From NCBI RefSeq assembly GCF_003010935.1, contig NZ_PGGN01000002.1, positions 1,116,001 through 1,180,000 on the forward strand: a stretch of 64,000 nt of DNA, read 5' to 3'. This DNA comes from Phyllobacterium endophyticum (GTDB lineage Bacteria > Pseudomonadota > Alphaproteobacteria > Rhizobiales > Rhizobiaceae). Below the pieces are notes generated by a model, which worked only from the letters and a program-made list of their open reading frames with translations, did no database searches and was not told where the DNA came from. Each line of letters begins with the position of its first letter. The first letter of the stretch is position 1. A program made the translations under genes and the position numbers. This document shows positions 1 through 64,000 of the stretch, one piece after another.

Positions 1-113
1 CGGCCAGTCATGCTTTTGCCTTAGTAAAGCGACAATAGAGAGGGAACGAACACTTCAAAACTGAAACTACTGGTCGTTCGATGAGAATGGCTCAATGATC
101 GGATAAGTTGGGA

Positions 114-1067
114 ATGATGGTGAGGAAGCATATTCTTGCAGCGGCGATGATCCCTGCATTGAGTGCCGTTACGACGGCCGGAGCGACACTGCCTGCTGCG
201 GCAAGCGAGATCAAGATCGTTGTCAACGGGGCCGCCATCACCGATTACGACATTGCCAAGCGCGCCGCCTTTCTGAAGCTTCAGCACAAAAAGGGAAACT
301 TGACGCAGCAGGCCCGGGATGAACTGACCGACGAAGCGCTGAAGCGCCAGGAGCTCAAGCGTTTGAATTTGCTCGTCTCCGACAGCGAAGTGAACGATGC
401 TTATGCCCGCTTTGCCACCAACAACAAGATGACGCTCAACCAGCTCAACGGTGTGCTGGACAAGGCAGGTGTCACGCCGCAGCACTTCAAAGAGTATATC
501 CGCATGCAGATGAGCTGGGGCAGAGCCTTGGCCACACGCAACCGTTCCCAGGGAGGAACCAGGGTTTCCGAGCAGGACGCGGTACAACGCATGCTCAAGG
601 ACGGCGGCAAAAAGCCCGTCTCCACGGAATATCAGTTGCAGCAGGTAATATTCGTCGTGCCCGCCAACAATCGCGGCATCTTGCCGAAACGGCGCGGCGA
701 AGCCAATGCGATGCGGGCCCGTTTTAACGGCTGCGACACGACACGCGATATTGCCAAAGGCACATTGGACGTCACGGTACGTGATCTCGGCAAGTTCGTC
801 GAGCAGGAACTGCCGGCGGAATGGTCAAAGCAGGTCACTTCCACGCCTGTCGGTCAGGCGACTTCGACGCTGGATACGGACAAGGGTGTTGAATTCCTTG
901 GCGTTTGTTCGACAAAACAGGTCTCTGATGACCGCGTTGCCCGGCTTGTGTTCTCGCAGGAAGCTACTGCGGCTGCAGGCAACGGCAAGCAGGAAGCTGC
1001 GGCTCAAGCGGTCGACAAGAAATATCTCGAGGAACTGCGTAGCAAGGCCAAGATCGTTTCTGAATGA
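114..1067 (+). CDS. surA: SurA-like periplasmic chaperone
   Basis: Periplasmic folding factor of the SurA N-terminal domain family, expected to escort outer-membrane proteins to the BAM machinery. The first ~31 residues form a signal peptide (basic MVRKH start, Ala-rich core, cleavage after an AAAS stretch). The SurA-N helical domain follows at about residues 32-150. The region from ~170 to the end is parvulin-sized but I do not see the classical parvulin active-site pattern, so it may be chaperone-only. The start could be TTG 108, ATG 114 or ATG 117; no strong ribosome binding site decides. It overlaps pdxA by 4 bases, so the two are probably translationally coupled. In related genomes lptD lies just upstream. 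Confidence 0.85.
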
Positions 1068-2104
1068 TGGGATTGCACCGGGTGAACGCCGCTCTCGCCG
1101 TCAGTTCCGGTGATCCCTCGGGTATTGGACCAGATATCGCTCTTGCAGCCTGGGCGTTGCGTAAACGAACCCATATGCCTGCCTTTTTCCTGGTTGCTGA
1201 CGCGGAAGTGATGGCTTCCCGCGCCAAACAGCTGTGCGTGAATGTTCCAATGCAGATCGCGACGCCCGAAGAAGCAGCCGCCGTGTTTGGCGAGGCACTT
1301 CCGATCGTGCCGCTGGACAACCGGCAATCGGATCAACCGGGCAAGCCGCTGGCGGAGAATGCGGCGGGAACAATCGAAGCCATCGAACAGGCTGTAGCAT
1401 TGACGCTTTCTGGTCGCGCGCGGGCTGTGGTCACCTGCCCGATCGCCAAGAAACCGCTGTACGAAGCAGGATTCAAATTTCCGGGGCACACGGAGTTTCT
1501 GGCACATCTTGCAAGCAAACATCTTGGACATCCAGTGACACCCGTCATGATGTTGGCGGGGCCCAAGCTTCGAGCAGTTCCGGTTACCATTCACATCGCC
1601 TTGAACAAAGTCGCAGTCGTTCTGGATACAGCGACGATCCTGACGGTGTGCCGAATAACGGCACACGCACTGAAAAACGAATTCGGCATCGCCAATCCCC
1701 GGCTTGCGATAGCCGGGTTAAACCCGCATGCTGGCGAAGGCGGCAGCATGGGGATGGAAGATGAGATCATCGTGCGTCCTGCCGTGAAGACGTTGCTTGC
1801 AGAGGGCATTGACGCGCGGGGACCATTGCCCGCTGACACGATGTTCCATGCAGCCGCACGGGCGACATATGATGCTGCCATTTGCATGTACCACGACCAG
1901 GCGCTGATACCGGCGAAAACACTGGGCTTCGACGATAGCGTCAATGTCACCCTTGGCCTGCCGTTCGTGCGCACCTCGCCCGACCACGGCACGGCTTTCG
2001 ACATCGCCGGATCCGGAAATGCCAAGCCCGACAGCCTCATTGCGGCGTTGGGTCTTGCTGACGAACTGGCACGTAACCGCGCCAACCCGATCATTTCGAC
2101 ATGA
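1064..2104 (+). CDS. pdxA: 4-hydroxythreonine-4-phosphate dehydrogenase
   Basis: NAD-dependent oxidation and decarboxylation of 4-phosphohydroxy-L-threonine in the DXP-dependent pathway to pyridoxal phosphate; cytosolic. Family hallmarks are GDPSGIGPD at residues 16-24, the metal-binding FPGHTEF segment near residue 140 and YHDQALIP near residue 277. The 346-residue length is normal for PdxA. The ATG overlaps the surA stop, and the 3' end overlaps rsmA by 4 bases, giving a surA-pdxA-rsmA operon as in many proteobacteria. Confidence 0.96.
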
Positions 2105-2922
2105 GCATTGACAGTCTGCCCCCGCTGCGGGATGTGCTCCAGCGCTACGAGTTGATGCCGAAGAAGTCGCTCGGCCAGAACTTCCTTTTCGATCTCAACC
2201 TTACGGCGAAGGTTGCGCGGCAGGCCGGCAATCTGGACCGGCAGACTGTCATCGAGGTTGGACCAGGTCCCGGAGGGCTTACACGTGCGCTCCTGGCGCA
2301 GGGAGCCAACGTGATCGCAATAGAACGCGATGAACGCTGCCTCGCCGCCCTGCAGGAAGTATCTGACCACTATCCAGGCCGACTTCGCGTTATCGCAGGT
2401 GATGCGCTGGAGACGGATTTCACTGCGCTGGCGGATGGCGGCCAGGTGAAGATCGTCGCTAACCTTCCCTATAATGTAGGCACGCAGTTACTGATCACAT
2501 GGCTCCTGAGCGAACCTTGGCCGCCGTTCTACGCATCGCTTACACTGATGTTTCAGCGGGAAGTGGCAGAGCGTATCGTGGCAAGGCCGGGGTCGGACGC
2601 CTATGGTCGCCTCGGAGTTCTGGCCGGATGGCGAACGGAAGCGAGGATCACCTTCGACGTGCCACCTCAGGCATTTACACCGCCGCCTAAAGTTACATCT
2701 TCCGTCGTCCATCTGGTTCCACGGGACACACCGCTTGCTTGCGACGCAGCAACGCTTGGACGCGTAACACAGGCAGCGTTCGGCCAAAGGCGCAAAATGT
2801 TACGGCAAAGTGTCAAATCGCTAGGCGGGGAAGCGCTCCTCGCCAAGGTCGGAATCGACCCGACCCGCCGCGCTGAAACCCTGTCTATCGACGAATTCGT
2901 CGCACTGGCGAATGCTGTCTAA
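2101..2922 (+). CDS. rsmA: 16S rRNA (adenine1518/1519-N6) dimethyltransferase
   Basis: KsgA/RsmA dimethylates two adjacent adenines in the 3'-terminal helix of 16S rRNA late in 30S assembly. The sequence shows the [11 protein letters not shown] entry motif (residues 21-31), the SAM-binding loop EVGPGPGG near residue 57 and the catalytic NLPYN motif near residue 121. Length 273 is typical. It is the last gene of the surA-pdxA-rsmA operon and its stop codon overlaps the end of the convergent gmk gene by 4 bases, leaving no room for a dedicated terminator. Confidence 0.97.
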
Positions 2923-3566
2923 TTGAGCTTCTCATCAAGCAGGCTACTCACGAAATCGAAAAGGCCGGGGCAGCGATCCCGACGCAGACGCTCGGCGGTT
3001 ACAATGGATTGGACCTCATGAAAGGCTCGGTCCAAATCTTTGTTGACGATGACGTAGTCATAGGATCGCCAGCGTTCAATCTCGTTGCGGGCATTGTCGA
3101 GCCGCACGTTTATGACGTCTTCAGAATCTTCCGCACGCCGGTGCAGCCGCTGTTTCAGGTCAGCCATGGAGGGGGGCAGAATGAATATGCTGACAACGTC
3201 GCCCTTCATTTTCTCCTGCAGTTGCAACGCACCCTGCCAGTCGATGTCGAAAAGCATGTCCTGACCATCGGCGAGCGCATTTTCCGCTGCCTCTCGCGGC
3301 GTTCCGTAAAAATTGCCATGGACTTCGGCCCATTCGATCAACGCATCGCTGTCGCGCAGCCTTTCGAACTCACGCGGTGAAATGAAATGATAATGAACAC
3401 CCTCGATCTCGCTGGGGCGGCGTGGACGTGTGGTTACGCTGATCGAAAGTGCAAGCTCAAGCTCTTCCTTGTTCGTAAGCAGCATTCGGGCAAGCGTCGA
3501 CTTACCCGCGCCGGACGGGGAAGAAAGTACGAGCATGAGGCCGCGACGTTTGATGCTGTTGGGCAT
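2919..3566 (-). CDS. gmk: guanylate kinase
   Basis: Phosphorylates GMP to GDP, linking purine synthesis with GTP and (p)ppGpp pools. The P-loop [10 protein letters not shown] lies near residues 15-24, followed by the GMP-binding TTRRPR and YHFIS segments. I place the start at ATG 3566 rather than GTG 3572, because a GGAG sits five bases before the ATG. The product is 215 residues. It follows yicC closely; yicC-gmk pairing is common in proteobacteria. Confidence 0.96.
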
Positions 3567-3568
3567 AT

Positions 3569-4459
3569 TCACTCCAGATTCTGTATCTGCTCGCGCAATT
3601 GATCCACAACAGCCTTCAGGTCAAGTCCGATCGATGTAATTGAGGGCGCATTGGCCTTGGAACAGAGCGTATTCGCCTCTCGGTTGAATTCTTGCGTCAG
3701 AAAATCGAGCTTTCGGCCGATGCCGTTGCCTTCCCTCAGAAGATCACGCGCGGCGGCGACATGTATTTCCAGCCGGTCAAGCTCTTCCTGGACGTCCGCC
3801 TTTGTCGCCAGGAAAGCCGCCTCCATGTGCAAACGCGACTCATCCAGTGTGGGAGCGGCGTCAATCAACAGCGAAACTTGAGCGGCGAGACGTTCGCGGA
3901 CAGCATCCAACGTGCGGCTTGGATCAAGTCTTGCCTGTTCCACAAGCATCTCGATCGCGGCGAGTTGCACTGTCACAATCTCTCCCAAGGCCCTGCCTTC
4001 AGCTTTGCGGTTAGCGGCTAATTGGGTCAGGGTCTCGTCCAGAACAGCCAGTACGGCTTCCTCAAGCTTCTGCTGGTCTTCCGGCGCGAGCGCAACCTCC
4101 TGCGGCGCCTCAAGCACACCGCGTAACGACATGAGGCCCTCCGGTGTCGACGCCGCCAAACCATAGTCCTCACGCAGGCGCGCGGCGACGGCCGCCAATT
4201 CCTTCAAGAGTGGTTCGTTGACGATGCCTTTGGCAATACCCGCACCGCGATCGACGGTAAGGGCCGCCTGAAAATTACCCCGCTTGAAGTGCTGGCAGAA
4301 AAGTGCTCGGGCCTTGGGTTCAATCAGTTCGAGGCCCGGGGGCAACCGAAACCGAACGTCCAGGCCCTTGCCGTTGACCGATTTTACCTCCCAGGAGACC
4401 TGCGCACCGTCACTGTTTCGAAGGTGGCGGGCAAATCCCGTCATGCTTTGCAATGACAT
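3569..4459 (-). CDS. YicC family protein (putative endoribonuclease)
   Basis: Member of the YicC/YloC family, linked in other bacteria to stationary-phase stress and RNA turnover. The family opening (QSMTGFAR near the N terminus) and the C-terminal DUF1732 region (AREL/LREGN and FNREANTL-like segments) are visible. I choose ATG 4459 because a GAGGGG ribosome binding site lies six bases upstream, giving 296 residues; a longer start at 4477 has no such site. The stop codon abuts the gmk start region, so both are probably co-transcribed after mltG. Confidence 0.9.
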
Positions 4460-4506
4460 GTCTACCCCTCGGAACAAAAGCGGAAGGCCAGTCGGGCCTC
4501 TGAATA

Positions 4507-5718
4507 TTAATTTCCACTACCCACATCCGGAGATGCATTTTTGTCCCCGGTGGCGGCCTTGGCAGCTTCATCGATACGGTTTTTTTCAACCTCTCGCCAG
4601 CGCCGAACATTTTCATTGTGTTCTTCCAGCGTTTCGGCGAACACATGTCCGCCGCTGCCATCGGCTACAAAGTAGAGATCCCTGGTCTGCGACGGATGAG
4701 CAACCGCCTCCAGGGCATCCCGGCCCGGATTTGCGATGGGGCCAGGTGGCAGCCCGTTGATCGTATAGGTGTTGTAAGGCGTCGGCTTCTCGAGATCTGA
4801 CTTGAGAATCGGGCGGTCAGATGGCTTGCCCTTGCCGCCAAACAGACCGTAGATGATCGTAGGGTCGGACTGCAGGCGCATGCGCTTGTTCAAGCGATTG
4901 ATAAACACCGCCGCCACACGCGGACGCTCGTCCGCCTTGCCAGTTTCCTTTTCCACGATGGATGCGAGCGTCACGAACTCTTCGACGGTTTTCAGCGGGA
5001 TGTTGGGATCACGGCGCGCCCAAATGTCCTCGACCAGCTTCTTCTGGTCGGCCTGCATCTTCTTGATCAATTCTTCGCGGGTCGTACCTCGCGAAAACCG
5101 CATCGTATTGGCGAAAAGCGAGCCCTCACGCGGCATGACTGCAGGCAAATCACCCACAAGGACCTCGTCTTCACGTACGCGCTGGAAAATCTGCTCGACG
5201 GTGAGCCCTTCGGGGATCGTCAGCGACCGGAGAACGGATTTTCCGCTGCGCAACAGGTCCATGATCTCGCGCATCGACGCATGCGCTTTGATTTCGTACT
5301 CGCCGGCTTTCATGTCGCCCTGATGGCCATAGGCCTGAACGCCATATTTAAAGACGCGGGCGTCACTGATGATTCCACGCCTTTCCAGCCCGTCAGCTAT
5401 TTCGACAATCCCGGTACCGCTCTTGACAACGTAGTTGGTTGTAACTTCGCTAGGCCCAGGCTCATTGAAGGCAAGCTTGCCGAAGTATACCGCAGCGGCG
5501 GCGGCAATAACCACCAGCACGACGAGCGACAACATGAAATTGGCAAAAACAACGATCTGGCTGCGAGCACGACGAGAGCGCCGCTTCGGCAGAGGTGGCG
5601 GTGTGCCTGGTTCAGGACGCAGAGCTTCAGAAGCCGATTGCGGGACAATCGGCTTGCGATCCGGCGCGTTGGCGGCGGCTGAACCGTTTGTCTCTTCAGA
5701 CTGCTGATCTGAGCTCAC
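4507..5718 (-). CDS. mltG: endolytic murein transglycosylase MltG
   Basis: Inner-membrane enzyme that cuts nascent peptidoglycan strands and so sets glycan chain length. A proline- and charge-rich cytoplasmic tail of ~50 residues precedes one transmembrane helix at about residues 55-80. The periplasmic YceG domain follows, with the conserved IVEKETG segment containing the catalytic glutamate and the QSDPTIIYG motif. GTG 5718 is chosen because GAGGT lies seven bases upstream; an in-frame GTG at 5727 is the alternative. A short acidic and Asn-rich C-terminal tail is present. It lies just downstream of fabF. Confidence 0.94.
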   Translation of the reverse strand: MSSDQQSEETNGSAAANAPDRKPIVPQSASEALRPEPGTPPPLPKRRSRRARSQIVVFANFMLSLVVLVVIAAAAAVYFGKLAFNEPGPSEVTTNYVVKSGTGIVEIADGLERRGIISDARVFKYGVQAYGHQGDMKAGEYEIKAHASMREIMDLLRSGKSVLRSLTIPEGLTVEQIFQRVREDEVLVGDLPAVMPREGSLFANTMRFSRGTTREELIKKMQADQKKLVEDIWARRDPNIPLKTVEEFVTLASIVEKETGKADERPRVAAVFINRLNKRMRLQSDPTIIYGLFGGKGKPSDRPILKSDLEKPTPYNTYTINGLPPGPIANPGRDALEAVAHPSQTRDLYFVADGSGGHVFAETLEEHNENVRRWREVEKNRIDEAAKAATGDKNASPDVGSGN

Positions 5719-5809
5719 GCAAACCACCTCGGGACATGATACCGGCTGACGCCGATAGAATCGATTGTGAATGTGGCAAAAGCGCGGGAGCGCTTTGCCA
5801 CGATATCAA

Positions 5810-7072
5810 TCACTGTTGGTAACGCCGCATCACGAGCGAAGCGTTGGTACCGCCAAATCCAAAAGAATTGGAAAGCGCGATGTCGATCTTGCGTTCACGC
5901 GGCTTGTGCGGAACCAGATCGATCTTCGTCTCCTTGGATGGCTTGTCGAGATTGATTGTCGCCGGAGCGATATTGTCACGGATGGCCAATGCGCAGAAAA
6001 TTGCCTCCGTCGAGCCGGCAGCACCCAGAAGATGTCCGATCGAAGACTTGGTGGAAGACATGGAAATTTTCGAAGCGGCATCGCCGACAACGCGCTCGAC
6101 TGCACCAAGTTCGATAGTGTCGGCCATCGTGGACGTACCATGCGAGTTGATATAATCGAGATCGTCGGGTGTAATCCCCGCACGTTTCAGCGCCATTTCC
6201 ATCGAACGCTGCGCGCCCTCGCCGCTCTCCGAGGGGGCGGTAATGTGATAAGCGTCGCCGGAAAGCCCATAACCGATGATTTCGGCGTAGATTTTGGCGC
6301 CGCGCGCGAGAGCATGTTCCAGTTCCTCAAGAACAACGATGCCAGCGCCCTCGCCCATGACGAATCCATCGCGGTCTTCATCATAAGGCCTCGAGGCTGC
6401 TGTCGGATCGTCGTTTCTGGCGGTGGACAGTGCCTTGCATGCTGCAAAGCCGGCCAGCGAAATGCGGCTAACCGGCGACTCCGTTCCCCCAGCCACCATG
6501 ATGTCAGCATCGCCGAATGCGATCAGACGCGAGGCATCGCCAATAGCGTGTGCGCCGGTGGAACATGCGGTAACGACTGAATGATTCGGCCCCCGCAGCT
6601 TGTGCTTGATCGACACCTGGCCAGAAGCCAGGTTGATCAGACGACCCGGAATGAAGAAAGGCGAGATGCGCCTTGGACCTTTGTCGCGGAGCGTATAACC
6701 CGCCTCGACGATGCCTTCGAGCCCGCCAATGCCGGAGCCGATCAGAACACCAGTGCGGATTTGGTCCTCGTCGCTTTCCGGTGCCCACTTGGCATCGGCA
6801 AGCGCCTGATCGGCCGCCGCCACAGCATAAATGATGAAGGGATCAACCTTGCGCTGCTCTTTTGGCTCCATCCAATCATCAGGATTGAACGTGCCGTCCG
6901 AACCATCACCTACCGGAATACGGCAAGCGATCTTGCAAGGCAGATCTTCAACTTCAAATTCCGTTACAAGCCGGGCGCCGCTCTGGCCGGCAAGTAGCCG
7001 CGACCAGGTCAGTTCAACTCCGGATGCAAGAGGAGAAACCAGCCCAAGGCCGGTTATGACAACGCGCCTCAT
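5810..7072 (-). CDS. fabF: beta-ketoacyl-ACP synthase II
   Basis: Condensing enzyme of type II fatty-acid elongation. The catalytic triad context is visible: nucleophile Cys in TACSTGAHA (about residue 170), His in SHGTST (about 310) and His in GHLLGAAG (about 347). Length 420 is normal. An AGGAT ribosome binding site precedes the ATG. It sits 109 bases after acpP in the usual acpP-fabF order and feeds ACP-bound chains made with fabD and fabG products. Confidence 0.97.
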   Translation of the reverse strand: MRRVVITGLGLVSPLASGVELTWSRLLAGQSGARLVTEFEVEDLPCKIACRIPVGDGSDGTFNPDDWMEPKEQRKVDPFIIYAVAAADQALADAKWAPESDEDQIRTGVLIGSGIGGLEGIVEAGYTLRDKGPRRISPFFIPGRLINLASGQVSIKHKLRGPNHSVVTACSTGAHAIGDASRLIAFGDADIMVAGGTESPVSRISLAGFAACKALSTARNDDPTAASRPYDEDRDGFVMGEGAGIVVLEELEHALARGAKIYAEIIGYGLSGDAYHITAPSESGEGAQRSMEMALKRAGITPDDLDYINSHGTSTMADTIELGAVERVVGDAASKISMSSTKSSIGHLLGAAGSTEAIFCALAIRDNIAPATINLDKPSKETKIDLVPHKPRERKIDIALSNSFGFGGTNASLVMRRYQQ

Positions 7073-7181
7073 GGCAGATCCTTAACTATCAAATGCGACA
7101 TGATGTTTCCGGCCCAACGTATGAACGAGCAAGGCTGAATACCCTATATCACGATCCACACGCTGCAGGGCCGAACAATTA

Positions 7182-7418
7182 TCAGGCAGATGCTTTGTCG
7201 ATGAACTTGACCGCATCGCCGACCGTCAGAATTGTCTCGGCAGCATCGTCGGGGATTTCGACGCCGAACTCTTCCTCAAAAGCCATCACGAGCTCGACAG
7301 TATCAAGGCTGTCGGCGCCCAGATCGTCGATGAAGCTGGCACCATCGGTGACTTTCTCGGCATCAACGCCCAGATGTTCAATAACGATTTTCTTGACGCG
7401 TTCTGCAGTATCACTCAT
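7182..7418 (-). CDS. acpP: acyl carrier protein
   Basis: Small acidic carrier of growing acyl chains. The phosphopantetheine attachment Ser lies in [10 protein letters not shown] near residue 37. All 78 residues fit the family. A GAGG ribosome binding site lies seven bases upstream of the ATG. AcpS, which adds the prosthetic group, is encoded elsewhere in this window (59249-59653). The 258-base spacer upstream contains a nested dyad, so acpP probably has its own promoter apart from fabD-fabG. Confidence 0.97.
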
Positions 7419-7493
7419 GTGGAAACCTCAACCTGTTTGTTTTTCCCTATGCCTTGGTTAGCGGCACGGATGACTCTAATCAAGCAATAAGAT

Positions 7494-7527
7494 GGTTGTT
7501 TCGCCCTGTTTAACAGCTAAAACAACC
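7494..7527. other. nested inverted repeats between fabG and acpP
   Basis: Outer arms GGTTGTTT (7494-7501) and AAACAACC (7520-7527) are perfect complements and enclose an inner dyad CTGTT-t-AACAG (7506-7516). The element lies in the 258-base spacer after fabG and 76 bases before acpP. No U-run follows on the minus strand, so it is not a standard terminator. It could be an operator or an RNA hairpin in the acpP leader; the function is inferred only. Confidence 0.5.
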
Positions 7528-7676
7528 GCCCCTGCGGCTCATTCCTTGCGGAATTGAAAGGACATCAAATCGATTTGACTGCCCAGACTGGTGCGCGACT
7601 TATCACGCTTTATTCGCGGTCTCAATCTCATAAATGTGTTTGAGAACCATACCGGCGGATATGCCCGGTGCATAGC

Positions 7677-8414
7677 TTAGATCATTGCCATGCCGCCGTT
7701 GACGTGAATGGTCTGGCCGGTGACATAGGAGGCTTCACTGCTGGCAAGATAGACAACCGACGAAGCAACCTCGGCGCCGGTGCCCATGCGGCGCATGGGG
7801 ATGGCAGACATGATACCTTCCTTCTGCTTGTCGTTGAGCTTGTCTGTCATTGCCGATTCGATGAAACCCGGCGCAACGCAATTGACTGTGACATTGCGGC
7901 TGGCGATTTCCTGCGCGAGTGATTTGGAGAAGCCGATCAGTCCGGCCTTGGACGCTACATAATTAGTCTGTCCTGGATTGCCGGTCACGCCGACTACCGA
8001 GGTAATGTTGATGATCCGGCCATAGCGGCGGCGCATCATGGGATGGGTAAGCTCGCGCGTCAGCCTGAATACGGCGGTCAGATTGACCTCAAGAACATTG
8101 TCCCAATCGCCATCGCTCATGCGTACGAACAGGCCGTCCTTGGTGATGCCTGCATTATTGACAAGAATCTCCACGCCTTCGAGATCAGCTTCCGCCTTTT
8201 CACCAAGCGCCTTCACCTCATCGCGATTGGAGAGGTTCGCCGGAAAAATCTTCACGCGATCGCCAAGATCAGCCGCCAAAGCTTCGAGTTTTTCAACACG
8301 CGTACCATGCAGGCCGACGATTGCTCCCTGGGCATGCAACGAGCGGGCAATAGCCTCGCCTATACCACCCGTCGCACCTGTGATGAGTGCCTTGCGGCCT
8401 GAAAGGTCAAACAT
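7677..8414 (-). CDS. fabG: 3-oxoacyl-ACP reductase
   Basis: NADPH-dependent reduction of beta-ketoacyl-ACP in fatty-acid elongation. The SDR features are TGATGGIGEAIA near residues 12-23, the NNAG segment and YVASKAG near residue 151. The start is ATG 8414 (MFDLSGRK), giving 245 residues; upstream in-frame codons precede a GAGGAACGC ribosome binding site and are not part of the fold. It follows fabD by 17 bases. Confidence 0.96.
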   Translation of the reverse strand: MFDLSGRKALITGATGGIGEAIARSLHAQGAIVGLHGTRVEKLEALAADLGDRVKIFPANLSNRDEVKALGEKAEADLEGVEILVNNAGITKDGLFVRMSDGDWDNVLEVNLTAVFRLTRELTHPMMRRRYGRIINITSVVGVTGNPGQTNYVASKAGLIGFSKSLAQEIASRNVTVNCVAPGFIESAMTDKLNDKQKEGIMSAIPMRRMGTGAEVASSVVYLASSEASYVTGQTIHVNGGMAMI

Positions 8415-8431
8415 TGCGCGTTCCTCTTGTT

Positions 8432-9376
8432 TCAAGCATTTAGAGCGGCAATGGCCGCGTCGATGTCTTCGGGGGTGCCGACGGCTATGCCCGACATCTC
8501 TTTATTGATACGGCGCGCGAGACCGGTCAGCACCTTACCCGCGCCGATTTCATAAAGCGTAGTCACCCCATTGTTGCCGAACCACTCTATCGTCTCGCGC
8601 CAACGAACCTGCCCTGTCACCTGCTCGACCAGAAGCGAAGCGATTTCGCTCGCCGATTGTACGGGCGCCGCGCGAACATTGGCGACCAGCGGAATGACCG
8701 GATCGTTCTTGGAAACACTGGCTAGCGCTTCCCGCATCGCCTCGGCGGCAGGCGCCATCAGGGCTGAGTGGAAGGGAGCTGAAACGGGCAGCATGATCGC
8801 CCGCTTGGCCCCCTTGGCAGAAGCAAGCGCGGCGGCGACCTCGACGGGTCCTTTGGCTCCGGAAATAACCAGCTGACCGCCGCCATTATCATTGGCGATC
8901 TGGACTGGTCCCTGCCTTGCTGCCTCGGCGCAGATGGCTTCAACATCTTCGTGCTCGAGACCGATAATTGCAGCCATGGCGCCCTCACCCGCGGGCACAG
9001 CTTTTTGCATGGCATTGCCGCGAATGCGCAGCAAGCGCGCCGTATCCGAAAGAGTGAAGGTGCCAGCAGCACACAACGCAGAATATTCACCGAGGGAGTG
9101 GCCGGCCACGAATGCGACTTTGTCCTTGAGCGATGCTCCCTTGGATTCCAGCACACGAAATACGGCAATGGATACGGCCATCAATGCGGGCTGGGCATTT
9201 GCCGTCAGTGTCAATGTTTCTTCTGGACCGTCCCAGACGATCGACGACAACTTCTCGCCGAGCGCTTCATCCACCTCGTCAAACACTGCACGAGCCTCGG
9301 GGAAAGTTTCAGCCAGAGCCTTGCCCATACCGACAACCTGGCTTCCTTGACCCGGAAAGGTGAATGCAATGGACAT
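8432..9376 (-). CDS. fabD: malonyl-CoA:ACP transacylase
   Basis: Moves malonyl groups from CoA to ACP to supply the fatty-acid cycle. Visible motifs are FPGQGSQ at the N terminus and the nucleophile GHSLGEYSA near residue 93. The 314-residue length is typical, and a GGAGGCG site precedes the ATG. It is the first gene of the minus-strand fabD-fabG block and is divergent from rpsF. Confidence 0.97.
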   Translation of the reverse strand: MSIAFTFPGQGSQVVGMGKALAETFPEARAVFDEVDEALGEKLSSIVWDGPEETLTLTANAQPALMAVSIAVFRVLESKGASLKDKVAFVAGHSLGEYSALCAAGTFTLSDTARLLRIRGNAMQKAVPAGEGAMAAIIGLEHEDVEAICAEAARQGPVQIANDNGGGQLVISGAKGPVEVAAALASAKGAKRAIMLPVSAPFHSALMAPAAEAMREALASVSKNDPVIPLVANVRAAPVQSASEIASLLVEQVTGQVRWRETIEWFGNNGVTTLYEIGAGKVLTGLARRINKEMSGIAVGTPEDIDAAIAALNA

Positions 9377-9563
9377 AAGCGGCGCCTCCGAAGGTTCCTT
9401 ATAGTGTGAATCTGACGCGCGATGTGCCTACAGGCAAGCACGAAGTCAAGCTTTGATGCATGGTTGTGGCGGTGCACTTGCCTCAATTTCGGGTAATGAT
9501 GCAGTCGACACCCGCTTGGTAATACGGCATAAACTCGTTCATCGGATAAATATTCCAGCCGGG

Positions 9564-9592
9564 TTGCTTATTGGGCCGTTTGCCCGTATAAG
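9564..9592 (+). promoter_or_regulatory. predicted sigma-70 promoter of the rpsF operon
   Basis: TTGCTT (9564-9569) and TATAAG (9587-9592) are separated by exactly 17 bases, a good match to the housekeeping consensus. It sits in the 417-base divergent spacer between fabD and rpsF and predicts a leader of roughly 195 bases before the rpsF start codon. I saw no equally good match in the remainder of the spacer towards fabD. Confidence 0.6.
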
Positions 9593-9619
9593 CCGCCCGT
9601 TCATTGCTCGGCGTCAGCT

Positions 9620-9677
9620 GGGGGCTGAACGGAGGGCCGGATTTCTGATCCGTCGAAGCTTGAAAGCTTCAGCCTCC
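9620..9677 (+). ncRNA. structured 5' leader of rpsF-rpsR (possible S6:S18 control element)
   Basis: An outer stem of ten pairs (9620-9629 with 9668-9677, one G-U) encloses two smaller hairpins: CGGAT/ATCCG at 9638-9652 and GAAGC/GCTTC at 9655-9670. The second hairpin and the outer stem share bases 9668-9670, so they compete. Autoregulatory S6:S18 leaders with a bulged CCG are known upstream of rpsF in many bacteria, and a CCGG is present at the base of the first hairpin. That this is such an element is inferred. Confidence 0.4.
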
Positions 9678-9794
9678 CGTGTCTCCGCTCTCGATCGTCT
9701 CCATCAGCGTCCTTTCTTCGCCGGTCTCCGGCAGAGAGATTCGCAGAGGTTTACCGTTGATTCCGGGCAATATTAACGAAGAAAGGCAAAGACA

Positions 9795-10220
9795 ATGGCT
9801 CTTTACGAACATGTGTTCCTTGCTCGACAGGACATTTCGCAGCAGCAGGTCGATGCGCTTGTAGAACAGTACAAGGGTATCATCGAGACCAATGGCGGCT
9901 CAGTCGGGCGTATTGAAAGCTGGGGACTTCGTGCCCTCACCTACCGCATAAACAAGAACCGCAAGGCGTATTACTCTCTGCTCAACATCACTGCTCCTGC
10001 AGCAGCCGTTGCCGAGCTCGAGCGCCAGCAGCGCATCAACGAAGACGTTCTGCGGTTCATGACGATCCGCGTCGACGAACACGAGGAAGGCCAGTCGGCC
10101 ATGCTCGCGCGCCGTGACGATCGTCGCGATCGTGACGACAACAAGTTTGGTGGCCGTGATGACGACCGTCCACGCCGTCCACGCCGTCCGCGTGACGAAG
10201 CCGGTGAAGGAGCAGAATAA
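9795..10220 (+). CDS. rpsF: 30S ribosomal protein S6
   Basis: Binds the central domain of 16S rRNA together with S18. The S6 core spans about residues 1-95 ([13 protein letters not shown] opening). A charged tail of about 40 residues rich in Arg, Asp and Pro follows, as is common in rhizobia but absent from short S6 proteins. GAAAGG lies upstream of the ATG. The stop codon overlaps the rpsR start, coupling production of the two partner proteins. Confidence 0.97.
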
Positions 10221-10468
10221 TGGTTGATATCAATCAGATCCCAACCCGCCGTCCGTTCCATCGCCGCCGCAAGACCTGCCCGTTCTCGGGCGCCAATGCG
10301 CCGAAGATCGACTACAAGGACGTAAAGCTCCTGTCGCGCTACATTTCCGAGCGTGGCAAGATCGTTCCTTCCCGTATCACGGCCGTCAGCCAGAAGAAGC
10401 AGCGCGAACTCGCCCAGGCGATCAAGCGTGCACGTTTCCTTGGCCTGCTGCCATACGTCGTGAAGTAA
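10220..10468 (+). CDS. rpsR: 30S ribosomal protein S18
   Basis: Partner of S6 on the 30S platform. The 82-residue product contains the conserved CPFSG and IDYKDVKLL segments and ends with LPYVVK, as is standard for alphaproteobacterial S18. The start codon overlaps the last base of rpsF. A stable hairpin follows 12 bases after the stop codon. Confidence 0.97.
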
Positions 10469-10479
10469 TACCTAGTGTC

Positions 10480-10508
10480 GAAGGCGGCGGCATATACCTG
10501 CCGCCTTC
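10480..10508 (+). other. hairpin after rpsR
   Basis: GAAGGCGGC (10480-10488) pairs perfectly with GCCGCCTTC (10500-10508) over an 11-base loop. No U-run follows, so it is more likely an attenuator or an mRNA-stabilising 3' structure between the ribosomal genes and the downstream membrane-protein gene than a full terminator. Confidence 0.5.
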
Positions 10509-10615
10509 ATTCACCATTCGCGATGGGCGCGGGTCTGGTGAGAAAGATAACCCGAGTTGAGGCAATGGTTCAGGAACCGCCTCTAACTGCTTCGAAGAGC
10601 AGGACAGCGAGCGAA

Positions 10616-11587
10616 ATGAAACTAACTGCAAAAGATTTTGGCGTAGGGGTGCTGGCTGGTTTCGCTGCCGCGCTGCTGTCGATTGGCGTTATCACGCAAT
10701 CTACGCTCGCCATGGCACTATTGCTGTTTTCGCCGCTACCCATATTTGCCGCCGCTCTTGGCTGGGGCACGGCCGTCGGCTTTGTCGCCGCTCTTTCCAT
10801 GGCCGTAGCCGTTTCGGTGCTGGCGGCGCCAATGGCCGCGCTGATCGTCGTTCTGATCACAGCTCTTCCCGCAGCCGCAGCCTCTTACTTCGCCGGCCTT
10901 GCGCGTCCCGCCGAAGAAATCGGTGGACCGAAGGATGTGACCGTCTGGTATCCGCTCGCTGATACGCTATTGCGGCTCGCGCTGATAGTCGCTGCGAGTT
11001 TCATAGTCATCGGCGTGCTTGTCGGATTCAATGATGATCTCGCCGGTGAGCTTGCGAAATCCCTCGGGCAACAACTTGCCGCGAGCAACCCCGAGCTTGC
11101 CGGCAATGCGGATGTTGCGCAAGGCATGGCAGAATTTGTCGTGCGCGTATTGCCCGCGCTGCAGCCTGCCGTATGGATGATGGTGATTGTTGCCAACCTT
11201 TACCTGGCGCTGCGGCTGACAGGCGCTTCCGGCAAGTTGCGCCGACCGCATGATGATTGGCCGCGCGCACTGCGTATGCCTCGCGCCGCGCTCATCATTT
11301 TCGCCGTCGCCTGTGCCGCCTGCTTTCTGCCTGGCGGAGCTGGCTATGCAGCCACGGCCATCGCCGGTGCTCTTGGTGCCGGGTTTACAATGGCGGGTTT
11401 CGCCATACTGCACGCGAGAACACGCGGTGCATCCTGGCGCCCAGTGGCGCTGTGGCTCGCGTACCTCGCAGTTGTACTGTTCGCCTTTGTGCTCTTCCTC
11501 TTCCTTCTGGCCGGTCTGTTCGACACGTCGCGCAACGCACCGGTTTCGAGGGCTGCGAATACCAATCCGCCTGACAACGACCAATAA
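10616..11587 (+). CDS. DUF2232 family membrane protein
   Basis: Integral membrane protein of unknown function found between rpsR and rplI in rhizobia. About eight hydrophobic segments are visible from residue 8 onwards, and the C terminus is short and polar. I choose ATG 10616 (MKLTAKDF) because the preceding codons overlap the rpsR hairpin and read as poor protein; ATG 10565 is possible. The domain is distantly related to YybS-type proteins. The job is unknown; its position among ribosomal protein genes is conserved. Confidence 0.8.
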
Positions 11588-11613
11588 ACATTGAACAAAC
11601 AAGGATAAATCAA

Positions 11614-12183
11614 ATGGAAGTCATTCTACTCGAACGTATCAGCCGGCTTGGCCAGATGGGCGAAACAGTCAAGGTAAAGGACGGCTTTGCCCGTAATTTC
11701 CTGCTGCCACAGGGCAAGGCTCTTCGTGCCAACGAAGCCAACAAGAAGAAGTTCGAGGGCCAGCGCGCCCAGCTCGAAGCACGCAATCTCGAACGCAAGA
11801 CCGAAGCACAGGCGATTGCCGAAAAGCTCGACGGCAAGTCATTCGTCGCAGTACGTTCAGCTGGCGAAACCGGCCAGCTTTACGGTTCAGTTTCGACACG
11901 CGATATCGCAGACCTGATCACAGCTGAAGGTTTCTCGATCAACCGCAACCAGGTTGAACTGAACACGCCGATCAAGACCATTGGTCTTCACAAGATCGTG
12001 CTGACACTTCATCCCGAAGTCGAAGCAACAGTCACTATCAATATCGCCCGCACGGCAGATGAAGCCGAACGTCAGGTAAAGGGCGAAGACCTGACCTCGG
12101 CTGAAGCGATCTATGGTATTGAAGAGGCTCCGCTCGCGGATGAATTCTTCGATGAGGACGAAGAAGGCGAAGAAAACGCCTGA
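11614..12183 (+). CDS. rplI: 50S ribosomal protein L9
   Basis: Elongated 50S protein near the L1 stalk. The N-terminal RNA-binding domain ([16 protein letters not shown] and the NFLLPQGKA segment) is joined by a charged helix to a C-terminal domain. Length 189, with an acidic tail rich in Glu and Asp typical of alphaproteobacteria. An AAGGA site precedes the ATG. It is the last gene of the rpsF operon and is followed by a strong terminator. Confidence 0.97.
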
Positions 12184-12233
12184 TTTTCTTCCATAGATCA
12201 TTCTTTCGAATAATTTCATCAATATTTTGAAAG

Positions 12234-12262
12234 TACCCGGCAGCAGTGCCGGGTATTTTTTT
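12234..12262 (+). terminator. intrinsic terminator after rplI
   Basis: A nine-pair perfect stem (12234-12242 with 12247-12255, GC-rich CCCGGCA core) with a four-base GCAG loop is followed by a run of seven T. It lies about 50 bases after the rplI stop and ends the rpsF-rpsR-DUF2232-rplI operon. Confidence 0.9.
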
Positions 12263-12375
12263 GCTTTTCAGGAACGAAAAAACGATTAGATTTGTTTTTC
12301 CTTCCAACGCCCGACCGTAGACTCGCCCTGAGTCTCACAATGGCCGAGCTCTGTCGTTATTGATGGAGATTGTTC

Positions 12376-13656
12376 ATGAATGCCATTCTCAAGGCCGCGC
12401 TTTCGCGGATGATTCACACTGGCACCTTGGTTATCACCGACTCTTCCGGCCAATCGCGCACCTTCGGCGACGGCACCGGCGAACGGTTTCACTTTCGCAT
12501 CAATAGTTCAGCAGCCGAACGCAAGATCGCGTTCGACCCTTCCCTGCATTTCCCCGAAGCCTATATGAACGGCGATATCGATGTTCTTGAAGGCGATATA
12601 TATGACGTCCTCAAGATCATCTTCGAGAATACCGGAGCAACCGTCGCCAAGGAACCCTGGATGCTGGCCATCGAAGGCATCCGGCGCGCTACCCGGCGAC
12701 TGCACCAGATGAATACACTCACGCGCGCATCGAGCAATGTGCAGCGTCACTACGACCTGTCCGAAGATCTGTACAAGCTCTTTCTCGATACGGACATGCA
12801 GTATTCCTGCGCCTATTTCGAACGACCGGATGCGACGCTCGAAGAAGCACAATTGGCGAAAAAGCGTCACATCTCAGCCAAGCTTCTGGTCCAGAAGGGA
12901 CACAAAATTCTGGATATCGGTTGCGGTTGGGGAGGTCTGGGGATTTACCTCGCCAAGTACCTCAAAGCCAATGTTACCGGCGTGACGCTTTCGCAAGAGC
13001 AGTTCGGCGTCGCAAATAAACGTGCCTTCGAAGAAGGCCTGACGGCGCAGGCGCAATTCAGCTTGCAGGACTACCGGACCATCGAAGACAGCTTCGATCG
13101 CATCGTGTCGGTCGGGATGTTCGAACATGTCGGTATCGGGCATTTTCCGGAGTATTTTCAGCATACATCGCGTCTTTTGAAGAAGGACGGTGTATTCCTC
13201 CTCCACTCGATCGGACGTTCCGACGGGCCATCCTATACCAATGCCTTCATTCAGAAGTATATATTCCCGGGAGGCTACATTCCGGCGCTCTCGGAAGTCC
13301 TTCCGCATATTGAAAAGGCCGGCCTTGTAATCACCGACATCGAGATTCTCCGGCTGCATTATGCGGAAACATTGCGCATCTGGCGCCAACGGTTCATGGC
13401 GAACCGGGAGAAGGCGAAAGCCATCTATGACGAACGGTTCTGCCGGATGTGGGAGTTTTATCTTGCAGCTTCAGAGGCGGCCTTCCGCTGGCAAAACCTC
13501 GTCGTGTTCCAGATACAGCTGGCGCACCGGCAGGAGTCCGTGCCGCTGACCCGCAATTACATCGAGAAAGAAGAAAAGCGACTGAAGCGGCTGGAGTGCG
13601 AACGCAGTTCGGCGAACAGTCAGGTGGAGACAAAGGAATCAGTAGCCGGGCGGTAA
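12376..13656 (+). CDS. cfa: cyclopropane-fatty-acyl-phospholipid synthase family methyltransferase
   Basis: Transfers a methylene group from SAM to cis double bonds of membrane phospholipid chains. The SAM-binding motif DIGCGWGGL lies near residue 180, followed by VTLSQEQ and the catalytic-region motif SVGMFEHVG. Length 426 fits. ATG 12376 follows a TGGAGAT ribosome binding site; a TTG two codons earlier is less likely. It is a single-gene unit between the rplI terminator and a 354-base spacer. Rhizobia often carry several Cfa paralogues, so its exact lipid substrate is uncertain. Confidence 0.9.
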   Translation: MNAILKAALSRMIHTGTLVITDSSGQSRTFGDGTGERFHFRINSSAAERKIAFDPSLHFPEAYMNGDIDVLEGDIYDVLKIIFENTGATVAKEPWMLAIEGIRRATRRLHQMNTLTRASSNVQRHYDLSEDLYKLFLDTDMQYSCAYFERPDATLEEAQLAKKRHISAKLLVQKGHKILDIGCGWGGLGIYLAKYLKANVTGVTLSQEQFGVANKRAFEEGLTAQAQFSLQDYRTIEDSFDRIVSVGMFEHVGIGHFPEYFQHTSRLLKKDGVFLLHSIGRSDGPSYTNAFIQKYIFPGGYIPALSEVLPHIEKAGLVITDIEILRLHYAETLRIWRQRFMANREKAKAIYDERFCRMWEFYLAASEAAFRWQNLVVFQIQLAHRQESVPLTRNYIEKEEKRLKRLECERSSANSQVETKESVAGR

Positions 13657-14010
13657 CGTTCCAGCCACGTTCGACGGGATAGAGCCGTCGGGTTGCACGA
13701 CGCATGCTAGCTCAGCGCCATGCCCAATGGCGAGTTTCGAATCATCTAACTGGATCCCGTCGAGTACGTTGCTCAAGCTGACGCCCCTTTGCCGTGGGTC
13801 CTCGGGTCAAGCCCGAGGATGACGGAGGGGCGGTGCCTTTCAGTCCTTGTACCGTCGCTTTATTTGCGCGACTCAAGGTATAGTCGACCGACAGAGTCAA
13901 GCGATCGGTTTTGTCATCCGCATCTGTGTGAATTGTGGTGATAAGGGCAAATCTGCCACGCCATAACTTTCCCCATTAGGCCATAGTGACTTCAGAACAG
14001 GAAAATACAA
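13657..14010. other. intergenic region cfa-dnaB
   Basis: 354 bases without a convincing gene. It contains a CGACGG/CCGTCG hairpin just after cfa (13672-13690, no U-run), a GC-rich palindromic repeat at 13799-13819 and, in the last ~100 bases, the presumed dnaB promoter region, where I see no clear consensus boxes. Confidence 0.6.
13799..13819. repeat. palindromic dispersed-repeat-like element
   Basis: TCCTCGGG (13799-13806), loop TCAAG, CCCGAGGA (13812-13819). This core, flanked by GTGGG and TGACGG, resembles the dispersed intergenic palindromes rich in CCTCGGG found in many alphaproteobacterial genomes. Only one copy is visible here, so the repeat status rests on known families and not on this window. 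Confidence 0.5.
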
Positions 14011-15504
14011 ATGGCTGAAGCTACGGTACGCAAGATCAACGAGGCTCAAGGGGCGCTATACCGCGAAGCGCCTAACAACATCGAGGCCGAACAGGCGCTG
14101 TTGGGTGCTATTCTCGTCAACAATGACGCGTTCTACCGTGTTTCCGACTTTCTGAAGCCAACCCACTTCAACGAACCACTGCATCGCAAAATCTTTGAAG
14201 TCGCATCGGATATGATTCGCATGGGCAAAATGGCGAATCCTGTCACACTGAAGACGTTCATGCCTGCAGACGCCAAGATTGGCGAGATGACGGTAATGCA
14301 GTATCTCGCCCGACTTGCTGCCGAAGCGGTAACGATCATCAATGCGGAGGATTACGGCCGGGCGATATACGATCTTGCTACGCGCCGCGCTCTGATCACC
14401 ATTGGCGAAGACATGGTCAATATCGCTTATGATGCGCCAGTAGACGTGGCGCCGCAGGGCCAGATCGAGGACGCGGAACGACGCCTGTTCGAGCTTGCGG
14501 AAACGGGCCGCTACGATGGCGGGTTTCAAACGTTTACCGATGCGGTGAAGACTGCCGTAGACATGGCCAATGCCGCGTTCATGCGAGACGGCCATCTCTC
14601 GGGCATTTCGACGGGCATTCGGGCGCTTGATGCGCGCATGGGCGGTTTGCAGCCATCCGACTTGATCGTGCTTGCGGGCCGGCCAGGCATGGGCAAGACG
14701 TCGCTGGCCACCAATATTGCCTTCAATATCGCCGCCGCATATGAGCCAGAACAGCTTGCTGATGGCACGTTCAAAGCCAAGAATGGCGGCGTCGTCGGCT
14801 TCTTCTCGCTCGAAATGTCGTCGGAACAGCTGGCAACCCGTATTATCTCCGAGCAGGCCGAGATCAGTTCATCCAAGATCCGTCGCGGTGAAATCAGCGA
14901 AGCCGACTTCGAGAAGCTGGTTGCCTGTTCGCAGCACATGCAGAAGGTGCCGCTGTATATCGATCAAACCGGCGGCATTTCCATCGCCCAGCTTGCAGCT
15001 CGCGCACGCCGGCTAAAGCGTCAGCGCGGCCTCGACGTCCTGGTCATCGACTACATCCAGCTCATGCAAGGCTCCTCCAAGCGCGCGTCCGAAAATCGCG
15101 TTCAGGAGATTACCGAGATCACGACCGGTTTGAAGGCGCTGGGCAAGGAATTGAACACGCCGATCATCGCACTCTCCCAGCTTTCCCGCCAGGTTGAAAA
15201 CCGCGAAGACAAGCATCCGCAGCTTTCCGACTTGCGTGAATCGGGTTCGATCGAGCAGGACGCCGACGTCGTGCTATTCGTGTATCGCCATGAATATTAT
15301 ATCAAAACCAAGGAACCGAAGGTCGGGACGGAAGAGCATTTCAAGTGGCAGACCGAGCTCAACGAAGCGGCAGGCAAGGCTGAAGTCATCGTTGCCAAGC
15401 AGCGTCACGGACCAACAGGCACGGTCAGGCTGGCGTTCCAGGCGGAGTTCACCCGGTTCACCGACCTTGCCGAAGACTCCCACCTGCCAGAACGCTTCGA
15501 GTGA
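14011..15504 (+). CDS. dnaB: replicative DNA helicase
   Basis: Hexameric 5'-3' helicase that opens the replication fork. The N-terminal primase-interacting domain spans about residues 20-130. The RecA-like domain has Walker A GRPGMGKTS near residue 226 and a Walker B VIDYIQLM segment near residue 345, followed by the SQLSRQVE and DLRESGSIEQDAD motifs. Length 497 is normal and there is no intein. It is followed closely by alr and radA. Confidence 0.97.
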   Translation: MAEATVRKINEAQGALYREAPNNIEAEQALLGAILVNNDAFYRVSDFLKPTHFNEPLHRKIFEVASDMIRMGKMANPVTLKTFMPADAKIGEMTVMQYLARLAAEAVTIINAEDYGRAIYDLATRRALITIGEDMVNIAYDAPVDVAPQGQIEDAERRLFELAETGRYDGGFQTFTDAVKTAVDMANAAFMRDGHLSGISTGIRALDARMGGLQPSDLIVLAGRPGMGKTSLATNIAFNIAAAYEPEQLADGTFKAKNGGVVGFFSLEMSSEQLATRIISEQAEISSSKIRRGEISEADFEKLVACSQHMQKVPLYIDQTGGISIAQLAARARRLKRQRGLDVLVIDYIQLMQGSSKRASENRVQEITEITTGLKALGKELNTPIIALSQLSRQVENREDKHPQLSDLRESGSIEQDADVVLFVYRHEYYIKTKEPKVGTEEHFKWQTELNEAAGKAEVIVAKQRHGPTGTVRLAFQAEFTRFTDLAEDSHLPERFE

Positions 15505-15509
15505 TCTGA

Positions 15510-16676
15510 TTGGTGACCAGGCGACCCGAAAGTGTGACGACCGGTGCAGATCCCCGGCTTGCCGGCGGGCGTCTGACGATTGATCTCGATGCGCTTGTGG
15601 CGAACTGGCAGCTTCTCGCCGAAAAATCGCTGCCGGCACAGACCAGTGCCGTGGTAAAGGCCGATGCCTATGGTCTGGGTATCATCCATGTCGTCCCTGC
15701 CTTGTGGCAGGCGGGATGCCGGACATTCTTCGTTGCATTGGCCGAGGAAGGTCTTCGCGTCAGGGCAGTTGCGCCTGATGCGCGGGTGTTCGTGCTCAAT
15801 GGTTTCTTCTCCGAAGCCCTCCCCGTCTACGAAGAATCTGACCTCATTCCCGTTCTTGGCTCGCTACAGGAACTCGATCTCTGGAGGAGCCTCAATGCGA
15901 AGCGAAAGGACAAGCTGCCCTTTGCGCTTCACGTCGATACGGGTATGAACCGGCTTGGTGTCACCCTCGATGAAGCCCTGGCCTTCGCGGCCGACAGACG
16001 GAACGACAAGCCTATCCTATTGATGACGCATCTCGCCACGGCAGACGATCGAGCGCACGCGCTGAACGATAGGCAAATCCAGTCTTTTCATAAGCTTCGG
16101 GCGGCTTTCTCCGGAATTGAATCCAGCATCGCCAATTCACCGGGTATTTTTCACTCGGGAGTCGGCGAATATGAACTCAGCCGTCCCGGCGTCGCCATGT
16201 ATGGCGGGGAACCGTTTTCAGGAGGTGCCAACCCCATGCGCCACGTGGTGACGCTTGAGGCGCGCATTGTCCAAATCCGTACCGGCAGGAAGGGTGAAAC
16301 AGTCGGTTACGGTGCCACCGCGAGGCTTGGCCGGGACACGCGTATTGCCGTTTGCTCCGTTGGCTACGCCGATGGCTATCTTCGCTCCGCATCGGGCAGC
16401 GGTGTGCCGCTGCGCGGCACAGTACTGAATGGCGGCGAAGGCTTCGTGGCGGGGAGCAAAGTCCCAGTTCTCGGACGCATAACGATGGATCTTACCTCAT
16501 TCGACATCACCGACCTTCCTGTTGATGCTGTTCGTCCGGGTGACTACATCGAGCTCTTTGGTCAGAACGTTCCGTTAGACGATGCTGCTCGAGCCGCCGG
16601 GACGATCGGATATGAGTTGCTTACCAGCCTCGGTACCCGCTATCACCGGCGCTACCTCAAATCCGAAAGCAATTGA
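15510..16676 (+). CDS. alr: alanine racemase
   Basis: PLP enzyme that makes D-alanine for peptidoglycan. The PLP lysine lies in VVKADAYGLG (about residue 49) and the opposing catalytic tyrosine in SVGYADGY (about residue 283). Length near 388 is typical. The gene starts at TTG 15510 or GTG 15513, five or eight bases after the dnaB stop; neither has a strong ribosome binding site, suggesting coupling to dnaB. Its stop overlaps the radA ATG. Confidence 0.94.
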   Translation: MVTRRPESVTTGADPRLAGGRLTIDLDALVANWQLLAEKSLPAQTSAVVKADAYGLGIIHVVPALWQAGCRTFFVALAEEGLRVRAVAPDARVFVLNGFFSEALPVYEESDLIPVLGSLQELDLWRSLNAKRKDKLPFALHVDTGMNRLGVTLDEALAFAADRRNDKPILLMTHLATADDRAHALNDRQIQSFHKLRAAFSGIESSIANSPGIFHSGVGEYELSRPGVAMYGGEPFSGGANPMRHVVTLEARIVQIRTGRKGETVGYGATARLGRDTRIAVCSVGYADGYLRSASGSGVPLRGTVLNGGEGFVAGSKVPVLGRITMDLTSFDITDLPVDAVRPGDYIELFGQNVPLDDAARAAGTIGYELLTSLGTRYHRRYLKSESN

Positions 16677-18076
16677 TGGCGAAGGCTAGAATTCAATTTA
16701 TCTGCCAAAACTGCGGTGCCGTGCACACGCGCTGGGCAGGAAAGTGCGACGAGTGCGGCGAATGGAACACGCTGGTTGAAGAGGGTACGGCGGGTGGTAT
16801 CGGCAGCGGCCCGGGCAAGCTATCGTTGCGCAAGGGTCGCGCGGTCGCCTTGACCACGCTTTCCGGTGAGATAGAGGATGCGCCACGCATCCAGTCAGGT
16901 ATCGGCGAACTCGACCGTGTCACCGGTGGCGGATTCGTACGCGGCTCCGCGATTCTGATCGGCGGAGATCCCGGCATCGGCAAATCAACGTTGCTGACGC
17001 AGGCAGCCGCTGCTCTCGCGCGCCAAGGTCACCGCGTCGTCTATGTTTCCGGGGAAGAAGCCGTTGCACAGATAAGACTGCGCGCCCAGAGACTGCATGC
17101 TGCCGATACGGATGTGCTGCTCGCCGCTGAGACCAACGTCGAAGATATCCTGGCGACCATCTCCGATTCAAAACGCCCCGACCTGATTATCATCGATTCG
17201 ATACAGACCTTGTGGACGGACGGTGCCGATTCTGCGCCCGGCACTGTGACGCAGGTTCGCGCCGGCGCGCAGGCGATGATCCGCTACGCTAAACAGACCG
17301 GCGCAGCCGTTGTTCTCGTCGGGCACGTGACGAAGGAGGGCCAGATCGCCGGGCCACGGGTCATCGAGCACATGGTCGACGCGGTGCTCTACTTCGAGGG
17401 CGAAGGCGGCCATCACTATCGCATCTTGAGAACAGTCAAGAACCGTTTCGGTCCGACGGACGAAATCGGCGTGTTCGAGATGTCAGATAAAGGATTGCGC
17501 GAGGTCGCCAATCCTTCCGAGCTCTTTCTGGGTGAACGCAACGAAAAGTCGCCGGGAGCGGCGGTATTTGCGGGAATGGAGGGCACCCGCCCGATACTCG
17601 TGGAGATCCAAGCCCTGGTTGCACCCTCGACATTGGGGACGCCGCGCCGCGCGGTTGTCGGATGGGACGGCAACCGACTGTCGATGATTCTGGCCGTACT
17701 CGAAGCTCACTGCGGGGTAAGGTTCGGCCAGCATGATGTTTATCTCAATGTGGCAGGCGGGTATCGCATATCCGAACCTGCAGCCGATCTTGCAGTTGCA
17801 TCTGCACTGGTTTCCTCTATCGCCGGTATTGCCCTTCCCGCAGATTGCGTCTATTTCGGCGAAGTCAGTTTATCTGGCGCGGTTCGCCCGGTGGCGCATG
17901 CCGTGCAGAGACTGAAGGAGGCGGATAAGCTTGGGTTCAGGCAGGCTGTTCTTCCGAAGGGAAGCAACGACGTGGCAAAGAACGGCAATGCCCGGTTGAC
18001 GGAGACGGCTTCACTACCGGACCTGGTCGCTCGGATCGCGGCATCGGGGCCTGGCAAGAGACAACGTGACGACTGA
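16676..18076 (+). CDS. radA: DNA repair protein RadA
   Basis: DnaB-like branch-migration motor that helps RecA process recombination intermediates. The N-terminal zinc finger has CxxC pairs within residues 10-28 (CQNCG, CDECG). Walker A GGDPGIGKST lies near residue 98, the RadA-specific KNRFG motif near residue 256, and a C-terminal Lon-like domain follows. ATG 16676 overlaps the alr stop as TGATG. Length 466. Confidence 0.96.
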   Translation: MAKARIQFICQNCGAVHTRWAGKCDECGEWNTLVEEGTAGGIGSGPGKLSLRKGRAVALTTLSGEIEDAPRIQSGIGELDRVTGGGFVRGSAILIGGDPGIGKSTLLTQAAAALARQGHRVVYVSGEEAVAQIRLRAQRLHAADTDVLLAAETNVEDILATISDSKRPDLIIIDSIQTLWTDGADSAPGTVTQVRAGAQAMIRYAKQTGAAVVLVGHVTKEGQIAGPRVIEHMVDAVLYFEGEGGHHYRILRTVKNRFGPTDEIGVFEMSDKGLREVANPSELFLGERNEKSPGAAVFAGMEGTRPILVEIQALVAPSTLGTPRRAVVGWDGNRLSMILAVLEAHCGVRFGQHDVYLNVAGGYRISEPAADLAVASALVSSIAGIALPADCVYFGEVSLSGAVRPVAHAVQRLKEADKLGFRQAVLPKGSNDVAKNGNARLTETASLPDLVARIAASGPGKRQRDD

Positions 18077-18116
18077 CCGGCTGTAGTGGTCAGACTGGAT
18101 ATGGGGACGACAATAA

Positions 18117-18719
18117 ATGCCAATTACGTTGCTTGACGGAATTCTATTGGGCATCACCCTCGTTTCGGCTGTTCTGGCCATGGTACGCGGCTTTTCACGC
18201 GAAGTATTATCTGTGGTCTCCTGGGCAGCGGCAGCCGCGGCAGCGTATCTATTCTACAAGCCCGTCATACCGTTTCTTACGCCCTATATCAGCAATGATA
18301 CGATCGCGCAGATCGCGGCAGCCGGCCTCGTCTTCGTCGTTACGCTAATCGTCGTTTCAGTCATCACCATGAAAATCGCCGATTTCATCATAGACAGCCG
18401 GATAGGCGCACTTGATCGCACGCTCGGCTTTCTCTTCGGTGCAGCCCGTGGAATTCTTCTCGTGGTCGTTGCGATGCTGTTCTTCAACTGGCTCGTTCCT
18501 GAAAACCAGCCATCATGGGTCGGCCAGGCCAAGTCCAAGCCGATGATCGATCAGTTGGGTACAAAGCTGATAGGATTGTTGCCGGAAGACCCAGAATCGA
18601 CCATCCTCAATCGACTGAAACCCGGCACCACAGCAACTCCGGAAGCGGCGCCCGATAGCACGACGACGCCGGAGCCAAAAGAAGATATCCCGCCAGAGGG
18701 GTCCACCAATCAGCAGTAA
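18117..18719 (+). CDS. cvpA: CvpA family inner-membrane protein
   Basis: Four predicted transmembrane helices (about residues 5-25, 33-50, 65-90 and 103-125) match the CvpA fold. A polar, Pro- and Thr-rich C-terminal tail extends to residue 200. CvpA is named for colicin V production; in several bacteria it supports envelope robustness. It sits just upstream of purF, an arrangement conserved widely from E. coli to rhizobia. Confidence 0.9.
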   Translation: MPITLLDGILLGITLVSAVLAMVRGFSREVLSVVSWAAAAAAAYLFYKPVIPFLTPYISNDTIAQIAAAGLVFVVTLIVVSVITMKIADFIIDSRIGALDRTLGFLFGAARGILLVVVAMLFFNWLVPENQPSWVGQAKSKPMIDQLGTKLIGLLPEDPESTILNRLKPGTTATPEAAPDSTTTPEPKEDIPPEGSTNQQ

Positions 18720-18864
18720 TTGGTACGACGAACACAACTGCGTCAATATTGGCATCTATCGGGTCTTGGCGTTTACTAGGTAATGCTCCATATACGTGGC
18801 ATAATGCAAATCAGGCACAATTGACTCGAGCCCAAGGAAATCTTGGGGCGAAAGGCTGGCGGCA

Positions 18865-20358
18865 ATGACCGACATTTCTCGTGACGATAATCAATTGATG
18901 TCCCTTGATGACGACACACTGCATGAAGAGTGCGGTGTGTTTGGCATTTTGGGGCATCCTGACGCCGCAACGCTGACCGCGCTCGGACTGCACGCATTGC
19001 AGCACCGGGGCCAGGAAGCAGCCGGTATCGTCTCCTATGATGGAAAGCAGTTCTGCTCCGAACGGCGCATGGGCCTTGTCGGCGATCATTATACCAACCC
19101 GGCCACACTTGCGCAGTTGCCGGGCGACAGGGCGATCGGCCACGTACGCTATTCGACGACCGGAGACACGGTTCTTCGCAATGTACAGCCGCTCCTGGCC
19201 GAACTCGAGGTCGGCGGAATCGCCATCGCGCACAACGGCAATTTTACCAACGGACTTACCCTGCGCCGCCAACTGATTGCGGATGGCGCAATTTGCCAGT
19301 CCAACTCCGATACCGAAGTCGTGCTTCATCTCATCGCCCGATCGCGGCATGCTTCATCCAGCGACCGCTTCATCGATGCCATCCGCCAGATGGAAGGCGG
19401 CTACGCGATGCTCGCCCTCACCCGTACGAAGCTCATTGCCGCGCGCGATCCGATCGGTATCCGACCGCTCGTGATGGGTGATCTCGACGGTAAGCCAATT
19501 TTTGCATCCGAGACCTGCGCACTCGATATCATTGGTGCGAAATTTGTCCGCGACATCGAGAACGGCGAAGTTGTCGTTTGCGAGATCCAGGCCGACGGCT
19601 CCATCAGCATCGATACATACAAGCCGCAGAAACCCACGCGCGAAAGACTTTGTCTTTTCGAGTACGTTTATTTCGCCCGTCCGGATTCAGTCGTCGGCGG
19701 CCGCAACGTCTACAATGCACGCAAGAACATGGGCATGAATCTTGCCCTGGAAGCACCGCTTGAGGCCGATGTAGTCGTTCCCGTGCCGGATGGCGGCACT
19801 CCGGCAGCTATCGGTTTCGCGCAAGCGAGCGGCATCCCCTTTGAGCTTGGCATTATCCGCAACCATTATGTCGGTCGGACGTTCATCGAACCAACCCAGT
19901 CGATCCGGGCTTTCGGCGTGAAGCTGAAACATTCGGCCAATCGTGCGGTCATCGAAGGCAAGCGCGTCGTACTCGTCGACGATTCTATCGTACGCGGCAC
20001 AACATCTGTCAAAATTGTTCAGATGATCCGCGATGCCGGTGCAAGCGAGGTACATATCCGCGTCGCCAGTCCGATGATCTTCCACCCGGACTTCTATGGC
20101 ATCGACACGCCGGATGCAGACAAGCTCCTCGCCAATCAATATGCGGACCTTGCGGCCATGTGCGAGTATATCGGCGCAGATTCGCTGGCGTTCCTGTCGA
20201 TCGACGGGCTTTACAAGGCAGTCAGCGGCGCTCCACGCGACCCGCGCGCGCCGCTTTTCACCGATCACTATTTCACGGGCGACTACCCGACACGGCTCCT
20301 TGACAAGGATGGTGCGAGCAACGTCCGGCAATTTTCGCTTCTCGCAAATAACGGTTGA
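18865..20358 (+). CDS. purF: amidophosphoribosyltransferase
   Basis: First committed step of purine synthesis: PRPP plus glutamine gives phosphoribosylamine. The N-terminal nucleophile Cys23 is in HEECGVFGI, so a 22-residue propeptide must be removed. The glutaminase domain runs to ~250; the PRPP-binding loop VLVDDSIVRGTT lies near residue 370. A six-pair hairpin (CCCAAG/CTTGGG, 18831-18847) lies between the presumed promoter and the start codon; its role is unknown. Length 497. Confidence 0.97.
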   Translation: MTDISRDDNQLMSLDDDTLHEECGVFGILGHPDAATLTALGLHALQHRGQEAAGIVSYDGKQFCSERRMGLVGDHYTNPATLAQLPGDRAIGHVRYSTTGDTVLRNVQPLLAELEVGGIAIAHNGNFTNGLTLRRQLIADGAICQSNSDTEVVLHLIARSRHASSSDRFIDAIRQMEGGYAMLALTRTKLIAARDPIGIRPLVMGDLDGKPIFASETCALDIIGAKFVRDIENGEVVVCEIQADGSISIDTYKPQKPTRERLCLFEYVYFARPDSVVGGRNVYNARKNMGMNLALEAPLEADVVVPVPDGGTPAAIGFAQASGIPFELGIIRNHYVGRTFIEPTQSIRAFGVKLKHSANRAVIEGKRVVLVDDSIVRGTTSVKIVQMIRDAGASEVHIRVASPMIFHPDFYGIDTPDADKLLANQYADLAAMCEYIGADSLAFLSIDGLYKAVSGAPRDPRAPLFTDHYFTGDYPTRLLDKDGASNVRQFSLLANNG

Positions 20359-20367
20359 GTTCACCTG

Positions 20368-21120
20368 ATGATTTCTGACGGCAGTTTTCGGCTGGACGGC
20401 AAGCTTGCGCTTGTCACCGGCGCGTCCCGGGGCATTGGCTATTCGCTTTCCAAGGAACTGGCTGCACGCGGTGCCCATGTGATTGCCGTGGCCCGCACTG
20501 TCGGCGGCCTTGAAGAACTTGACGACGAGATAAGGGGCGCAGGTGGAACGGCAACGCTGGTTCCGCTCGACCTGACGGATATGCCCGCCATCGACCGGCT
20601 TGGCGGTTCCATTCATGAGCGCTGGGGCAAGCTCGATATTTTGGTCGCCAATGCAGGCATTCTCGGAACGATCTCGCCAATAGGACATGTGGAGGCGAAG
20701 GTCTTCGACAAGCTCATGGCCATCAATGTTTCCAGCGTCTGGCGTCTGATCCGCACCACGGATCCGCTCCTGAAGTTTTCAGACGCTGGCCGCGCAATCC
20801 TGTTGTCGTCGGGCGTTGCGCATACGGCACGGGCTTTTTGGGGTCCTTATGCGGCTTCCAAGGCGGCTGTGGAGGTGATGGCGAGGACGTGGGCCGAGGA
20901 ATCGCGGCAGACGCGCCTGCGCATCAACTCCGTCAATCCCGGCGCTACCCGTACAGCCATGCGCGCGCAAGCCATGCCAGGCGAGGATCCTGAAACACTG
21001 CCAACGCCGGCAGAGGTTGCCGCCAAGATCGCCCTCCTCTGCGATCCGGCGCTCGATGCAACGGGTAGACTTTATGATGTGCGTAGCGACAAATTGCTGA
21101 GCTACAACGACCCGAGCTAA
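20368..21120 (+). CDS. SDR family NAD(P)-dependent oxidoreductase
   Basis: Classical short-chain dehydrogenase of 250 residues: TGASRGIGY cofactor loop near residues 17-25, NAG near residue 94 and catalytic YAASK near residue 160. It starts nine bases after purF, so the two are probably co-transcribed. The substrate cannot be read from sequence. An SDR gene directly after purF is a recurring arrangement in rhizobia. The 3' end overlaps the convergent AraC gene by four bases. Confidence 0.88.
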   Translation: MISDGSFRLDGKLALVTGASRGIGYSLSKELAARGAHVIAVARTVGGLEELDDEIRGAGGTATLVPLDLTDMPAIDRLGGSIHERWGKLDILVANAGILGTISPIGHVEAKVFDKLMAINVSSVWRLIRTTDPLLKFSDAGRAILLSSGVAHTARAFWGPYAASKAAVEVMARTWAEESRQTRLRINSVNPGATRTAMRAQAMPGEDPETLPTPAEVAAKIALLCDPALDATGRLYDVRSDKLLSYNDPS

Positions 21121-22190
21121 CCAACGAGGCGAATGATCTTCGCTGTCTTTTCATCCGGTTTCACAATAGCCCGGGCACGCCACGCCTTCGGGCTCATGCC
21201 AGTGACACGCAGGAACTCGCGATTAAAGTTCGACTTCGTCTGAAAGCCGGCATCAAACATGATCCGCGTGATCGGTTCTTCCGTCTCGGTGAGCGAACGG
21301 CAAGCTTCCCTCACCCTGTAATCATTCACGTACTGCGAAACGCTCATCGATTTGACGCGGTTTACCGCGCTTGACACTTGCCGGACCGATAGTCCCATTT
21401 TCCGGGCGAGCCGGTTGAGATTGAGATCGACATCTCGATAGAGGGTGCGCGATTGCATGAGATCGTCGAGAGAGGCTGATATCTGCGTGTCCTCAACACT
21501 TGGTCGGCTTGTACTCTCGTTGTCATCGACCTCAACGTCTGCCGGTGACTGATTGGTACCAGCCACAGTTGCCGCCGTGCCCAAAACCAGCATCGCAAGC
21601 ACGTTGCCGATAGCAACAATCTTGCCGGAATGAATGCCGCCGGACCATGCGAAGTCCAGGCTGATGATGACATCGATGACGGCCGAGGCAGCGATGGCGA
21701 AAGCCGTTACCTGCAAGGCACGATGTGAGTTGATAACGCCCTCGAGGCGCGCCGAGGATAGAACATCGGTACCTGCCGATGCCAGGCATATAAGCGCAAC
21801 TCCATAGCCCGCAAAAATCAGAATGAGCATGAGCGAGATTGGAGCGGGCCAGAACGCGACCAGTGCTACCACGAGCAATGGCGGTAGCGAATGCAGCCAC
21901 AATAGAGGCCGCTCTAAGGGAGATCGCTCCGTGCGCAGGCCTTCGAAGCTGAGCCAGGCCAGCGATGCGATAGCGGCTGCCAGCACAGCCTGGACCGGCA
22001 ACACTTCCATGAGGTCGTAGCCCCAACGCAAACCAATGACGATTGATTGCAGCGCATAAGCAGCGATCAAACAAGAGAAAAACGGATTCAAAACAGTCAC
22101 TTCCCGCCGTCTGATCATCTGGAGCAGAAGGATGACGAGCAGTAGCGCAACGACAAACGGCAATGGAATAAAGAGCATCGTCAAGACCAC
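21117..22190 (-). CDS. AraC-family regulator with membrane-spanning N-terminal half
   Basis: The N-terminal ~215 residues carry about six to seven hydrophobic helices; the C-terminal ~100 residues form an AraC double helix-turn-helix (QVSSAVNRVK and the FDAGFQTKSNFNREF signature). This is a membrane-bound one-component regulator architecture. It starts at GTG 22190 or ATG 22178; no clear ribosome binding site. It is divergent from the secreted hydrolase gene, and the spacer has a long inverted repeat 20 bases upstream of this start. A regulator-target pairing is inferred. Confidence 0.87.
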   Translation of the reverse strand: MVLTMLFIPLPFVVALLLVILLLQMIRRREVTVLNPFFSCLIAAYALQSIVIGLRWGYDLMEVLPVQAVLAAAIASLAWLSFEGLRTERSPLERPLLWLHSLPPLLVVALVAFWPAPISLMLILIFAGYGVALICLASAGTDVLSSARLEGVINSHRALQVTAFAIAASAVIDVIISLDFAWSGGIHSGKIVAIGNVLAMLVLGTAATVAGTNQSPADVEVDDNESTSRPSVEDTQISASLDDLMQSRTLYRDVDLNLNRLARKMGLSVRQVSSAVNRVKSMSVSQYVNDYRVREACRSLTETEEPITRIMFDAGFQTKSNFNREFLRVTGMSPKAWRARAIVKPDEKTAKIIRLVG

Positions 22191-22210
22191 GGTAATCGGA
22201 ACGTTACTAT

Positions 22211-22254
22211 GACCTCGATTGCAATCGCGGACGACCTAAAAAGCAATCGAGGTC
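22211..22254. promoter_or_regulatory. 12-bp inverted repeat in the AraC/hydrolase spacer
   Basis: GACCTCGATTGC (22211-22222) and GCAATCGAGGTC (22243-22254) are perfect complements separated by 20 bases. The left arm overlaps a self-palindrome GATTGCAATC (22217-22226). The element lies 20 bases upstream of the araC-type start and 174 bases upstream of the hydrolase start. It could be a regulator binding site or an RNA hairpin; the role is inferred. Confidence 0.6.
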
Positions 22255-22427
22255 GAAATTACCTGCACAATGCCGGTTCTTGGGGCAGCGCTGAGAATGG
22301 CGCTATCTCAGGAGAACATGATGCCCGAATTTTTTTATTCATCGACAGCAAGCGCGAAAGCACTCCCGGCGCGAAGCCCCGAAATCGAGATCAAGAGCGA
22401 GTACATCCCATCCAAACGGGGTTAATT

Positions 22428-23426
22428 ATGAAAATTCTCAAGCTCGCAACAATCCTTGCCATTGCTGCTTTTAGCACGTTTCAATCGGCGCAGGCCGCAG
22501 GTCTCAGATTCATCGAGGTGCCTTCCAGCGGTGGTGGACCCGTTCTGACAGCGACCCTCTGGTATCCATGTGTTGGCAAGCCGGCAAGGGTAGCAATCGG
22601 CTTCAACTATTCGACAGCGGTACAGGACTGTCCACTCACGGGTGAAAAACTTCCGCTCATCGTGATTTCTCATGGTGTGGGCGGATGGTCCGGCAATTAT
22701 CATTCACTTGCTGAAGTGCTTGCCGATGCAGGATTTGTGGTTGCTGCCGTCAATCACCCACGCGATAGCGGCCAATCGAAAACCAGAGATCCGAACGATA
22801 TAGCTTCCATGACCCAGCGCCCTGTCGATATGACAAGGCTGGTCGATTTCATGCTCGATCTCTGGTCAAATGCATCTCAGCTGGATCCGGCACGGATCGG
22901 CGTTTTCGGCTTTTCAAGAGGCGGCTTCACTGGCCTTGCCATGATTGGCGGCAATCCCAACTGGAAATTGCTGCTTGATAATTGCCCGACCTATCCGGGA
23001 AACCGCTTCTGCGAGCAAATTCGCAGCTCCGCCGTTGCTCCTTTGGTCGGTGATCAACGGATCAAAGCTGCAGTATTGATCGACCCCGCAGGCGGTAGCC
23101 TATTTACCGCCGAAGGCTTGCGCAACGTGACCGTTCCAGTCCAGTTGTGGGCATCCGAATATGGCGGTGACGGTCTATCACCCAAAGATGCCGCAACGAT
23201 CGCTCATAACCTGCCTGCCAAGCCAGACTACCGCATCGTTCCAAACTCTGGCCATTTCTCTTTTCTCCCACCTTGCAGCCAGGAATTCGCCAAGCTCGTG
23301 GTCAACTCCGGTGAGCCTGAGCTGTGCACCGACAAGGCAGGCTTTGATCGCCTGGCTTTTCACAAGCAGCTCAACGCAGATATCGTGGACTTCTTCGGCA
23401 AAAACCTGATCGAAGCCGAGCAGTGA
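22428..23426 (+). CDS. secreted dienelactone-hydrolase-like alpha/beta hydrolase
   Basis: A 23-residue signal peptide (MKILKLATILAIAAF start, QAA cleavage region) precedes an alpha/beta hydrolase domain. The nucleophile elbow is GFSRGG (Ser near residue 163) and the likely catalytic His is in NSGHFSF near residue 274. The opening resembles predicted dienelactone hydrolases and PAF-acetylhydrolase-like esterases. ATG 22428 is preferred since the reading frame upstream is poor and the signal peptide starts here. The substrate is unknown. The AraC gene is divergent. Length 332. Confidence 0.85.
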   Translation: MKILKLATILAIAAFSTFQSAQAAGLRFIEVPSSGGGPVLTATLWYPCVGKPARVAIGFNYSTAVQDCPLTGEKLPLIVISHGVGGWSGNYHSLAEVLADAGFVVAAVNHPRDSGQSKTRDPNDIASMTQRPVDMTRLVDFMLDLWSNASQLDPARIGVFGFSRGGFTGLAMIGGNPNWKLLLDNCPTYPGNRFCEQIRSSAVAPLVGDQRIKAAVLIDPAGGSLFTAEGLRNVTVPVQLWASEYGGDGLSPKDAATIAHNLPAKPDYRIVPNSGHFSFLPPCSQEFAKLVVNSGEPELCTDKAGFDRLAFHKQLNADIVDFFGKNLIEAEQ

Positions 23427-23433
23427 AACCCGC

Positions 23434-23468
23434 CTGGTTCCGAGGTCAGGATATGGTTTCGGAACCAG
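23434..23468. terminator. possible bidirectional hairpin between convergent genes
   Basis: CTGGTTCCGA (23434-23443) pairs perfectly with TCGGAACCAG (23459-23468) over a 15-base loop. It spans the spacer between the hydrolase and pssA and includes the last codons of pssA. There is no U-run on either strand, so termination is inferred from position and stem strength. Confidence 0.45.
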
Positions 23469-24288
23469 CGCTTTGAGCGTTTGCCAAGGCGGCGCGATCA
23501 GTCGCTTCGTACCGCTTCCAAGCACGCGCGCTGAACGGCAGCGACAGGAAGAAGCCAATCGCTGTCAGCGTCAATGTTTCCCAGGTATAGCTCATCAGGA
23601 AAGCGACATAGAGGACAATGAAAAGAAACGACGGCATGACCCAATCGGAGCGCAAACGCGTGCCCGCCGCCTTGCCGCTATATACGGGTAGTCGGCTTAT
23701 CATGAGAACTGCGACAGCGACTGTGTATGCGGATGCTGCAAAGGCGATTGCACGCGTTGGCGCAAAGCCGAGGAAGCCAAGATAGACGGGCAACATAACG
23801 AGCATCGCGCCTGCCGGGGCCGGTACACCGGTAAAGAAGTTGTTCTGCCAGAGCGGTTTTCCAACCACATCGAGCATGACGTTGAAACGGGCAAGGCGCA
23901 GACAGCATGCTATGCAGTACAATAAAGCGGCGATCCAACCGAACGAACGCGCCTGATCGAGCATATAGGCGTAAAGAACCAGCGCGGGTGCGACGCCGAA
24001 ATTAACGATATCGGCAAGAGAGTCCATCTGGGCGCCAAATTTTGTCGACCCCTTCATCATGCGGGCGATACGCCCATCGATTCCATCGAGAAAGGCAGCG
24101 AGCAGCACCATCGACACCGCCAGCTCGAAGCGGTTCTCAAAGGCAAGCCGTATACCCGTCAGACCGGCGCAAATTGCCAGAACCGTTATGACATTGGGCG
24201 CGAGGTAGCGCATGGGTATGCGCCGGCCGACCGGTTGGGCCGTCTGCGGCTTTTCATCAAACAATGGGTCAGTGTCGGTCTCGGTCAT
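23446..24288 (-). CDS. pssA: CDP-diacylglycerol-serine O-phosphatidyltransferase
   Basis: Makes phosphatidylserine from CDP-diacylglycerol and serine in the inner membrane. The CDP-alcohol phosphotransferase signature starts DGIDGRIAR at residue 68 and ends with MDSLAD near residue 92. About eight hydrophobic helices are visible over 280 residues. It follows psd by 10 bases, giving a psd-pssA operon for phosphatidylethanolamine synthesis. Confidence 0.95.
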   Translation of the reverse strand: MTETDTDPLFDEKPQTAQPVGRRIPMRYLAPNVITVLAICAGLTGIRLAFENRFELAVSMVLLAAFLDGIDGRIARMMKGSTKFGAQMDSLADIVNFGVAPALVLYAYMLDQARSFGWIAALLYCIACCLRLARFNVMLDVVGKPLWQNNFFTGVPAPAGAMLVMLPVYLGFLGFAPTRAIAFAASAYTVAVAVLMISRLPVYSGKAAGTRLRSDWVMPSFLFIVLYVAFLMSYTWETLTLTAIGFFLSLPFSARAWKRYEATDRAALANAQSAGSETIS

Positions 24289-24298
24289 ATACCCTGCC

Positions 24299-24997
24299 TC
24301 AACTCACCCGAACCAACGGGGCGCTCGCCGCGCCACCGAACTCGGCAATGACGGATTCGCCGCCGACCGCAGTCTGGCCGATGGCGACGCGTGGTGTAAA
24401 GCCCTGTGGCAGATAAACGTCGACACGCGAGCCAAAACGGATCAGGCCAAAGCGCTCGCCGATTGAAATTGCGGTGTTTTCATCGGCCCAGCAAACAATG
24501 CGGCGCGCCACAAGTCCGGCGATCTGTACGACTGCCACTTCGCCATTGGGACTGTCGATCAAAAGGCAGTTGCGCTCATTCTCGGCACTGGCCTTGTCAA
24601 GTTCGGCGTTGAGAAACTTGCCCGGCTTGTGCACGATAGTGGTAATCCGCCCCCGGACCGGGGCGCGGTTGATATGGCAGGAAAAGACATTCATGAACAC
24701 TGAGATACGGGTCAATTCCTTGTCCCCGAGACCAAGCTCGCGCGGGGGCATAGCAGGGCCCACGGCTGAAATGATACCGTCTGCGGGACTTATGACGAAC
24801 TTGTCATCCGTTGGCGTAACGCGCTGAGGGTCACGATAGAAATATATGCACCAAGCAGTGAGAATGAGCCCGATCCAGAATAGCGGCGCCCAAAAGTAGC
24901 CCAGGATCACCGTCGCTCCGGCAAACCCGGCGATGAACGGATAACCCTCGCGGTGGATTGGTACCAAGGTGTTTCGGATAGACTCGACGAGACTCAT
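24299..24997 (-). CDS. psd: phosphatidylserine decarboxylase (short form)
   Basis: Decarboxylates phosphatidylserine to phosphatidylethanolamine. The 232-residue size and C-terminal [11 protein letters not shown] motif identify the short PSD-A type; self-cleavage at Gly189-Ser190 would create the pyruvoyl group. A hydrophobic hairpin at about residues 20-52 anchors it to the membrane. It is co-transcribed with pssA. Upstream lies a TTCCAT/ATGGAA inverted repeat (about 25030-25050) of unknown role. Confidence 0.95.
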
Positions 24998-25093
24998 GTA
25001 TCTTCTTCCTGGTTATGCCGGCAGCACTTGTTCCATGAAATCGCAATGGAATTCGCGCGTTCTTATCGGAGATTGGATGCTGGAGCAAACCAT

Positions 25094-26980
25094 TCAAGCG
25101 GGCATGGCGGGCTTTCCACGCGTGATGACGCCGAGGTCGTCTTCTGCCTGCACGCGGCGCAAACGCTCTTCAGCCTCCGTCGCCTCGCGCTGACGGTTCC
25201 ACATCGACGCATAGAGTCCCTGTTTTGCCAGAAGTTTCGCATGGGTGCCACGCTCGGCGATCACGCCATCCTTGAGGACGATGATGTCGTCGGCTCCAAT
25301 GATCGTCGAAAGGCGATGGGCGATGACCAGTGTCGTGCGATTGCGGCTGACTAGATCAAGGGCAGACTGGATCTCGTGCTCGGTTGCGCTGTCCAGCGCC
25401 GATGTCGCCTCGTCAAGGATCAGAATTGGCGGTGCCTTGAGAAGGGTCCTTGCGATCGCGACGCGCTGCTTCTCGCCCCCGGAGAGCTTCAATCCGCGCT
25501 CACCGACCATGGCTTCGTAGCCTTCAGGCAACGTTTCGATGAATGGCCCTATCTGGGCAAGCTCGGCAGCATTGCGCATCTCGGCCTCAGTCGCGCTTAT
25601 GCGGCCATAGCGAATGTTATAGGCGATGGTGTCGTTGAAGAGAACGGTATCCTGAGGAACCATGCCTATGGAAGACCGAAGGCTGTCCTGCGTCACATCG
25701 CGGATATCTTGACCATCAATGGTGATGGAGCCGCTCTGGATGTCATAAAAACGGAACAACAGGCGCGACAGGGTCGATTTGCCGGCCCCCGACGGCCCGA
25801 CGATAGCCACAGTCTTGCCGGCAGGAACCTCGAAGCTGACGCCTTTCAGGATCGGGCGCTTGGGATCATAGGCGAACTCCACGTTTTCGAAACGTACGGC
25901 ACCCTTTTCGATGACCAAGGGTTTGGCACCAGGCCTGTCCATTACTTCCCGCTCGACATCGAGAAGGTCGAACATCTGCTCGATATCCGTAAGGCCCTGT
26001 CGCACCTCGCGGTATATGAATCCTATGAAGTTGAGCGGCACGGACAATTGCATCAGCATGGCGTTGATAAAAACGAAATCGCCGAGTGTCTGCGTTCCGG
26101 CAAGCACCTCCCTGCCCGACATGATCATCATCACCGCCATGCCGATGCCGAAAATTACCGCCTGGCCGAAATTGAGCCATCCCAGTGAAGTCCAGATACG
26201 TGTAGCCGAAATCTCATAGCGCGCCATGGCGGTGTCGAAGCGGCCGGCTTCCATGTTCTCGTTGCCGAAATACTTGACCGTCTCATAGTTCAACAGCGAG
26301 TCGATCGCCTTGGAATTGGCATCCGTGTCGGAGGCGTTCATGTCGCGGCGAATGCCGATGCGCCAGTCACTGGCCTTTACGGTGAACCAGGTATAGACCC
26401 ACACAGTCGCCACCACGACCGCCAGATAGGACATTCCATAGGTCACGGCGAAGATAACCGCGGTCATCAGAAACTCAATGATCGTCGGAGCCGTGTTCAA
26501 GATGGTAAAGCGAACGATGGTTTCGATGCCCTTCGTTCCGCGTTCGATAATGCGGGAAAGACCGCCTGTTCGTCGCTCGACATGAAAGCGCAAAGACAGT
26601 TCATGCATGTGCACGAAGGTCTTATAGGCAAGTTTTCGCACGGCATACTGGCCGACGCTGGCGAAGAGTGCATCACGCAACTGGTTTAGGCCCGCTTGCA
26701 CGATACGTGCCGCATTATAGGCGGCCACGAGCATGAGCGGTCCCACGAATAGAGCGGGTACCAGATCCGAGGCTTCGAACTTCCCATTCAAAGCGTTGGT
26801 CGCCCATTTGAAGAAATATGGAACGAGTATCAGAACCACCTTGGAAATAATCAGGTAGACCGAGGCCCAAACCACCCGCATGCGCAGGTCAGGGCGCTCG
26901 GCTGGCCACATGTAGGGCCAGAGATTGCGAATGGTCTGAAGGGTCTTGCCAGACTCGTCTGAGACGGTTTTATTGGCCAC
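25094..26980 (-). CDS. Atm1-type ABC exporter (fused permease and ATPase)
   Basis: Half-transporter of the Atm1/HMT1 subfamily, whose bacterial members export glutathione-linked metals and electrophiles. Six-helix transmembrane domain at about residues 30-310; ATPase with Walker [10 protein letters not shown] near residue 395, signature LSGGEKQR and Walker B ILDEATSALD. GTG 26980 is chosen because AAGGA lies seven bases upstream; the longer upstream reading frame belongs to the arsR-like gene in another frame. It starts two bases after that gene stops, so both form one operon. The metal link is inferred. Confidence 0.9.
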   Translation of the reverse strand: MANKTVSDESGKTLQTIRNLWPYMWPAERPDLRMRVVWASVYLIISKVVLILVPYFFKWATNALNGKFEASDLVPALFVGPLMLVAAYNAARIVQAGLNQLRDALFASVGQYAVRKLAYKTFVHMHELSLRFHVERRTGGLSRIIERGTKGIETIVRFTILNTAPTIIEFLMTAVIFAVTYGMSYLAVVVATVWVYTWFTVKASDWRIGIRRDMNASDTDANSKAIDSLLNYETVKYFGNENMEAGRFDTAMARYEISATRIWTSLGWLNFGQAVIFGIGMAVMMIMSGREVLAGTQTLGDFVFINAMLMQLSVPLNFIGFIYREVRQGLTDIEQMFDLLDVEREVMDRPGAKPLVIEKGAVRFENVEFAYDPKRPILKGVSFEVPAGKTVAIVGPSGAGKSTLSRLLFRFYDIQSGSITIDGQDIRDVTQDSLRSSIGMVPQDTVLFNDTIAYNIRYGRISATEAEMRNAAELAQIGPFIETLPEGYEAMVGERGLKLSGGEKQRVAIARTLLKAPPILILDEATSALDSATEHEIQSALDLVSRNRTTLVIAHRLSTIIGADDIIVLKDGVIAERGTHAKLLAKQGLYASMWNRQREATEAEERLRRVQAEDDLGVITRGKPAMPA

Positions 26981-26982
26981 GG

Positions 26983-27354
26983 TCAATCCTTGATTGCAAT
27001 CGGGAGCTCGGGTGCGAACTGCATGTCCACGACAGTTCGTTCTGGCGGACAGCAAAGACTGGCCATATCGCCCACGAGAGCGGCGACACTCGCAAAGGCC
27101 GCGGGGTTGATGCTGTAGCGTGAGCTCTGCCCGGATTGCTTGTAGCGGACAAGACCTGCATCGACCAAAATCTTCAAATGCTGCGACACGGTTGATTGCG
27201 CCAGATCGAGCCCCGAGACGATATCCTTGCAGCAAGAAGCATCGATGCACGCGAGCTGGCGGATTATGCGCAGCCGGGCCGGATGTGCCAATGCCGCCAA
27301 TGTGCGCGCCGCTATCGCGTCAGAACTATGTTGAAACGAATTGATGCACTTCAT
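26983..27354 (-). CDS. ArsR/SmtB-family transcriptional regulator
   Basis: Winged-helix repressor of 123 residues. The recognition region (STVSQHLKILVDAGLV) lies at about residues 53-69. Cysteines at 36, 41 and 42 lie before the recognition helix, where ArsR-type metal sites often occur, and a second pair lies at 101-102. Metal or thiol sensing is therefore plausible. It is co-transcribed with the Atm1-type exporter. A 23-base dyad overlaps its start codon, suggesting autorepression. No Shine-Dalgarno site is visible, so translation may be leaderless. Confidence 0.9.
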   Translation of the reverse strand: MKCINSFQHSSDAIAARTLAALAHPARLRIIRQLACIDASCCKDIVSGLDLAQSTVSQHLKILVDAGLVRYKQSGQSSRYSINPAAFASVAALVGDMASLCCPPERTVVDMQFAPELPIAIKD

Positions 27355-27375
27355 CGTTCATCGGCGATAAACGAT
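27353..27375. promoter_or_regulatory. candidate ArsR-type operator over the start codon
   Basis: ATCGTTCATCG (27353-27363), a central G, then CGATAAACGAT (27365-27375): an 11-base dyad with one mismatch. It begins inside the ATG of the arsR-like gene (27352-27354). Members of this family bind similar imperfect inverted repeats. Binding here would cover the translation start and probably the transcription start. Confidence 0.6.
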
Positions 27376-27434
27376 ACATCAACCTGGCACAAGAAGAAAA
27401 TGCAGTAGCTCGGAGATCGGCGAATTCGCCCCAA

Positions 27435-28670
27435 CTATTGGACGACGGATTTGTCTTTTTCCGGCAAGGCAAATATCTGGCCCGGGAAAATCATGTCGGG
27501 ATTGCGGATCTGTTCCTTGTTGGCCAAATAGATCGTCGTATAACGCATGCCTGCCCCATAGGTACGGCGCGAAATTTGCCATAGGCTGTCACCGCGACGA
27601 ATAATCACTGATCCGTCGACGCTTTGCAGCGGTGCGGCTGCATCGCCTACCTGCGGCGCCTGGCTGACGGCGCCAGTTTCGGTCTGTGTATCGGCATCGG
27701 TCGATGCCGGTGCGACGGCCGAAACACGCTCGCCCGCCTCGCGTTTGAACGGAACAGCGGCTCTGGCGACGACCGTCACTCCATCCTTGCCCAGCATGTC
27801 CGCACGTATGATATAGTCACCGACCGCCAGCTGTTGAACTGTCTGTACCAGAAACCGCCCGTTGGGCGCCGTCTTTGTCGTTCCGAGCAAAGCGGAATTT
27901 GCGTAAACCTTCACCGCGGAATCTGCCTGGGCGTTCCCGGCAACGAAAATCTTGCTCCCCTCGATCTCGACAGCTTCAACCGTGATCAACGGTTTCTCGG
28001 AAGGAGCAGCGACCGGCTTGTCTCCCTTTGGCGCAGCAACCGTCACTGGCTGCGTGGTTACCGCAGCTGTCTCGACAGGTTCGGGCTTGGTAATCATCCG
28101 GCTCGGCTGGCCCGATTGCTCGACAAGTGCCAGGACCTGGCCGCTCTTGGTTTCGGGAATGGAAACGATCGCCGTTTCGAGCGATGTGATCGCCGTCCCG
28201 TCCTGGCCGGTGGAGCGCAGCACCAGCTGATAGTCGCCGGGTTTCAAAGGCTCATCGAGCGCTATGACAAAATCTCCATTTTCCGTCGATTTAGCAGTGC
28301 CGATGACATTCGAGCGAGACAGGAGATCAACCGTGGCGTTCTTCGCAGCGTTGCCGGCGATGACAATGGTGCCCGATGGATCAACTCGCAGGACGTCGAA
28401 CGTAGGCGCGCCATTGTTCGCGATTGTCGGCGCGGGAGCCGGCGCAGCTTGTCCCAATGCAGCGCTGGTCTCCGGCTCTGTTGTCAGCGACTGGATTTGC
28501 GGCTCGGAGTTCTTGGCCGCAGGGGCTGGCTGTGTCTGCGCGGATCCGCTCATCACGGCGGACGGCTGGTCTACAATCTGCCTGCCCGGTACCAAACCTA
28601 TATAGGCGGCGACAAGACCTGCAGCCACTACAGTACCAAATCCCAAAAGCGCAAATTTACTCTCGAACAT
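27435..28670 (-). CDS. membrane-anchored LysM and Ig-like repeat protein
   Basis: An N-terminal transmembrane helix (about residues 7-27) precedes a Pro/Ala-rich linker, two Ig-like segments of the type VFAGNA...V..NGRF, and a C-terminal LysM domain at about residues 354-405 (RRGDSLWQISRRTYG to FPGQIFALP). LysM binds peptidoglycan, so a cell-envelope role is expected. It is 411 residues long and monocistronic. Proteins of this layout are common in rhizobia; the specific role is unknown. Confidence 0.85.
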   Translation of the reverse strand: MFESKFALLGFGTVVAAGLVAAYIGLVPGRQIVDQPSAVMSGSAQTQPAPAAKNSEPQIQSLTTEPETSAALGQAAPAPAPTIANNGAPTFDVLRVDPSGTIVIAGNAAKNATVDLLSRSNVIGTAKSTENGDFVIALDEPLKPGDYQLVLRSTGQDGTAITSLETAIVSIPETKSGQVLALVEQSGQPSRMITKPEPVETAAVTTQPVTVAAPKGDKPVAAPSEKPLITVEAVEIEGSKIFVAGNAQADSAVKVYANSALLGTTKTAPNGRFLVQTVQQLAVGDYIIRADMLGKDGVTVVARAAVPFKREAGERVSAVAPASTDADTQTETGAVSQAPQVGDAAAPLQSVDGSVIIRRGDSLWQISRRTYGAGMRYTTIYLANKEQIRNPDMIFPGQIFALPEKDKSVVQ

Positions 28671-28844
28671 CGTTCCCCGATCCTATTGTTCCTTTTGCTC
28701 TAGCGCCTTTTCTATCACGCTACAAGAAAACCCTTTAGATTCAGGCCCATTCTTTCGACGTACTATAACGAAGCCGGCATATGAAACGTTCGCCGCATTT
28801 GTACCGACTTGACGTTTGGCGATGTGCAAGGCACCACTCATCGG

Positions 28845-29450
28845 ATGAACAAGATTCGATCCATTTGTGTCTATTGCGGCTCATCACCGGGGCGCGACCC
28901 GATTTACAAACAAAGCGGCAAGCTTCTGGGCCAGACAATTGCCGAGCACGGGCTTGAGCTTGTCTATGGCGGCGGCACCAAGGGTATTATGGGCGCTGTT
29001 GCAGACGGCGTCATGTCCTCTGGCGGCAAAGTCACAGGAATTATTCCAAAATTCCTGATGAACAAAGAGGCCACAGAACACGCGCTTGGCCAGCTTTCTG
29101 AGCTTATTGTTACCGAAGACATGCATGAACGCAAGCATAAGATGTTCGAGCGCTCAGATGCATTCGTTACTTTGCCCGGCGGCATCGGTACTGTGGAAGA
29201 GATTGTCGAGATCATGACATGGGCGCAACTCGGGCGTCACAGAAAGCCAATGGTCTTCGCCAACATCAACGGATTTTGGAACCCCATGCTGGCTCTCATC
29301 GAGCATATGAAGGCTGAGGGCTTCGTCCATACGTCACATTTGGTCAATCCGCTTGTGGTAGACAAAGCTGAAAATATCGTACCTGCCATTCTCAATGCTG
29401 CTGCACACGGCAGCCGGGAAGGCAATGAAGCAATCATCGAACGGATGTAG
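28845..29450 (+). CDS. LOG-family nucleoside 5'-monophosphate phosphoribohydrolase
   Basis: Rossmann-like enzyme of the TIGR00730/LOG family, which cleaves ribose phosphate from (cytokinin) nucleotides. Motifs are VYCGSSPG near residue 9, YGGGTKG near residue 42 and PGGIGTVEE near residue 110. The start is ATG 28845 (MNKIRSICVYCG); codons further upstream lie in promoter-like sequence. The true substrate could be AMP or other purine nucleotides rather than plant hormones. Length 201; zntB starts 17 bases downstream. Confidence 0.92.
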   Translation: MNKIRSICVYCGSSPGRDPIYKQSGKLLGQTIAEHGLELVYGGGTKGIMGAVADGVMSSGGKVTGIIPKFLMNKEATEHALGQLSELIVTEDMHERKHKMFERSDAFVTLPGGIGTVEEIVEIMTWAQLGRHRKPMVFANINGFWNPMLALIEHMKAEGFVHTSHLVNPLVVDKAENIVPAILNAAAHGSREGNEAIIERM

Positions 29451-29467
29451 GAACCGTAAAGGATCGA

Positions 29468-30481
29468 ATGGCGGACAATATTACCTTCGATCCCCCAAGC
29501 AACCTATCCCTCCTCCAAAGTGATGAGTTTGTCATCGCCCACAGCTTTCGCGCGGACGGTACGCTTTTGCAGTCTGGCGATACCGAAGCGGCAAACAGCG
29601 CATGGGTTTGGAAGAGCTATGGACTCGCCGATGCCCGGGCACGGCGAATTATCGAGACTGACCTAAGTCTGCCGGAAGTGGTGCGGGACGCACTGCTCTC
29701 CCCTGGCGATCAGTATCAGATCACCTATGAAGACGGATGGCTTTACGGCGAACTTCCCGATCTGCAGCACAAGCATTATGGCGATCCCCGCGAGTTGAGT
29801 TATTTTCGGTTCGCTTTCAATGGGCGTCTTTTTATCAGCGGGCGCCGCCATCCGTTGCAATCGGTCGACGATGTGCGCCGTGCCATCGTGGGTGGAAAGG
29901 TGAAGCCAATATCCCCCAAAGCGCTTTTCAACGCCATTTTCCGCCGTTTCCTTGATCTTCTGAAGACGGAGATAACCGATCTCTCCGAGACGCTCGACTC
30001 AATCGAGGATCACATTGTCGGCGAAAACTGGCAGGGCGAGCGGGAGCGCCTTGTACCTGTGCGCCGCCAGATCGTTGTGTTCCATCGCTATCTCACCGCT
30101 GCGACTGGACTATTTCGCCATATCGATCACGCGGACCGGAGAGCATTCCCGGAAGAACTGGATGATCTGGTCGAGGGGCTGTCGCGCCGCGCTGAAACGT
30201 TGCACTCCGAAGGAGAACAACTACAGCAGCGCGCGCGTCTGTTACAAGACGAACTGCTTGCGAAATTGACGGACCAGTCAAACCGCTTTCTCTACGTTTT
30301 ATCCATAATGACGGCAGTGCTATTGCCAAGCACTGTCATCAGTGGCCTTTTCGGAATGAACACCGGTGGCCTGCCGCTTGCACAAAGTGATCATGGGTTT
30401 TTGCTGATCACCCTGTTGGCGCTTGGTACTTCCGCCATAGTATATTTCGTCGTGCGGAAGATTGGCCGCCCACGGAAGTAG
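29468..30481 (+). CDS. zntB: ZntB-type CorA-family metal transporter
   Basis: CorA-superfamily pentameric metal channel. A long cytoplasmic domain (residues 1-270) is followed by two transmembrane helices at about 272-292 and 305-325. Between them lies the signature GMNTGGLP near residue 296, which matches the ZntB subgroup (zinc) rather than MPEL-containing CorA. Length 337. It lies right behind the LOG-family gene and is convergent with rarD. Confidence 0.9.
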   Translation: MADNITFDPPSNLSLLQSDEFVIAHSFRADGTLLQSGDTEAANSAWVWKSYGLADARARRIIETDLSLPEVVRDALLSPGDQYQITYEDGWLYGELPDLQHKHYGDPRELSYFRFAFNGRLFISGRRHPLQSVDDVRRAIVGGKVKPISPKALFNAIFRRFLDLLKTEITDLSETLDSIEDHIVGENWQGERERLVPVRRQIVVFHRYLTAATGLFRHIDHADRRAFPEELDDLVEGLSRRAETLHSEGEQLQQRARLLQDELLAKLTDQSNRFLYVLSIMTAVLLPSTVISGLFGMNTGGLPLAQSDHGFLLITLLALGTSAIVYFVVRKIGRPRK

Positions 30482-30511
30482 ATCGCGGAGTACATGCGGA
30501 GCGTCCATACT

Positions 30512-31483
30512 CTAGCGATTGTGCGCGATTGCCGATTTCACTTTTTGCGCTTCATACACCATCGACCAGGTGTAAATCGCAAGTGCTGACCAGATAAGAA
30601 CGAAAGCGATGAGCTGGACGTGCGAAAATGGTTCGCCGAACACAAAGATGGCAATGAAGAAAACAATCGTCGGCGCAATATATTGCATCAAACCAATGGT
30701 CGTATACCGCAGCAGCTTGGCACCAAGGGCATAAAAGATGAGTGGCACCGCCGTAGCAAGTCCCGCAAAAAGCAGGAGACTTACATCATTCGGCTGGCCA
30801 TTGGTGAAGTGGCTTGTGTTCTGCGTCATGGTCCAGGCGATGAAGCCGAGCGAAGGAATGGACAATATCAGAACCTCGAGCGTGAAACCCTGAATGGCGC
30901 CGATTGGCAAAGTCTTGCGAAAGAAACCATACAAGCCAAAGCTGAAAGCAAGGATCAGTGAAATCCATGGAAGACCACCTGACCACACAGTCAGCAGAAT
31001 AACCGCACATGCGGCCAAAGCGACAGCAATCATCTGTGCCTTCGTGAGGCGCTCTGAAAGAAAGAGCCTACCGAGCACAACATTCACCAGAGGATTGATG
31101 TAGTAACCTAGCGCGGTATCAACAGTGTGATCGTTGGCGATCGCCCACACATAGGTACCCCAGTTGATAGTAATGAGGCTGGCCGTCAATATGGCCATGG
31201 CCAGCATGCGCGGGGTGGTGAAGGCGACTTTCAGATCGCCAAGCAAGCCAAGCCACCACAGAAGTGCCGCGGCAATGGGAACGGACCAGACGATCCGATG
31301 GGCAACGACTTCGAGCGCGGGTATGTGCGCGACCGACTTTAGATAGAATGGCAGGATGCCCCATAACAAATAAGCGCAAAGGGCGAAAATGAATCCCTTT
31401 TTGCCATCCGACAATCCAGCGAAAGCGTTGGACGTCGCAAGGGTTTCGGCGACTGCTCGATTGCTGTCTGTTCGTTCGGTCAT
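30512..31483 (-). CDS. rarD: RarD-type EamA/DMT permease
   Basis: Ten hydrophobic helices in two EamA repeats over 323 residues. Features of the RarD subgroup are the LLWGILPFYLK start and WGTYVWAI segments. RarD was named for chloramphenicol resistance in Pseudomonas; the physiological cargo is unknown. It lies 112 bases downstream of cimA in the same direction. Confidence 0.88.
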   Translation of the reverse strand: MTERTDSNRAVAETLATSNAFAGLSDGKKGFIFALCAYLLWGILPFYLKSVAHIPALEVVAHRIVWSVPIAAALLWWLGLLGDLKVAFTTPRMLAMAILTASLITINWGTYVWAIANDHTVDTALGYYINPLVNVVLGRLFLSERLTKAQMIAVALAACAVILLTVWSGGLPWISLILAFSFGLYGFFRKTLPIGAIQGFTLEVLILSIPSLGFIAWTMTQNTSHFTNGQPNDVSLLLFAGLATAVPLIFYALGAKLLRYTTIGLMQYIAPTIVFFIAIFVFGEPFSHVQLIAFVLIWSALAIYTWSMVYEAQKVKSAIAHNR

Positions 31484-31595
31484 CGTGCGCAGTCCTAGTC
31501 CCCGCGCTGCCTGCCGTCTATTGAATTCGACTGATCAATCGATCAAGCCACTTGATGTTTTCGGCAGTTTACGCGTGTTTTTGGCTTTTATAACC

Positions 31596-33209
31596 TTATT
31601 CAGCGGCAATCTTGCCCGCCAAATCCCGATTTTTCATCAATTTATAGACGATTGAGTCCATAAGTGCCTGGAACGAAGCATCGATGATATTGTCGGAAAC
31701 GCCCACGGTCCACCAACGCACATTGCTGGAATCCGTCGACTCGATGAGAACGCGTGTGATGGCCTCGGTGCCGCCATTGAGGATGCGAACCTTGAAGTCC
31801 GCCAATACCAGATCAGCAATCTCGTCCTGGTAGCGACCCATGTCCTTGCGCAACGCCAGATCGAGCGCATTGACCGGGCCGTGTCCCTCGGCAACGGACA
31901 TGCGCGTCTCGCCATCGACCTCCATGCGGACGACCGCCTCCGAGACAGTCTTGATATTGCCATTCGCATCGAACCGCCGCTCAACCATGCAGCGGAAAGA
32001 ATCCACCTTGAAAAATTCGGGTACGGTGCCGAGTGTGCGCCTTGCCAGAAGCTCAAAACTCGCATCGGCGCCCTCGTAGGCATAGCCCTCCGATTCATGT
32101 TCCTTGACCAGCGCGATCAATGTATCGAGCCGGGGATCGGATTTGGCTACTGGAATGCCGCGGCGTTCAAGCTCGTTGATGAAGTTGGATTTCCCGCCTT
32201 GATCCGAAACCATGACCTTGCGGCGGTTTCCAACTGTTTCCGGCGGCACATGTTCGTAGGTGGCCGGTTCTTTGATCAGGGCGGACGCGTGAATGCCGGC
32301 CTTGGTTGCAAATGCCGATGTGCCCACGAACGCACCTTGCGGATCAGGGGCGCGATTGAGCAGTTCGTCGAAACTGCGCGAGAGGCGGGAAAGTCCCTTT
32401 AATTTCTCGAGGCTGATCCCGGTTTCGAAACGGTTTGCCCAGCTTGGCTTAAGGAGGAGCGTCGGGATAATCGTCACCAGATTGGCGTTCCCGCAGCGCT
32501 CGCCGATACCATTGAGCGTGCCTTGCACGTGGCGGACACCAGCATCGATCGCGGCAAGCGAATTGGCGACCGCCTGCTCTGTATCATTGTGGGCGTGGAT
32601 GCCCAAGTGATCGCCAGGGATCGATTTTATGACGCTACGGACGATCTCGGCGATCTCGGCTGGCTGAGTGCCGCCATTAGTGTCGCACAGCACGACCCAG
32701 CGTGCACCGGCCTCATATGCCTTGTGTGCGCAGGCCAGCGCGTAGTCAGGGTTGGCCTTGTACCCATCGAAAAAATGTTCGCAATCAACGATCGGTTCTT
32801 TGCCCGCGTCGGCGGCGGCCCGAACGGAAGCATCGATGGACTCGAGATTCTCCTCATTGCTGCAGCCGAGCGCAACCCTCACATGATAGTCCCAGCTTTT
32901 GGCAACGAAACATATCGTGTCGGCCGAGGAACGTATGAGTGCGCCGAGACCGGGATCGTTGGAAGCTGAAACTCCAGTCCGCTTGGTCATGCCAAAAGCC
33001 GCGAACTTTGCACGTGTCGTGCGCTTTTCAGTAAAGAACGCCGTGTCGGTGGGATTGGCCCCGGGATAGCCGCCTTCGACATAGTCAAAGCCGAATTCAT
33101 CCAGCATGGCGGCAATGACTTTCTTGTCCTCCAGGGAAAAATCGATGCCAGGGGTCTGCTGGCCGTCGCGCAAGGTCGTGTCGAAGAGGTAGATCCGTTC
33201 TTTGGTCAC
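31596..33209 (-). CDS. cimA: citramalate synthase
   Basis: Condenses pyruvate and acetyl-CoA to (R)-citramalate, a threonine-independent entry into isoleucine synthesis. The HMGL-like TIM barrel starts with FDTTLRDGQQTPG (residues 9-21), and the C-terminal LeuA-type allosteric domain occupies about residues 400-537. GTG 33209 overlaps the stop of the upstream gene and has purine-rich sequence before it; longer starts lie inside that gene. The TIGR00977 family also includes homologues of unsure substrate, so 2-isopropylmalate-like activity is not excluded. Confidence 0.9.
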   Translation of the reverse strand: MTKERIYLFDTTLRDGQQTPGIDFSLEDKKVIAAMLDEFGFDYVEGGYPGANPTDTAFFTEKRTTRAKFAAFGMTKRTGVSASNDPGLGALIRSSADTICFVAKSWDYHVRVALGCSNEENLESIDASVRAAADAGKEPIVDCEHFFDGYKANPDYALACAHKAYEAGARWVVLCDTNGGTQPAEIAEIVRSVIKSIPGDHLGIHAHNDTEQAVANSLAAIDAGVRHVQGTLNGIGERCGNANLVTIIPTLLLKPSWANRFETGISLEKLKGLSRLSRSFDELLNRAPDPQGAFVGTSAFATKAGIHASALIKEPATYEHVPPETVGNRRKVMVSDQGGKSNFINELERRGIPVAKSDPRLDTLIALVKEHESEGYAYEGADASFELLARRTLGTVPEFFKVDSFRCMVERRFDANGNIKTVSEAVVRMEVDGETRMSVAEGHGPVNALDLALRKDMGRYQDEIADLVLADFKVRILNGGTEAITRVLIESTDSSNVRWWTVGVSDNIIDASFQALMDSIVYKLMKNRDLAGKIAAE

Positions 33210-33700
33210 TTGTCCTGCTTCTCCAACGGCCATTTGCCGGTGTCATGGTCCGGATGTTGATAAGAGACCATCGTACTCAGAAACTCGGCGGATTGCGGAT
33301 CACTGTCGGAGGTCTGACCAGGGAGCTTCGAAAGGTCATCGACGTATGGCAGTTTGTCTTCGATGCCCCACTGGATAGCCGGAGCGACCCCCTCTGGCTC
33401 GTCAAACGCGCCAATTGCGAGTGCCATCCCGTCCGGGGCCTCATAGGTCAGCGGTGTTCCGCATTCCCCGCAGAAACCGCGCTTGACATGATTTGACGAT
33501 TGAAAGCGCTTGGGTTCGCCTCGTGTCCAGGCAAAATCGGTGCCGCGCACCGATGTCAGCGGCGCGAAAAAATTTCCGAAGGCTTTTTGGCACATTCGGC
33601 AATGGCATATAGATGCCTCGCCTAGCCTGCCCTCGACTCGAAACCGGATCGCACCGCACTGGCATCCACCAGTATAGACAGGCTTGTTATCCAGACTCAT
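33206..33700 (-). CDS. GFA (CENP-V type) zinc protein
   Basis: Member of the glutathione-dependent formaldehyde-activating enzyme superfamily. Zinc-ligand cysteines are visible in GCQCG (13, 15), CHCRMC (32, 34, 37) and CGECGT (near 98-101). Most members of this superfamily have no assigned reaction. It overlaps cysS by four bases upstream and cimA downstream, so it is translated from a cysS-gfa-cimA message. Length 164. Confidence 0.9.
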
Positions 33701-35145
33701 CGCTTCACCTCCCAGGTTGTGACGCGTTCGCCCGTTGCCGGATCTTTTCCGTCTTTCAACTGAATGCCTTTCTCCAGCAACTCGTCGCGGATGCGATCAG
33801 CTTCGGCGAAGCTCTTGGCTGTCAGCAGGGCCAAACGTTTACGAATCTTGACTTCAACCTCATTCTCGAGTTCCGGCGCAACAGCTTCAACGCTCAGATC
33901 AATGCCCAGCAGCCCAAACACCGCACGATAGTCCGCAGGATCAAGGACGCGCGACTTTCTGATAGACGCCAGCCAGTTGATCAGGCTTGGCGTTGCCAGG
34001 TCATCAGACAGAATTTCGATTGCCTCATCCGGGATTACTCCGACGCTGGCATTACCAACATACTCGCGGGCTTTGACCAGGATGTTCTCCGCTTCCTCCA
34101 GCTTTCTAATACTGAAGTCGATCGGCTCCCTGTAGTTGGTCATCAGCATGGCAAGACGCAGCACTTCCCCCAGCCATTTGCGGCCGCCGAAGACGTTCGT
34201 TTCCAGCAATTCGTGGATCGTCACGAAATTGCCAACGCTCTTTGCCATTTTCTGGCCTTCGACTTGCAGGAAGCCGTTATGCATCCATAGATTGGCCATG
34301 CGCTCCGTGCCAAGAGCGCAGCAAGACTGAGCGATCTCGTTCTCGTGATGGGGGAATACAAGATCGATGCCTCCGGCATGAATGTCGAAGATATTCTTTA
34401 TTGGATCATCGCAATGCAGACCGCCGCCGAACGGCTCAAGCAATTTCGCCATCGACATGGCGGAGCACTCTATGTGCCAGCCTGGGCGACCGAGCCCTTC
34501 GATGCCGGCGGGCGATGGCCACCCCGGCTCGCCTTCCTTCGATGGTTTCCACAAGACGAAGTCCATCTCGTCGCGCTTGTACGACGCAACGTCAACGCGA
34601 GCACCCGCGATCATATCGTCAGCCGAGCGTCTGGACAGCAGCCCGTAGCGCGGACCCTTGGCAGCATTCATCGAGGATGGCGAGAACAGCACATGACCAT
34701 CGGCGACGTAGGCGACGCCTCGCTCTACGAGGCGGTCTATCATCGCGACCATTTCGGAAATGTATTCCGTAGCACGCGGCTGAGATGAAGGCGGTAAGTT
34801 GCCAAGAGCCGCCACGTCGTCCTGAAACTGCCTGTTGGTGGCTTCCGTGACCTTGCGTATCGCTTCGTTCAACGACAAATCCGGATAGTCACGAGCAGCC
34901 CGCGCATTGATCTTGTCGTCTACATCGGTGATGTTACGCACATACGTTACGTGGCTTTCGCCATAGATGTGACGAAGCAGGCGAAATAACACGTCGAATA
35001 CGATAACCGGACGGGCATTGCCGATATGGGCATAGTCGTAGACGGTCGGGCCGCAGACATACATGCGTACGTTTCTCGGGTCGATCGGCACGAACGCTTC
35101 TTTCGAGCGTGTGAGCGTATTATATAGGCTCAGTTCCTGCGGCAT
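33697..35145 (-). CDS. cysS: cysteinyl-tRNA synthetase
   Basis: Charges tRNA-Cys. Class I signatures are [10 protein letters not shown] (HIGH equivalent, near residue 38) and KMAKSVGN (KMSKS). Zinc ligands Cys and the EMAQ-like HHENEIAQS segment are present. I choose ATG 35145 (MPQELSLYN), giving 482 residues; 14 extra upstream codons are possible but poorly conserved in character. It leads a cysS-gfa-cimA transcription unit. Confidence 0.96.
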
Positions 35146-35531
35146 TTTCTTAAGTCTCAAATCTCGTGTTTCATCGTGAGAACGCATATCGTCGCGCTGG
35201 CCTGGCGACCGGTGCGTTCACATCTTTATCAGAAATTTCGAGACGAAAACGGCCGGGCCAGCGAGCGCTAGCTGATAATAATCCGACAGGTGATAATGAT
35301 CGTTATGGGCGACGTTTTCATACCGGCATTTATGATCGAGTGTGGACCAATCGTCAAGGCGGTCCCGCGAGTGCCCGGTGTTGCATTTTTGCCGACTTCG
35401 CCATGGTAAATCGATATTAACCGGAAAGCCTAAAATCCTCCCGGAAGGTGCCTTTTTTCCGGCCAATTTGACCGGGAATCCTTGGGTCTTCGACTTTAGG
35501 GGAATAGGCCCCGCTTAAAAGGACCAGACCC
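35146..35531. other. intergenic region upstream of cysS
   Basis: 386 bases without a convincing longer gene; the open frames on both strands lack ribosome binding sites and protein-like composition. It must hold the cysS promoter (minus strand), and its right end precedes a small plus-strand gene. CCGGAA/TTCCGG (35441-35462) forms a short hairpin, with a T-run inside its loop. Nothing else is clear. Confidence 0.5.
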
Positions 35532-35696
35532 ATGAACGATGCCCAACAGGCAAAGCCGCGCGAAATCGTCCGAGCCGACCATCTTACCTCGCAATACCGT
35601 GCCATTGGCCCCGCCGCGATACTGGCGGCCGTCCTCAGTACTGTTCGCCAGCGGCCACAGTTGAAGTTTGCTTCAATTGTTCAGGAAACGGACTAA
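35532..35696 (+). CDS. 54-residue small protein, unknown function
   Basis: A short reading frame begins MNDAQQAKPREIVRADH and contains one mildly hydrophobic stretch (about residues 25-38, IGPAAILAAVLSTV), then a basic segment. An AAAAGGA ribosome binding site lies eight bases before the ATG, the strongest reason to believe it. Its last 24 bases overlap the 3' end of the convergent lysE-type gene. It could be a small membrane-associated protein. Function unknown. Confidence 0.5.
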   Translation: MNDAQQAKPREIVRADHLTSQYRAIGPAAILAAVLSTVRQRPQLKFASIVQETD

Positions 35697-36287
35697 CAAA
35701 CTTAGACCGATACCGGCCATCACGAGGCCGATCAGTACATCAAGTACACGCCATGCGGCCGGCTTGGCAAAAATCGGCTGCAATAGCCTGGCTCCATAGC
35801 CAAGGCCGAAGAACCAGACGAATGAAGAGAGCGCCGCGCCTGCGCCATATGCCGCGCGGCTTGCACCTTCGAAACGGGCCGACAGGCCGCCCAGCAGCAC
35901 GACCGTATCAAGGTAGACATGCGGGTTCAGGAAGGTCAGCGCCAAGACCGTGCCGATGGCCATCTTCAAGTTACCATTACCCGAACTTGCAGCCTCAAGC
36001 ACCTCCGGGTGGAGAGCGCGCCGGAACGCCACCGAGGCATACCAGAACAAAAAAGCCGCGCCGCCGAGCGTCACCACCGAAATGAGTGTAGGCGACCTGG
36101 CGATGAGCGTACCGAGGCCGGCAACGCCTGCTGTGATCAGCAGCGCATCCGAGAGGGCGCAGATGAGGCTCAGGATAAAGACATGCTGCCGCAGCAGACC
36201 TTGCCGCAATATGAAGGCGTTTTGTGCTCCGATAGCGATTATGAGAGACGCGCCGAGGAGGAAACCGGAGAGAGCGGCTGAAAACAT
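35673..36287 (-). CDS. LysE/ArgO-family amino acid exporter
   Basis: Six transmembrane helices over 204 residues, with the LysE opening GASLIIAIGAQNAFILRQGL near residues 12-31 and FLNPHVYLDTV in the fourth helix region. Members export lysine or arginine. An AGGAGGGG-type site lies upstream of the ATG. It has no adjacent LysG/ArgP-like regulator in this window. Substrate is inferred from family only. Confidence 0.9.
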   Translation of the reverse strand: MFSAALSGFLLGASLIIAIGAQNAFILRQGLLRQHVFILSLICALSDALLITAGVAGLGTLIARSPTLISVVTLGGAAFLFWYASVAFRRALHPEVLEAASSGNGNLKMAIGTVLALTFLNPHVYLDTVVLLGGLSARFEGASRAAYGAGAALSSFVWFFGLGYGARLLQPIFAKPAAWRVLDVLIGLVMAGIGLSLLVRFLNN

Positions 36288-36316
36288 GGGATTTCCTATA
36301 GGAGGGGTTGGGAGGA

Positions 36317-37072
36317 CTAGAACAGTTTCAGTTGCCCCTCGGGCTCGTATGACTTGCCGCGCGCGGATTGTTTCGCCGGTTCAATCACGCGATCCTGAAT
36401 TTCCGGACCTGTATTGGCGACATGGTTGACTTTTTCCGAAACGGGGATCGCTTCAAAGAAGTCCGCCTGCGCGGGCTTCATGAGATCGGCGACATGGCGA
36501 GGTTCCTGTGACTTGCAGTCGAGCCAACGTGTGAAATTCTTCTGTTCTATCACAACCGGCATGCGGTCATGAATGAAACGCAGATCCTCACTGGAACTGG
36601 TCGTCAAAATCGCGCCAGTGTCCATTTCAGAACCCTCCGCATTTCCCCAAGGCTCGTAAAGACCGGCAAACGCAATAATTCCACCATTTCGGGGGCGTAC
36701 CCAGTAAGCTTGCGATTTTGCCTTGCCGTCGCGCCGCCACTCGTAGAAGCCGGAAGCTGGAATGAGCGCCCGCCTATGGCGCATCGCTGCCTTGAACGAT
36801 GCCTTGTCTATTGCCGTTTCCGAACGCGCATTGATCATAAGCGGGTAATTTGCGGTATCCTTCACCCAGCCAGGAATGAAGCCCCAGCGAACCAGCAAGG
36901 CTCTGCGATCGGGCCTGTTGCTTCCCGGCGGAGGCGTCTCGCCCGCTATTATCATCAGGATCGGCTGCGTCGGCGCGATATTGTAGCGCGGCGGAAAATC
37001 GTCAAGCTCCATCAGGCCGAAATACGACATGACTTCTTCCGGTGGGTCGAGGAGTGAAAAACGTCCGCACAT
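36317..37072 (-). CDS. SRAP (YedK/HMCES) family protein
   Basis: SOS-response-associated peptidase fold that crosslinks to abasic sites in single-stranded DNA. The essential Cys2 follows the initiator Met (MCGRFSLLD), which fixes the start at 37072; the long upstream frame is rejected. The NIAPTQ, ARSE and PASGFYEW segments carry the conserved Asn, Glu and other active-site residues. Length 251, with a slightly extended C-terminal tail. Divergent from the Nudix gene by 99 bases. Confidence 0.93.
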   Translation of the reverse strand: MCGRFSLLDPPEEVMSYFGLMELDDFPPRYNIAPTQPILMIIAGETPPPGSNRPDRRALLVRWGFIPGWVKDTANYPLMINARSETAIDKASFKAAMRHRRALIPASGFYEWRRDGKAKSQAYWVRPRNGGIIAFAGLYEPWGNAEGSEMDTGAILTTSSSEDLRFIHDRMPVVIEQKNFTRWLDCKSQEPRHVADLMKPAQADFFEAIPVSEKVNHVANTGPEIQDRVIEPAKQSARGKSYEPEGQLKLF

Positions 37073-37171
37073 ATAATCAATGCTGCCTGGTCTATGGAGA
37101 TAATCCGCATACTCCAATGGCAAGTTTTGCGGACACTTGTCAAAACTTCTCTTACAACTTACCCCTGACGC

Positions 37172-37606
37172 ATGGACCAGATTCCCCTCTCCGCAACAGT
37201 CGATGGCGTCTCGGCGGTCTGCATTCGCGATAAGGCGTTCCTGCTCGTGGAGCGAGGGCGTGAACCCTCGAAAGGCTGGCTGGCGTTTCCGGGCGGGAGA
37301 CGAGAGGACGGTGAGACACCCGAAGAGGCGGCAATACGCGAGCTTCACGAAGAGACCGGCATCACTGCAACCGCGGTAACCTATCTCACCACCGTCACGT
37401 TCGACTATTCAACGCCTGAGTTCCCCGCGCCAAAGCCCTTCCGACTGGCGGTTTTTCTCGTGCAGGATTCAACAGGCGAAGCGGTTGCTGCTGATGACGC
37501 GGCCGCGGTGCATTGGCTCAAGCTAGAAGAAATGAGCGCTTTCGATGTGACTGAAAGCGTTCTCGACGTCGTTAGCGAGCTCGCCGGAAGATTCAACTCA
37601 CCGTAA
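37172..37606 (+). CDS. Nudix hydrolase
   Basis: Pyrophosphohydrolase of 144 residues. The complete Nudix box lies at residues 41-63 (GG..EDGETPEEAAIRELHEETG), retaining all catalytic glutamates. The gene is divergent from the SRAP gene, which suggests a nucleotide-pool or repair setting, but the substrate is not assignable. It resembles ADP-ribose/NTP pyrophosphatases of the MutT group. Confidence 0.9.
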   Translation: MDQIPLSATVDGVSAVCIRDKAFLLVERGREPSKGWLAFPGGRREDGETPEEAAIRELHEETGITATAVTYLTTVTFDYSTPEFPAPKPFRLAVFLVQDSTGEAVAADDAAAVHWLKLEEMSAFDVTESVLDVVSELAGRFNSP

Positions 37607-37680
37607 CGTTGCGGGAAACGCCTTGAAGATGCCAAGCTTTGCGGTACAACCATCCGGGGAACTTGTCCCGGGGTAGTTTC

Positions 37681-38049
37681 GTGCGAAGCACAATGATCAT
37701 TACAGCGTTTTTGACCGCCATGGTCACGGCAGCGCCCGCATATGCGGTCGATCCCCTGTACGAAGCGAAACTTGTACGCTTGGCCGAGGTGCTCGGATCG
37801 ATACACTCGCTTCGCAACCTTTGCGGCGAAAGAAGCAATCAGTGGCGTGATCGCATGGACTCGCTGCTTTTGGCAGAAAATCCAGATCCAGCGCGCAGGG
37901 CAAAGCTTATTGCCAGCTTCAACCGCGGATATCGCTCTTTCAACGAGACTTATTCGACGTGTACGAGCCAGGCGATTGCGGCGATTGACCGCTACCAAAA
38001 CGAGGGAACGAGACTTTCTTCAGAGATCGTATCGGGATATGGAAATTAA
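37681..38049 (+). CDS. TIGR02301-type exported protein
   Basis: Small secreted protein of about 122 residues confined to alphaproteobacteria. A signal peptide (MRSTMIITAFLTAMVTAAPAYA) is followed by a helical domain with ERSNQWRDRMD and two cysteines that could pair. I choose GTG 37681, preceded by a GGGGTAG run; ATG 37693 would shorten the signal peptide by four residues. Function unknown. Confidence 0.8.
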   Translation: MRSTMIITAFLTAMVTAAPAYAVDPLYEAKLVRLAEVLGSIHSLRNLCGERSNQWRDRMDSLLLAENPDPARRAKLIASFNRGYRSFNETYSTCTSQAIAAIDRYQNEGTRLSSEIVSGYGN

Positions 38050-38151
38050 CCGGGCTTTAACTGTTGGAGCCAATGAACCGCATTTTAAACAAAAGCTATG
38101 GTATTGTTTAGCGGTCGTTTAAGAATTGGCTTCGGCCAAGGATGGTATATC

Positions 38152-38409
38152 ATGAACATGACATCGACAGACCTTGATAGGTTGGTTGCAGAAGAAAAAA
38201 AGCTGGTTGCGATCGAATATCAGAATGAAGTCTGGGCAGATGGCACGCTTGAAGGTATCGAGCCCGAAATCATGGCTGAAGCCGCTTTTGCCACCGCATT
38301 GACGGAGTTAATCCGTGATAACGGTGAAGTGTCCGCATTGGCCTTGCTCGATGGGCTGCGTGAACGTATTTCTGCGGGTGAGTTTTCATCAAATCGCGTT
38401 TTGCAATAA
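38152..38409 (+). CDS. conserved small protein, unknown function
   Basis: 85-residue, acidic and mostly helical protein without signal peptide or membrane segment (MNMTSTDLDRLVAEEKKL start). Ribosome binding region GGATGG lies upstream of ATG 38152. It lies between two exported proteins and is about 100 bases from the first. I do not recognise a domain. Confidence 0.65.
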   Translation: MNMTSTDLDRLVAEEKKLVAIEYQNEVWADGTLEGIEPEIMAEAAFATALTELIRDNGEVSALALLDGLRERISAGEFSSNRVLQ

Positions 38410-38431
38410 TTGAACTCCCGGGTGATTTCGC

Positions 38432-39241
38432 ATGCCTGAAAAGCACTTTTCCGCCTCTGCGGTCGCAAGAGCCTGTCTGCTAGCGGTCGCCGGGTGTATT
38501 TTCAGCCTTCCGGCCTTGTCCGCAAGCATCGAGGGGTCGGTTCAACTCGCATTGAGCGAGATCAAGAAAGAAGAACTTCCCAAAACTGCCGAACCTGCAA
38601 AACCCGACGCTGAAACCAAGCCGGCCGACGAGACCCAGAACGGCCCCTCCTCTCCTGACAAGCCCGATGCCGCGCCGGAGCAGCCTGTACAGGCGCCGGC
38701 AGCGACGGAGGACAGCAGCGCGGGTGAGCAGAGCAGCAATCCTGCCATGCCCAATGCTAAGGAAGGCTCACCAGCGCCTCAGGTCGAATACGACGTCACC
38801 AAACTGCCCTTCCCCGTGCAGAAGATGCGCGAACTTATCCTGACGGCTGCAAAATCCGGTTCGATCGAGGCCCTTCGTCCGCTGATCGGATCTGGCGATG
38901 ACATAACGATGCTGTCGCTCACCGATATCGAAGGCGATCCGCTGGCTTATCTAAAAAGCCTCGCTGGCGATCCGGATGGTCAGGAGATTCTGGCTATATT
39001 GGTCGACGTGCTTGAGTCGGGTTACGTGCATATCGATGCGGGTACGGCCGACGAGCTTTACGTGTGGCCTTATTTCTTCGCTTATCCGCTCGACAAGCTG
39101 GATGCGAAACAAAAGGTCGAGCTCTTCCAAATCGTCACGGCCGGCGATTACGACGAGATGAAGCAATTTGGCACTTACGTGTTTTACCGCTTGGGTATCA
39201 CACCCAAAGGCCGCTGGCGTTTCTTCGTCACGGGCGACTGA
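38432..39241 (+). CDS. exported protein with Pro/Ala/Glu-rich linker
   Basis: 269 residues: N-terminal signal peptide (residues 1-31, ending PALSA), a low-complexity Pro/Ala/Glu/Ser linker at about 45-125, then a folded C-terminal region of about 140 residues with aromatic YVWPYFFAY and GRWRFFVTGD ends. Probably periplasmic. It starts 22 bases after the 85-residue gene. Similar proteins appear in rhizobia without known function. Confidence 0.75.
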   Translation: MPEKHFSASAVARACLLAVAGCIFSLPALSASIEGSVQLALSEIKKEELPKTAEPAKPDAETKPADETQNGPSSPDKPDAAPEQPVQAPAATEDSSAGEQSSNPAMPNAKEGSPAPQVEYDVTKLPFPVQKMRELILTAAKSGSIEALRPLIGSGDDITMLSLTDIEGDPLAYLKSLAGDPDGQEILAILVDVLESGYVHIDAGTADELYVWPYFFAYPLDKLDAKQKVELFQIVTAGDYDEMKQFGTYVFYRLGITPKGRWRFFVTGD

Positions 39242-39275
39242 AAAAACCTCAGAGGCAAAACTTTCTTACCCGCGA

Positions 39276-39302
39276 TGTCACGTTTGGCAGTGCTGTCTCG
39301 TC
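39276..39302 (+). promoter_or_regulatory. predicted ECF41-type sigma promoter
   Basis: TGTCACG (39276-39282), exactly 16 bases, then CGTC (39299-39302). This matches the signature described for ECF41 sigma factors (TGTCACA, 16 bases, CGTC) with one change. It lies 40 bases upstream of the carboxymuconolactone-decarboxylase gene, which is followed by an ECF41-type sigma gene, as expected for self-regulation. Confidence 0.75.
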
Positions 39303-39341
39303 TTGTGTTCAGGCAACTGAATGCCGGATAAGGAGATAGAC

Positions 39342-39797
39342 ATGAAAGCGAGATTGAACCTGTTCAATCATGGCGGTATCGAGCCAATGATAAAAATGAG
39401 CGAAAGCGTCGAGAAATCCGGCCTTGAACATAGTCTCAAGGAGCTGATCAAGATGAGAGCTTCGCAGATCAATGGATGTGCGTTTTGCCTCGACATGCAT
39501 TCAAAGGATGCGCGCGCAAACGGCGAGACCGAGCAGCGGCTCTACCTGCTTAACGCCTGGAGGGAATCACCGCTTTATAGCGACCGCGAGCGCGCGGCAT
39601 TGGCTTGGACGGAGGCGCTGACGCTGGTGTCCGAAACGCATGCGCCTGATGCCGACTATGAAGCCCTGAAGCCGCATTTTACGGATGATGAAATCGTACA
39701 ACTGACCATGATGATTGTTACAATCAATTCCTGGAACAGAATCTCCATAGGCTTCCGCACCGTACACCCCGTGGCAAAAGACCGTGCCGCAGCCTGA
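39342..39797 (+). CDS. carboxymuconolactone decarboxylase / AhpD-like protein
   Basis: AhpD-like all-helical fold of 151 residues. The redox motif is CAFCLDMH with Cys46, Cys49 and His53, typical of alkylhydroperoxidase-type members that reduce peroxides or act in thiol relay. ATG 39342 follows an AAGGAGAT site. This family is the most common partner of ECF41 sigma factors. Its stop lies inside the sigma gene start, overlapping by 14 bases. Confidence 0.92.
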   Translation: MKARLNLFNHGGIEPMIKMSESVEKSGLEHSLKELIKMRASQINGCAFCLDMHSKDARANGETEQRLYLLNAWRESPLYSDRERAALAWTEALTLVSETHAPDADYEALKPHFTDDEIVQLTMMIVTINSWNRISIGFRTVHPVAKDRAAA

Positions 39798-40653
39798 CAA
39801 CATAACTGAGGCATTCAACCGCCTCAGGCCGCGACTGATCCGCATCGCCTATCGGATGCTCGGCTCGGTCGCGGAGGCGGAGGATATCGTTCAGGAGGGG
39901 TTTATCCGCTGGCATCAGGCCGACCGGTCTGATGTCCACAGCGAAGAAGCATTTCTTGTGCGCACCATTACACGCCTTTGCCTCGACCATTTGAAATCGG
40001 CGCGCGTGCGGAGGGAAACCTACGTGGGAGAATGGCTTCCAGAACCCATCTTCGACCCAAGCCACGAGGAGACGGATACTGATATCACCCTCACGCTGAT
40101 GATGGCTCTGGAGCGTCTTTCGCCGCTCGAACGTGCCGCATTTCTGCTGCACGACGTGTTCGGACAGGATTTCGCTCATGTTTCGGAAGCAATCGGCCGC
40201 GATCCGGCCACGTGCCGGCAATTGGCGAGTCGAGCCCGTAGCCATATCCAGAAGGCCAAGCCCCGTTTTCCGGTCTCCAACGAACAAGGGCAGAACATCG
40301 CCAAGGCCTTTTTCGCCGCTTCACGCACCGGCGACATGCAGACACTGCAAGCTCTTTTGGCACAGGACGTTGTTCTCCATGCCGATGGCGGAGGCCAGCG
40401 GATCTCGGTCGTCAATCCGATCTATTCAGCTGCAAATGTGTGCCGGTTTCTTGAAGGGGTCTCAAGACGGGCAGAGTATCAGCTACCACCGCTTCTACAT
40501 CAAGGCTTTATCGATGGGTTGCCGGGCTTTGTCACGAGGGAGAGTGACGGCCTGCCACAGACGACCGCTCTTGAAATCGAGGATGGCAAGATCAAGGCGA
40601 TCTATGTGATGCGCAATCCCGAGAAACTCCGGCATCTGAATTTTCCGCATTGA
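39784..40653 (+). CDS. ECF41-type sigma factor with SnoaL-like C-terminal domain
   Basis: Sigma-70 region 2 (about residues 10-75) and region 4 (about 105-160) are joined by a linker with WLPEP at residues 84-88. A SnoaL-like extension follows, with DGGGQ at 201-205 and NPEKL at 278-282. These three motifs define the ECF41 group, where the extension controls sigma activity without a separate anti-sigma factor. The GTG start overlaps the upstream gene. It probably transcribes its own operon from 39276-39302. The inducing signal is unknown. Confidence 0.93.
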   Translation: MPQPDNITEAFNRLRPRLIRIAYRMLGSVAEAEDIVQEGFIRWHQADRSDVHSEEAFLVRTITRLCLDHLKSARVRRETYVGEWLPEPIFDPSHEETDTDITLTLMMALERLSPLERAAFLLHDVFGQDFAHVSEAIGRDPATCRQLASRARSHIQKAKPRFPVSNEQGQNIAKAFFAASRTGDMQTLQALLAQDVVLHADGGGQRISVVNPIYSAANVCRFLEGVSRRAEYQLPPLLHQGFIDGLPGFVTRESDGLPQTTALEIEDGKIKAIYVMRNPEKLRHLNFPH

Positions 40654-40706
40654 CCCCGGTGGGGCTTGGTCTAGCTTTGGCGGCCGTTGCCTCAAAGGAA
40701 ATCGTA

Positions 40707-41495
40707 ATGCAGCAGTTGACGATGTATCAGGTAGACGCGTTTACCACCGAACTCTTTAGCGGTAATCCGGCAGCGGTCCTTGTACTCGATCAATGGCTTC
40801 CCGTAGAAACGATGCAAGCTATCGCGAGTGAAAACAATCTAGCCGAGACCGCCTTCGTCAAACGGCAACCCAACGGCTGGGACCTACGCTGGTTTACCCC
40901 GGTGCACGAGGTGGACTTTTGTGGCCACGCAACGCTTGCCACAGCCCATGTGCTTGCCAATGAGCTAGGCGTCGAGGGTGAGTTGGTTTTTACAACCAAG
41001 GTCGGCGCTTTGAGGGTCAACAGGAAGAACTCAGCATACCAGCTTGATTTTCCAAGTTTCCCACCGCAACCGATTGGCGCAATGCCTCCGATGCTCAGCG
41101 AGATCGCTGGAGGTCTGCACGTCTCGGTATTTCGAAACTTCGAAAACATATTCGTTGTGTTGCGGGACGAGCAGGCAGTCCTCGAGTTCATACCGGACTT
41201 GCCGAATATCGAGAAGCTCGATCCATTCGGGCTCGTGATAACGGCCAAAGGCGGCGAACACGACTTTGTGTCGCGCTATTTCGTTCCTCATGCCGGCATT
41301 CCGGAAGACCCGGTGACAGGCTCCATCCACTCGACGCTGGTGCCCTATTGGGCAGCACAGTTGGGCAAGACCAAATTGTCGGCCTTCCAGCGTTCGAAGC
41401 GTGGCGGGCAACTTGTCTGTGAGCTTTCCGGTGATCGTGTGCTGATCACGGGATCGGCCGTTACCTTCATGAAGGCCAAAATCTACCTGCCCTGA
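40707..41495 (+). CDS. PhzF-family isomerase/epimerase-like protein
   Basis: Diaminopimelate-epimerase fold protein of 262 residues. Visible motifs: DAFTTELFSGNPAAV at the N terminus, the catalytic Glu in NNLAETAF, GHATLA and EDPVTGSIHS. The reaction is unknown outside phenazine producers. ATG 40707 follows AAAGGA. It starts 53 bases after the sigma gene and could belong to the same ECF41-controlled transcript, but this is uncertain. Convergent with the dihydroorotase gene, overlapping by 13 bases. Confidence 0.88.
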   Translation: MQQLTMYQVDAFTTELFSGNPAAVLVLDQWLPVETMQAIASENNLAETAFVKRQPNGWDLRWFTPVHEVDFCGHATLATAHVLANELGVEGELVFTTKVGALRVNRKNSAYQLDFPSFPPQPIGAMPPMLSEIAGGLHVSVFRNFENIFVVLRDEQAVLEFIPDLPNIEKLDPFGLVITAKGGEHDFVSRYFVPHAGIPEDPVTGSIHSTLVPYWAAQLGKTKLSAFQRSKRGGQLVCELSGDRVLITGSAVTFMKAKIYLP

Positions 41496-42817
41496 AGCGC
41501 CTCACCGAACAGGACCGGCTCACCTTGGCCCGGTGTGACTATTTCTCCCTCCCACATGACCTTGTGGCCGCGAACGATCGTGCCGACCGGCCAGCCTGTA
41601 ACAGTCTTGCCATCATAGGGTGTCCAACCAGCTTTTGAGCCGACCTGGGCGTTTGTGATGGTTACGCGCCTCTTCATGTCGACTATGGTTAAATCAGCAT
41701 CGTACCCGACAGCAATTCGGCCCTTGCGAGCCATGCCAAACAGACGATTGGGGCCATGCGAGCTCAAGTCAACGAAACGCTCGATCGACATGCGGCCAGC
41801 GTTTACGTGGTCAAGCATGATCGGCACCAGGGTCTGGACGCCGGTCATGCCCGATGGTGAGGCTGGATACGGCTTTGATTTCTCTTCGAGCGTATGCGGC
41901 GCATGGTCAGAGCCGAGAACATCGACGATCCCTTGCCCGATCCCCTTCCAGATGCCGTCGCGATGGCGCGCCTCCCGAACGGGCGGGTTCATTTGCAACA
42001 ATGTGCCAAGCGTCCCGTACAGGCCTGCATCGAGCGTCAGGTGATGTGGCGTCGCCTCGCAACTCGCCACATCCTTGTGGTCCGCCAGAAAATCGATCTC
42101 TTCTGCTGTGGAGATATGCAAGACATGGATGCGCGCGCCGGTTTCCCGAGCGATCCGGACCAAGCGCTGCGTGCACTGCAGCGCTGCGATCTCGTCCCGC
42201 CAGACTGGATGGGACGAGGGATCTCCCGGAACGCGAAAGCCTTCTCGCTCGCGCAGACGGAATTCGTCCTCTGAGTGGAATGCTGCGCGGCGGCGGGTAT
42301 TCTTCAGGATCGAACGCACACCATCATCGTCCTCCACGAGCAGATCGCCGGTAGAAGAACCCATGAAAACCTTTATGCCGGCGGCGCCCGGCAATCGCTC
42401 AAGCTCTGCTACATCACCGGCATTGTCGCGCGTGCCGCCAACCCAGAAGGCAAAGTCGCAATGCATCCGGTGGTGACCGCGACGAACCTTGTCCTCCAGC
42501 TTTTCTGCGGAAGTCGTGAGCGGCTTCGTGTTCGGCATTTCAAACACTGCCGTCACTCCGCCAAGCACTGCGGAGCGCGAGCCGCTCTCCAGATCCTCCT
42601 TGTGTTCAAGGCCGGGTTCGCGGAAATGCACCTGACTATCGACGACCCCCGGGAGGATGTGCAATCCGGTGGCATCGATAGTCTCACCGGCCGAAGCACT
42701 GCCAAGGTTGCCGATCGCCGCAATGCGGCCACCGCTGACGCCAATGTCTCGCAAGGCGACGCCATCTTGATTGACGACAATCCCGCTTCTGAAAATCGTA
42801 TCGAATACCTGAGCCAT
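41483..42817 (-). CDS. pyrC: dihydroorotase (class I)
   Basis: Zinc amidohydrolase that closes carbamoyl-aspartate to dihydroorotate in pyrimidine synthesis. Metal ligands are in VHFREPG (HxR), the carbamylated-lysine region in GIKVFMGSS, and the catalytic Asp in GSDHAPHT. ATG 42817 (MAQVFDTIF) gives 444 residues, normal for class I; the longer upstream frame reads into the divergent ygfZ gene. Hydantoinase-like activity cannot be excluded from sequence. Confidence 0.9.
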   Translation of the reverse strand: MAQVFDTIFRSGIVVNQDGVALRDIGVSGGRIAAIGNLGSASAGETIDATGLHILPGVVDSQVHFREPGLEHKEDLESGSRSAVLGGVTAVFEMPNTKPLTTSAEKLEDKVRRGHHRMHCDFAFWVGGTRDNAGDVAELERLPGAAGIKVFMGSSTGDLLVEDDDGVRSILKNTRRRAAFHSEDEFRLREREGFRVPGDPSSHPVWRDEIAALQCTQRLVRIARETGARIHVLHISTAEEIDFLADHKDVASCEATPHHLTLDAGLYGTLGTLLQMNPPVREARHRDGIWKGIGQGIVDVLGSDHAPHTLEEKSKPYPASPSGMTGVQTLVPIMLDHVNAGRMSIERFVDLSSHGPNRLFGMARKGRIAVGYDADLTIVDMKRRVTITNAQVGSKAGWTPYDGKTVTGWPVGTIVRGHKVMWEGEIVTPGQGEPVLFGEALQGR

Positions 42818-42893
42818 TTGCTTTTCACTCCAGCCTTGCGAACGCTTCGCCTGCGGATTACGTAACAGGGGCGGGAAAGGCAAGGGTGATCGA

Positions 42894-43742
42894 ATGCCAC
42901 GGCAAAGTTTAAGTGGAAGAGCAGTCTTGGAGGTGAACGGCGAAGATGCCGAGGATTTCCTGCAAAACCTCATCACCGCCGATCTCGATGCCCTGGAACA
43001 AGGAGATCTGAAAGCCGGTGCCCTGCTCAATCCTCAAGGCAAGATCCTGTTCGAATTTCTAGTCTCACGTACCGAAGGTGGCTTGCGCCTTGATACGCTG
43101 CTGACGTCCGCCGACGACCTGTCAAAGCGATTGACCCTATACAAGTTGCGGGCCCGAGTGCAAATTGCCGTGCATTTAGAGCCGGTTGTCCAGGTTTTGT
43201 GGGAAAGCGAGTCCGATGTCTCAGAAACTGATTCAGCATTGCGGGACCGGCGCTTCCCCGACGTGGTGGGTGTTAAGCGACAGTATGGCGGTCCGGACGT
43301 AGATCAGGACGAAGCAGCATGGACAGCCCTTCGCATTAAACACGGGGTCGCGGAAGCTCCACTCGATTACTCGCTGGGCGATGCTTTTCCGCATGACGTC
43401 AATCTGGACCAGACCGGCGGTGTCTCCTTCAGGAAGGGTTGCTTTGTCGGCCAGGAGGTTGTGTCGCGCATGCACCACCGCGGTACGGCAAGGCGACGTA
43501 TTCTAGTCGCCACCGGGAAGTCAGGCTTGCCCGAACCCGGCACAGCAATAACAGCCAACGAACGCGAAATTGGCAGGCTTGGAAGCGTCGCAGGGTCATC
43601 TGCACTGGCTCTCGCCCGCATCGACCGGGTTAAGGACGCGATGGACAGCGGCGTGCCAATACTGGCAGGAGATATTCCTATCCACCTTGCCATTCCTCCC
43701 GAACACCGGTTTACATTCCCCGAGGCGACGCAAGAGGCCTGA
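42894..43742 (+). CDS. ygfZ: folate-dependent Fe-S repair protein YgfZ/IBA57-like
   Basis: GcvT-fold protein that helps mature or repair certain Fe-S enzymes. The signature KGCFVGQEV lies near residues 181-189. Length 282. ATG 42894 follows AAGGCAAGGG. It is divergent from the dihydroorotase gene by 76 bases and heads a tightly spaced plus-strand cluster ending with the cupin gene. NadA later in the window is a 4Fe-4S enzyme, which could be a client; this is inference. Confidence 0.92.
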   Translation: MPRQSLSGRAVLEVNGEDAEDFLQNLITADLDALEQGDLKAGALLNPQGKILFEFLVSRTEGGLRLDTLLTSADDLSKRLTLYKLRARVQIAVHLEPVVQVLWESESDVSETDSALRDRRFPDVVGVKRQYGGPDVDQDEAAWTALRIKHGVAEAPLDYSLGDAFPHDVNLDQTGGVSFRKGCFVGQEVVSRMHHRGTARRRILVATGKSGLPEPGTAITANEREIGRLGSVAGSSALALARIDRVKDAMDSGVPILAGDIPIHLAIPPEHRFTFPEATQEA

Positions 43743-43755
43743 CCGAGGAGTGGGA

Positions 43756-44400
43756 ATGCTGCGACCGGAAAAACCGCAACCGAGCAGTTGGAAGAAGGAA
43801 GAATTTCGAGCGTGGCAGCGAATGCTCTCCGGACGGCGATTGGATTTGCTCGATCCCTCGCCTCTCGATATCGAAATCGAGGACATTGCACAGGGGCTGG
43901 CGCGGGTCGCTCGCTGGAATGGCCAGACGATCGGGGACCACGCTTTTTCGGTGGCACAGCACTCGCTGCTAGTGGAGGAAATCTTTGGCAAGATCGCCTC
44001 TGGACCTACAACGGAACAGCGCCTGATCACGCTTCTTCATGATGCACCGGAATATGTGATAGGCGATATGATCTCGCCCTTCAAAGCTGTCGTTGGTGGA
44101 GATTACAAGAGTGTCGAGTCAAGGCTTCAACGCGCCATTCACTTGAGGTTTTCGCTAGTGCCGGAGATTGGGCAGGAGTTGCGCGTTTTGATCAAGCGGG
44201 CAGATGCGATCGCCGCATATTTTGAAGCGACACGGCTTGCGGGATTCGCGGAGAAGGAAGCGGTGCGGTTTTTCGGGCGGCCCCGCGGAATTGACCCGGA
44301 AGCTCTCGACTTGACAGCCCTCGCGACCCAGAATGCACAAAGCGCTTTTTTGGCGCGTTTTGCAGTACTTGATGAGCAACGTTCACCTAACCGGGAATAA
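43756..44400 (+). CDS. YfbR-like HD-domain phosphohydrolase
   Basis: HD superfamily enzyme of 214 residues. The first metal His lies in GDHAFSVAQHS, the HD pair at residues 95-96 (LLHDAPEYVIGD), and a later Asp in IKRADAIAA, as in 5'-deoxynucleotidases of the YfbR type. A GAGGAG site lies before ATG 43756, 14 bases after ygfZ. Substrate inferred as a nucleoside monophosphate. Confidence 0.88.
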   Translation: MLRPEKPQPSSWKKEEFRAWQRMLSGRRLDLLDPSPLDIEIEDIAQGLARVARWNGQTIGDHAFSVAQHSLLVEEIFGKIASGPTTEQRLITLLHDAPEYVIGDMISPFKAVVGGDYKSVESRLQRAIHLRFSLVPEIGQELRVLIKRADAIAAYFEATRLAGFAEKEAVRFFGRPRGIDPEALDLTALATQNAQSAFLARFAVLDEQRSPNRE

Positions 44401-44404
44401 GATT

Positions 44405-44920
44405 ATGCCGCACGTTGTTGTCTCACCTCTGTCTCGGCTAGCCGAATCTGCAACCCGTTTCGGTGCTCGCGATATGGTAACGCTCATCAACATCGGCACG
44501 GTCGTCGCGCGGCCTGTCGAGATTGCCGAAGCGCGCCACCTGTTTCTAGGTTTTAACGACATCACCGAACCTATGGAAGGTATGACGCACCCGGTCGCCG
44601 AGCATGTCAGCCAACTTATCTCCTTTGGACAACGTTGGGATCGCCAGGCTCCATTGCTCATTCACTGCTATGCGGGCGTCTCACGCTCGACCGCTGCGGC
44701 CTATATCACCGCAATTGCCCTTAATCCCGAGTTCGATGAACTGGAGTTGGCGCGGATATTGCGCCACAACGCGCCCTCTGCCACCCCCAACGGCAGACTT
44801 ATAGCGCTCGCCGATGATATACTCGGGCGCAAAGGCCGGATGGTCGATGCAATACGTTCGATCGGACGCGGTGAAGAAGCCTTCGAGGGAAAGCCTTTCA
44901 TCTTACCGCTGACGGTGTGA
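44405..44920 (+). CDS. protein tyrosine phosphatase-like protein
   Basis: Cys-based phosphatase of 171 residues with P-loop HCYAGVSRS, nucleophile Cys88 and phosphate-binding Arg94. ATG 44405 lies four bases after the HD gene; the longer upstream frame overlaps that gene. It is followed by an overlapping nadQ start. Proteins of this group are found widely in rhizobia; the substrate (phosphotyrosine or another phosphoester) is unknown. Confidence 0.88.
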   Translation: MPHVVVSPLSRLAESATRFGARDMVTLINIGTVVARPVEIAEARHLFLGFNDITEPMEGMTHPVAEHVSQLISFGQRWDRQAPLLIHCYAGVSRSTAAAYITAIALNPEFDELELARILRHNAPSATPNGRLIALADDILGRKGRMVDAIRSIGRGEEAFEGKPFILPLTV

Positions 44921-44922
44921 GC

Positions 44923-45879
44923 ATGACTGGTGCGCCCAATGCCGTCGAGATTAATCTCAGCGCCGCGATCGTGGCCGTTGCCAACAACGATCCCCTGATC
45001 TTGACCACACCTTCAGCCGAAGATCCGGAGCGCGACGAGTTGCCCTTCGGAGCGTTCAATCCGTTGTTGCATCGGACTTTTGAAACCGGTTTGCGCGAAT
45101 GGGTGGCGGAGCAGACGCCACTTCGTCTCGGATATGTCGAACAGCTCTATACATTCGGGGATCGCGGCCGTCACAAGACCGCAGAAGATCGTGATCTCCA
45201 TATCGTTTCGGTCGGCTATCTAGCGCTCACGCGCATAACCGCCGATGGGGACGCCCTGAGGAAATCCGGAGCCCGGTGGCGAAGCTGGTATTCGTTCCTG
45301 CCTTGGGAAGACTGGCGCGGTGGCAAACCGGCTATGATCGATGAGGCTATCCGCCCCGCCCTGCGTGAATGGGCCGGCAGAAGCGGACTCCCCGCCCGTC
45401 TAAGCCGTTTCCGGCTTGCATTCGGAGACGATGGAATTGTTTGGGATGAAGAGCGCGTGCTCGAACGATATGAGCTTTTGTATGAAGCGGGGCTGGTCGA
45501 GGAGGCAGCGAGGGATGGACGCTCGGAGGGCACCCACCTTTCTCGAATGCTTGGTCTTTCAATGAGTTTCGATCACCGGCGCATCCTTGCAACGGCAATC
45601 TCGCGGCTACGCGCCAAACTGAAGTATAGGCCGGTCGTGTTCGAGCTGATGGCACCCACTTTTACCTTGACGGCGTTGCAGGAGACCGTTGAGGCAATCT
45701 CTGGCCGCCACCTGCACAAGCAGAATTTTCGCAGGCTGGTCGAGACAACGGAACTGGTCGAACCGACTGGGGAAGAACAGATCCAGGCGCGCGGCCGACC
45801 CGCTGCGCTCTATCGCTTCCGTCACGATGTGCTCGAAGAACGCAGCGTGGCAGGATTGCGCGTCGGCGGCAGAGCATAG
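44923..45879 (+). CDS. nadQ: NadQ-type NAD biosynthesis repressor
   Basis: Nudix-like N-terminal domain (about residues 10-150; EQLYTFGDRGR and VSVGYLALTR) without an intact catalytic Nudix box, joined to a C-terminal winged helix (about 220-310). This architecture matches NadQ, the repressor of nadABC in alphaproteobacteria. ATG 44923 is preferred; GTG 44917 is an alternative overlapping the phosphatase stop. nadABC lies in this window with a candidate operator at 51748-51766. Length 318. Confidence 0.82.
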   Translation: MTGAPNAVEINLSAAIVAVANNDPLILTTPSAEDPERDELPFGAFNPLLHRTFETGLREWVAEQTPLRLGYVEQLYTFGDRGRHKTAEDRDLHIVSVGYLALTRITADGDALRKSGARWRSWYSFLPWEDWRGGKPAMIDEAIRPALREWAGRSGLPARLSRFRLAFGDDGIVWDEERVLERYELLYEAGLVEEAARDGRSEGTHLSRMLGLSMSFDHRRILATAISRLRAKLKYRPVVFELMAPTFTLTALQETVEAISGRHLHKQNFRRLVETTELVEPTGEEQIQARGRPAALYRFRHDVLEERSVAGLRVGGRA

Positions 45880-45888
45880 GAGGATGAG

Positions 45889-46413
45889 ATGAACGACAGG
45901 GCGACATCAGTAAATGCCGAAGGGATATCCGAGCCGTTTGCGTCGGAGGCTGTCCCTGTCGAGGAATGGTCAGAGGGAACACGCTATGGCAGCAGGTTCC
46001 GCTATCTTTCAGGCTTCGGCGGCGCAAACCACGTCGGCGTTGCACTCGAAGAACTGGCCCCTGGGATGGAGTCGAGCCTCAACCACTACCATATGATCGA
46101 GGAAGAGCAGGCTTTCATTCTTGAAGGTGAGATGACGCTACGGCTAGGCGAAAAAACTTATCCAATGAAGGCGGGTGACCATGTCTGCTTTCCGGCCGGC
46201 CAGAAAGTCGGACATTCGTTCTACAATCACAGCGCTTCGCCCTGCCGATTCATCATGATTGGCGAGAAGAACCCGAACGAGGTGGTGGTGTATCCTGAAA
46301 CCGGGCGTGTCGGCGTGCGCTTGATGGGCGAAGGCTATGACAGGTCGTCCACGATGGATTACTGGCAAGGCGCTGACACCAGGAAACAAGAGCGGACTTT
46401 ATCGTCTGATTGA
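45889..46413 (+). CDS. cupin-domain protein
   Basis: Single cupin barrel of 174 residues. Metal-ligand pattern HYHMIEEEQAFILEGE (two His and Glu) and G.....FPAGQKVGHSF second motif are present. AGGAGG lies just upstream, and the gene begins 10 bases after nadQ. Function unknown; COG3837-like. The end of the gene contains one copy of a 22-base tandem repeat. Confidence 0.82.
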   Translation: MNDRATSVNAEGISEPFASEAVPVEEWSEGTRYGSRFRYLSGFGGANHVGVALEELAPGMESSLNHYHMIEEEQAFILEGEMTLRLGEKTYPMKAGDHVCFPAGQKVGHSFYNHSASPCRFIMIGEKNPNEVVVYPETGRVGVRLMGEGYDRSSTMDYWQGADTRKQERTLSSD

Positions 46414-46436
46414 CCGGACTTGATCGTCTGGTGAAC
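46393..46436. repeat. two 22-base tandem repeats at the cupin stop codon
   Basis: Units 46393-46414 and 46415-46436 both begin CGGACTT and contain ATCGTCTG; they agree at 18 of 22 positions. The repeat spans the cupin stop codon and may reflect slippage or a protein-binding site. Confidence 0.5.
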
Positions 46437-46455
46437 CGCATACTACCCGCGAGCA

Positions 46456-46480
46456 ATATCCAGACGTTTCCGCTGGATAT
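46456..46480. terminator. hairpin between convergent cupin and panB genes
   Basis: ATATCCAG (46456-46463) pairs perfectly with CTGGATAT (46473-46480) over a nine-base loop. It lies just before the panB stop, in the convergent spacer. There is no U-run on either strand, so terminator activity is inferred. Confidence 0.4.
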
Positions 46481-46484
46481 ATCC

Positions 46485-47300
46485 CTACTTCAGCAGATAG
46501 ACGTTCTCATTGGCCGGAAACTTCCGTGAACGGACGTCTTCCGCGTAGGCCTTGACAGCTTCGTCGATAGCAGTGCCCACAGTGCCATACACCTTCACAA
46601 ATTTAGGCGGCCTTGGGTTGTAGCCCAGCATGTCCTCAAGCACGAGGATTTGTCCGTCGCACTCCTTCGAGCCACCAATCCCGATTGTTGGAATGGCGAT
46701 CTCGTGCGAAATCTCGGCGGCAAGCGGCTCCACGATGCCTTCGAGCACAACGGAAAAAGCGCCTGCATCGCTCACTGCCTGCGCATCGGCCTTGATCAGC
46801 GGCCATAGTGCCGTGTCACGCCCTTGCGTCTTGAACCCGCCGAGTGTGTTGACGGACTGCGGCGTCAGCCCGATATGCCCCATGACAGGTATGCCGCGCT
46901 GTATCAGGAAGCGGATAGTGTCGGCCATGCGGTTGCCGCCCTCAAGCTTGACTGCACCGCAGCCGGTCTCTTTCATGATGCGAGCAGCATTGCGAAAAGC
47001 AATCGCTGGGCTCTCTTCGTAAGAGCCGAAGGGCATATCCACCACGACCAGAGCGTGAGAAGAACCTTGCACCACCGCACGGCCATGCATGATCATCAAA
47101 TCGAGCGATACGCCGAGGGTCGACTCCATGGCGTATAGAACCATGCCAAGACTGTCTCCCACGAGGAGAATGTCGGCGTGCCGGTCAACGATATGAGCCG
47201 TATTGGCATGATAAGAGGTCAGGGCAACGATAGGATCGCCACCCTTGCGACTACGTATCTCGGGCGCTGTGATCCGGCGTATTACGATCTCCTGGCTCAT
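46485..47300 (-). CDS. panB: 3-methyl-2-oxobutanoate hydroxymethyltransferase
   Basis: First step of pantothenate synthesis, adding a hydroxymethyl group from methylene-THF to ketoisovalerate. Conserved metal and substrate segments include [19 protein letters not shown] and VVLEGI with the catalytic Glu. Length 271. GGAGGAG lies before the ATG. It follows panC by 22 bases as last gene of the nadABC-panCB unit. Confidence 0.96.
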
Positions 47301-47322
47301 AGCTCTCCTCCAACTTTTCCGT

Positions 47323-48168
47323 TCAGCCTATGACACGCTGATCAATCAAACGCACCTTGCCGAAGCGGACCGTCAAGAGAATAACGACCGGTTGCCTGAA
47401 TTTGCCCGACAACGGATCAAGTGTCCGTGCATCGCGAACGTCGACCGATTCGATCTCTCCTCGCTTCTCGGTTTGCAATACCGCACGAACGGCATTGCGA
47501 ATTGCCGACACGGAGCGCAGTCCTTGCGCAACCATCTCCTCTGCCTTCGCTAATGACTTGGCCAAGATCACCGCGGCCTTCCGGTCGGAGGGCGTGAGCA
47601 GAGCATTGCGCGATGAACACGCCAGGCCATCAGCCTCACGCACGGTGGCAACACCTGTGATCTCAGTTGGAACGTCGAGATCAGCAACCATTTGGCGAAT
47701 GATCGTCAATTGCTGATAGTCTTTCTCGCCGAAGAATGCCTGATCCGGTTGGACGATATTGAACAGCTTGGTCACGACAGTGGTCACGCCGCGGAAATGG
47801 CCAGGGCGGATTTTGCCGATCAGCACTCGCGATAGTACCGGGTTTTCGACGATCGTGTTGGCACCCGGCCGATATACTTCCGAAACATCCGGCGTAAAGA
47901 CATAGTCTACGCCTTCGCTCTCGAGCTTGGCCAGATCGCCCGCCATATCGCGCGGGTAAGCGGCGAGGTCCTCATTCGGGCCAAACTGCGTCGGATTGAC
48001 GAAGATCGATACCACCGTGATATCGGACGCGGCTCTCGAATGACGGACGAGCGTCATGTGACCAATGTGCAGATAACCCATTGTGGGAACGAGGCCGATG
48101 GTCTTGCCATTCAGGCGCTCGATTCTCAGCGCGGCGCGCAGTTCAGCGATGGTGGCAATGACCTTCAT
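47323..48168 (-). CDS. panC: pantothenate synthetase
   Basis: ATP-dependent joining of pantoate and beta-alanine. Class I-like nucleotide motifs: [12 protein letters not shown] (HIGH) near residue 32 and the later KMSKS-like SSRNALLT. Length 281. The ATG overlaps the nadC stop by four bases, so the pan genes are translationally joined to the nad operon. No panD is present here to supply beta-alanine. Confidence 0.96.
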
Positions 48169-49040
48169 TTGATTTCGATATCCAGTCCGATGTCCAATGT
48201 TGCGGCCGCCATGGTGATTTTTGACGTCGAGATATAATCGACGCCGGTCTCGGCAATAGCCTTGACCGTGTCAAAAGCTATGTTGCCGGATGCCTCTAGC
48301 TTGGCGCGGCCACCGTTGATTTTTACCGCCTTATCAAGGAGTTCCAGGCTCATGTTATCCAGAAGAATCACATCGGCGTGGACCGACAGCGCTTCCTCGA
48401 ACTGCTCGAGGTTGTCCACCTCGACCTCAATCTTGACGAGATGTCCGACATAGGCGCGGGCGGCGATAATGGCCTTTGCAACACCACCCGCGATCGCGAT
48501 GTGATTATCTTTGATCAGAATTGCGTCATCGAGACCGAAGCGATGGTTGGAGCCCCCACCGCATTTGACCGCATATTTGGCGAACGCTCGCATGCCGGGG
48601 ATGGTCTTGCGCGTATCACAAATCTTCGCGTTGGTATGGCCGATCAAGTCGGCGAATTTCGCTGTGCTGCTGGCAATACCGCTGAGATGCATGAGGAAAT
48701 TGAGCGCGACGCGCTCCGCGGAGAGGATGGCGCGGGCATTGCCTTCAAGCCGAGCAATATGATCGCCCGGCTTGACCTTCGCCCCGTCTTTGACCAGCCC
48801 GGTGAATTTGAGTTCCTGATCCATCAGCGCAAAAGCGGTGCTCGCGAAGTGGATACCGCAGATCGTCCCGGCTTCCCGACTCGAAATCACGGCCTTGGCG
48901 CGGGCACTTTCCGGCAATGTCGCGTTCGTCGTCAAATCGCCAGCCCTCCCCAGATCTTCGAGCAAGGCAGCACGCACAGCGTCGACGATCAGCAATTGCG
49001 GTAGAGATGGCGGGAAAGCCGTCTGCACGTCCTCAGCCAT
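48165..49040 (-). CDS. nadC: nicotinate-nucleotide pyrophosphorylase (carboxylating)
   Basis: Turns quinolinate and PRPP into nicotinate mononucleotide. Signature segments are RKTIPGMR and GGGSNHRFGLDDAILIKDNH. ATG 49040 overlaps the nadB stop as TGATG, giving 291 residues; the longer upstream frame lies inside nadB. Third gene of the nadABC-panCB unit. Confidence 0.96.
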   Translation of the reverse strand: MAEDVQTAFPPSLPQLLIVDAVRAALLEDLGRAGDLTTNATLPESARAKAVISSREAGTICGIHFASTAFALMDQELKFTGLVKDGAKVKPGDHIARLEGNARAILSAERVALNFLMHLSGIASSTAKFADLIGHTNAKICDTRKTIPGMRAFAKYAVKCGGGSNHRFGLDDAILIKDNHIAIAGGVAKAIIAARAYVGHLVKIEVEVDNLEQFEEALSVHADVILLDNMSLELLDKAVKINGGRAKLEASGNIAFDTVKAIAETGVDYISTSKITMAAATLDIGLDIEIK

Positions 49041-50599
49041 CAGGCCAGCTCCATCATTTCGCGCAGCGAGGCGTCGGCATCGGCTAGACTGATAAACGTC
49101 CTGTGCTGCCACTCAGGGCGCTTTTTGGGGAAATCATCACGGAAATGTCCGCCGCGACTTTCCTCACGCCGCAAAGCGCTGACGGCAACGAGCTTCGCCG
49201 TCGCCAATACATTGCGAAATGCTGCATCACGATTGGTCTGGTCAAGTTCGAGAATGGTTTTCAATCCTTCAAGCATGCCCTTGCGGTTGCGGATAACGCC
49301 AAAACTCGCGCTCATTGTCTTTCGCAGCGTGGACATCGCTGCCGTATCTGCTTCGGCGAGCAGATCATATCTGTCAACCGAGCCTTTAGACCAATCTCCC
49401 GTGTGTCTCGCCTCGCCCTTGCCAATCTTCGCGGCAATGCGTGCCGAGAAGACAACAGCTTCAAGCAGCGAGTTCGATGCCAATCTGTTTGCTCCATGCG
49501 CTCCAGTCGAAGTGCATTCGCCGCAGGCCCATAGCCCATCCATGGAGGTTCGCCCATCTGCGTCCGTCAGGATACCACCCATGAAATAGTGTGCGGCAGG
49601 AACAACGGGAATGGGGTCGGTGACCGGGTCGATACCGGCATCGCGGCAATATTTGTAGACGGTGGGGAATTCATCGGCGAAGGAAGCGCCCACGGCCTTT
49701 GTACAGTCGAGCCAGGCACCACGTCCTGCCATGACTTCGCCGTAAATCCCCCGTGCCACAACATCGCGCGGCCCGAGTTCCGCATCAGGGTCCAGCTTGA
49801 GCATGAAACGCTCACCGACACGATTGATCAGTGTTGCGCCATGCCCGCGAAGAGCCTCGGTGGCTAATGGCGCCGGGTCTTTGTTGACGTTTAGCGCGGT
49901 TGGATGGAATTGGACGAACTCCATATCCGCCATCATTGCACCCGCGCGAGCAGCCATGCCGATACCCTCCCCGCGTGCCTCGGAGGGATTGGTGGTAACC
50001 GCATAGAGATGGCCGATGCCGCCGGTCGCAATCACAACAGCGCTGGAGGCCAGCCTTACCTGTTCGCCGCGCCCGGCCTCTGTTCTGGCTACAACGCCGG
50101 TCACCGTTCCTTTATTAGTCAGAAGGTCTTCGACCACATACCCCTCCATCACCCGGATCGATGGGGTTTGCTCCACTGCCTTGACCAGCGCCTGCATAAT
50201 TGCGCGACCTGCCATATCGCCGCGCACCCTCACAATTCGACTTTCCGAATGCGCAGCTTCGCGTGAAACCTGCAATCTGCCTTCCAGATCGCGGTCGAAG
50301 GGAACGCCATAACCGAGAAGATCGTGGACACGCGATACTGCTTCGTTCGCCATCAAGCGAGCGATGGTCTCGTCGACGATGCCGTCACCGGCGGCGACAG
50401 TGTCCGCAACGTGTTTTTCCTTTGTGTCGCCTTCCGAGACTGCGGCCGCAATACCAGCTTGTGCCCAGGCGGAGGATGCACCGCGGCCTATGGGTGCTGC
50501 AGCAAGTACGGTGACCGCCCGCGGAGCAAGCTTAAGCGCGCAAAAGAGCCCGGCAAGTCCGCCACCGATGATGATGACGGGATCGGAATGAATGGACAT
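49040..50599 (-). CDS. nadB: L-aspartate oxidase
   Basis: FAD enzyme that oxidises aspartate to iminoaspartate for NadA. The dinucleotide fold [12 protein letters not shown] lies near residues 10-21, and [11 protein letters not shown] and HFMGGI follow. Length 519. It starts 13 bases after nadA and overlaps nadC. Confidence 0.96.
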
Positions 50600-50612
50600 C
50601 AGCTTATCCCGC

Positions 50613-51686
50613 TCAGTTCTTCAGGTTGACCATGCGTTCCACCGCAAGCCGCGCTCTTTCGGCGATCAGCGGATCGACATGAATTTCCTCACGCATGTAG
50701 ACCAGGCTTTGGAGAATATTCGGCAGTGTGATGCGCTTCATGTGGGGGCAAAGATTGCATGGCTTGATGAACTTCACGTCGGGTACTTCGGATTCGATAT
50801 TGGAAGCCATGGAGCATTCCGTGACGAGCAGTACCTTGGCTGGACGATTGTCCTTCACATAGTCGATCATACCGCGCGTCGAGCCCGTATAATCAGCAAT
50901 GGCCACGACTTCAGGCGGACATTCGGGGTGGGCAATAATCTGGATGTCGGGATCAGCAGCCCTATACGCGAGCAGCTCATCCGCCGTGAACCGCTCGTGT
51001 ACCTCGCAGTGGCCTTTCCAGGTCAGAATCTTGACGTTGGTCTGCGCAGCTACATTCTGCGCGAGAAACTCGTCTGGAATGCACAGAACGCGATCGACAC
51101 CGAAGCTCTCGACAACCTCTACGGCATTGGCTGAAGTGCAGCAGATATCGCTCTCGGCCTTCACCTCCGCGGACGTATTCACATAGGTGACGATCGGGAC
51201 ACCAGGATAGGTTTCGCGCAAGAGGCGAACGTCGGCACCGGTGATCGACTCTGCCAGTGAACAACCTGCCCGCATGTCAGGAATCAGCACTGTTTTGTGC
51301 GGATTGAGCAATTTGGACGTCTCGGCCATGAAATGCACGCCGCATTGAACGATGATTTCCGAGTCTACCCGTGTTGCTTCCTTGGCGAGTTGAAGGGAGT
51401 CGCCAACAATGTCGGCGACGCAGTGGAAAATCTCCGGGGTTTGATAATTGTGGGCTAGAATGACGGCGTTGCGCTGCTTCTTCAAACGGTTGATGGCGGC
51501 TACATAGGGTGCATATACCGGCCATTCCATCCGTGGGATGTGGTGGGCTACGCGCGCATAGAGATGCTCGGTTTCAGCGGCGATGGCCGGCGTATAGGTC
51601 AGATCCGGCATTTCCACTATGCCAAAGCGATCGGCTGCATTTTGACTGGACACGCGGTCAGTATCGATGCGGGCAGCACTAGTCAT
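50613..51686 (-). CDS. nadA: quinolinate synthase
   Basis: 4Fe-4S enzyme joining iminoaspartate and dihydroxyacetone phosphate. Candidate cluster-ligand cysteines lie in the [20 protein letters not shown] and CNLCPHM segments. ATG 51686 follows an AGGAGGA site nine bases upstream; ATG 51692 would be too close to it. Length 357. First gene of the nadABC-panCB operon, with a NadQ-like dyad 62-80 bases upstream. Confidence 0.95.
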
Positions 51687-51747
51687 ATCCATTCCTCCTG
51701 GACATACGCTCACTCGGCAAACGAGCCGGGTTCTCGACTAGACCATT

Positions 51748-51766
51748 TATACTCAATTTGAGCATA
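51748..51766. promoter_or_regulatory. candidate NadQ operator upstream of nadA
   Basis: TAT-A-CTCAA-T-TTGAG-C-ATA (51748-51766): eight of nine outer pairs match around a central T. A TATAAA hexamer (minus strand, 51746-51751) overlaps its edge and could be the -10 box. It lies 62-80 bases before the nadA ATG. A role as NadQ operator is inferred from position and from nadQ being nearby. Confidence 0.65.
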
Positions 51767-51894
51767 TTTATGGCCAAAAGAAAAACGGCAGAGCCGTCGC
51801 GCATTACATAGGCGATTATCCGATTGGCTTCAAGATCGATAATCGGTATTTCAAGATGGAGGCGTAAGCTATTCCTGGCACCTAGCCCAACCTA

Positions 51895-52113
51895 TTACCG
51901 GCCGCGTGACTGTCGGTAGTCATTGAACTGGCGGTCCTGGATATAACGCCGTTGCGGGCTGTCGCCGCCGATCGGAGGAGTGCAGTCGGTAAATATCCTG
52001 GCGTCGTGATCACTTGGCCGATCACACCAGACCAGTGGACTGACGCTACCCGAGTTGGCACAGCCGCCGAGTGTCATTGCGCTCAGCACCAGAAAAGACA
52101 AGAAGAGATGCAT
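51895..52113 (-). CDS. small lipoprotein
   Basis: 72-residue predicted lipoprotein: hydrophobic signal followed by the lipobox LGGC (Cys18). The mature part is polar and Arg/Asp/Gln rich with two more cysteines. The start at ATG 52113 (MHLFLSFLV) is favoured by the signal peptide; longer frames read into the divergent MFS promoter. Function unknown. Confidence 0.65.
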   Translation of the reverse strand: MHLFLSFLVLSAMTLGGCANSGSVSPLVWCDRPSDHDARIFTDCTPPIGGDSPQRRYIQDRQFNDYRQSRGR

Positions 52114-52267
52114 GAAGTCGTAGCCCCTGTTTAAGCCATTGCGCAAGCAGCGCAATATTCTCATCGCTGAGTACCCATCAAACTCATTTAAGTACCAATC
52201 AACTCTATTCAATTGATTGGCATGACAAATCGGATAATCCTGCATTTCCTCTAAAATGGAGACGGCT

Positions 52268-53506
52268 ATGCCGCAGAACGAAGCAAGTGTCGTCCAGAAA
52301 CCCGGCGTTCCCTGGCTCATCATCATTGCCGGTTGTCTCATCGCGCTCCTGACATTCGGGCCCCGCTCGGCGATGGGATTTTTCCAGTTGCCAATGCTCG
52401 CCGAGAAAGGTTGGGATAGAAGTACATTCGGCATGGCCATGGCACTGCAAAATCTGTTCTGGGGTGCAGGCCAGCCATTCTTTGGCGCGATTGCTGACAA
52501 GTATGGAACGTGGCGTGTACTGCTCGCATCCGCGCTGCTTTATTCCAGCGGATTGGTGATGATGGCTTGGGCAACATCGCCGGGCATTCTCTATCTCGGC
52601 GGCGGTGTGCTCGTTGGCCTTGGCATCGCAGCCGGATCTTTCGGGGTCATTCTGTCAGCCTTCGCACGCAATGTGTCAGCAGCCAATCGTACGTTCGTTT
52701 TCGGTATTGGAACCGCTGCCGGGTCCGCCGGGATGTTTGTTTTTGCGCCGATCAGTCAGGGATTGATCGATCGTTTCGGCTGGTCGGATGGGCTGGTTTA
52801 CCTTGGTATCGCCATGCTGATCGTACCCCTTCTCGCGATCCCCCTCAGGGGGAATTCCACCAGTGGCCGAACCAGCGAGGCGCAGTACAAGCAGTCGATC
52901 GGCCAAGCACTGAAGGAAGCATTCGCGCACAAGAGCTATTTGTTGCTGACGACCGGCTTCTTCGTGTGCGGATTTCAGGTCGCGTTCATCACGGCGCATT
53001 TTCCCGCCTATCTGGGCGACATCGGGATCGATGCTACGTATGCAGTGCTCGCGTTAGCGCTGATCGGGTTTTTCAACATCATCGGCTCACTCGCATCGGG
53101 CGTGATCAGTCAGCGTTATTCCAAGCCGAAGTTCCTGGCATTCCTGTATATCGGGCGATCCATATTGGTCACAGCCTTTCTCCTATTGCCGCAAACGGGA
53201 ACATCAGTGATTGTGTTCGCGATCCTCATGGGCCTGATGTGGCTTTCGACCGTTCCGCCAACGAATTCGCTGGTCGCGATCATGTTCGGAACGCGCTACC
53301 TCGGAATGCTGGGTGGCGTCGTGTTTTTCTCGCACCAGATCGGATCGTTCCTCGGTGTCTGGCTAGGTGGCTATCTCTATGACCACTTTGGCAGCTATGA
53401 CCCCGTCTGGTGGCTTGGCGTCGTGCTAGGGATCTTTGCGGCTATCGTTCACTGGCCGATCGAAGAAACTGCGGCTGTGCGTCCCGCTCTCCAGCCGGCT
53501 GAGTAA
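52268..53506 (+). CDS. major facilitator superfamily transporter
   Basis: Twelve hydrophobic helices over 412 residues, with the cytoplasmic loop GAIADKYGTWR between helices 2 and 3 typical of the MFS. Similar to oxalate/formate-antiporter-like or monocarboxylate MFS members (GPRSAMGFFQLP opening). ATG 52268 follows GGAG six bases upstream; ATG 52256 overlaps that site. Cargo unknown. Confidence 0.88.
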   Translation: MPQNEASVVQKPGVPWLIIIAGCLIALLTFGPRSAMGFFQLPMLAEKGWDRSTFGMAMALQNLFWGAGQPFFGAIADKYGTWRVLLASALLYSSGLVMMAWATSPGILYLGGGVLVGLGIAAGSFGVILSAFARNVSAANRTFVFGIGTAAGSAGMFVFAPISQGLIDRFGWSDGLVYLGIAMLIVPLLAIPLRGNSTSGRTSEAQYKQSIGQALKEAFAHKSYLLLTTGFFVCGFQVAFITAHFPAYLGDIGIDATYAVLALALIGFFNIIGSLASGVISQRYSKPKFLAFLYIGRSILVTAFLLLPQTGTSVIVFAILMGLMWLSTVPPTNSLVAIMFGTRYLGMLGGVVFFSHQIGSFLGVWLGGYLYDHFGSYDPVWWLGVVLGIFAAIVHWPIEETAAVRPALQPAE

Positions 53507-53520
53507 CAACCGTTATAGAA

Positions 53521-53554
53521 AAGTCCGCCGCCAAGACAATTGGACAGCGGACTT
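53521..53554 (-). terminator. terminator-like hairpin after the PTS genes
   Basis: AAGTCCGC (53521-53528) and GCGGACTT (53547-53554) are complementary with an 18-base loop. Read on the minus strand the stem is followed by a short T-run, so it could end the PTS transcript. On the plus strand it lies just after the MFS gene. Confidence 0.5.
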
Positions 53555-53574
53555 CGATTTCCAAAGCCTGATCG

Positions 53575-53862
53575 TCAATCTCGCAGAGCAGCCTCGATCT
53601 TGTCGAGTGCATCCGCCTTACCGATACCCGTCAGGAAAGCCAGGGTGGTAATCACGGGTTTGCCCAAGTCCTTCGGCAGTTGCGTCGTTGTGACGACGAG
53701 ATCGACATCATCGATCTGCCCTGCGACCTCGGTCGCCTTGCACTGCCTAGAATTGAAGCGGATGCCGCGCTCTTTCATTGCATCCTCAACAGCATGAGCA
53801 ACCACTGTCGACGTTGCAATGCCGGTTCCGCATGCGAAAAGTACGGTTTTCTGTTTAGCCAT
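53575..53862 (-). CDS. PTS system galactitol-type EIIB
   Basis: Cytosolic phosphotransfer domain of 95 residues with phospho-accepting Cys11 in ACGTGIATS, as in GatB proteins. GAGGAAACC lies upstream of the ATG. Last gene of the minus-strand EIIC-EIIA-EIIB unit. The galactitol family label is by domain type; sugar specificity is unknown. Confidence 0.85.
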   Translation of the reverse strand: MAKQKTVLFACGTGIATSTVVAHAVEDAMKERGIRFNSRQCKATEVAGQIDDVDLVVTTTQLPKDLGKPVITTLAFLTGIGKADALDKIEAALRD

Positions 53863-53889
53863 GGTTTCCTCACTAATTTCTATAGCAAT

Positions 53890-54351
53890 CTATCCAAGAA
53901 GGCGGGAGACGTCTTCCACCGATTTGGATGCAATCAATGCCGCAATCACTTCGGGTGATTGAATTGTACCAGCAATCTCCTGCAGCATTTCTATCTGCAT
54001 ATCCTTGTCGTTGAGAGCCATCAGGAAGACGACTTTGACCTCAAGCTTTTCGTCCGCGTCTTCCATATTGGAGAACGGCACCGGATCAACAAGGGTGGCA
54101 AGAGCCAGGCCTGGCTTGAGCACGTGTACCGGGTCCGTATGCGGAACCGCTACGTTGTTCTTACCGCCAAGCGGCAGGCCCGTGGGCAGTCTGGCCTCAC
54201 GGGCAATCACGGCTTCGGCAAAGCTCGGCTTGATATAACCGAGGGACTCCAGGCGGTCGGCCAGAATGCGGATGACATCCTGATCTGTCGCGGCCTTGAG
54301 CCCGAGGACAATTGCCCCGGGATCAAGATAGTTCATCAAGGCTTGCGCCAT
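53890..54351 (-). CDS. PTS system fructose/galactitol-type EIIA
   Basis: 153-residue EIIA domain with the phosphorylated His71 in AVPHTDP. It resembles both galactitol and Ntr-type EIIA. It lies between EIIC (23-base gap) and EIIB (27-base gap), so it most likely serves this permease rather than nitrogen regulation. Confidence 0.85.
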   Translation of the reverse strand: MAQALMNYLDPGAIVLGLKAATDQDVIRILADRLESLGYIKPSFAEAVIAREARLPTGLPLGGKNNVAVPHTDPVHVLKPGLALATLVDPVPFSNMEDADEKLEVKVVFLMALNDKDMQIEMLQEIAGTIQSPEVIAALIASKSVEDVSRLLG

Positions 54352-54374
54352 CAGTCTACTCCACTGGTACTGCG

Positions 54375-55781
54375 TCAGACAGTTTCATCTGTCCCGATGT
54401 CGTCTGCACCTGCCGCACGTTCCCATGCCGCCGTGTTCCGGCGATAGGCCCAGAACGCTCCGGCAATGACGATTGCCAGCACCGCAAGACCGGCGGCGCC
54501 CAGGTTTTGAATAAGAGCGATGACGACATAGGGTATCCACAGGAAGCCATCTACGACGCTGGTGATCTGCACGGCATTTGCAGGCATCTGGAAACCAGAA
54601 GATTGCGCCGCGGCAGTAAAGAGAGGCGCGAGGGCATTGGCGACATAAAAGCCGACAGCAAGAGTAACGGTGCCGACGATCACCATGCGGAAGACATTGC
54701 CCTTGAGCAGTGGCGCCGTCATGGCGACAAGGAACGGAATGACAGCAAGATCGGCAAACAAAATAACGCGGTTCCCTGGCAGGATGATCGACAGGATGAT
54801 CGCGATCGGCACCAGGATCAGCGATGACGAGATCGCCGCAGGATGACCGATGAGGATTGCGGAGTCGAGACCTACCAATAGCTCTCGGTCCCCGGTCCGT
54901 TTGCGGACGAATTCCTGCGCCGCATCCGAAACAGGTAAAAGGCCCTCCATCAGGATCTTCACCATGCGGGGCAACAGCAACATGACGGCTGCCAGCGTCA
55001 TGCCGGTCTGCAGAACCTTCGTCAGCACCACGCCAAAATCCCCGGCATTGTAATAAGCAATGATCCCGAGAACGAGCCCGATAATCAGGCCGAGAATCAC
55101 CGGCTCACCAAACACACCAAAACGCCTTTCAAAGGTTTCGGTGTTGAGCTCGATCTTGTTGATTCCTGGAATGCGATCGATGATCCAGTTGAGCAGGATC
55201 GCAATCGGCAGGATCTGCGCCGATGCGAGATGCGGTACAGAAATGCCTGGAATGCCGTAGAATTTCTGCACCGCCCTTGCCGACCAATCGGCAAACAGCA
55301 GGCACAGAGCAACCATGAGAGCGGCTACGATCAGCCCGTAGGTCAGACTGTTGGTTGCAGCGACGGCGAGCGAGCCGATAAAGGCAAAATGCCAGAAGTT
55401 CCAGACATCGACGTTCAGTGTGCGGGTCAGACGCGTCAAGAGCAGTGCGATGTTGACCGCGATGGCAATCGGAATAACCCACAATCCAACCGACGAGCCA
55501 AAAGCAATTGCTGCAGCCGATGGCCATCCCACATCGACGATGTCACGCTGGATGCCGGTATTGGTGACAATTGCCTTGGCGACATCGCCGATGGACGTCA
55601 GCATCAACCCGAGAACAAGATTGATACCGATGAAGGCAACGCCAATCGTAACGGCGGCCCGAAACGCCCTGCCCGGTCTTGCCCCCAATACAAGCGCGAT
55701 AATGAAAATTACAATCGGCAGCAGGACGGTTGGTCCCATTGCATCAACGGCGGCTTTCAACCCCGTAAGGATAGTATCCAT
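54375..55781 (-). CDS. PTS system galactitol-type EIIC
   Basis: Polytopic permease of 468 residues with at least eleven hydrophobic stretches, matching EIIC-GAT. GGGGGAG lies upstream of the ATG. First gene of the unit; a TTGTA/TACAA dyad lies 48-60 bases upstream. No kinase, dehydrogenase or aldolase for a sugar alcohol is adjacent. Confidence 0.87.
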   Translation of the reverse strand: MDTILTGLKAAVDAMGPTVLLPIVIFIIALVLGARPGRAFRAAVTIGVAFIGINLVLGLMLTSIGDVAKAIVTNTGIQRDIVDVGWPSAAAIAFGSSVGLWVIPIAIAVNIALLLTRLTRTLNVDVWNFWHFAFIGSLAVAATNSLTYGLIVAALMVALCLLFADWSARAVQKFYGIPGISVPHLASAQILPIAILLNWIIDRIPGINKIELNTETFERRFGVFGEPVILGLIIGLVLGIIAYYNAGDFGVVLTKVLQTGMTLAAVMLLLPRMVKILMEGLLPVSDAAQEFVRKRTGDRELLVGLDSAILIGHPAAISSSLILVPIAIILSIILPGNRVILFADLAVIPFLVAMTAPLLKGNVFRMVIVGTVTLAVGFYVANALAPLFTAAAQSSGFQMPANAVQITSVVDGFLWIPYVVIALIQNLGAAGLAVLAIVIAGAFWAYRRNTAAWERAAGADDIGTDETV

Positions 55782-55828
55782 TGTTTCTCTCCCCCGCAGT
55801 CCTCCTCGACTGCATCCTTGCAGAACAT

Positions 55829-55841
55829 TTGTATCCTACAA
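55829..55841. promoter_or_regulatory. TTGTA-TCC-TACAA operator-like dyad
   Basis: A perfect five-base dyad around TCC, 48-60 bases upstream of the EIIC start. GntR/FadR-type regulators bind very similar TTGTAnnnTACAA sites. No regulator gene is adjacent, so control would be from elsewhere. Confidence 0.5.
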
Positions 55842-55946
55842 TGGATCAATGTTTATCAACATGATATTTGCCAAGTCAACGCATGAGTTCCACCAGAGCG
55901 GAGTCCAGCGAGTTTCAAACCGATAAGATGCTGTTTTCAACAGGAT

Positions 55947-56714
55947 TCAGCGGCGCGACCCACTCTCGGAGAGAGAAGTCACAGATTTCGGTAGCGACCT
56001 GGTTACAGCGTTCAAGAAGCCATCGCGTGCTTCGGGAGGTTTTTGCGCCCTAGGCTCCCATACATGCCGGGAGAAGAAAAAGCTCGTCAGGCGGAACGCA
56101 GCGATGATCTCACTAAGCGATGTGGCGCGCACGCTTGAATTGACCATGAAAGGCGGCATGGAGAGAAGTTTGTCGGCCCATGGCGCTCCGGCATCGCGGG
56201 ACACTGCGCGTCCGGACTTCGGTGATACATACGCCAAGTCATGTTCGCTGCCCGTCGATGCACAACGTTTCAGATCAAGCCCAAATCCCAACTCCTCGAG
56301 CATCATCACTTCGAACCGCAGCAGCAGTTCGCCGGCAATCAGAGCGTCTTCGCAATGCTCTAGTATGATCGCCAGGGTTTCAAACAGGTTTTCATGAGGG
56401 TCACGCTCGGGGAGCAGCCGAAGATGTGACGCTGCGAGCTGCAGCCCATAAAGAGCCACGGGCTGGTCAATCAATCGTGCGGCGGCGAAGGTGACAGGTT
56501 CGACCTGCATCATGCCCAGATGTTCGTCGATGCGCGCGCGCCAGATGACGTCAACGCGATTGCCGGCCTGCAAGAGCGGCTGCATCCGACGAGAACGGCC
56601 ACCTCGCACCAGTCCCATATGGCGGCCGTGTGCGCGCGTCATCAACTCAAGAATAGCACTGGTTTCCCCGTGCCGCCTTGTTCCAAGGATGATGCCCTCG
56701 TCACGCCATTCCAT
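55947..56714 (-). CDS. recO: DNA repair protein RecO
   Basis: Recombination mediator loading RecA with RecR and RecF. OB-fold N terminus (EWRDEGIILGTRRHGE) and helical C-terminal domain; 255 residues. ATG 56714 is preferred; TTG 56717 precedes it. Last gene of the rsh to recO run, 15 bases after era. Confidence 0.93.
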   Translation of the reverse strand: MEWRDEGIILGTRRHGETSAILELMTRAHGRHMGLVRGGRSRRMQPLLQAGNRVDVIWRARIDEHLGMMQVEPVTFAAARLIDQPVALYGLQLAASHLRLLPERDPHENLFETLAIILEHCEDALIAGELLLRFEVMMLEELGFGLDLKRCASTGSEHDLAYVSPKSGRAVSRDAGAPWADKLLSMPPFMVNSSVRATSLSEIIAAFRLTSFFFSRHVWEPRAQKPPEARDGFLNAVTRSLPKSVTSLSESGSRR

Positions 56715-56729
56715 CAAGCGAGACTGGCT

Positions 56730-57671
56730 CTACGAGTTTGGAAATTCAAGACCCATTTCGCGATACCGCTCGGGGTCATTGCCCCAATTGTCACGAACCT
56801 TGACGAAAAGGAACAGGTGGACCTTCTGTTCTAATATTTCCATCAGTTCCTTGCGCGCAGACTGGCCGATAGCCTTGATCGCCTGTCCCTCGTGCCCGAG
56901 GACGATCTTCTTCTGGCTGTCACGCTCCACATAGATCACCTGCTGGATGCGAACGGAACCGTCCTTCTTCTCTTCCCAGCTTTCTGTCTCGATATGCGAT
57001 GAATAGGGCAACTCGTTGTGAAGGCGCAGATACAGTTTTTCGCGGGTGATTTCCGCTGCAAGCATGCGCATCGGCATGTCGGAAATCTGATCCTCGGGAT
57101 AGTACCAGGGTCCTTCGGGCAGATTGTCGGCAAGGTATTTCAGCAGATCCTTGCAACCATAACCCTTAAGCGCGGAGATCATGAAGGTCTTGTCGAAGTT
57201 GACCATCTCATTGGCCTTTTGAGCCAACTCAAGGAGCTTCGGAGCCTCGATCCGGTCCACCTTGTTGAGGACGAGGATCACCTTGCGCTTCTTCTCGTGA
57301 AGACTGCCAAGTATCGCTTCAGCCTCTTCGTCGATACCCTGTTCGACATCGATGAGGACCAGGATGAGATCGGCATCCTTGGCGCCGCCCCAAGCCGTCG
57401 TCACCATGGCACGATCAAGCCGGCGTTTCGGCTTGAAAATGCCAGGCGTATCCACCAGCACCATCTGCGTTTGCCCATGTATGACGATACCGCGCACGAG
57501 AGCACGCGTCGTCTGCACCTTGTGGGTGACGATGGAGACCTTGCTCCCCACAAGCTGGTTGACGAGCGTGGACTTGCCGGCGTTCGGAGCACCGATCAAA
57601 GCGATGAACCCCGAGCGGGTTGCAGCCTCGGGGTTTGCGTCGCTGTCGGGTTTTTGTGTCTGTTCGGTCAT
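56730..57671 (-). CDS. era: GTPase Era
   Basis: GTPase binding the 3' end of 16S rRNA during 30S maturation. G1 GAPNAGKST at 27-35, VDTPGI and NKVD motifs, and a C-terminal KH domain (GHEGQAIKAIG). Length 313. ATG 57671 overlaps the rnc stop as TGATG; TTG 57674 is less likely. Confidence 0.97.
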   Translation of the reverse strand: MTEQTQKPDSDANPEAATRSGFIALIGAPNAGKSTLVNQLVGSKVSIVTHKVQTTRALVRGIVIHGQTQMVLVDTPGIFKPKRRLDRAMVTTAWGGAKDADLILVLIDVEQGIDEEAEAILGSLHEKKRKVILVLNKVDRIEAPKLLELAQKANEMVNFDKTFMISALKGYGCKDLLKYLADNLPEGPWYYPEDQISDMPMRMLAAEITREKLYLRLHNELPYSSHIETESWEEKKDGSVRIQQVIYVERDSQKKIVLGHEGQAIKAIGQSARKELMEILEQKVHLFLFVKVRDNWGNDPERYREMGLEFPNS

Positions 57672-58381
57672 CAAGTATCTTCTTCCTGCGCCTTCTGACG
57701 GACGCCTTCGCGATAAAGCAGTGCAACCGCGGCTTCCTGTTCGGCGATACGTTTCGAGCGGCCGATGCCGGTAGCAGGATCGAAACCCTTGACCACGACC
57801 TTCACCGTAAATTGCGGATCATGATCCGGACCCGTCCGGTCGACAATGCTATAATAGGGTTGGGCGCCATTTTGCTGATGTGCCCATTCCTGCAATTCAG
57901 TCTTGGGATCGCGCTGCGCCGAGTTGATTTCACGCGAGCGAGCATCCCAGTAACGCTCTATGAAAGGTTGCGCCGCTTCCATCCCGCCGTCCAGATAAAT
58001 CGTTGCGATCAGCGATTCAACCACGTCGGCACGCAGGCTCTTCAACCGTTTGTCAGCAAGCCCCTTCACATCGGAACCAGTACGGATGAACTCGTGCAGG
58101 CCGATCTCATCCGCAACAGCCGCGCAAGTATCGGCATTGACCAGCGAGTTCAACCTCAGGGACAATTCGCCTTCCGTCGCCGTAGGATAGGCGCGGAACA
58201 GGAGTTCTGCGATCACCAGACCGAGCACGCGATCACCGAGAAACTCGAGACGTTCATAGTCCGACCCCGCCGAGGGCCGGGCGCTTGCATGCGTGAGTGC
58301 GCGTTCCAGACGGCCAAGATCGCGAAACGTATGGCTGGTCTTTTCCTCCAGTCTGCGAACGGCGTCGGCGGACAGGTTCAT
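57671..58381 (-). CDS. rnc: ribonuclease III
   Basis: Double-strand RNA endonuclease. Signature ERLEFLGDRVLG at about residues 43-54 with catalytic acids; C-terminal dsRNA-binding domain from about residue 160. Length 236. lepB stop lies seven bases upstream; the gene overlaps era. Confidence 0.97.
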   Translation of the reverse strand: MNLSADAVRRLEEKTSHTFRDLGRLERALTHASARPSAGSDYERLEFLGDRVLGLVIAELLFRAYPTATEGELSLRLNSLVNADTCAAVADEIGLHEFIRTGSDVKGLADKRLKSLRADVVESLIATIYLDGGMEAAQPFIERYWDARSREINSAQRDPKTELQEWAHQQNGAQPYYSIVDRTGPDHDPQFTVKVVVKGFDPATGIGRSKRIAEQEAAVALLYREGVRQKAQEEDT

Positions 58382-58388
58382 AGGACCA

Positions 58389-59162
58389 TCAATTGTTCTG
58401 GACTGAGCTTGGCGCGCTGTTGACGCTGTTCAACAGACGGCCGAAACGAACTTCGGATGGCCAGCGCCAAATCTCCAACGGGCTGGCCTTGCCGGCAATC
58501 GAGAAGAAGATGATATTGGCGCGGCCAACGAAATTCTCTAGCGGAACGTAGCCAACGTCGAAGCGGCTGTCGCTCGAATTGTCGCGATTGTCGCCCATCA
58601 TGAAATAGTTGCCGGCTGGAACCACGAACTCTCGCGTGTCGTCGCCAAGGCCATTGGCAGTGAGGTCAAGCGTGTCATAGGTGATACCGTTTGGCAGTGT
58701 CTCCCGATAGACATCGACCGGACGGTTGACTTCCGTCACGTCGGGATTGTCGATCTGGCCAACCTTCTCACGAGGCACGGCCACGTCATTGATGTAAAGT
58801 ACACCGCCGCGCATCTGAATCGTATCGCCAGGAAGACCAATGACCCGCTTGATGAAATCGAGTGACGTATCGTTTGGCTTTCGAAAAACCGCGATATCGC
58901 CGCGCTGAGGTTCGCCGCTCCAGATTCGACCTGAAAAGAGATCAGGAGCAAAGGGAATCGAGAATTTGGAATAGCCATACGAGAATTTGGAAACGAACAG
59001 ATAGTCGCCCTCCAGCAGCGTTGGCCGCATGGATCCCGACGGAATATTGAAGGGCTGAAACAGCAACGTCCGGATGACCAGGGCGAGCAACAACGCCTGC
59101 ACGATGACGCTGATCGTCTCACCAAGACCACCCGAATTTTTCACAACGGCTTTGTCGCTCAC
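58389..59162 (-). CDS. lepB: signal peptidase I
   Basis: Membrane serine-lysine protease that removes signal peptides. One N-terminal transmembrane helix, nucleophile Ser44 in PSGSM, general-base Lys105 in IKRVIGLPGD, and the GDNRDNSSDSR box. I take GTG 59162, since GGAGAG lies nine bases upstream; ATG 59171 is too near that site. Length 257. Confidence 0.94.
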   Translation of the reverse strand: MSDKAVVKNSGGLGETISVIVQALLLALVIRTLLFQPFNIPSGSMRPTLLEGDYLFVSKFSYGYSKFSIPFAPDLFSGRIWSGEPQRGDIAVFRKPNDTSLDFIKRVIGLPGDTIQMRGGVLYINDVAVPREKVGQIDNPDVTEVNRPVDVYRETLPNGITYDTLDLTANGLGDDTREFVVPAGNYFMMGDNRDNSSDSRFDVGYVPLENFVGRANIIFFSIAGKASPLEIWRWPSEVRFGRLLNSVNSAPSSVQNN

Positions 59163-59248
59163 GTGTCTCATCTCTCCAAAATCCAATTTGCCCCTCATAA
59201 CGGCTGAACGCGCTGTGGGCAATGCCGCTCAATGGAGTTTGATTGCGG

Positions 59249-59653
59249 CTATTCTTCGATTTCTATTGCCTCGATAATCACAAATGCTTGTGCAAGCGGA
59301 AAATCATCGGTGATGGTCAAATGAATCCGCGCGAGGCAGTTGGCCGGAGTAATGGCCGAGAGCCGATCTGCGGCTCCGTTCGTCAGACGCATCGTAGGTG
59401 CGCCACTTGGCAGGTTGACGACACCCATGTCACGCCAGAACACGCCGCGTGACAGCCCGGTGCCCAGAGCCTTTGCGCAGGCCTCCTTGGCAGCAAAGCG
59501 TTTGGCATAGGAAGCGGCACGCTCTTTGCGGCGGTCAGATTTGGCTTGTTCGACCGGGGTATATACCCGCTCGACAAAACGGCGGCCGTGGCGCTCAAGC
59601 GTCTTTTCAATACGCCTGATATCGATCAAATCGCTACCGATCCCAATGATCAT
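59249..59653 (-). CDS. acpS: holo-ACP synthase
   Basis: Attaches 4'-phosphopantetheine to the acyl carrier protein (acpP at 7182-7418). Motifs [13 protein letters not shown] at the N terminus and [14 protein letters not shown] near residues 54-67. Length 134. ATG overlaps the DUF2062 gene stop by four bases. Confidence 0.95.
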
Positions 59654-60213
59654 GTCGGCTCGATTGCCTTCTCAAGTCTGAAATATGCCTTTTGCCGCCG
59701 ATGTTGGAAGCTTGCGACTGTCCAGCGCACAGGAAAATAAATGAGAAGCGCCGTAACGAGACCCAGCGGGACGGCTCCGATCAGCATAGGCTTGATCAGT
59801 GGTTGCCACAGAACGATCAAGTCCAGGTGCCTGAGCATAGACCCGAGATGCGGCGGCAAGGGTTCTCCACTCAAGCTGCCGCTCAGGACGAAACGTCCGA
59901 CTTCCAGCGTCGCGGCCCAGATGAATGGCAGAATCACGGGATTACCCAGCGTCGTGCCGATAACGGCCGCAGCGATATTGCCTCCGATCAACCAGGCGAT
60001 AGCCAGTGCAACAGCAATATGGATGCCGAGAAGCGGAATGAATGCAGCGAATATCCCACATGCAAACCCGGCAGCGATCGAGTGAGGTGTCGCTCTGAGC
60101 CTCAGCACACGTTTGCCGAAATAACGTAATGACCTGCCTATGGAGCGACGGGGCCAAAGTGCCACGCGCAACCGCTCACGCAGGCAAGGTTCTTTGCGCC
60201 TCTTGAAAAGCAT
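59650..60213 (-). CDS. DUF2062 family membrane protein
   Basis: 187 residues with a basic N terminus and about three to four hydrophobic helices ([13 protein letters not shown] and [15 protein letters not shown]). The family is of unknown function and lies between pyrE and acpS in rhizobia. Overlaps acpS by four bases. Confidence 0.87.
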
Positions 60214-60256
60214 CTATCAGGTTCCTCTACACCAGTCCTGACCGGCGGCACATCGA

Positions 60257-60835
60257 TCAAAGATTGCGACTACCGGGCTTAACGGGCGGAATTGCGGCAA
60301 GTTCCGGCGGCAGCCGGTCGGCAGGATAAGCGGGTACTTCGTATTCGGCCAGCGCTATCAATGGCACGCCAACATCGCTTTTTCCAGCAGACCTGTCGAT
60401 GATACATGCCGCTGCCAGCACATGCGCGCCCAACTCCTGCAAACAGCCAACCGTTTCACGAATGGATAGGCCGGTGGTCACGATGTCTTCGACGATGACG
60501 ACGCGCGCGCCTTTGGCGATCTCGAAACGGCGAAGCTTGAAAACACCGTTTTCGCGTTCGACCCAGATAGCCGGAACACCAAGGTGGCGTGATGTCTCGT
60601 ACGCCGGAATGATACCACCGATGGCGGGACCGACCACATAGTCTATTGTGCCGAGTCCAGCGCTTTTGATCTTGTCGGCGAGGCCGCGGCAAACGCGTTC
60701 GGTCTTGTCCGCATGCATGAACACGCGTGCTTTTTGCAAAAAGATCGGGCTGCGCAGGCCTGATGTCAGGATGAAGTGCCCTTCGAGCACGGCACCCGCC
60801 TCGCGAAACACGTCCAGGACCTCGTTAGTATTCAT
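60257..60835 (-). CDS. pyrE: orotate phosphoribosyltransferase
   Basis: Joins orotate with PRPP in UMP synthesis. PRPP loop [13 protein letters not shown] near residue 112 and [11 protein letters not shown] are visible. ATG 60835 ([10 protein letters not shown]) gives 192 residues, as usual in rhizobia; six extra codons upstream are possible. Starts 10 bases after rsh. Confidence 0.96.
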
Positions 60836-60845
60836 TCCCGCCTCT

Positions 60846-63065
60846 CTATCCATTTACGCGCTGCGCATCGCTGACGCATTTGCTCTCTTTAAGTTTCGAC
60901 AATATCCGGTTGAGATGCTTGAGATTCCACACCTCGAGGTCGACAATCATGTGGGTAAAGTCCGGTGCCGTGCGCACCATTGACAGATTGTGTATGTTGG
61001 TCTCGTTTTCGGCAATGGTCTGCGCGATTTCCGCAAGCGATCCCGGCGCATTTATAGCGGAGATGCTGATGCGGGCCGGGAACCGATCGCGCCGGCTCTC
61101 ATCGATGTCCCATCGCACATCGATCCAGCGCTCCGGCTGATCGTCATAGGCCATCAACGCCGATGACTGGATGGGATAAATGGTCATCCCGGACCCAGGC
61201 TGAAGGATGCCGACGATGCGATCGCCCGGCACGGCTCCTTCAGGCGAGAAATGCACTGGCATATCGGGACTGGCACCACGGATCGGAAGAGCGTTCGGCC
61301 CTCCAGGCTCCAAGCCTGCTGCCTCGGCACCTTCGGGCATCTTGAAGATCATGCCAGAGGTGTTGCGGAAATTCACCCAGCCTTCCTCGCGTTCCGGCGT
61401 GTTCGATTTTGGCTTCGCGTCCTGATATTCGGGATAAACGGCCTTCATGACGTCAGACGACGGCAATTCCCCGCGGCCGACGGCTGCAAGGACATCGTCG
61501 ATCTCCTTGCGTGCCAGGCGCGGCAGGCCCTTCTTCAATTCGTCGCGTGAATAGACCTTTCCCGCCCGCTCGAATGCGCGTTCAAGTATCTGCATGCCAA
61601 GGCCCGAGTACTGCTTGCGGACTGCTAACCGCGTCGCACGGCGAATGGCAGCCCGCGCCTTGCCGGTCACGACGATCGATTCCCAGGCGGCCGGCGGAGT
61701 CTGCGCTTTGGACCGGATTATTTCCACTTCGTCGCCATTATGCAGCACGGTCATCAGCGGCATGATACGGCCATTGACCTTGGCACCGACGCAGCTATCG
61801 CCAATGTTTGTATGCACGGCATACGCGAAGTCGATCGGTGTTGCCCCGCGCGGCAGCGCAATGAGACGCCCCTTGGGCGTGAAGCAGAAGACCTGATCCT
61901 GGAAAAGCTCAAGCTTGGTGTGCTCCAGAAACTCTTCGGGATTGTCGCCCTCTGCCAGCGCTTCAATGGTCTGACGCAGCCACGCATAGGCATTGGTTTC
62001 GGTCGAAATGACATGGGGATTTTGCGCACTGCCACGATCCTTGTAGATCGAATGCGCCGCGACGCCATATTCCGCGATGTCATTCATCTCGCGTGTGCGT
62101 ATCTGCAGTTCGACACGCTGGCGCGACGGTCCGACTATCGTCGTATGAATCGAGCGATAGTCATTCTGCTTCGGCGTAGAGATATAGTCCTTGAAGCGGC
62201 CCGGGACCATCGACCATGTCGTGTGGATGATACCGAGGGCGTTGTAGCAATCAGCGACCGTATCGACGACAACGCGAAACCCGAAAATGTCCGATAGCTG
62301 CTCGAAGGACAGGCCCTTGCTTTCCATTTTGCGGAAAACCGACCAAGCCTTCTTCTGCCGGCTTTTGACACTTGCCTTGACGCCATGCTTGTCGAACAGG
62401 CTGGATAGATCGGTCTCGATCTGCTTCAGCGTCGCCTTGTTTTTCTCCATCAGTTCCGCAAGACGGTTGGTGACGGCGTTGAAGGCTTCCGGGTTGATAT
62501 ATCGGAAGGCGAGCTGCTCCAATTCCTCGCGCATGTCCTGCATACCCATGCGTCCCGCCAGCGGCGCATAAATGTCCATCGTCTCTTCGGAGATGCGCAG
62601 GCGTTTGTCTTCGGGCACGTGGTGGAGCGTGCGCATATTGTGGAGGCGGTCTGCAAGCTTGACCAGCAGTACGCGCACGTCATCCGAGATCGCCAGGAGC
62701 AATTTACGCAGGTTTTCGGCCTGGACGGCTTTCTTGGAAACAAGATCAAGCTTCTTCAGCTTCGTCAGTCCTTCGACGAGCTTGCCGATATCCGGTCCGA
62801 ACAGCGTGTCGATCTCCTGCCTTGTGGCGGAGGTATCCTCGATTGTGTCGTGCAACAATGCAATCGCGATGGTCGCCTCATCGAGATGCATGTCCGTCAG
62901 GATGGCGGCGACTTCCAGGGGATGAGAAAAATAGGGATCGCCCGATGCACGTTTCTGGTGGCCATGCTTCTGCATGGCGTAGACATAGGCCTTGTTCAGC
63001 AGCGCCTCGTTGACGTCAGGCTTGTAACGCTGGACACGCTCGACAAGCTCGTACTGACGCATCAT
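60846..63065 (-). CDS. rsh: bifunctional (p)ppGpp synthetase/hydrolase (RSH)
   Basis: Stringent-response enzyme. HD hydrolase domain (HDTIED at residues 72-77) is intact, so it can degrade ppGpp; the synthetase domain (about 235-350; QNDYRSIHT) is also intact. TGS (about 385-445) and C-terminal ACT domain (about 660-735) sense ribosome state. Length 739. A TGGTAA/TTACCA dyad lies upstream. Confidence 0.96.
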
Positions 63066-63133
63066 GGACGGGGGCCTCCGGAGTTACACACAAACAGAAT
63101 TTGGTCGAAGATGGAATTGTTATGCCGCCTATA

Positions 63134-63150
63134 TGGTAATTGCGTTACCA
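63134..63150. promoter_or_regulatory. inverted repeat upstream of rsh
   Basis: TGGTAA (63134-63139), five bases, TTACCA (63145-63150), perfect. It lies about 70-85 bases upstream of the rsh start and just beyond the rpoZ terminator, a suitable place for an operator of the rsh promoter. No regulator can be named. Confidence 0.45.
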
Positions 63151-63153
63151 ACA

Positions 63154-63188
63154 CACAAAAATAATGCGCCGCAGAGACTGCGACGCAT
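63154..63188 (-). terminator. intrinsic terminator after rpoZ
   Basis: On the minus strand an 11-pair stem (63164-63174 with 63178-63188, one G-U) with a three-base loop is followed by a T-rich run. It lies 40 bases after the rpoZ stop and separates rpoZ from rsh transcription. Confidence 0.85.
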
Positions 63189-63227
63189 CAAAAGCCTTTG
63201 ATGTAGAGATTGTCTCCGACAGATCTC

Positions 63228-63626
63228 TTAGTAGTCGTCGCTCTTCTCGGGGGCTACCAGCCCTTCGATACCGGCAAGCAATTCTTCTTCCGACATTGAA
63301 TCGAAGGAAACATTGTCGTCAGCGTCAGTCTCGGTGGCCTCGGTCGCACCGCTGTCAGCAGTAACCTGCGGAACGGCGACAGCTTCCGGCTCATCGACTT
63401 CAACATGTTTCTGCAGAGAATGAATCAGGTCTTCCTTCAGATCACCAGGCGAAAGCGTCTCTTCTGCAATTTCGCGCAGAGCAACCACAGGATTCTTGTC
63501 GTTATCGCGATCGATGGTGATCGCTGCACCTTGGGAAATCAGGCGTGCGCGGTGACTTGCAAGCAGAACCAGCTCAAAACGGTTCTCAACCTTGTCAACG
63601 CAATCTTCAACAGTGACGCGGGCCAT
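63228..63626 (-). CDS. rpoZ: RNA polymerase omega subunit
   Basis: Assembly subunit of RNA polymerase and part of a ppGpp site. The [20 protein letters not shown] core is standard; an acidic tail extends to 132 residues as in rhizobia. GAAAGAGG lies upstream. Followed by a terminator and rsh. Confidence 0.97.
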
Positions 63627-63736
63627 AAACTGCCTCTTTCATTTTTTACTGAATTAGCGGATTAATGGGGACATAACGTGGTTGCGCGCAAAAAACAAGC
63701 AAAAGCGCGCCTGCGTTCGCGGTACTAAAACGAATA

Positions 63737-63754
63737 TGGTGACGAAGCTCACCA
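63737..63754. promoter_or_regulatory. dyad in the rpoZ-NYN gene spacer
   Basis: TGGTGA, six bases, TCACCA, perfect. The 296-base divergent spacer is AT-rich and must hold both promoters. It also has a GCGCGC/GCGCGC pair near 63686-63712. Role unknown. Confidence 0.35.
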
Positions 63755-63922
63755 AATGTTGAGCACTTATGTCCAAAAACATATACAAATCTTCAATCAA
63801 GGTCTTGGCTTTTGACGCAACCCGACGTACTTAATATGCAACTTTCGTATAAGATCAGATCGGGCTTTATTATCTCCAGCTGATTTGAATTGAAGCTCAG
63901 ATTTTTGAAATGGAACGTTATT

Positions 63923-64000
63923 ATGTTTGATCCCCGCGAAAAAATCGTCCTGTTTATCGACGGCGCCAATCTCTATGCAGCGTCCAAGGTACTCGGATTT
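63923..64000 (+). CDS. NYN-domain (LabA/DUF88-like) protein, 5' part only
   Basis: The first 26 codons are visible before the window ends: KIVLFIDGANLYAASK carries the first NYN acidic motif (FIDGANLY), typical of PIN-like ribonucleases. A NYN gene beside rpoZ is usual in rhizobia. The rest of the gene, and so its activity, cannot be judged. Confidence 0.8.
   Translation, partial: MFDPREKIVLFIDGANLYAASKVLGF

Follow-up and report, generated by a model that had tools for sequence, protein, structure and literature searches.

The locus described here lies in a 64,000-nucleotide stretch of the Phyllobacterium endophyticum genome (the window), and it is very probably (roughly 0.92) a Phyllobacterium ECF41 operon, in which a sigma factor with a fused C-terminal domain activates a CMD/AhpD-like gene and its own gene from a promoter of the form A-TGTCACRT-N-YCTCGTC. 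The sequence-only reading had joined promoter, partner enzyme and regulator into a single autoregulatory ECF41 unit. Homology, gene order and conservation in 20 of 20 Phyllobacterium genomes bear the unit out, with autoregulation itself presumed. The parts, their order, the promoter and the mechanism have already been published for other species, and the Phyllobacterium operon is a further example of this known switch, since it agrees with the systems of PMC3426412 and PMC6180224 in promoter, gene order, fused domain and single target. A literature search for Phyllobacterium ECF sigma factors found no paper that treats the operon, judging by titles and the opening of abstracts.

The ECF41-type promoter TGTCACGTTTGGCAGTGCTGTCTCGTC (TGTCACG-N16-CGTC) was read from the sequence at 39276-39302 on the forward strand. 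Its predicted -35 element, TGTCACG (39276..39282, with A-TGTCACRT as the genus form), is present as a looser pattern in all 22 relatives, and its predicted extended -10 element TCTCGTCTT (39296..39304), which includes CGTC at 39299-39302, was recognised by the recurrence of YCTCGTC in relatives. The promoter ends 39 bases before the ATG of the CMD/AhpD-like gene at 39342, one fewer than the 40 first reported for this same motif, and an AAGGAG ribosome site precedes the ATG.

The short motif alone is weak evidence. In the window, TGTCAC-N15..18-CGTC occurs twice against 0.62 expected, and two or more matches were obtained in 11 of 100 shuffles. The second match is located at 7701-7725 on the minus strand, in DNA that we take to resemble the 3' part of a FabG-like gene. 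A search of the 5.5-Mb own genome (5,508,378 bases on 12 contigs) revealed 53 copies of TGTCAC-N15..17-CGTC, versus 17 of the reversed pattern. Altogether 64 distinct short-motif sites were listed, and context was examined for the 47 with a fetched locus, leaving out 17; 39 of the 47 are located inside an ORF of at least 150 aa on either strand. Besides the operon promoter, seven examined sites lie outside such ORFs, and the ORFs downstream of these were translated. The one closest to a gene start, TGTCACATTTCTGTAACATGCTACGTC (C8:164216-164242, minus strand), is found 33 nt before an ORF that, from its translation, we presume to be ArsC-like; the site is without an extended -10 and is probably a chance match.

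The extended promoter behaves differently from the short motif in the same genome. With up to two mismatches allowed, 39 sites were found versus 24 for the reversed control, and the single perfect one is the operon promoter. The genome-wide search suggested by the sequence-only reading thus singled out the operon in the extended form, while the short motif turned out to be common. A wider regulon in the own genome was considered and rejected: the upstream A/T tract described below and the preceding A do not occur together at any of the 46 other sites examined, and no further target is claimed. The own genome probably holds one target operon.

Conservation among relatives was assessed in 22 loci gathered by sigma protein homology and scanned for TGTCA-N17..19-CGTY. 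The pattern was found upstream of the sigma gene in 22 of 22, and directly before the CMD gene in 19 of the 20 relatives with a CMD match. In Bosea caraganae, tandem CMD copies precede the sigma gene (L030:1896-2980); the promoter is located before the first copy, and none was found within 130 bases before the other. In a Caulobacter locus and a Paenibacillus MAG locus, no CMD match lies between the promoter-like site (L028:2537 and L029:1729, respectively) and the sigma gene, the sites being 464 and 1,272 bases, respectively, before the matched sigma segment.

Within the genus, TGTCACRT-N12..14-YCTCGTC is found 501-520 bases upstream of the sigma gene in all 20 Phyllobacterium genomes. The extended pattern has 21 sites in total across these genomes, the only extra copy being in P. 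calauticae, and the reversed control has four. The 20 promoter 27-mers represent 18 distinct sequences, with a mean identity of 0.65 at spacer positions 8-18, 0.93 in the -35 and 1.0 in the -10; the latter two values are partly a product of the collecting pattern, which fixes bases there, and the loose-pattern scan of relatives serves as the independent check. In that scan YCTCGTC recurred, although the loose pattern did not require it. Furthermore, the columns CTCGTCT are invariant in a genus alignment (A2; 20 rows, 19 distinct).

The frequency of the short motif, with its 53 genomic copies, would fit the view that the promoter match arose by chance and that a different sigma factor drives the operon. 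Against this, 22 of 22 relatives share the site and its spacing, and 20 of 20 genus genomes keep the extended form around a variable spacer. The one extra copy, moreover, precedes an epimerase gene, and epimerases belong to the published ECF41 targets. A simple scan of 39200-41560 also revealed no sigma-70-type promoter. We regard a chance match as highly improbable, slightly more so than at first because an apparent exception in Bosea vanished when the whole locus was scanned. Position and conservation together make the operon promoter more than a chance occurrence of its motif.

The ECF41 promoter appears to have two further features. An A/T-rich tract, AAAACTTTCTTA, is located upstream of the -35 at 39257..39268 on the forward strand and may have an UP-element-like role. 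At positions -15 to -11 from the -35, the 20 genus promoters have an A+T fraction of 0.93 and eight others one of 0.88, compared with 0.47 at the 46 other own-genome sites; the eight are L117, L025, L026 and the five of 15 out-of-genus matches that precede COE-type or ECF41 genes, with the remaining ten left out. At least four of the five bases in this block are A or T in 19 of 20 genus promoters, seven of the eight others and five of the 46 other sites. The sole genus exception is the window's own block, CTTTC (3/5 A/T), which interrupts the tract. In 26 of 28 promoters the base directly before TGTCAC is an A.

The terms UP element, A-tract and AT-rich do not occur in the portion of PMC3426412 available to us, and the accessible part of PMC10880074 mentions UP elements in general terms only. 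A literature search combining ECF sigma factors, UP elements and A-tracts found no paper. The upstream A/T tract and the extended -10 (YCTCGTC, in most cases with TT after it) appear to be new details of this promoter type, as does the conserved stretch at the predicted transcript start described below. The tract and the extended -10 could refine the ECF41 promoter model, which now stands at TGTCACA-N16-CGTC, with fewer false positives in regulon searches.

The predicted regulator is a sigma factor of 289 aa with a GTG start (39784..40653, forward strand), comprising sigma2, a WLPEP linker, sigma4 and a SnoaL-like C-terminus. It matches the SigJ subfamily model NF007214 with E=5.3e-116 and 386.9 bits (cut-off 271), and scores 312.1 bits against SigX4 (TIGR02957), below the cut-off of 323.25. 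Two Pfam domains are above cut-off, PF04542 at residues 11-74 and PF08281 at 105-155, followed by a C-terminal extension to residue 289, for which the SnoaL_2 score of 21.6 is under the gathering cut-off of 27. This layout agrees with that of the ECF41 group, whose members have no sigma domains besides sigma2 and sigma4 and end in an extension of about 100 aa. Mycobacterium tuberculosis SigJ (5xe7) aligned with E=4.3e-45 over residues 10-282, so that sigma2, sigma4 and the SnoaL-like C-terminus are all covered. An AlphaFold model of moderate quality (mean pLDDT 76.5, pTM 0.59; linker residues 79-83 and 92-101 below pLDDT 50, too low to judge the linker contact) gave as fold matches, in order, 5xe7, SigG1 (7qh5), and then sigma-only chains (SigW and others) and ketosteroid-isomerase/NTF2-like structures. 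The model thus predicts a SnoaL-like fold for the extension, in agreement with the domain first proposed from the sequence and with the 5xe7 alignment of the C-terminus.

The assignment to the ECF41 group had been made on the motifs WLPEP, DGGGQ and NPEKL. All are present, as EWLPEPI at residues 83-89 and as ADGGGQ and RNPEKL in the C-terminal extension, and the SigJ homology over nearly the whole chain agrees with it. DGGG and NPxKL are, as we take it, the names of conserved C-terminal motifs of the group. The part of PMC3426412 that we had names WLPEP for the ECF41 sigma2-sigma4 linker and states that there are three motifs; the strings DGGG and NPxKL did not turn up in that part. In a 21-row alignment WLPEP, DGGG and NPxKL are nearly invariant except in two divergent paralogues. 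The sigma gene is present in all 20 Phyllobacterium genomes searched; its product shares 84% identity with the P. trifolii protein and 72-84% with those of 16 further Phyllobacterium-type loci. It is the only ECF41-type gene in its own genome, being the sole match at E<=1e-5. Seven sigma factors from other genus genomes (L078-L084), at 39-40% identity, were not considered further; of these, L078 and L084 were aligned, and both lack WLPEP and DGGG. The absence of a separate anti-sigma factor, also claimed at the outset, agrees with the scan of neighbouring ORFs (37639, 38149, 38432 and 40707), none of which matches an anti-sigma family and two of which match no Pfam family at all.

The predicted target gene, at 39342..39797 on the forward strand, encodes a CMD/AhpD-like protein of 151 aa. 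It matches PF02627 (E=2.6e-22), the ahpD_dom model TIGR00778 (E=1.7e-18) and PDB 2gmy (E=3.5e-46). It carries a CxxC motif (CAFC, in the context NGCAFCLDMH), and a redox function is presumed. The overlap with the sigma gene noticed in the sequence-only reading was confirmed, ORFs 39342-39797 and 39784-40653 sharing 14 nt (39784-39797). The two genes overlap in every one of the 17 Phyllobacterium-type loci. Eleven of these have the 14-nt overlap, and in the remaining six it measures 11-17 nt on the assumption that translation begins at the closest in-frame GTG ahead of the match. Upstream, at 38432-39241, a 269-aa protein is encoded in all 17 of these loci at a varying distance from the operon. 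It has no Pfam or NCBIfam match, and by reading of its sequence we presume that it is secreted.

By analogy with characterised ECF41 factors, the SnoaL-like C-terminal domain of the sigma factor would act on the sigma2-sigma4 linker and so keep the protein poorly active. An inducing signal, probably a small molecule or a redox change, would shift this domain. The sigma factor and RNA polymerase would then recognise A-TGTCACRT-N-YCTCGTC at 39275-39302, aided by the upstream A/T tract, and would transcribe the CMD/AhpD-like gene as one unit with the sigma gene that overlaps it, giving positive autoregulation. Transcription, activation and autoregulation in P. endophyticum are all predictions.

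Comparison with the ECF41 families revealed agreement in sigma domains, linker motif, CMD linkage and promoter. According to the sections of the source papers at hand, the group is characterised by the promoter TGTCACA-n16-CGTC, COE targets and a fused C-terminal domain (Wecke et al. 2012, PMC3426412) that contacts the linker and hinders RNA polymerase binding (PMC3426412; reviewed in PMC8999054), and tests of related operons exist for Bacillus licheniformis and Rhodobacter sphaeroides (PMC3426412) and for Sinorhizobium meliloti (PMC6180224). In S. meliloti, overexpression of RpoE9 is reported to give a single target, the CMD gene SMb20029, with a start site that fits the promoter. The available text of PMC6180224 describes a CxxC CMD gene upstream of the sigma gene, an N16 promoter and the same CTGTCTCGTC -10 side as here. 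The S. meliloti operon differs in being located on pSymB, in having A as the seventh base of the -35 (TGTCACA) where the window has G, and in that no PhzF gene is described with it in that text, whereas one adjoins the operon here. Ecf41Rsp/RSP_0606 of R. sphaeroides and Ecf41Bli/ydfG of B. licheniformis likewise have a CMD partner, a TGTCACA-n16-CGTC-type promoter, a C-terminal extension and one target; promoter activity and start site were measured in those systems, as given in the part of PMC3426412 available, whereas the present operon is known from its sequence.

Of solved structures, M. tuberculosis SigJ (5xe7) is the best relative by both sequence and fold. It has the same sigma2-linker-sigma4-SnoaL layout but only 31-34% identity in structural alignments. 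Streptomyces tsukubaensis SigG1 (7qh5), the second-best fold match, has the C-terminal SnoaL_2 domain in common (PMC7730460, as far as its accessible text goes) but belongs to the ECF56 group and is 20% identical in the structural alignment.

The extra perfect extended promoter in P. calauticae (genome G003, to which the sigma locus L022 belongs) is located in G003 C41, on the minus strand of L117:718-1455. The gene that follows it encodes an NAD-dependent epimerase (PF01370, E=1.6e-17), and the 3-kb locus L117 has no WLPEP or DGGG motif. Epimerases are one of three ECF41 target classes in the part of PMC3426412 we had, and ECF41 control of this gene in trans is possible. The unlinked site offers a test of whether ECF41 factors ever control genes beyond their own operon.

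Outside the genus, a sample of 297 family genomes gave 15 extended-pattern matches. Three of these precede a CMD and an ECF41 gene (L120, L130 and L131), one precedes an ECF41-like gene whose partner is of a different kind (L125), and one an NmrA/NAD-binding gene (L129). The extended pattern alone is therefore not specific, since ten of the 15 matches are without an evident COE gene as first downstream ORF. At L125:1085-1483 (minus strand), where the promoter matches, the ECF41-like gene (with WLPEP) comes after a 133-aa protein, with no CMD, oxidoreductase or epimerase; the 133-aa protein has no Pfam match and is presumably a membrane protein, by reading of its sequence.

A genus-conserved stretch, GTGTTCAGGCAACTGAATGCC, is found at the predicted transcription start (39305..39325, forward strand). 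Mean column identity over 39303-39325 is 0.887 in the genus versus 0.655 for spacer positions 8-18. Three readings of this conservation remain: a constraint on the initial transcript, an operator, or slow divergence. The stretch could be a second control element, an operator for a repressor or a leader RNA element, that gates the ECF41 promoter. Consistent with this, its conservation comes close to that of the promoter; it also contains GGCA-N6-TGCC, lies at the predicted transcript start, and has the short piece TGCAGGCAA in common with the non-orthologous epimerase promoter of L117.

Three leader RNA hairpins were tested on alignment A2 and rejected, as none gained covariation support. For the inner GGCA/TGCC hairpin 93.3% of cells are paired, a value reached by 54 of 500 shuffles, and for a TTCAG/CTGAA hairpin 77.2%; no pair is changed on both sides in either. 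A hairpin between CTTGTGT and the ribosome-site side is paired in 86.9% (460 of 500 shuffles as high), with one pair changed on both sides, in two cells, and 166 of 500 shuffles gave a covariation score at least as high. When six sequences were folded singly, the z-scores ranged from -1.99 to +0.07, and an Rfam search of 39200-41560 returned one sub-threshold match (E=0.81). The stretch has no other perfect copy in the genome, is strongly altered in L111, the deepest genus member, and was not seen in the out-of-genus leaders inspected. We hold a second control element of this kind to be unlikely. The wider proposal, that a genus-specific second element TGTNCAGGCAACTGAATGCC gates the ECF41 promoter through a regulator or leader RNA and that the P. 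calauticae sigma factor reaches the unlinked epimerase in trans, seems less likely still. If the trans control in P. calauticae were true, an ECF41 regulon would not always be a single operon.

Downstream of the sigma gene, 40707..41495 on the forward strand encodes a PhzF-like isomerase of 262 aa (PF02567, E=2e-57), an uncertain member of the unit. Its ATG at 40707 is located 53 bases past the sigma stop on the same strand, and on this spacing the sequence-only reading had suggested that it may belong. The spacing stands, but the linkage is unstable. A PhzF match (E<=1e-20) was found in 16 of the 20 genus genomes: in 12 the gene starts 51-60 nt (stop codon included) after the sigma gene, and in four it is 875, 882, 3,084 and 4,432 bases from it. 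No match was found in the other four, one of which is 88% complete. ORFs on the opposite strand follow the sigma gene in L018, L019, L020 and L022, and L018, L020 and L022 (G015, G008 and G003) represent three of the four genomes with a distant PhzF. In L012, L013 and L021 a convergent ORF, which we take to be of the dihydroorotase type, follows the sigma gene.

One may read these genes as a three-gene operon, CMD-sigma-PhzF, in which the ECF41 switch has PhzF as its second functional output. The short same-strand gap here, the adjacency in 12 genomes, the lack of a sigma-70-type promoter noted above and the finding by simple scan of no terminator-like site between sigma and PhzF are consistent with such an operon. 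A terminator-like site does occur within the sigma gene (40337-40349, forward strand), but shuffled sequences yield such sites at least as often. Against the three-gene operon stand the displaced or missing PhzF genes, the opposite-strand ORFs and the poor conservation of the sigma-PhzF gap. The gene also showed no ECF41 promoter of its own, as none of the 21 extended-promoter sites in the 20 genomes lies before PhzF. Furthermore, PhzF is absent from the main text of PMC3426412 in the portion available, and a literature search combining ECF sigma factor, carboxymuconolactone decarboxylase and PhzF found no paper. The three-gene operon is doubtful, though somewhat less so than a second control element. 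Given that PhzF adjoins the sigma gene in 12 of 20 genomes, lies 0.9-4.4 kb off in four and was not found in four, we see it as at most a loose passenger of the two-gene ECF41 operon, a frequent neighbour that is possibly read through here and has no defining role.

The operon thus offers a genus-wide ECF41 example in which promoter, target and sigma factor are all conserved. This conservation makes Phyllobacterium a reasonable place to seek the ECF41 signal.
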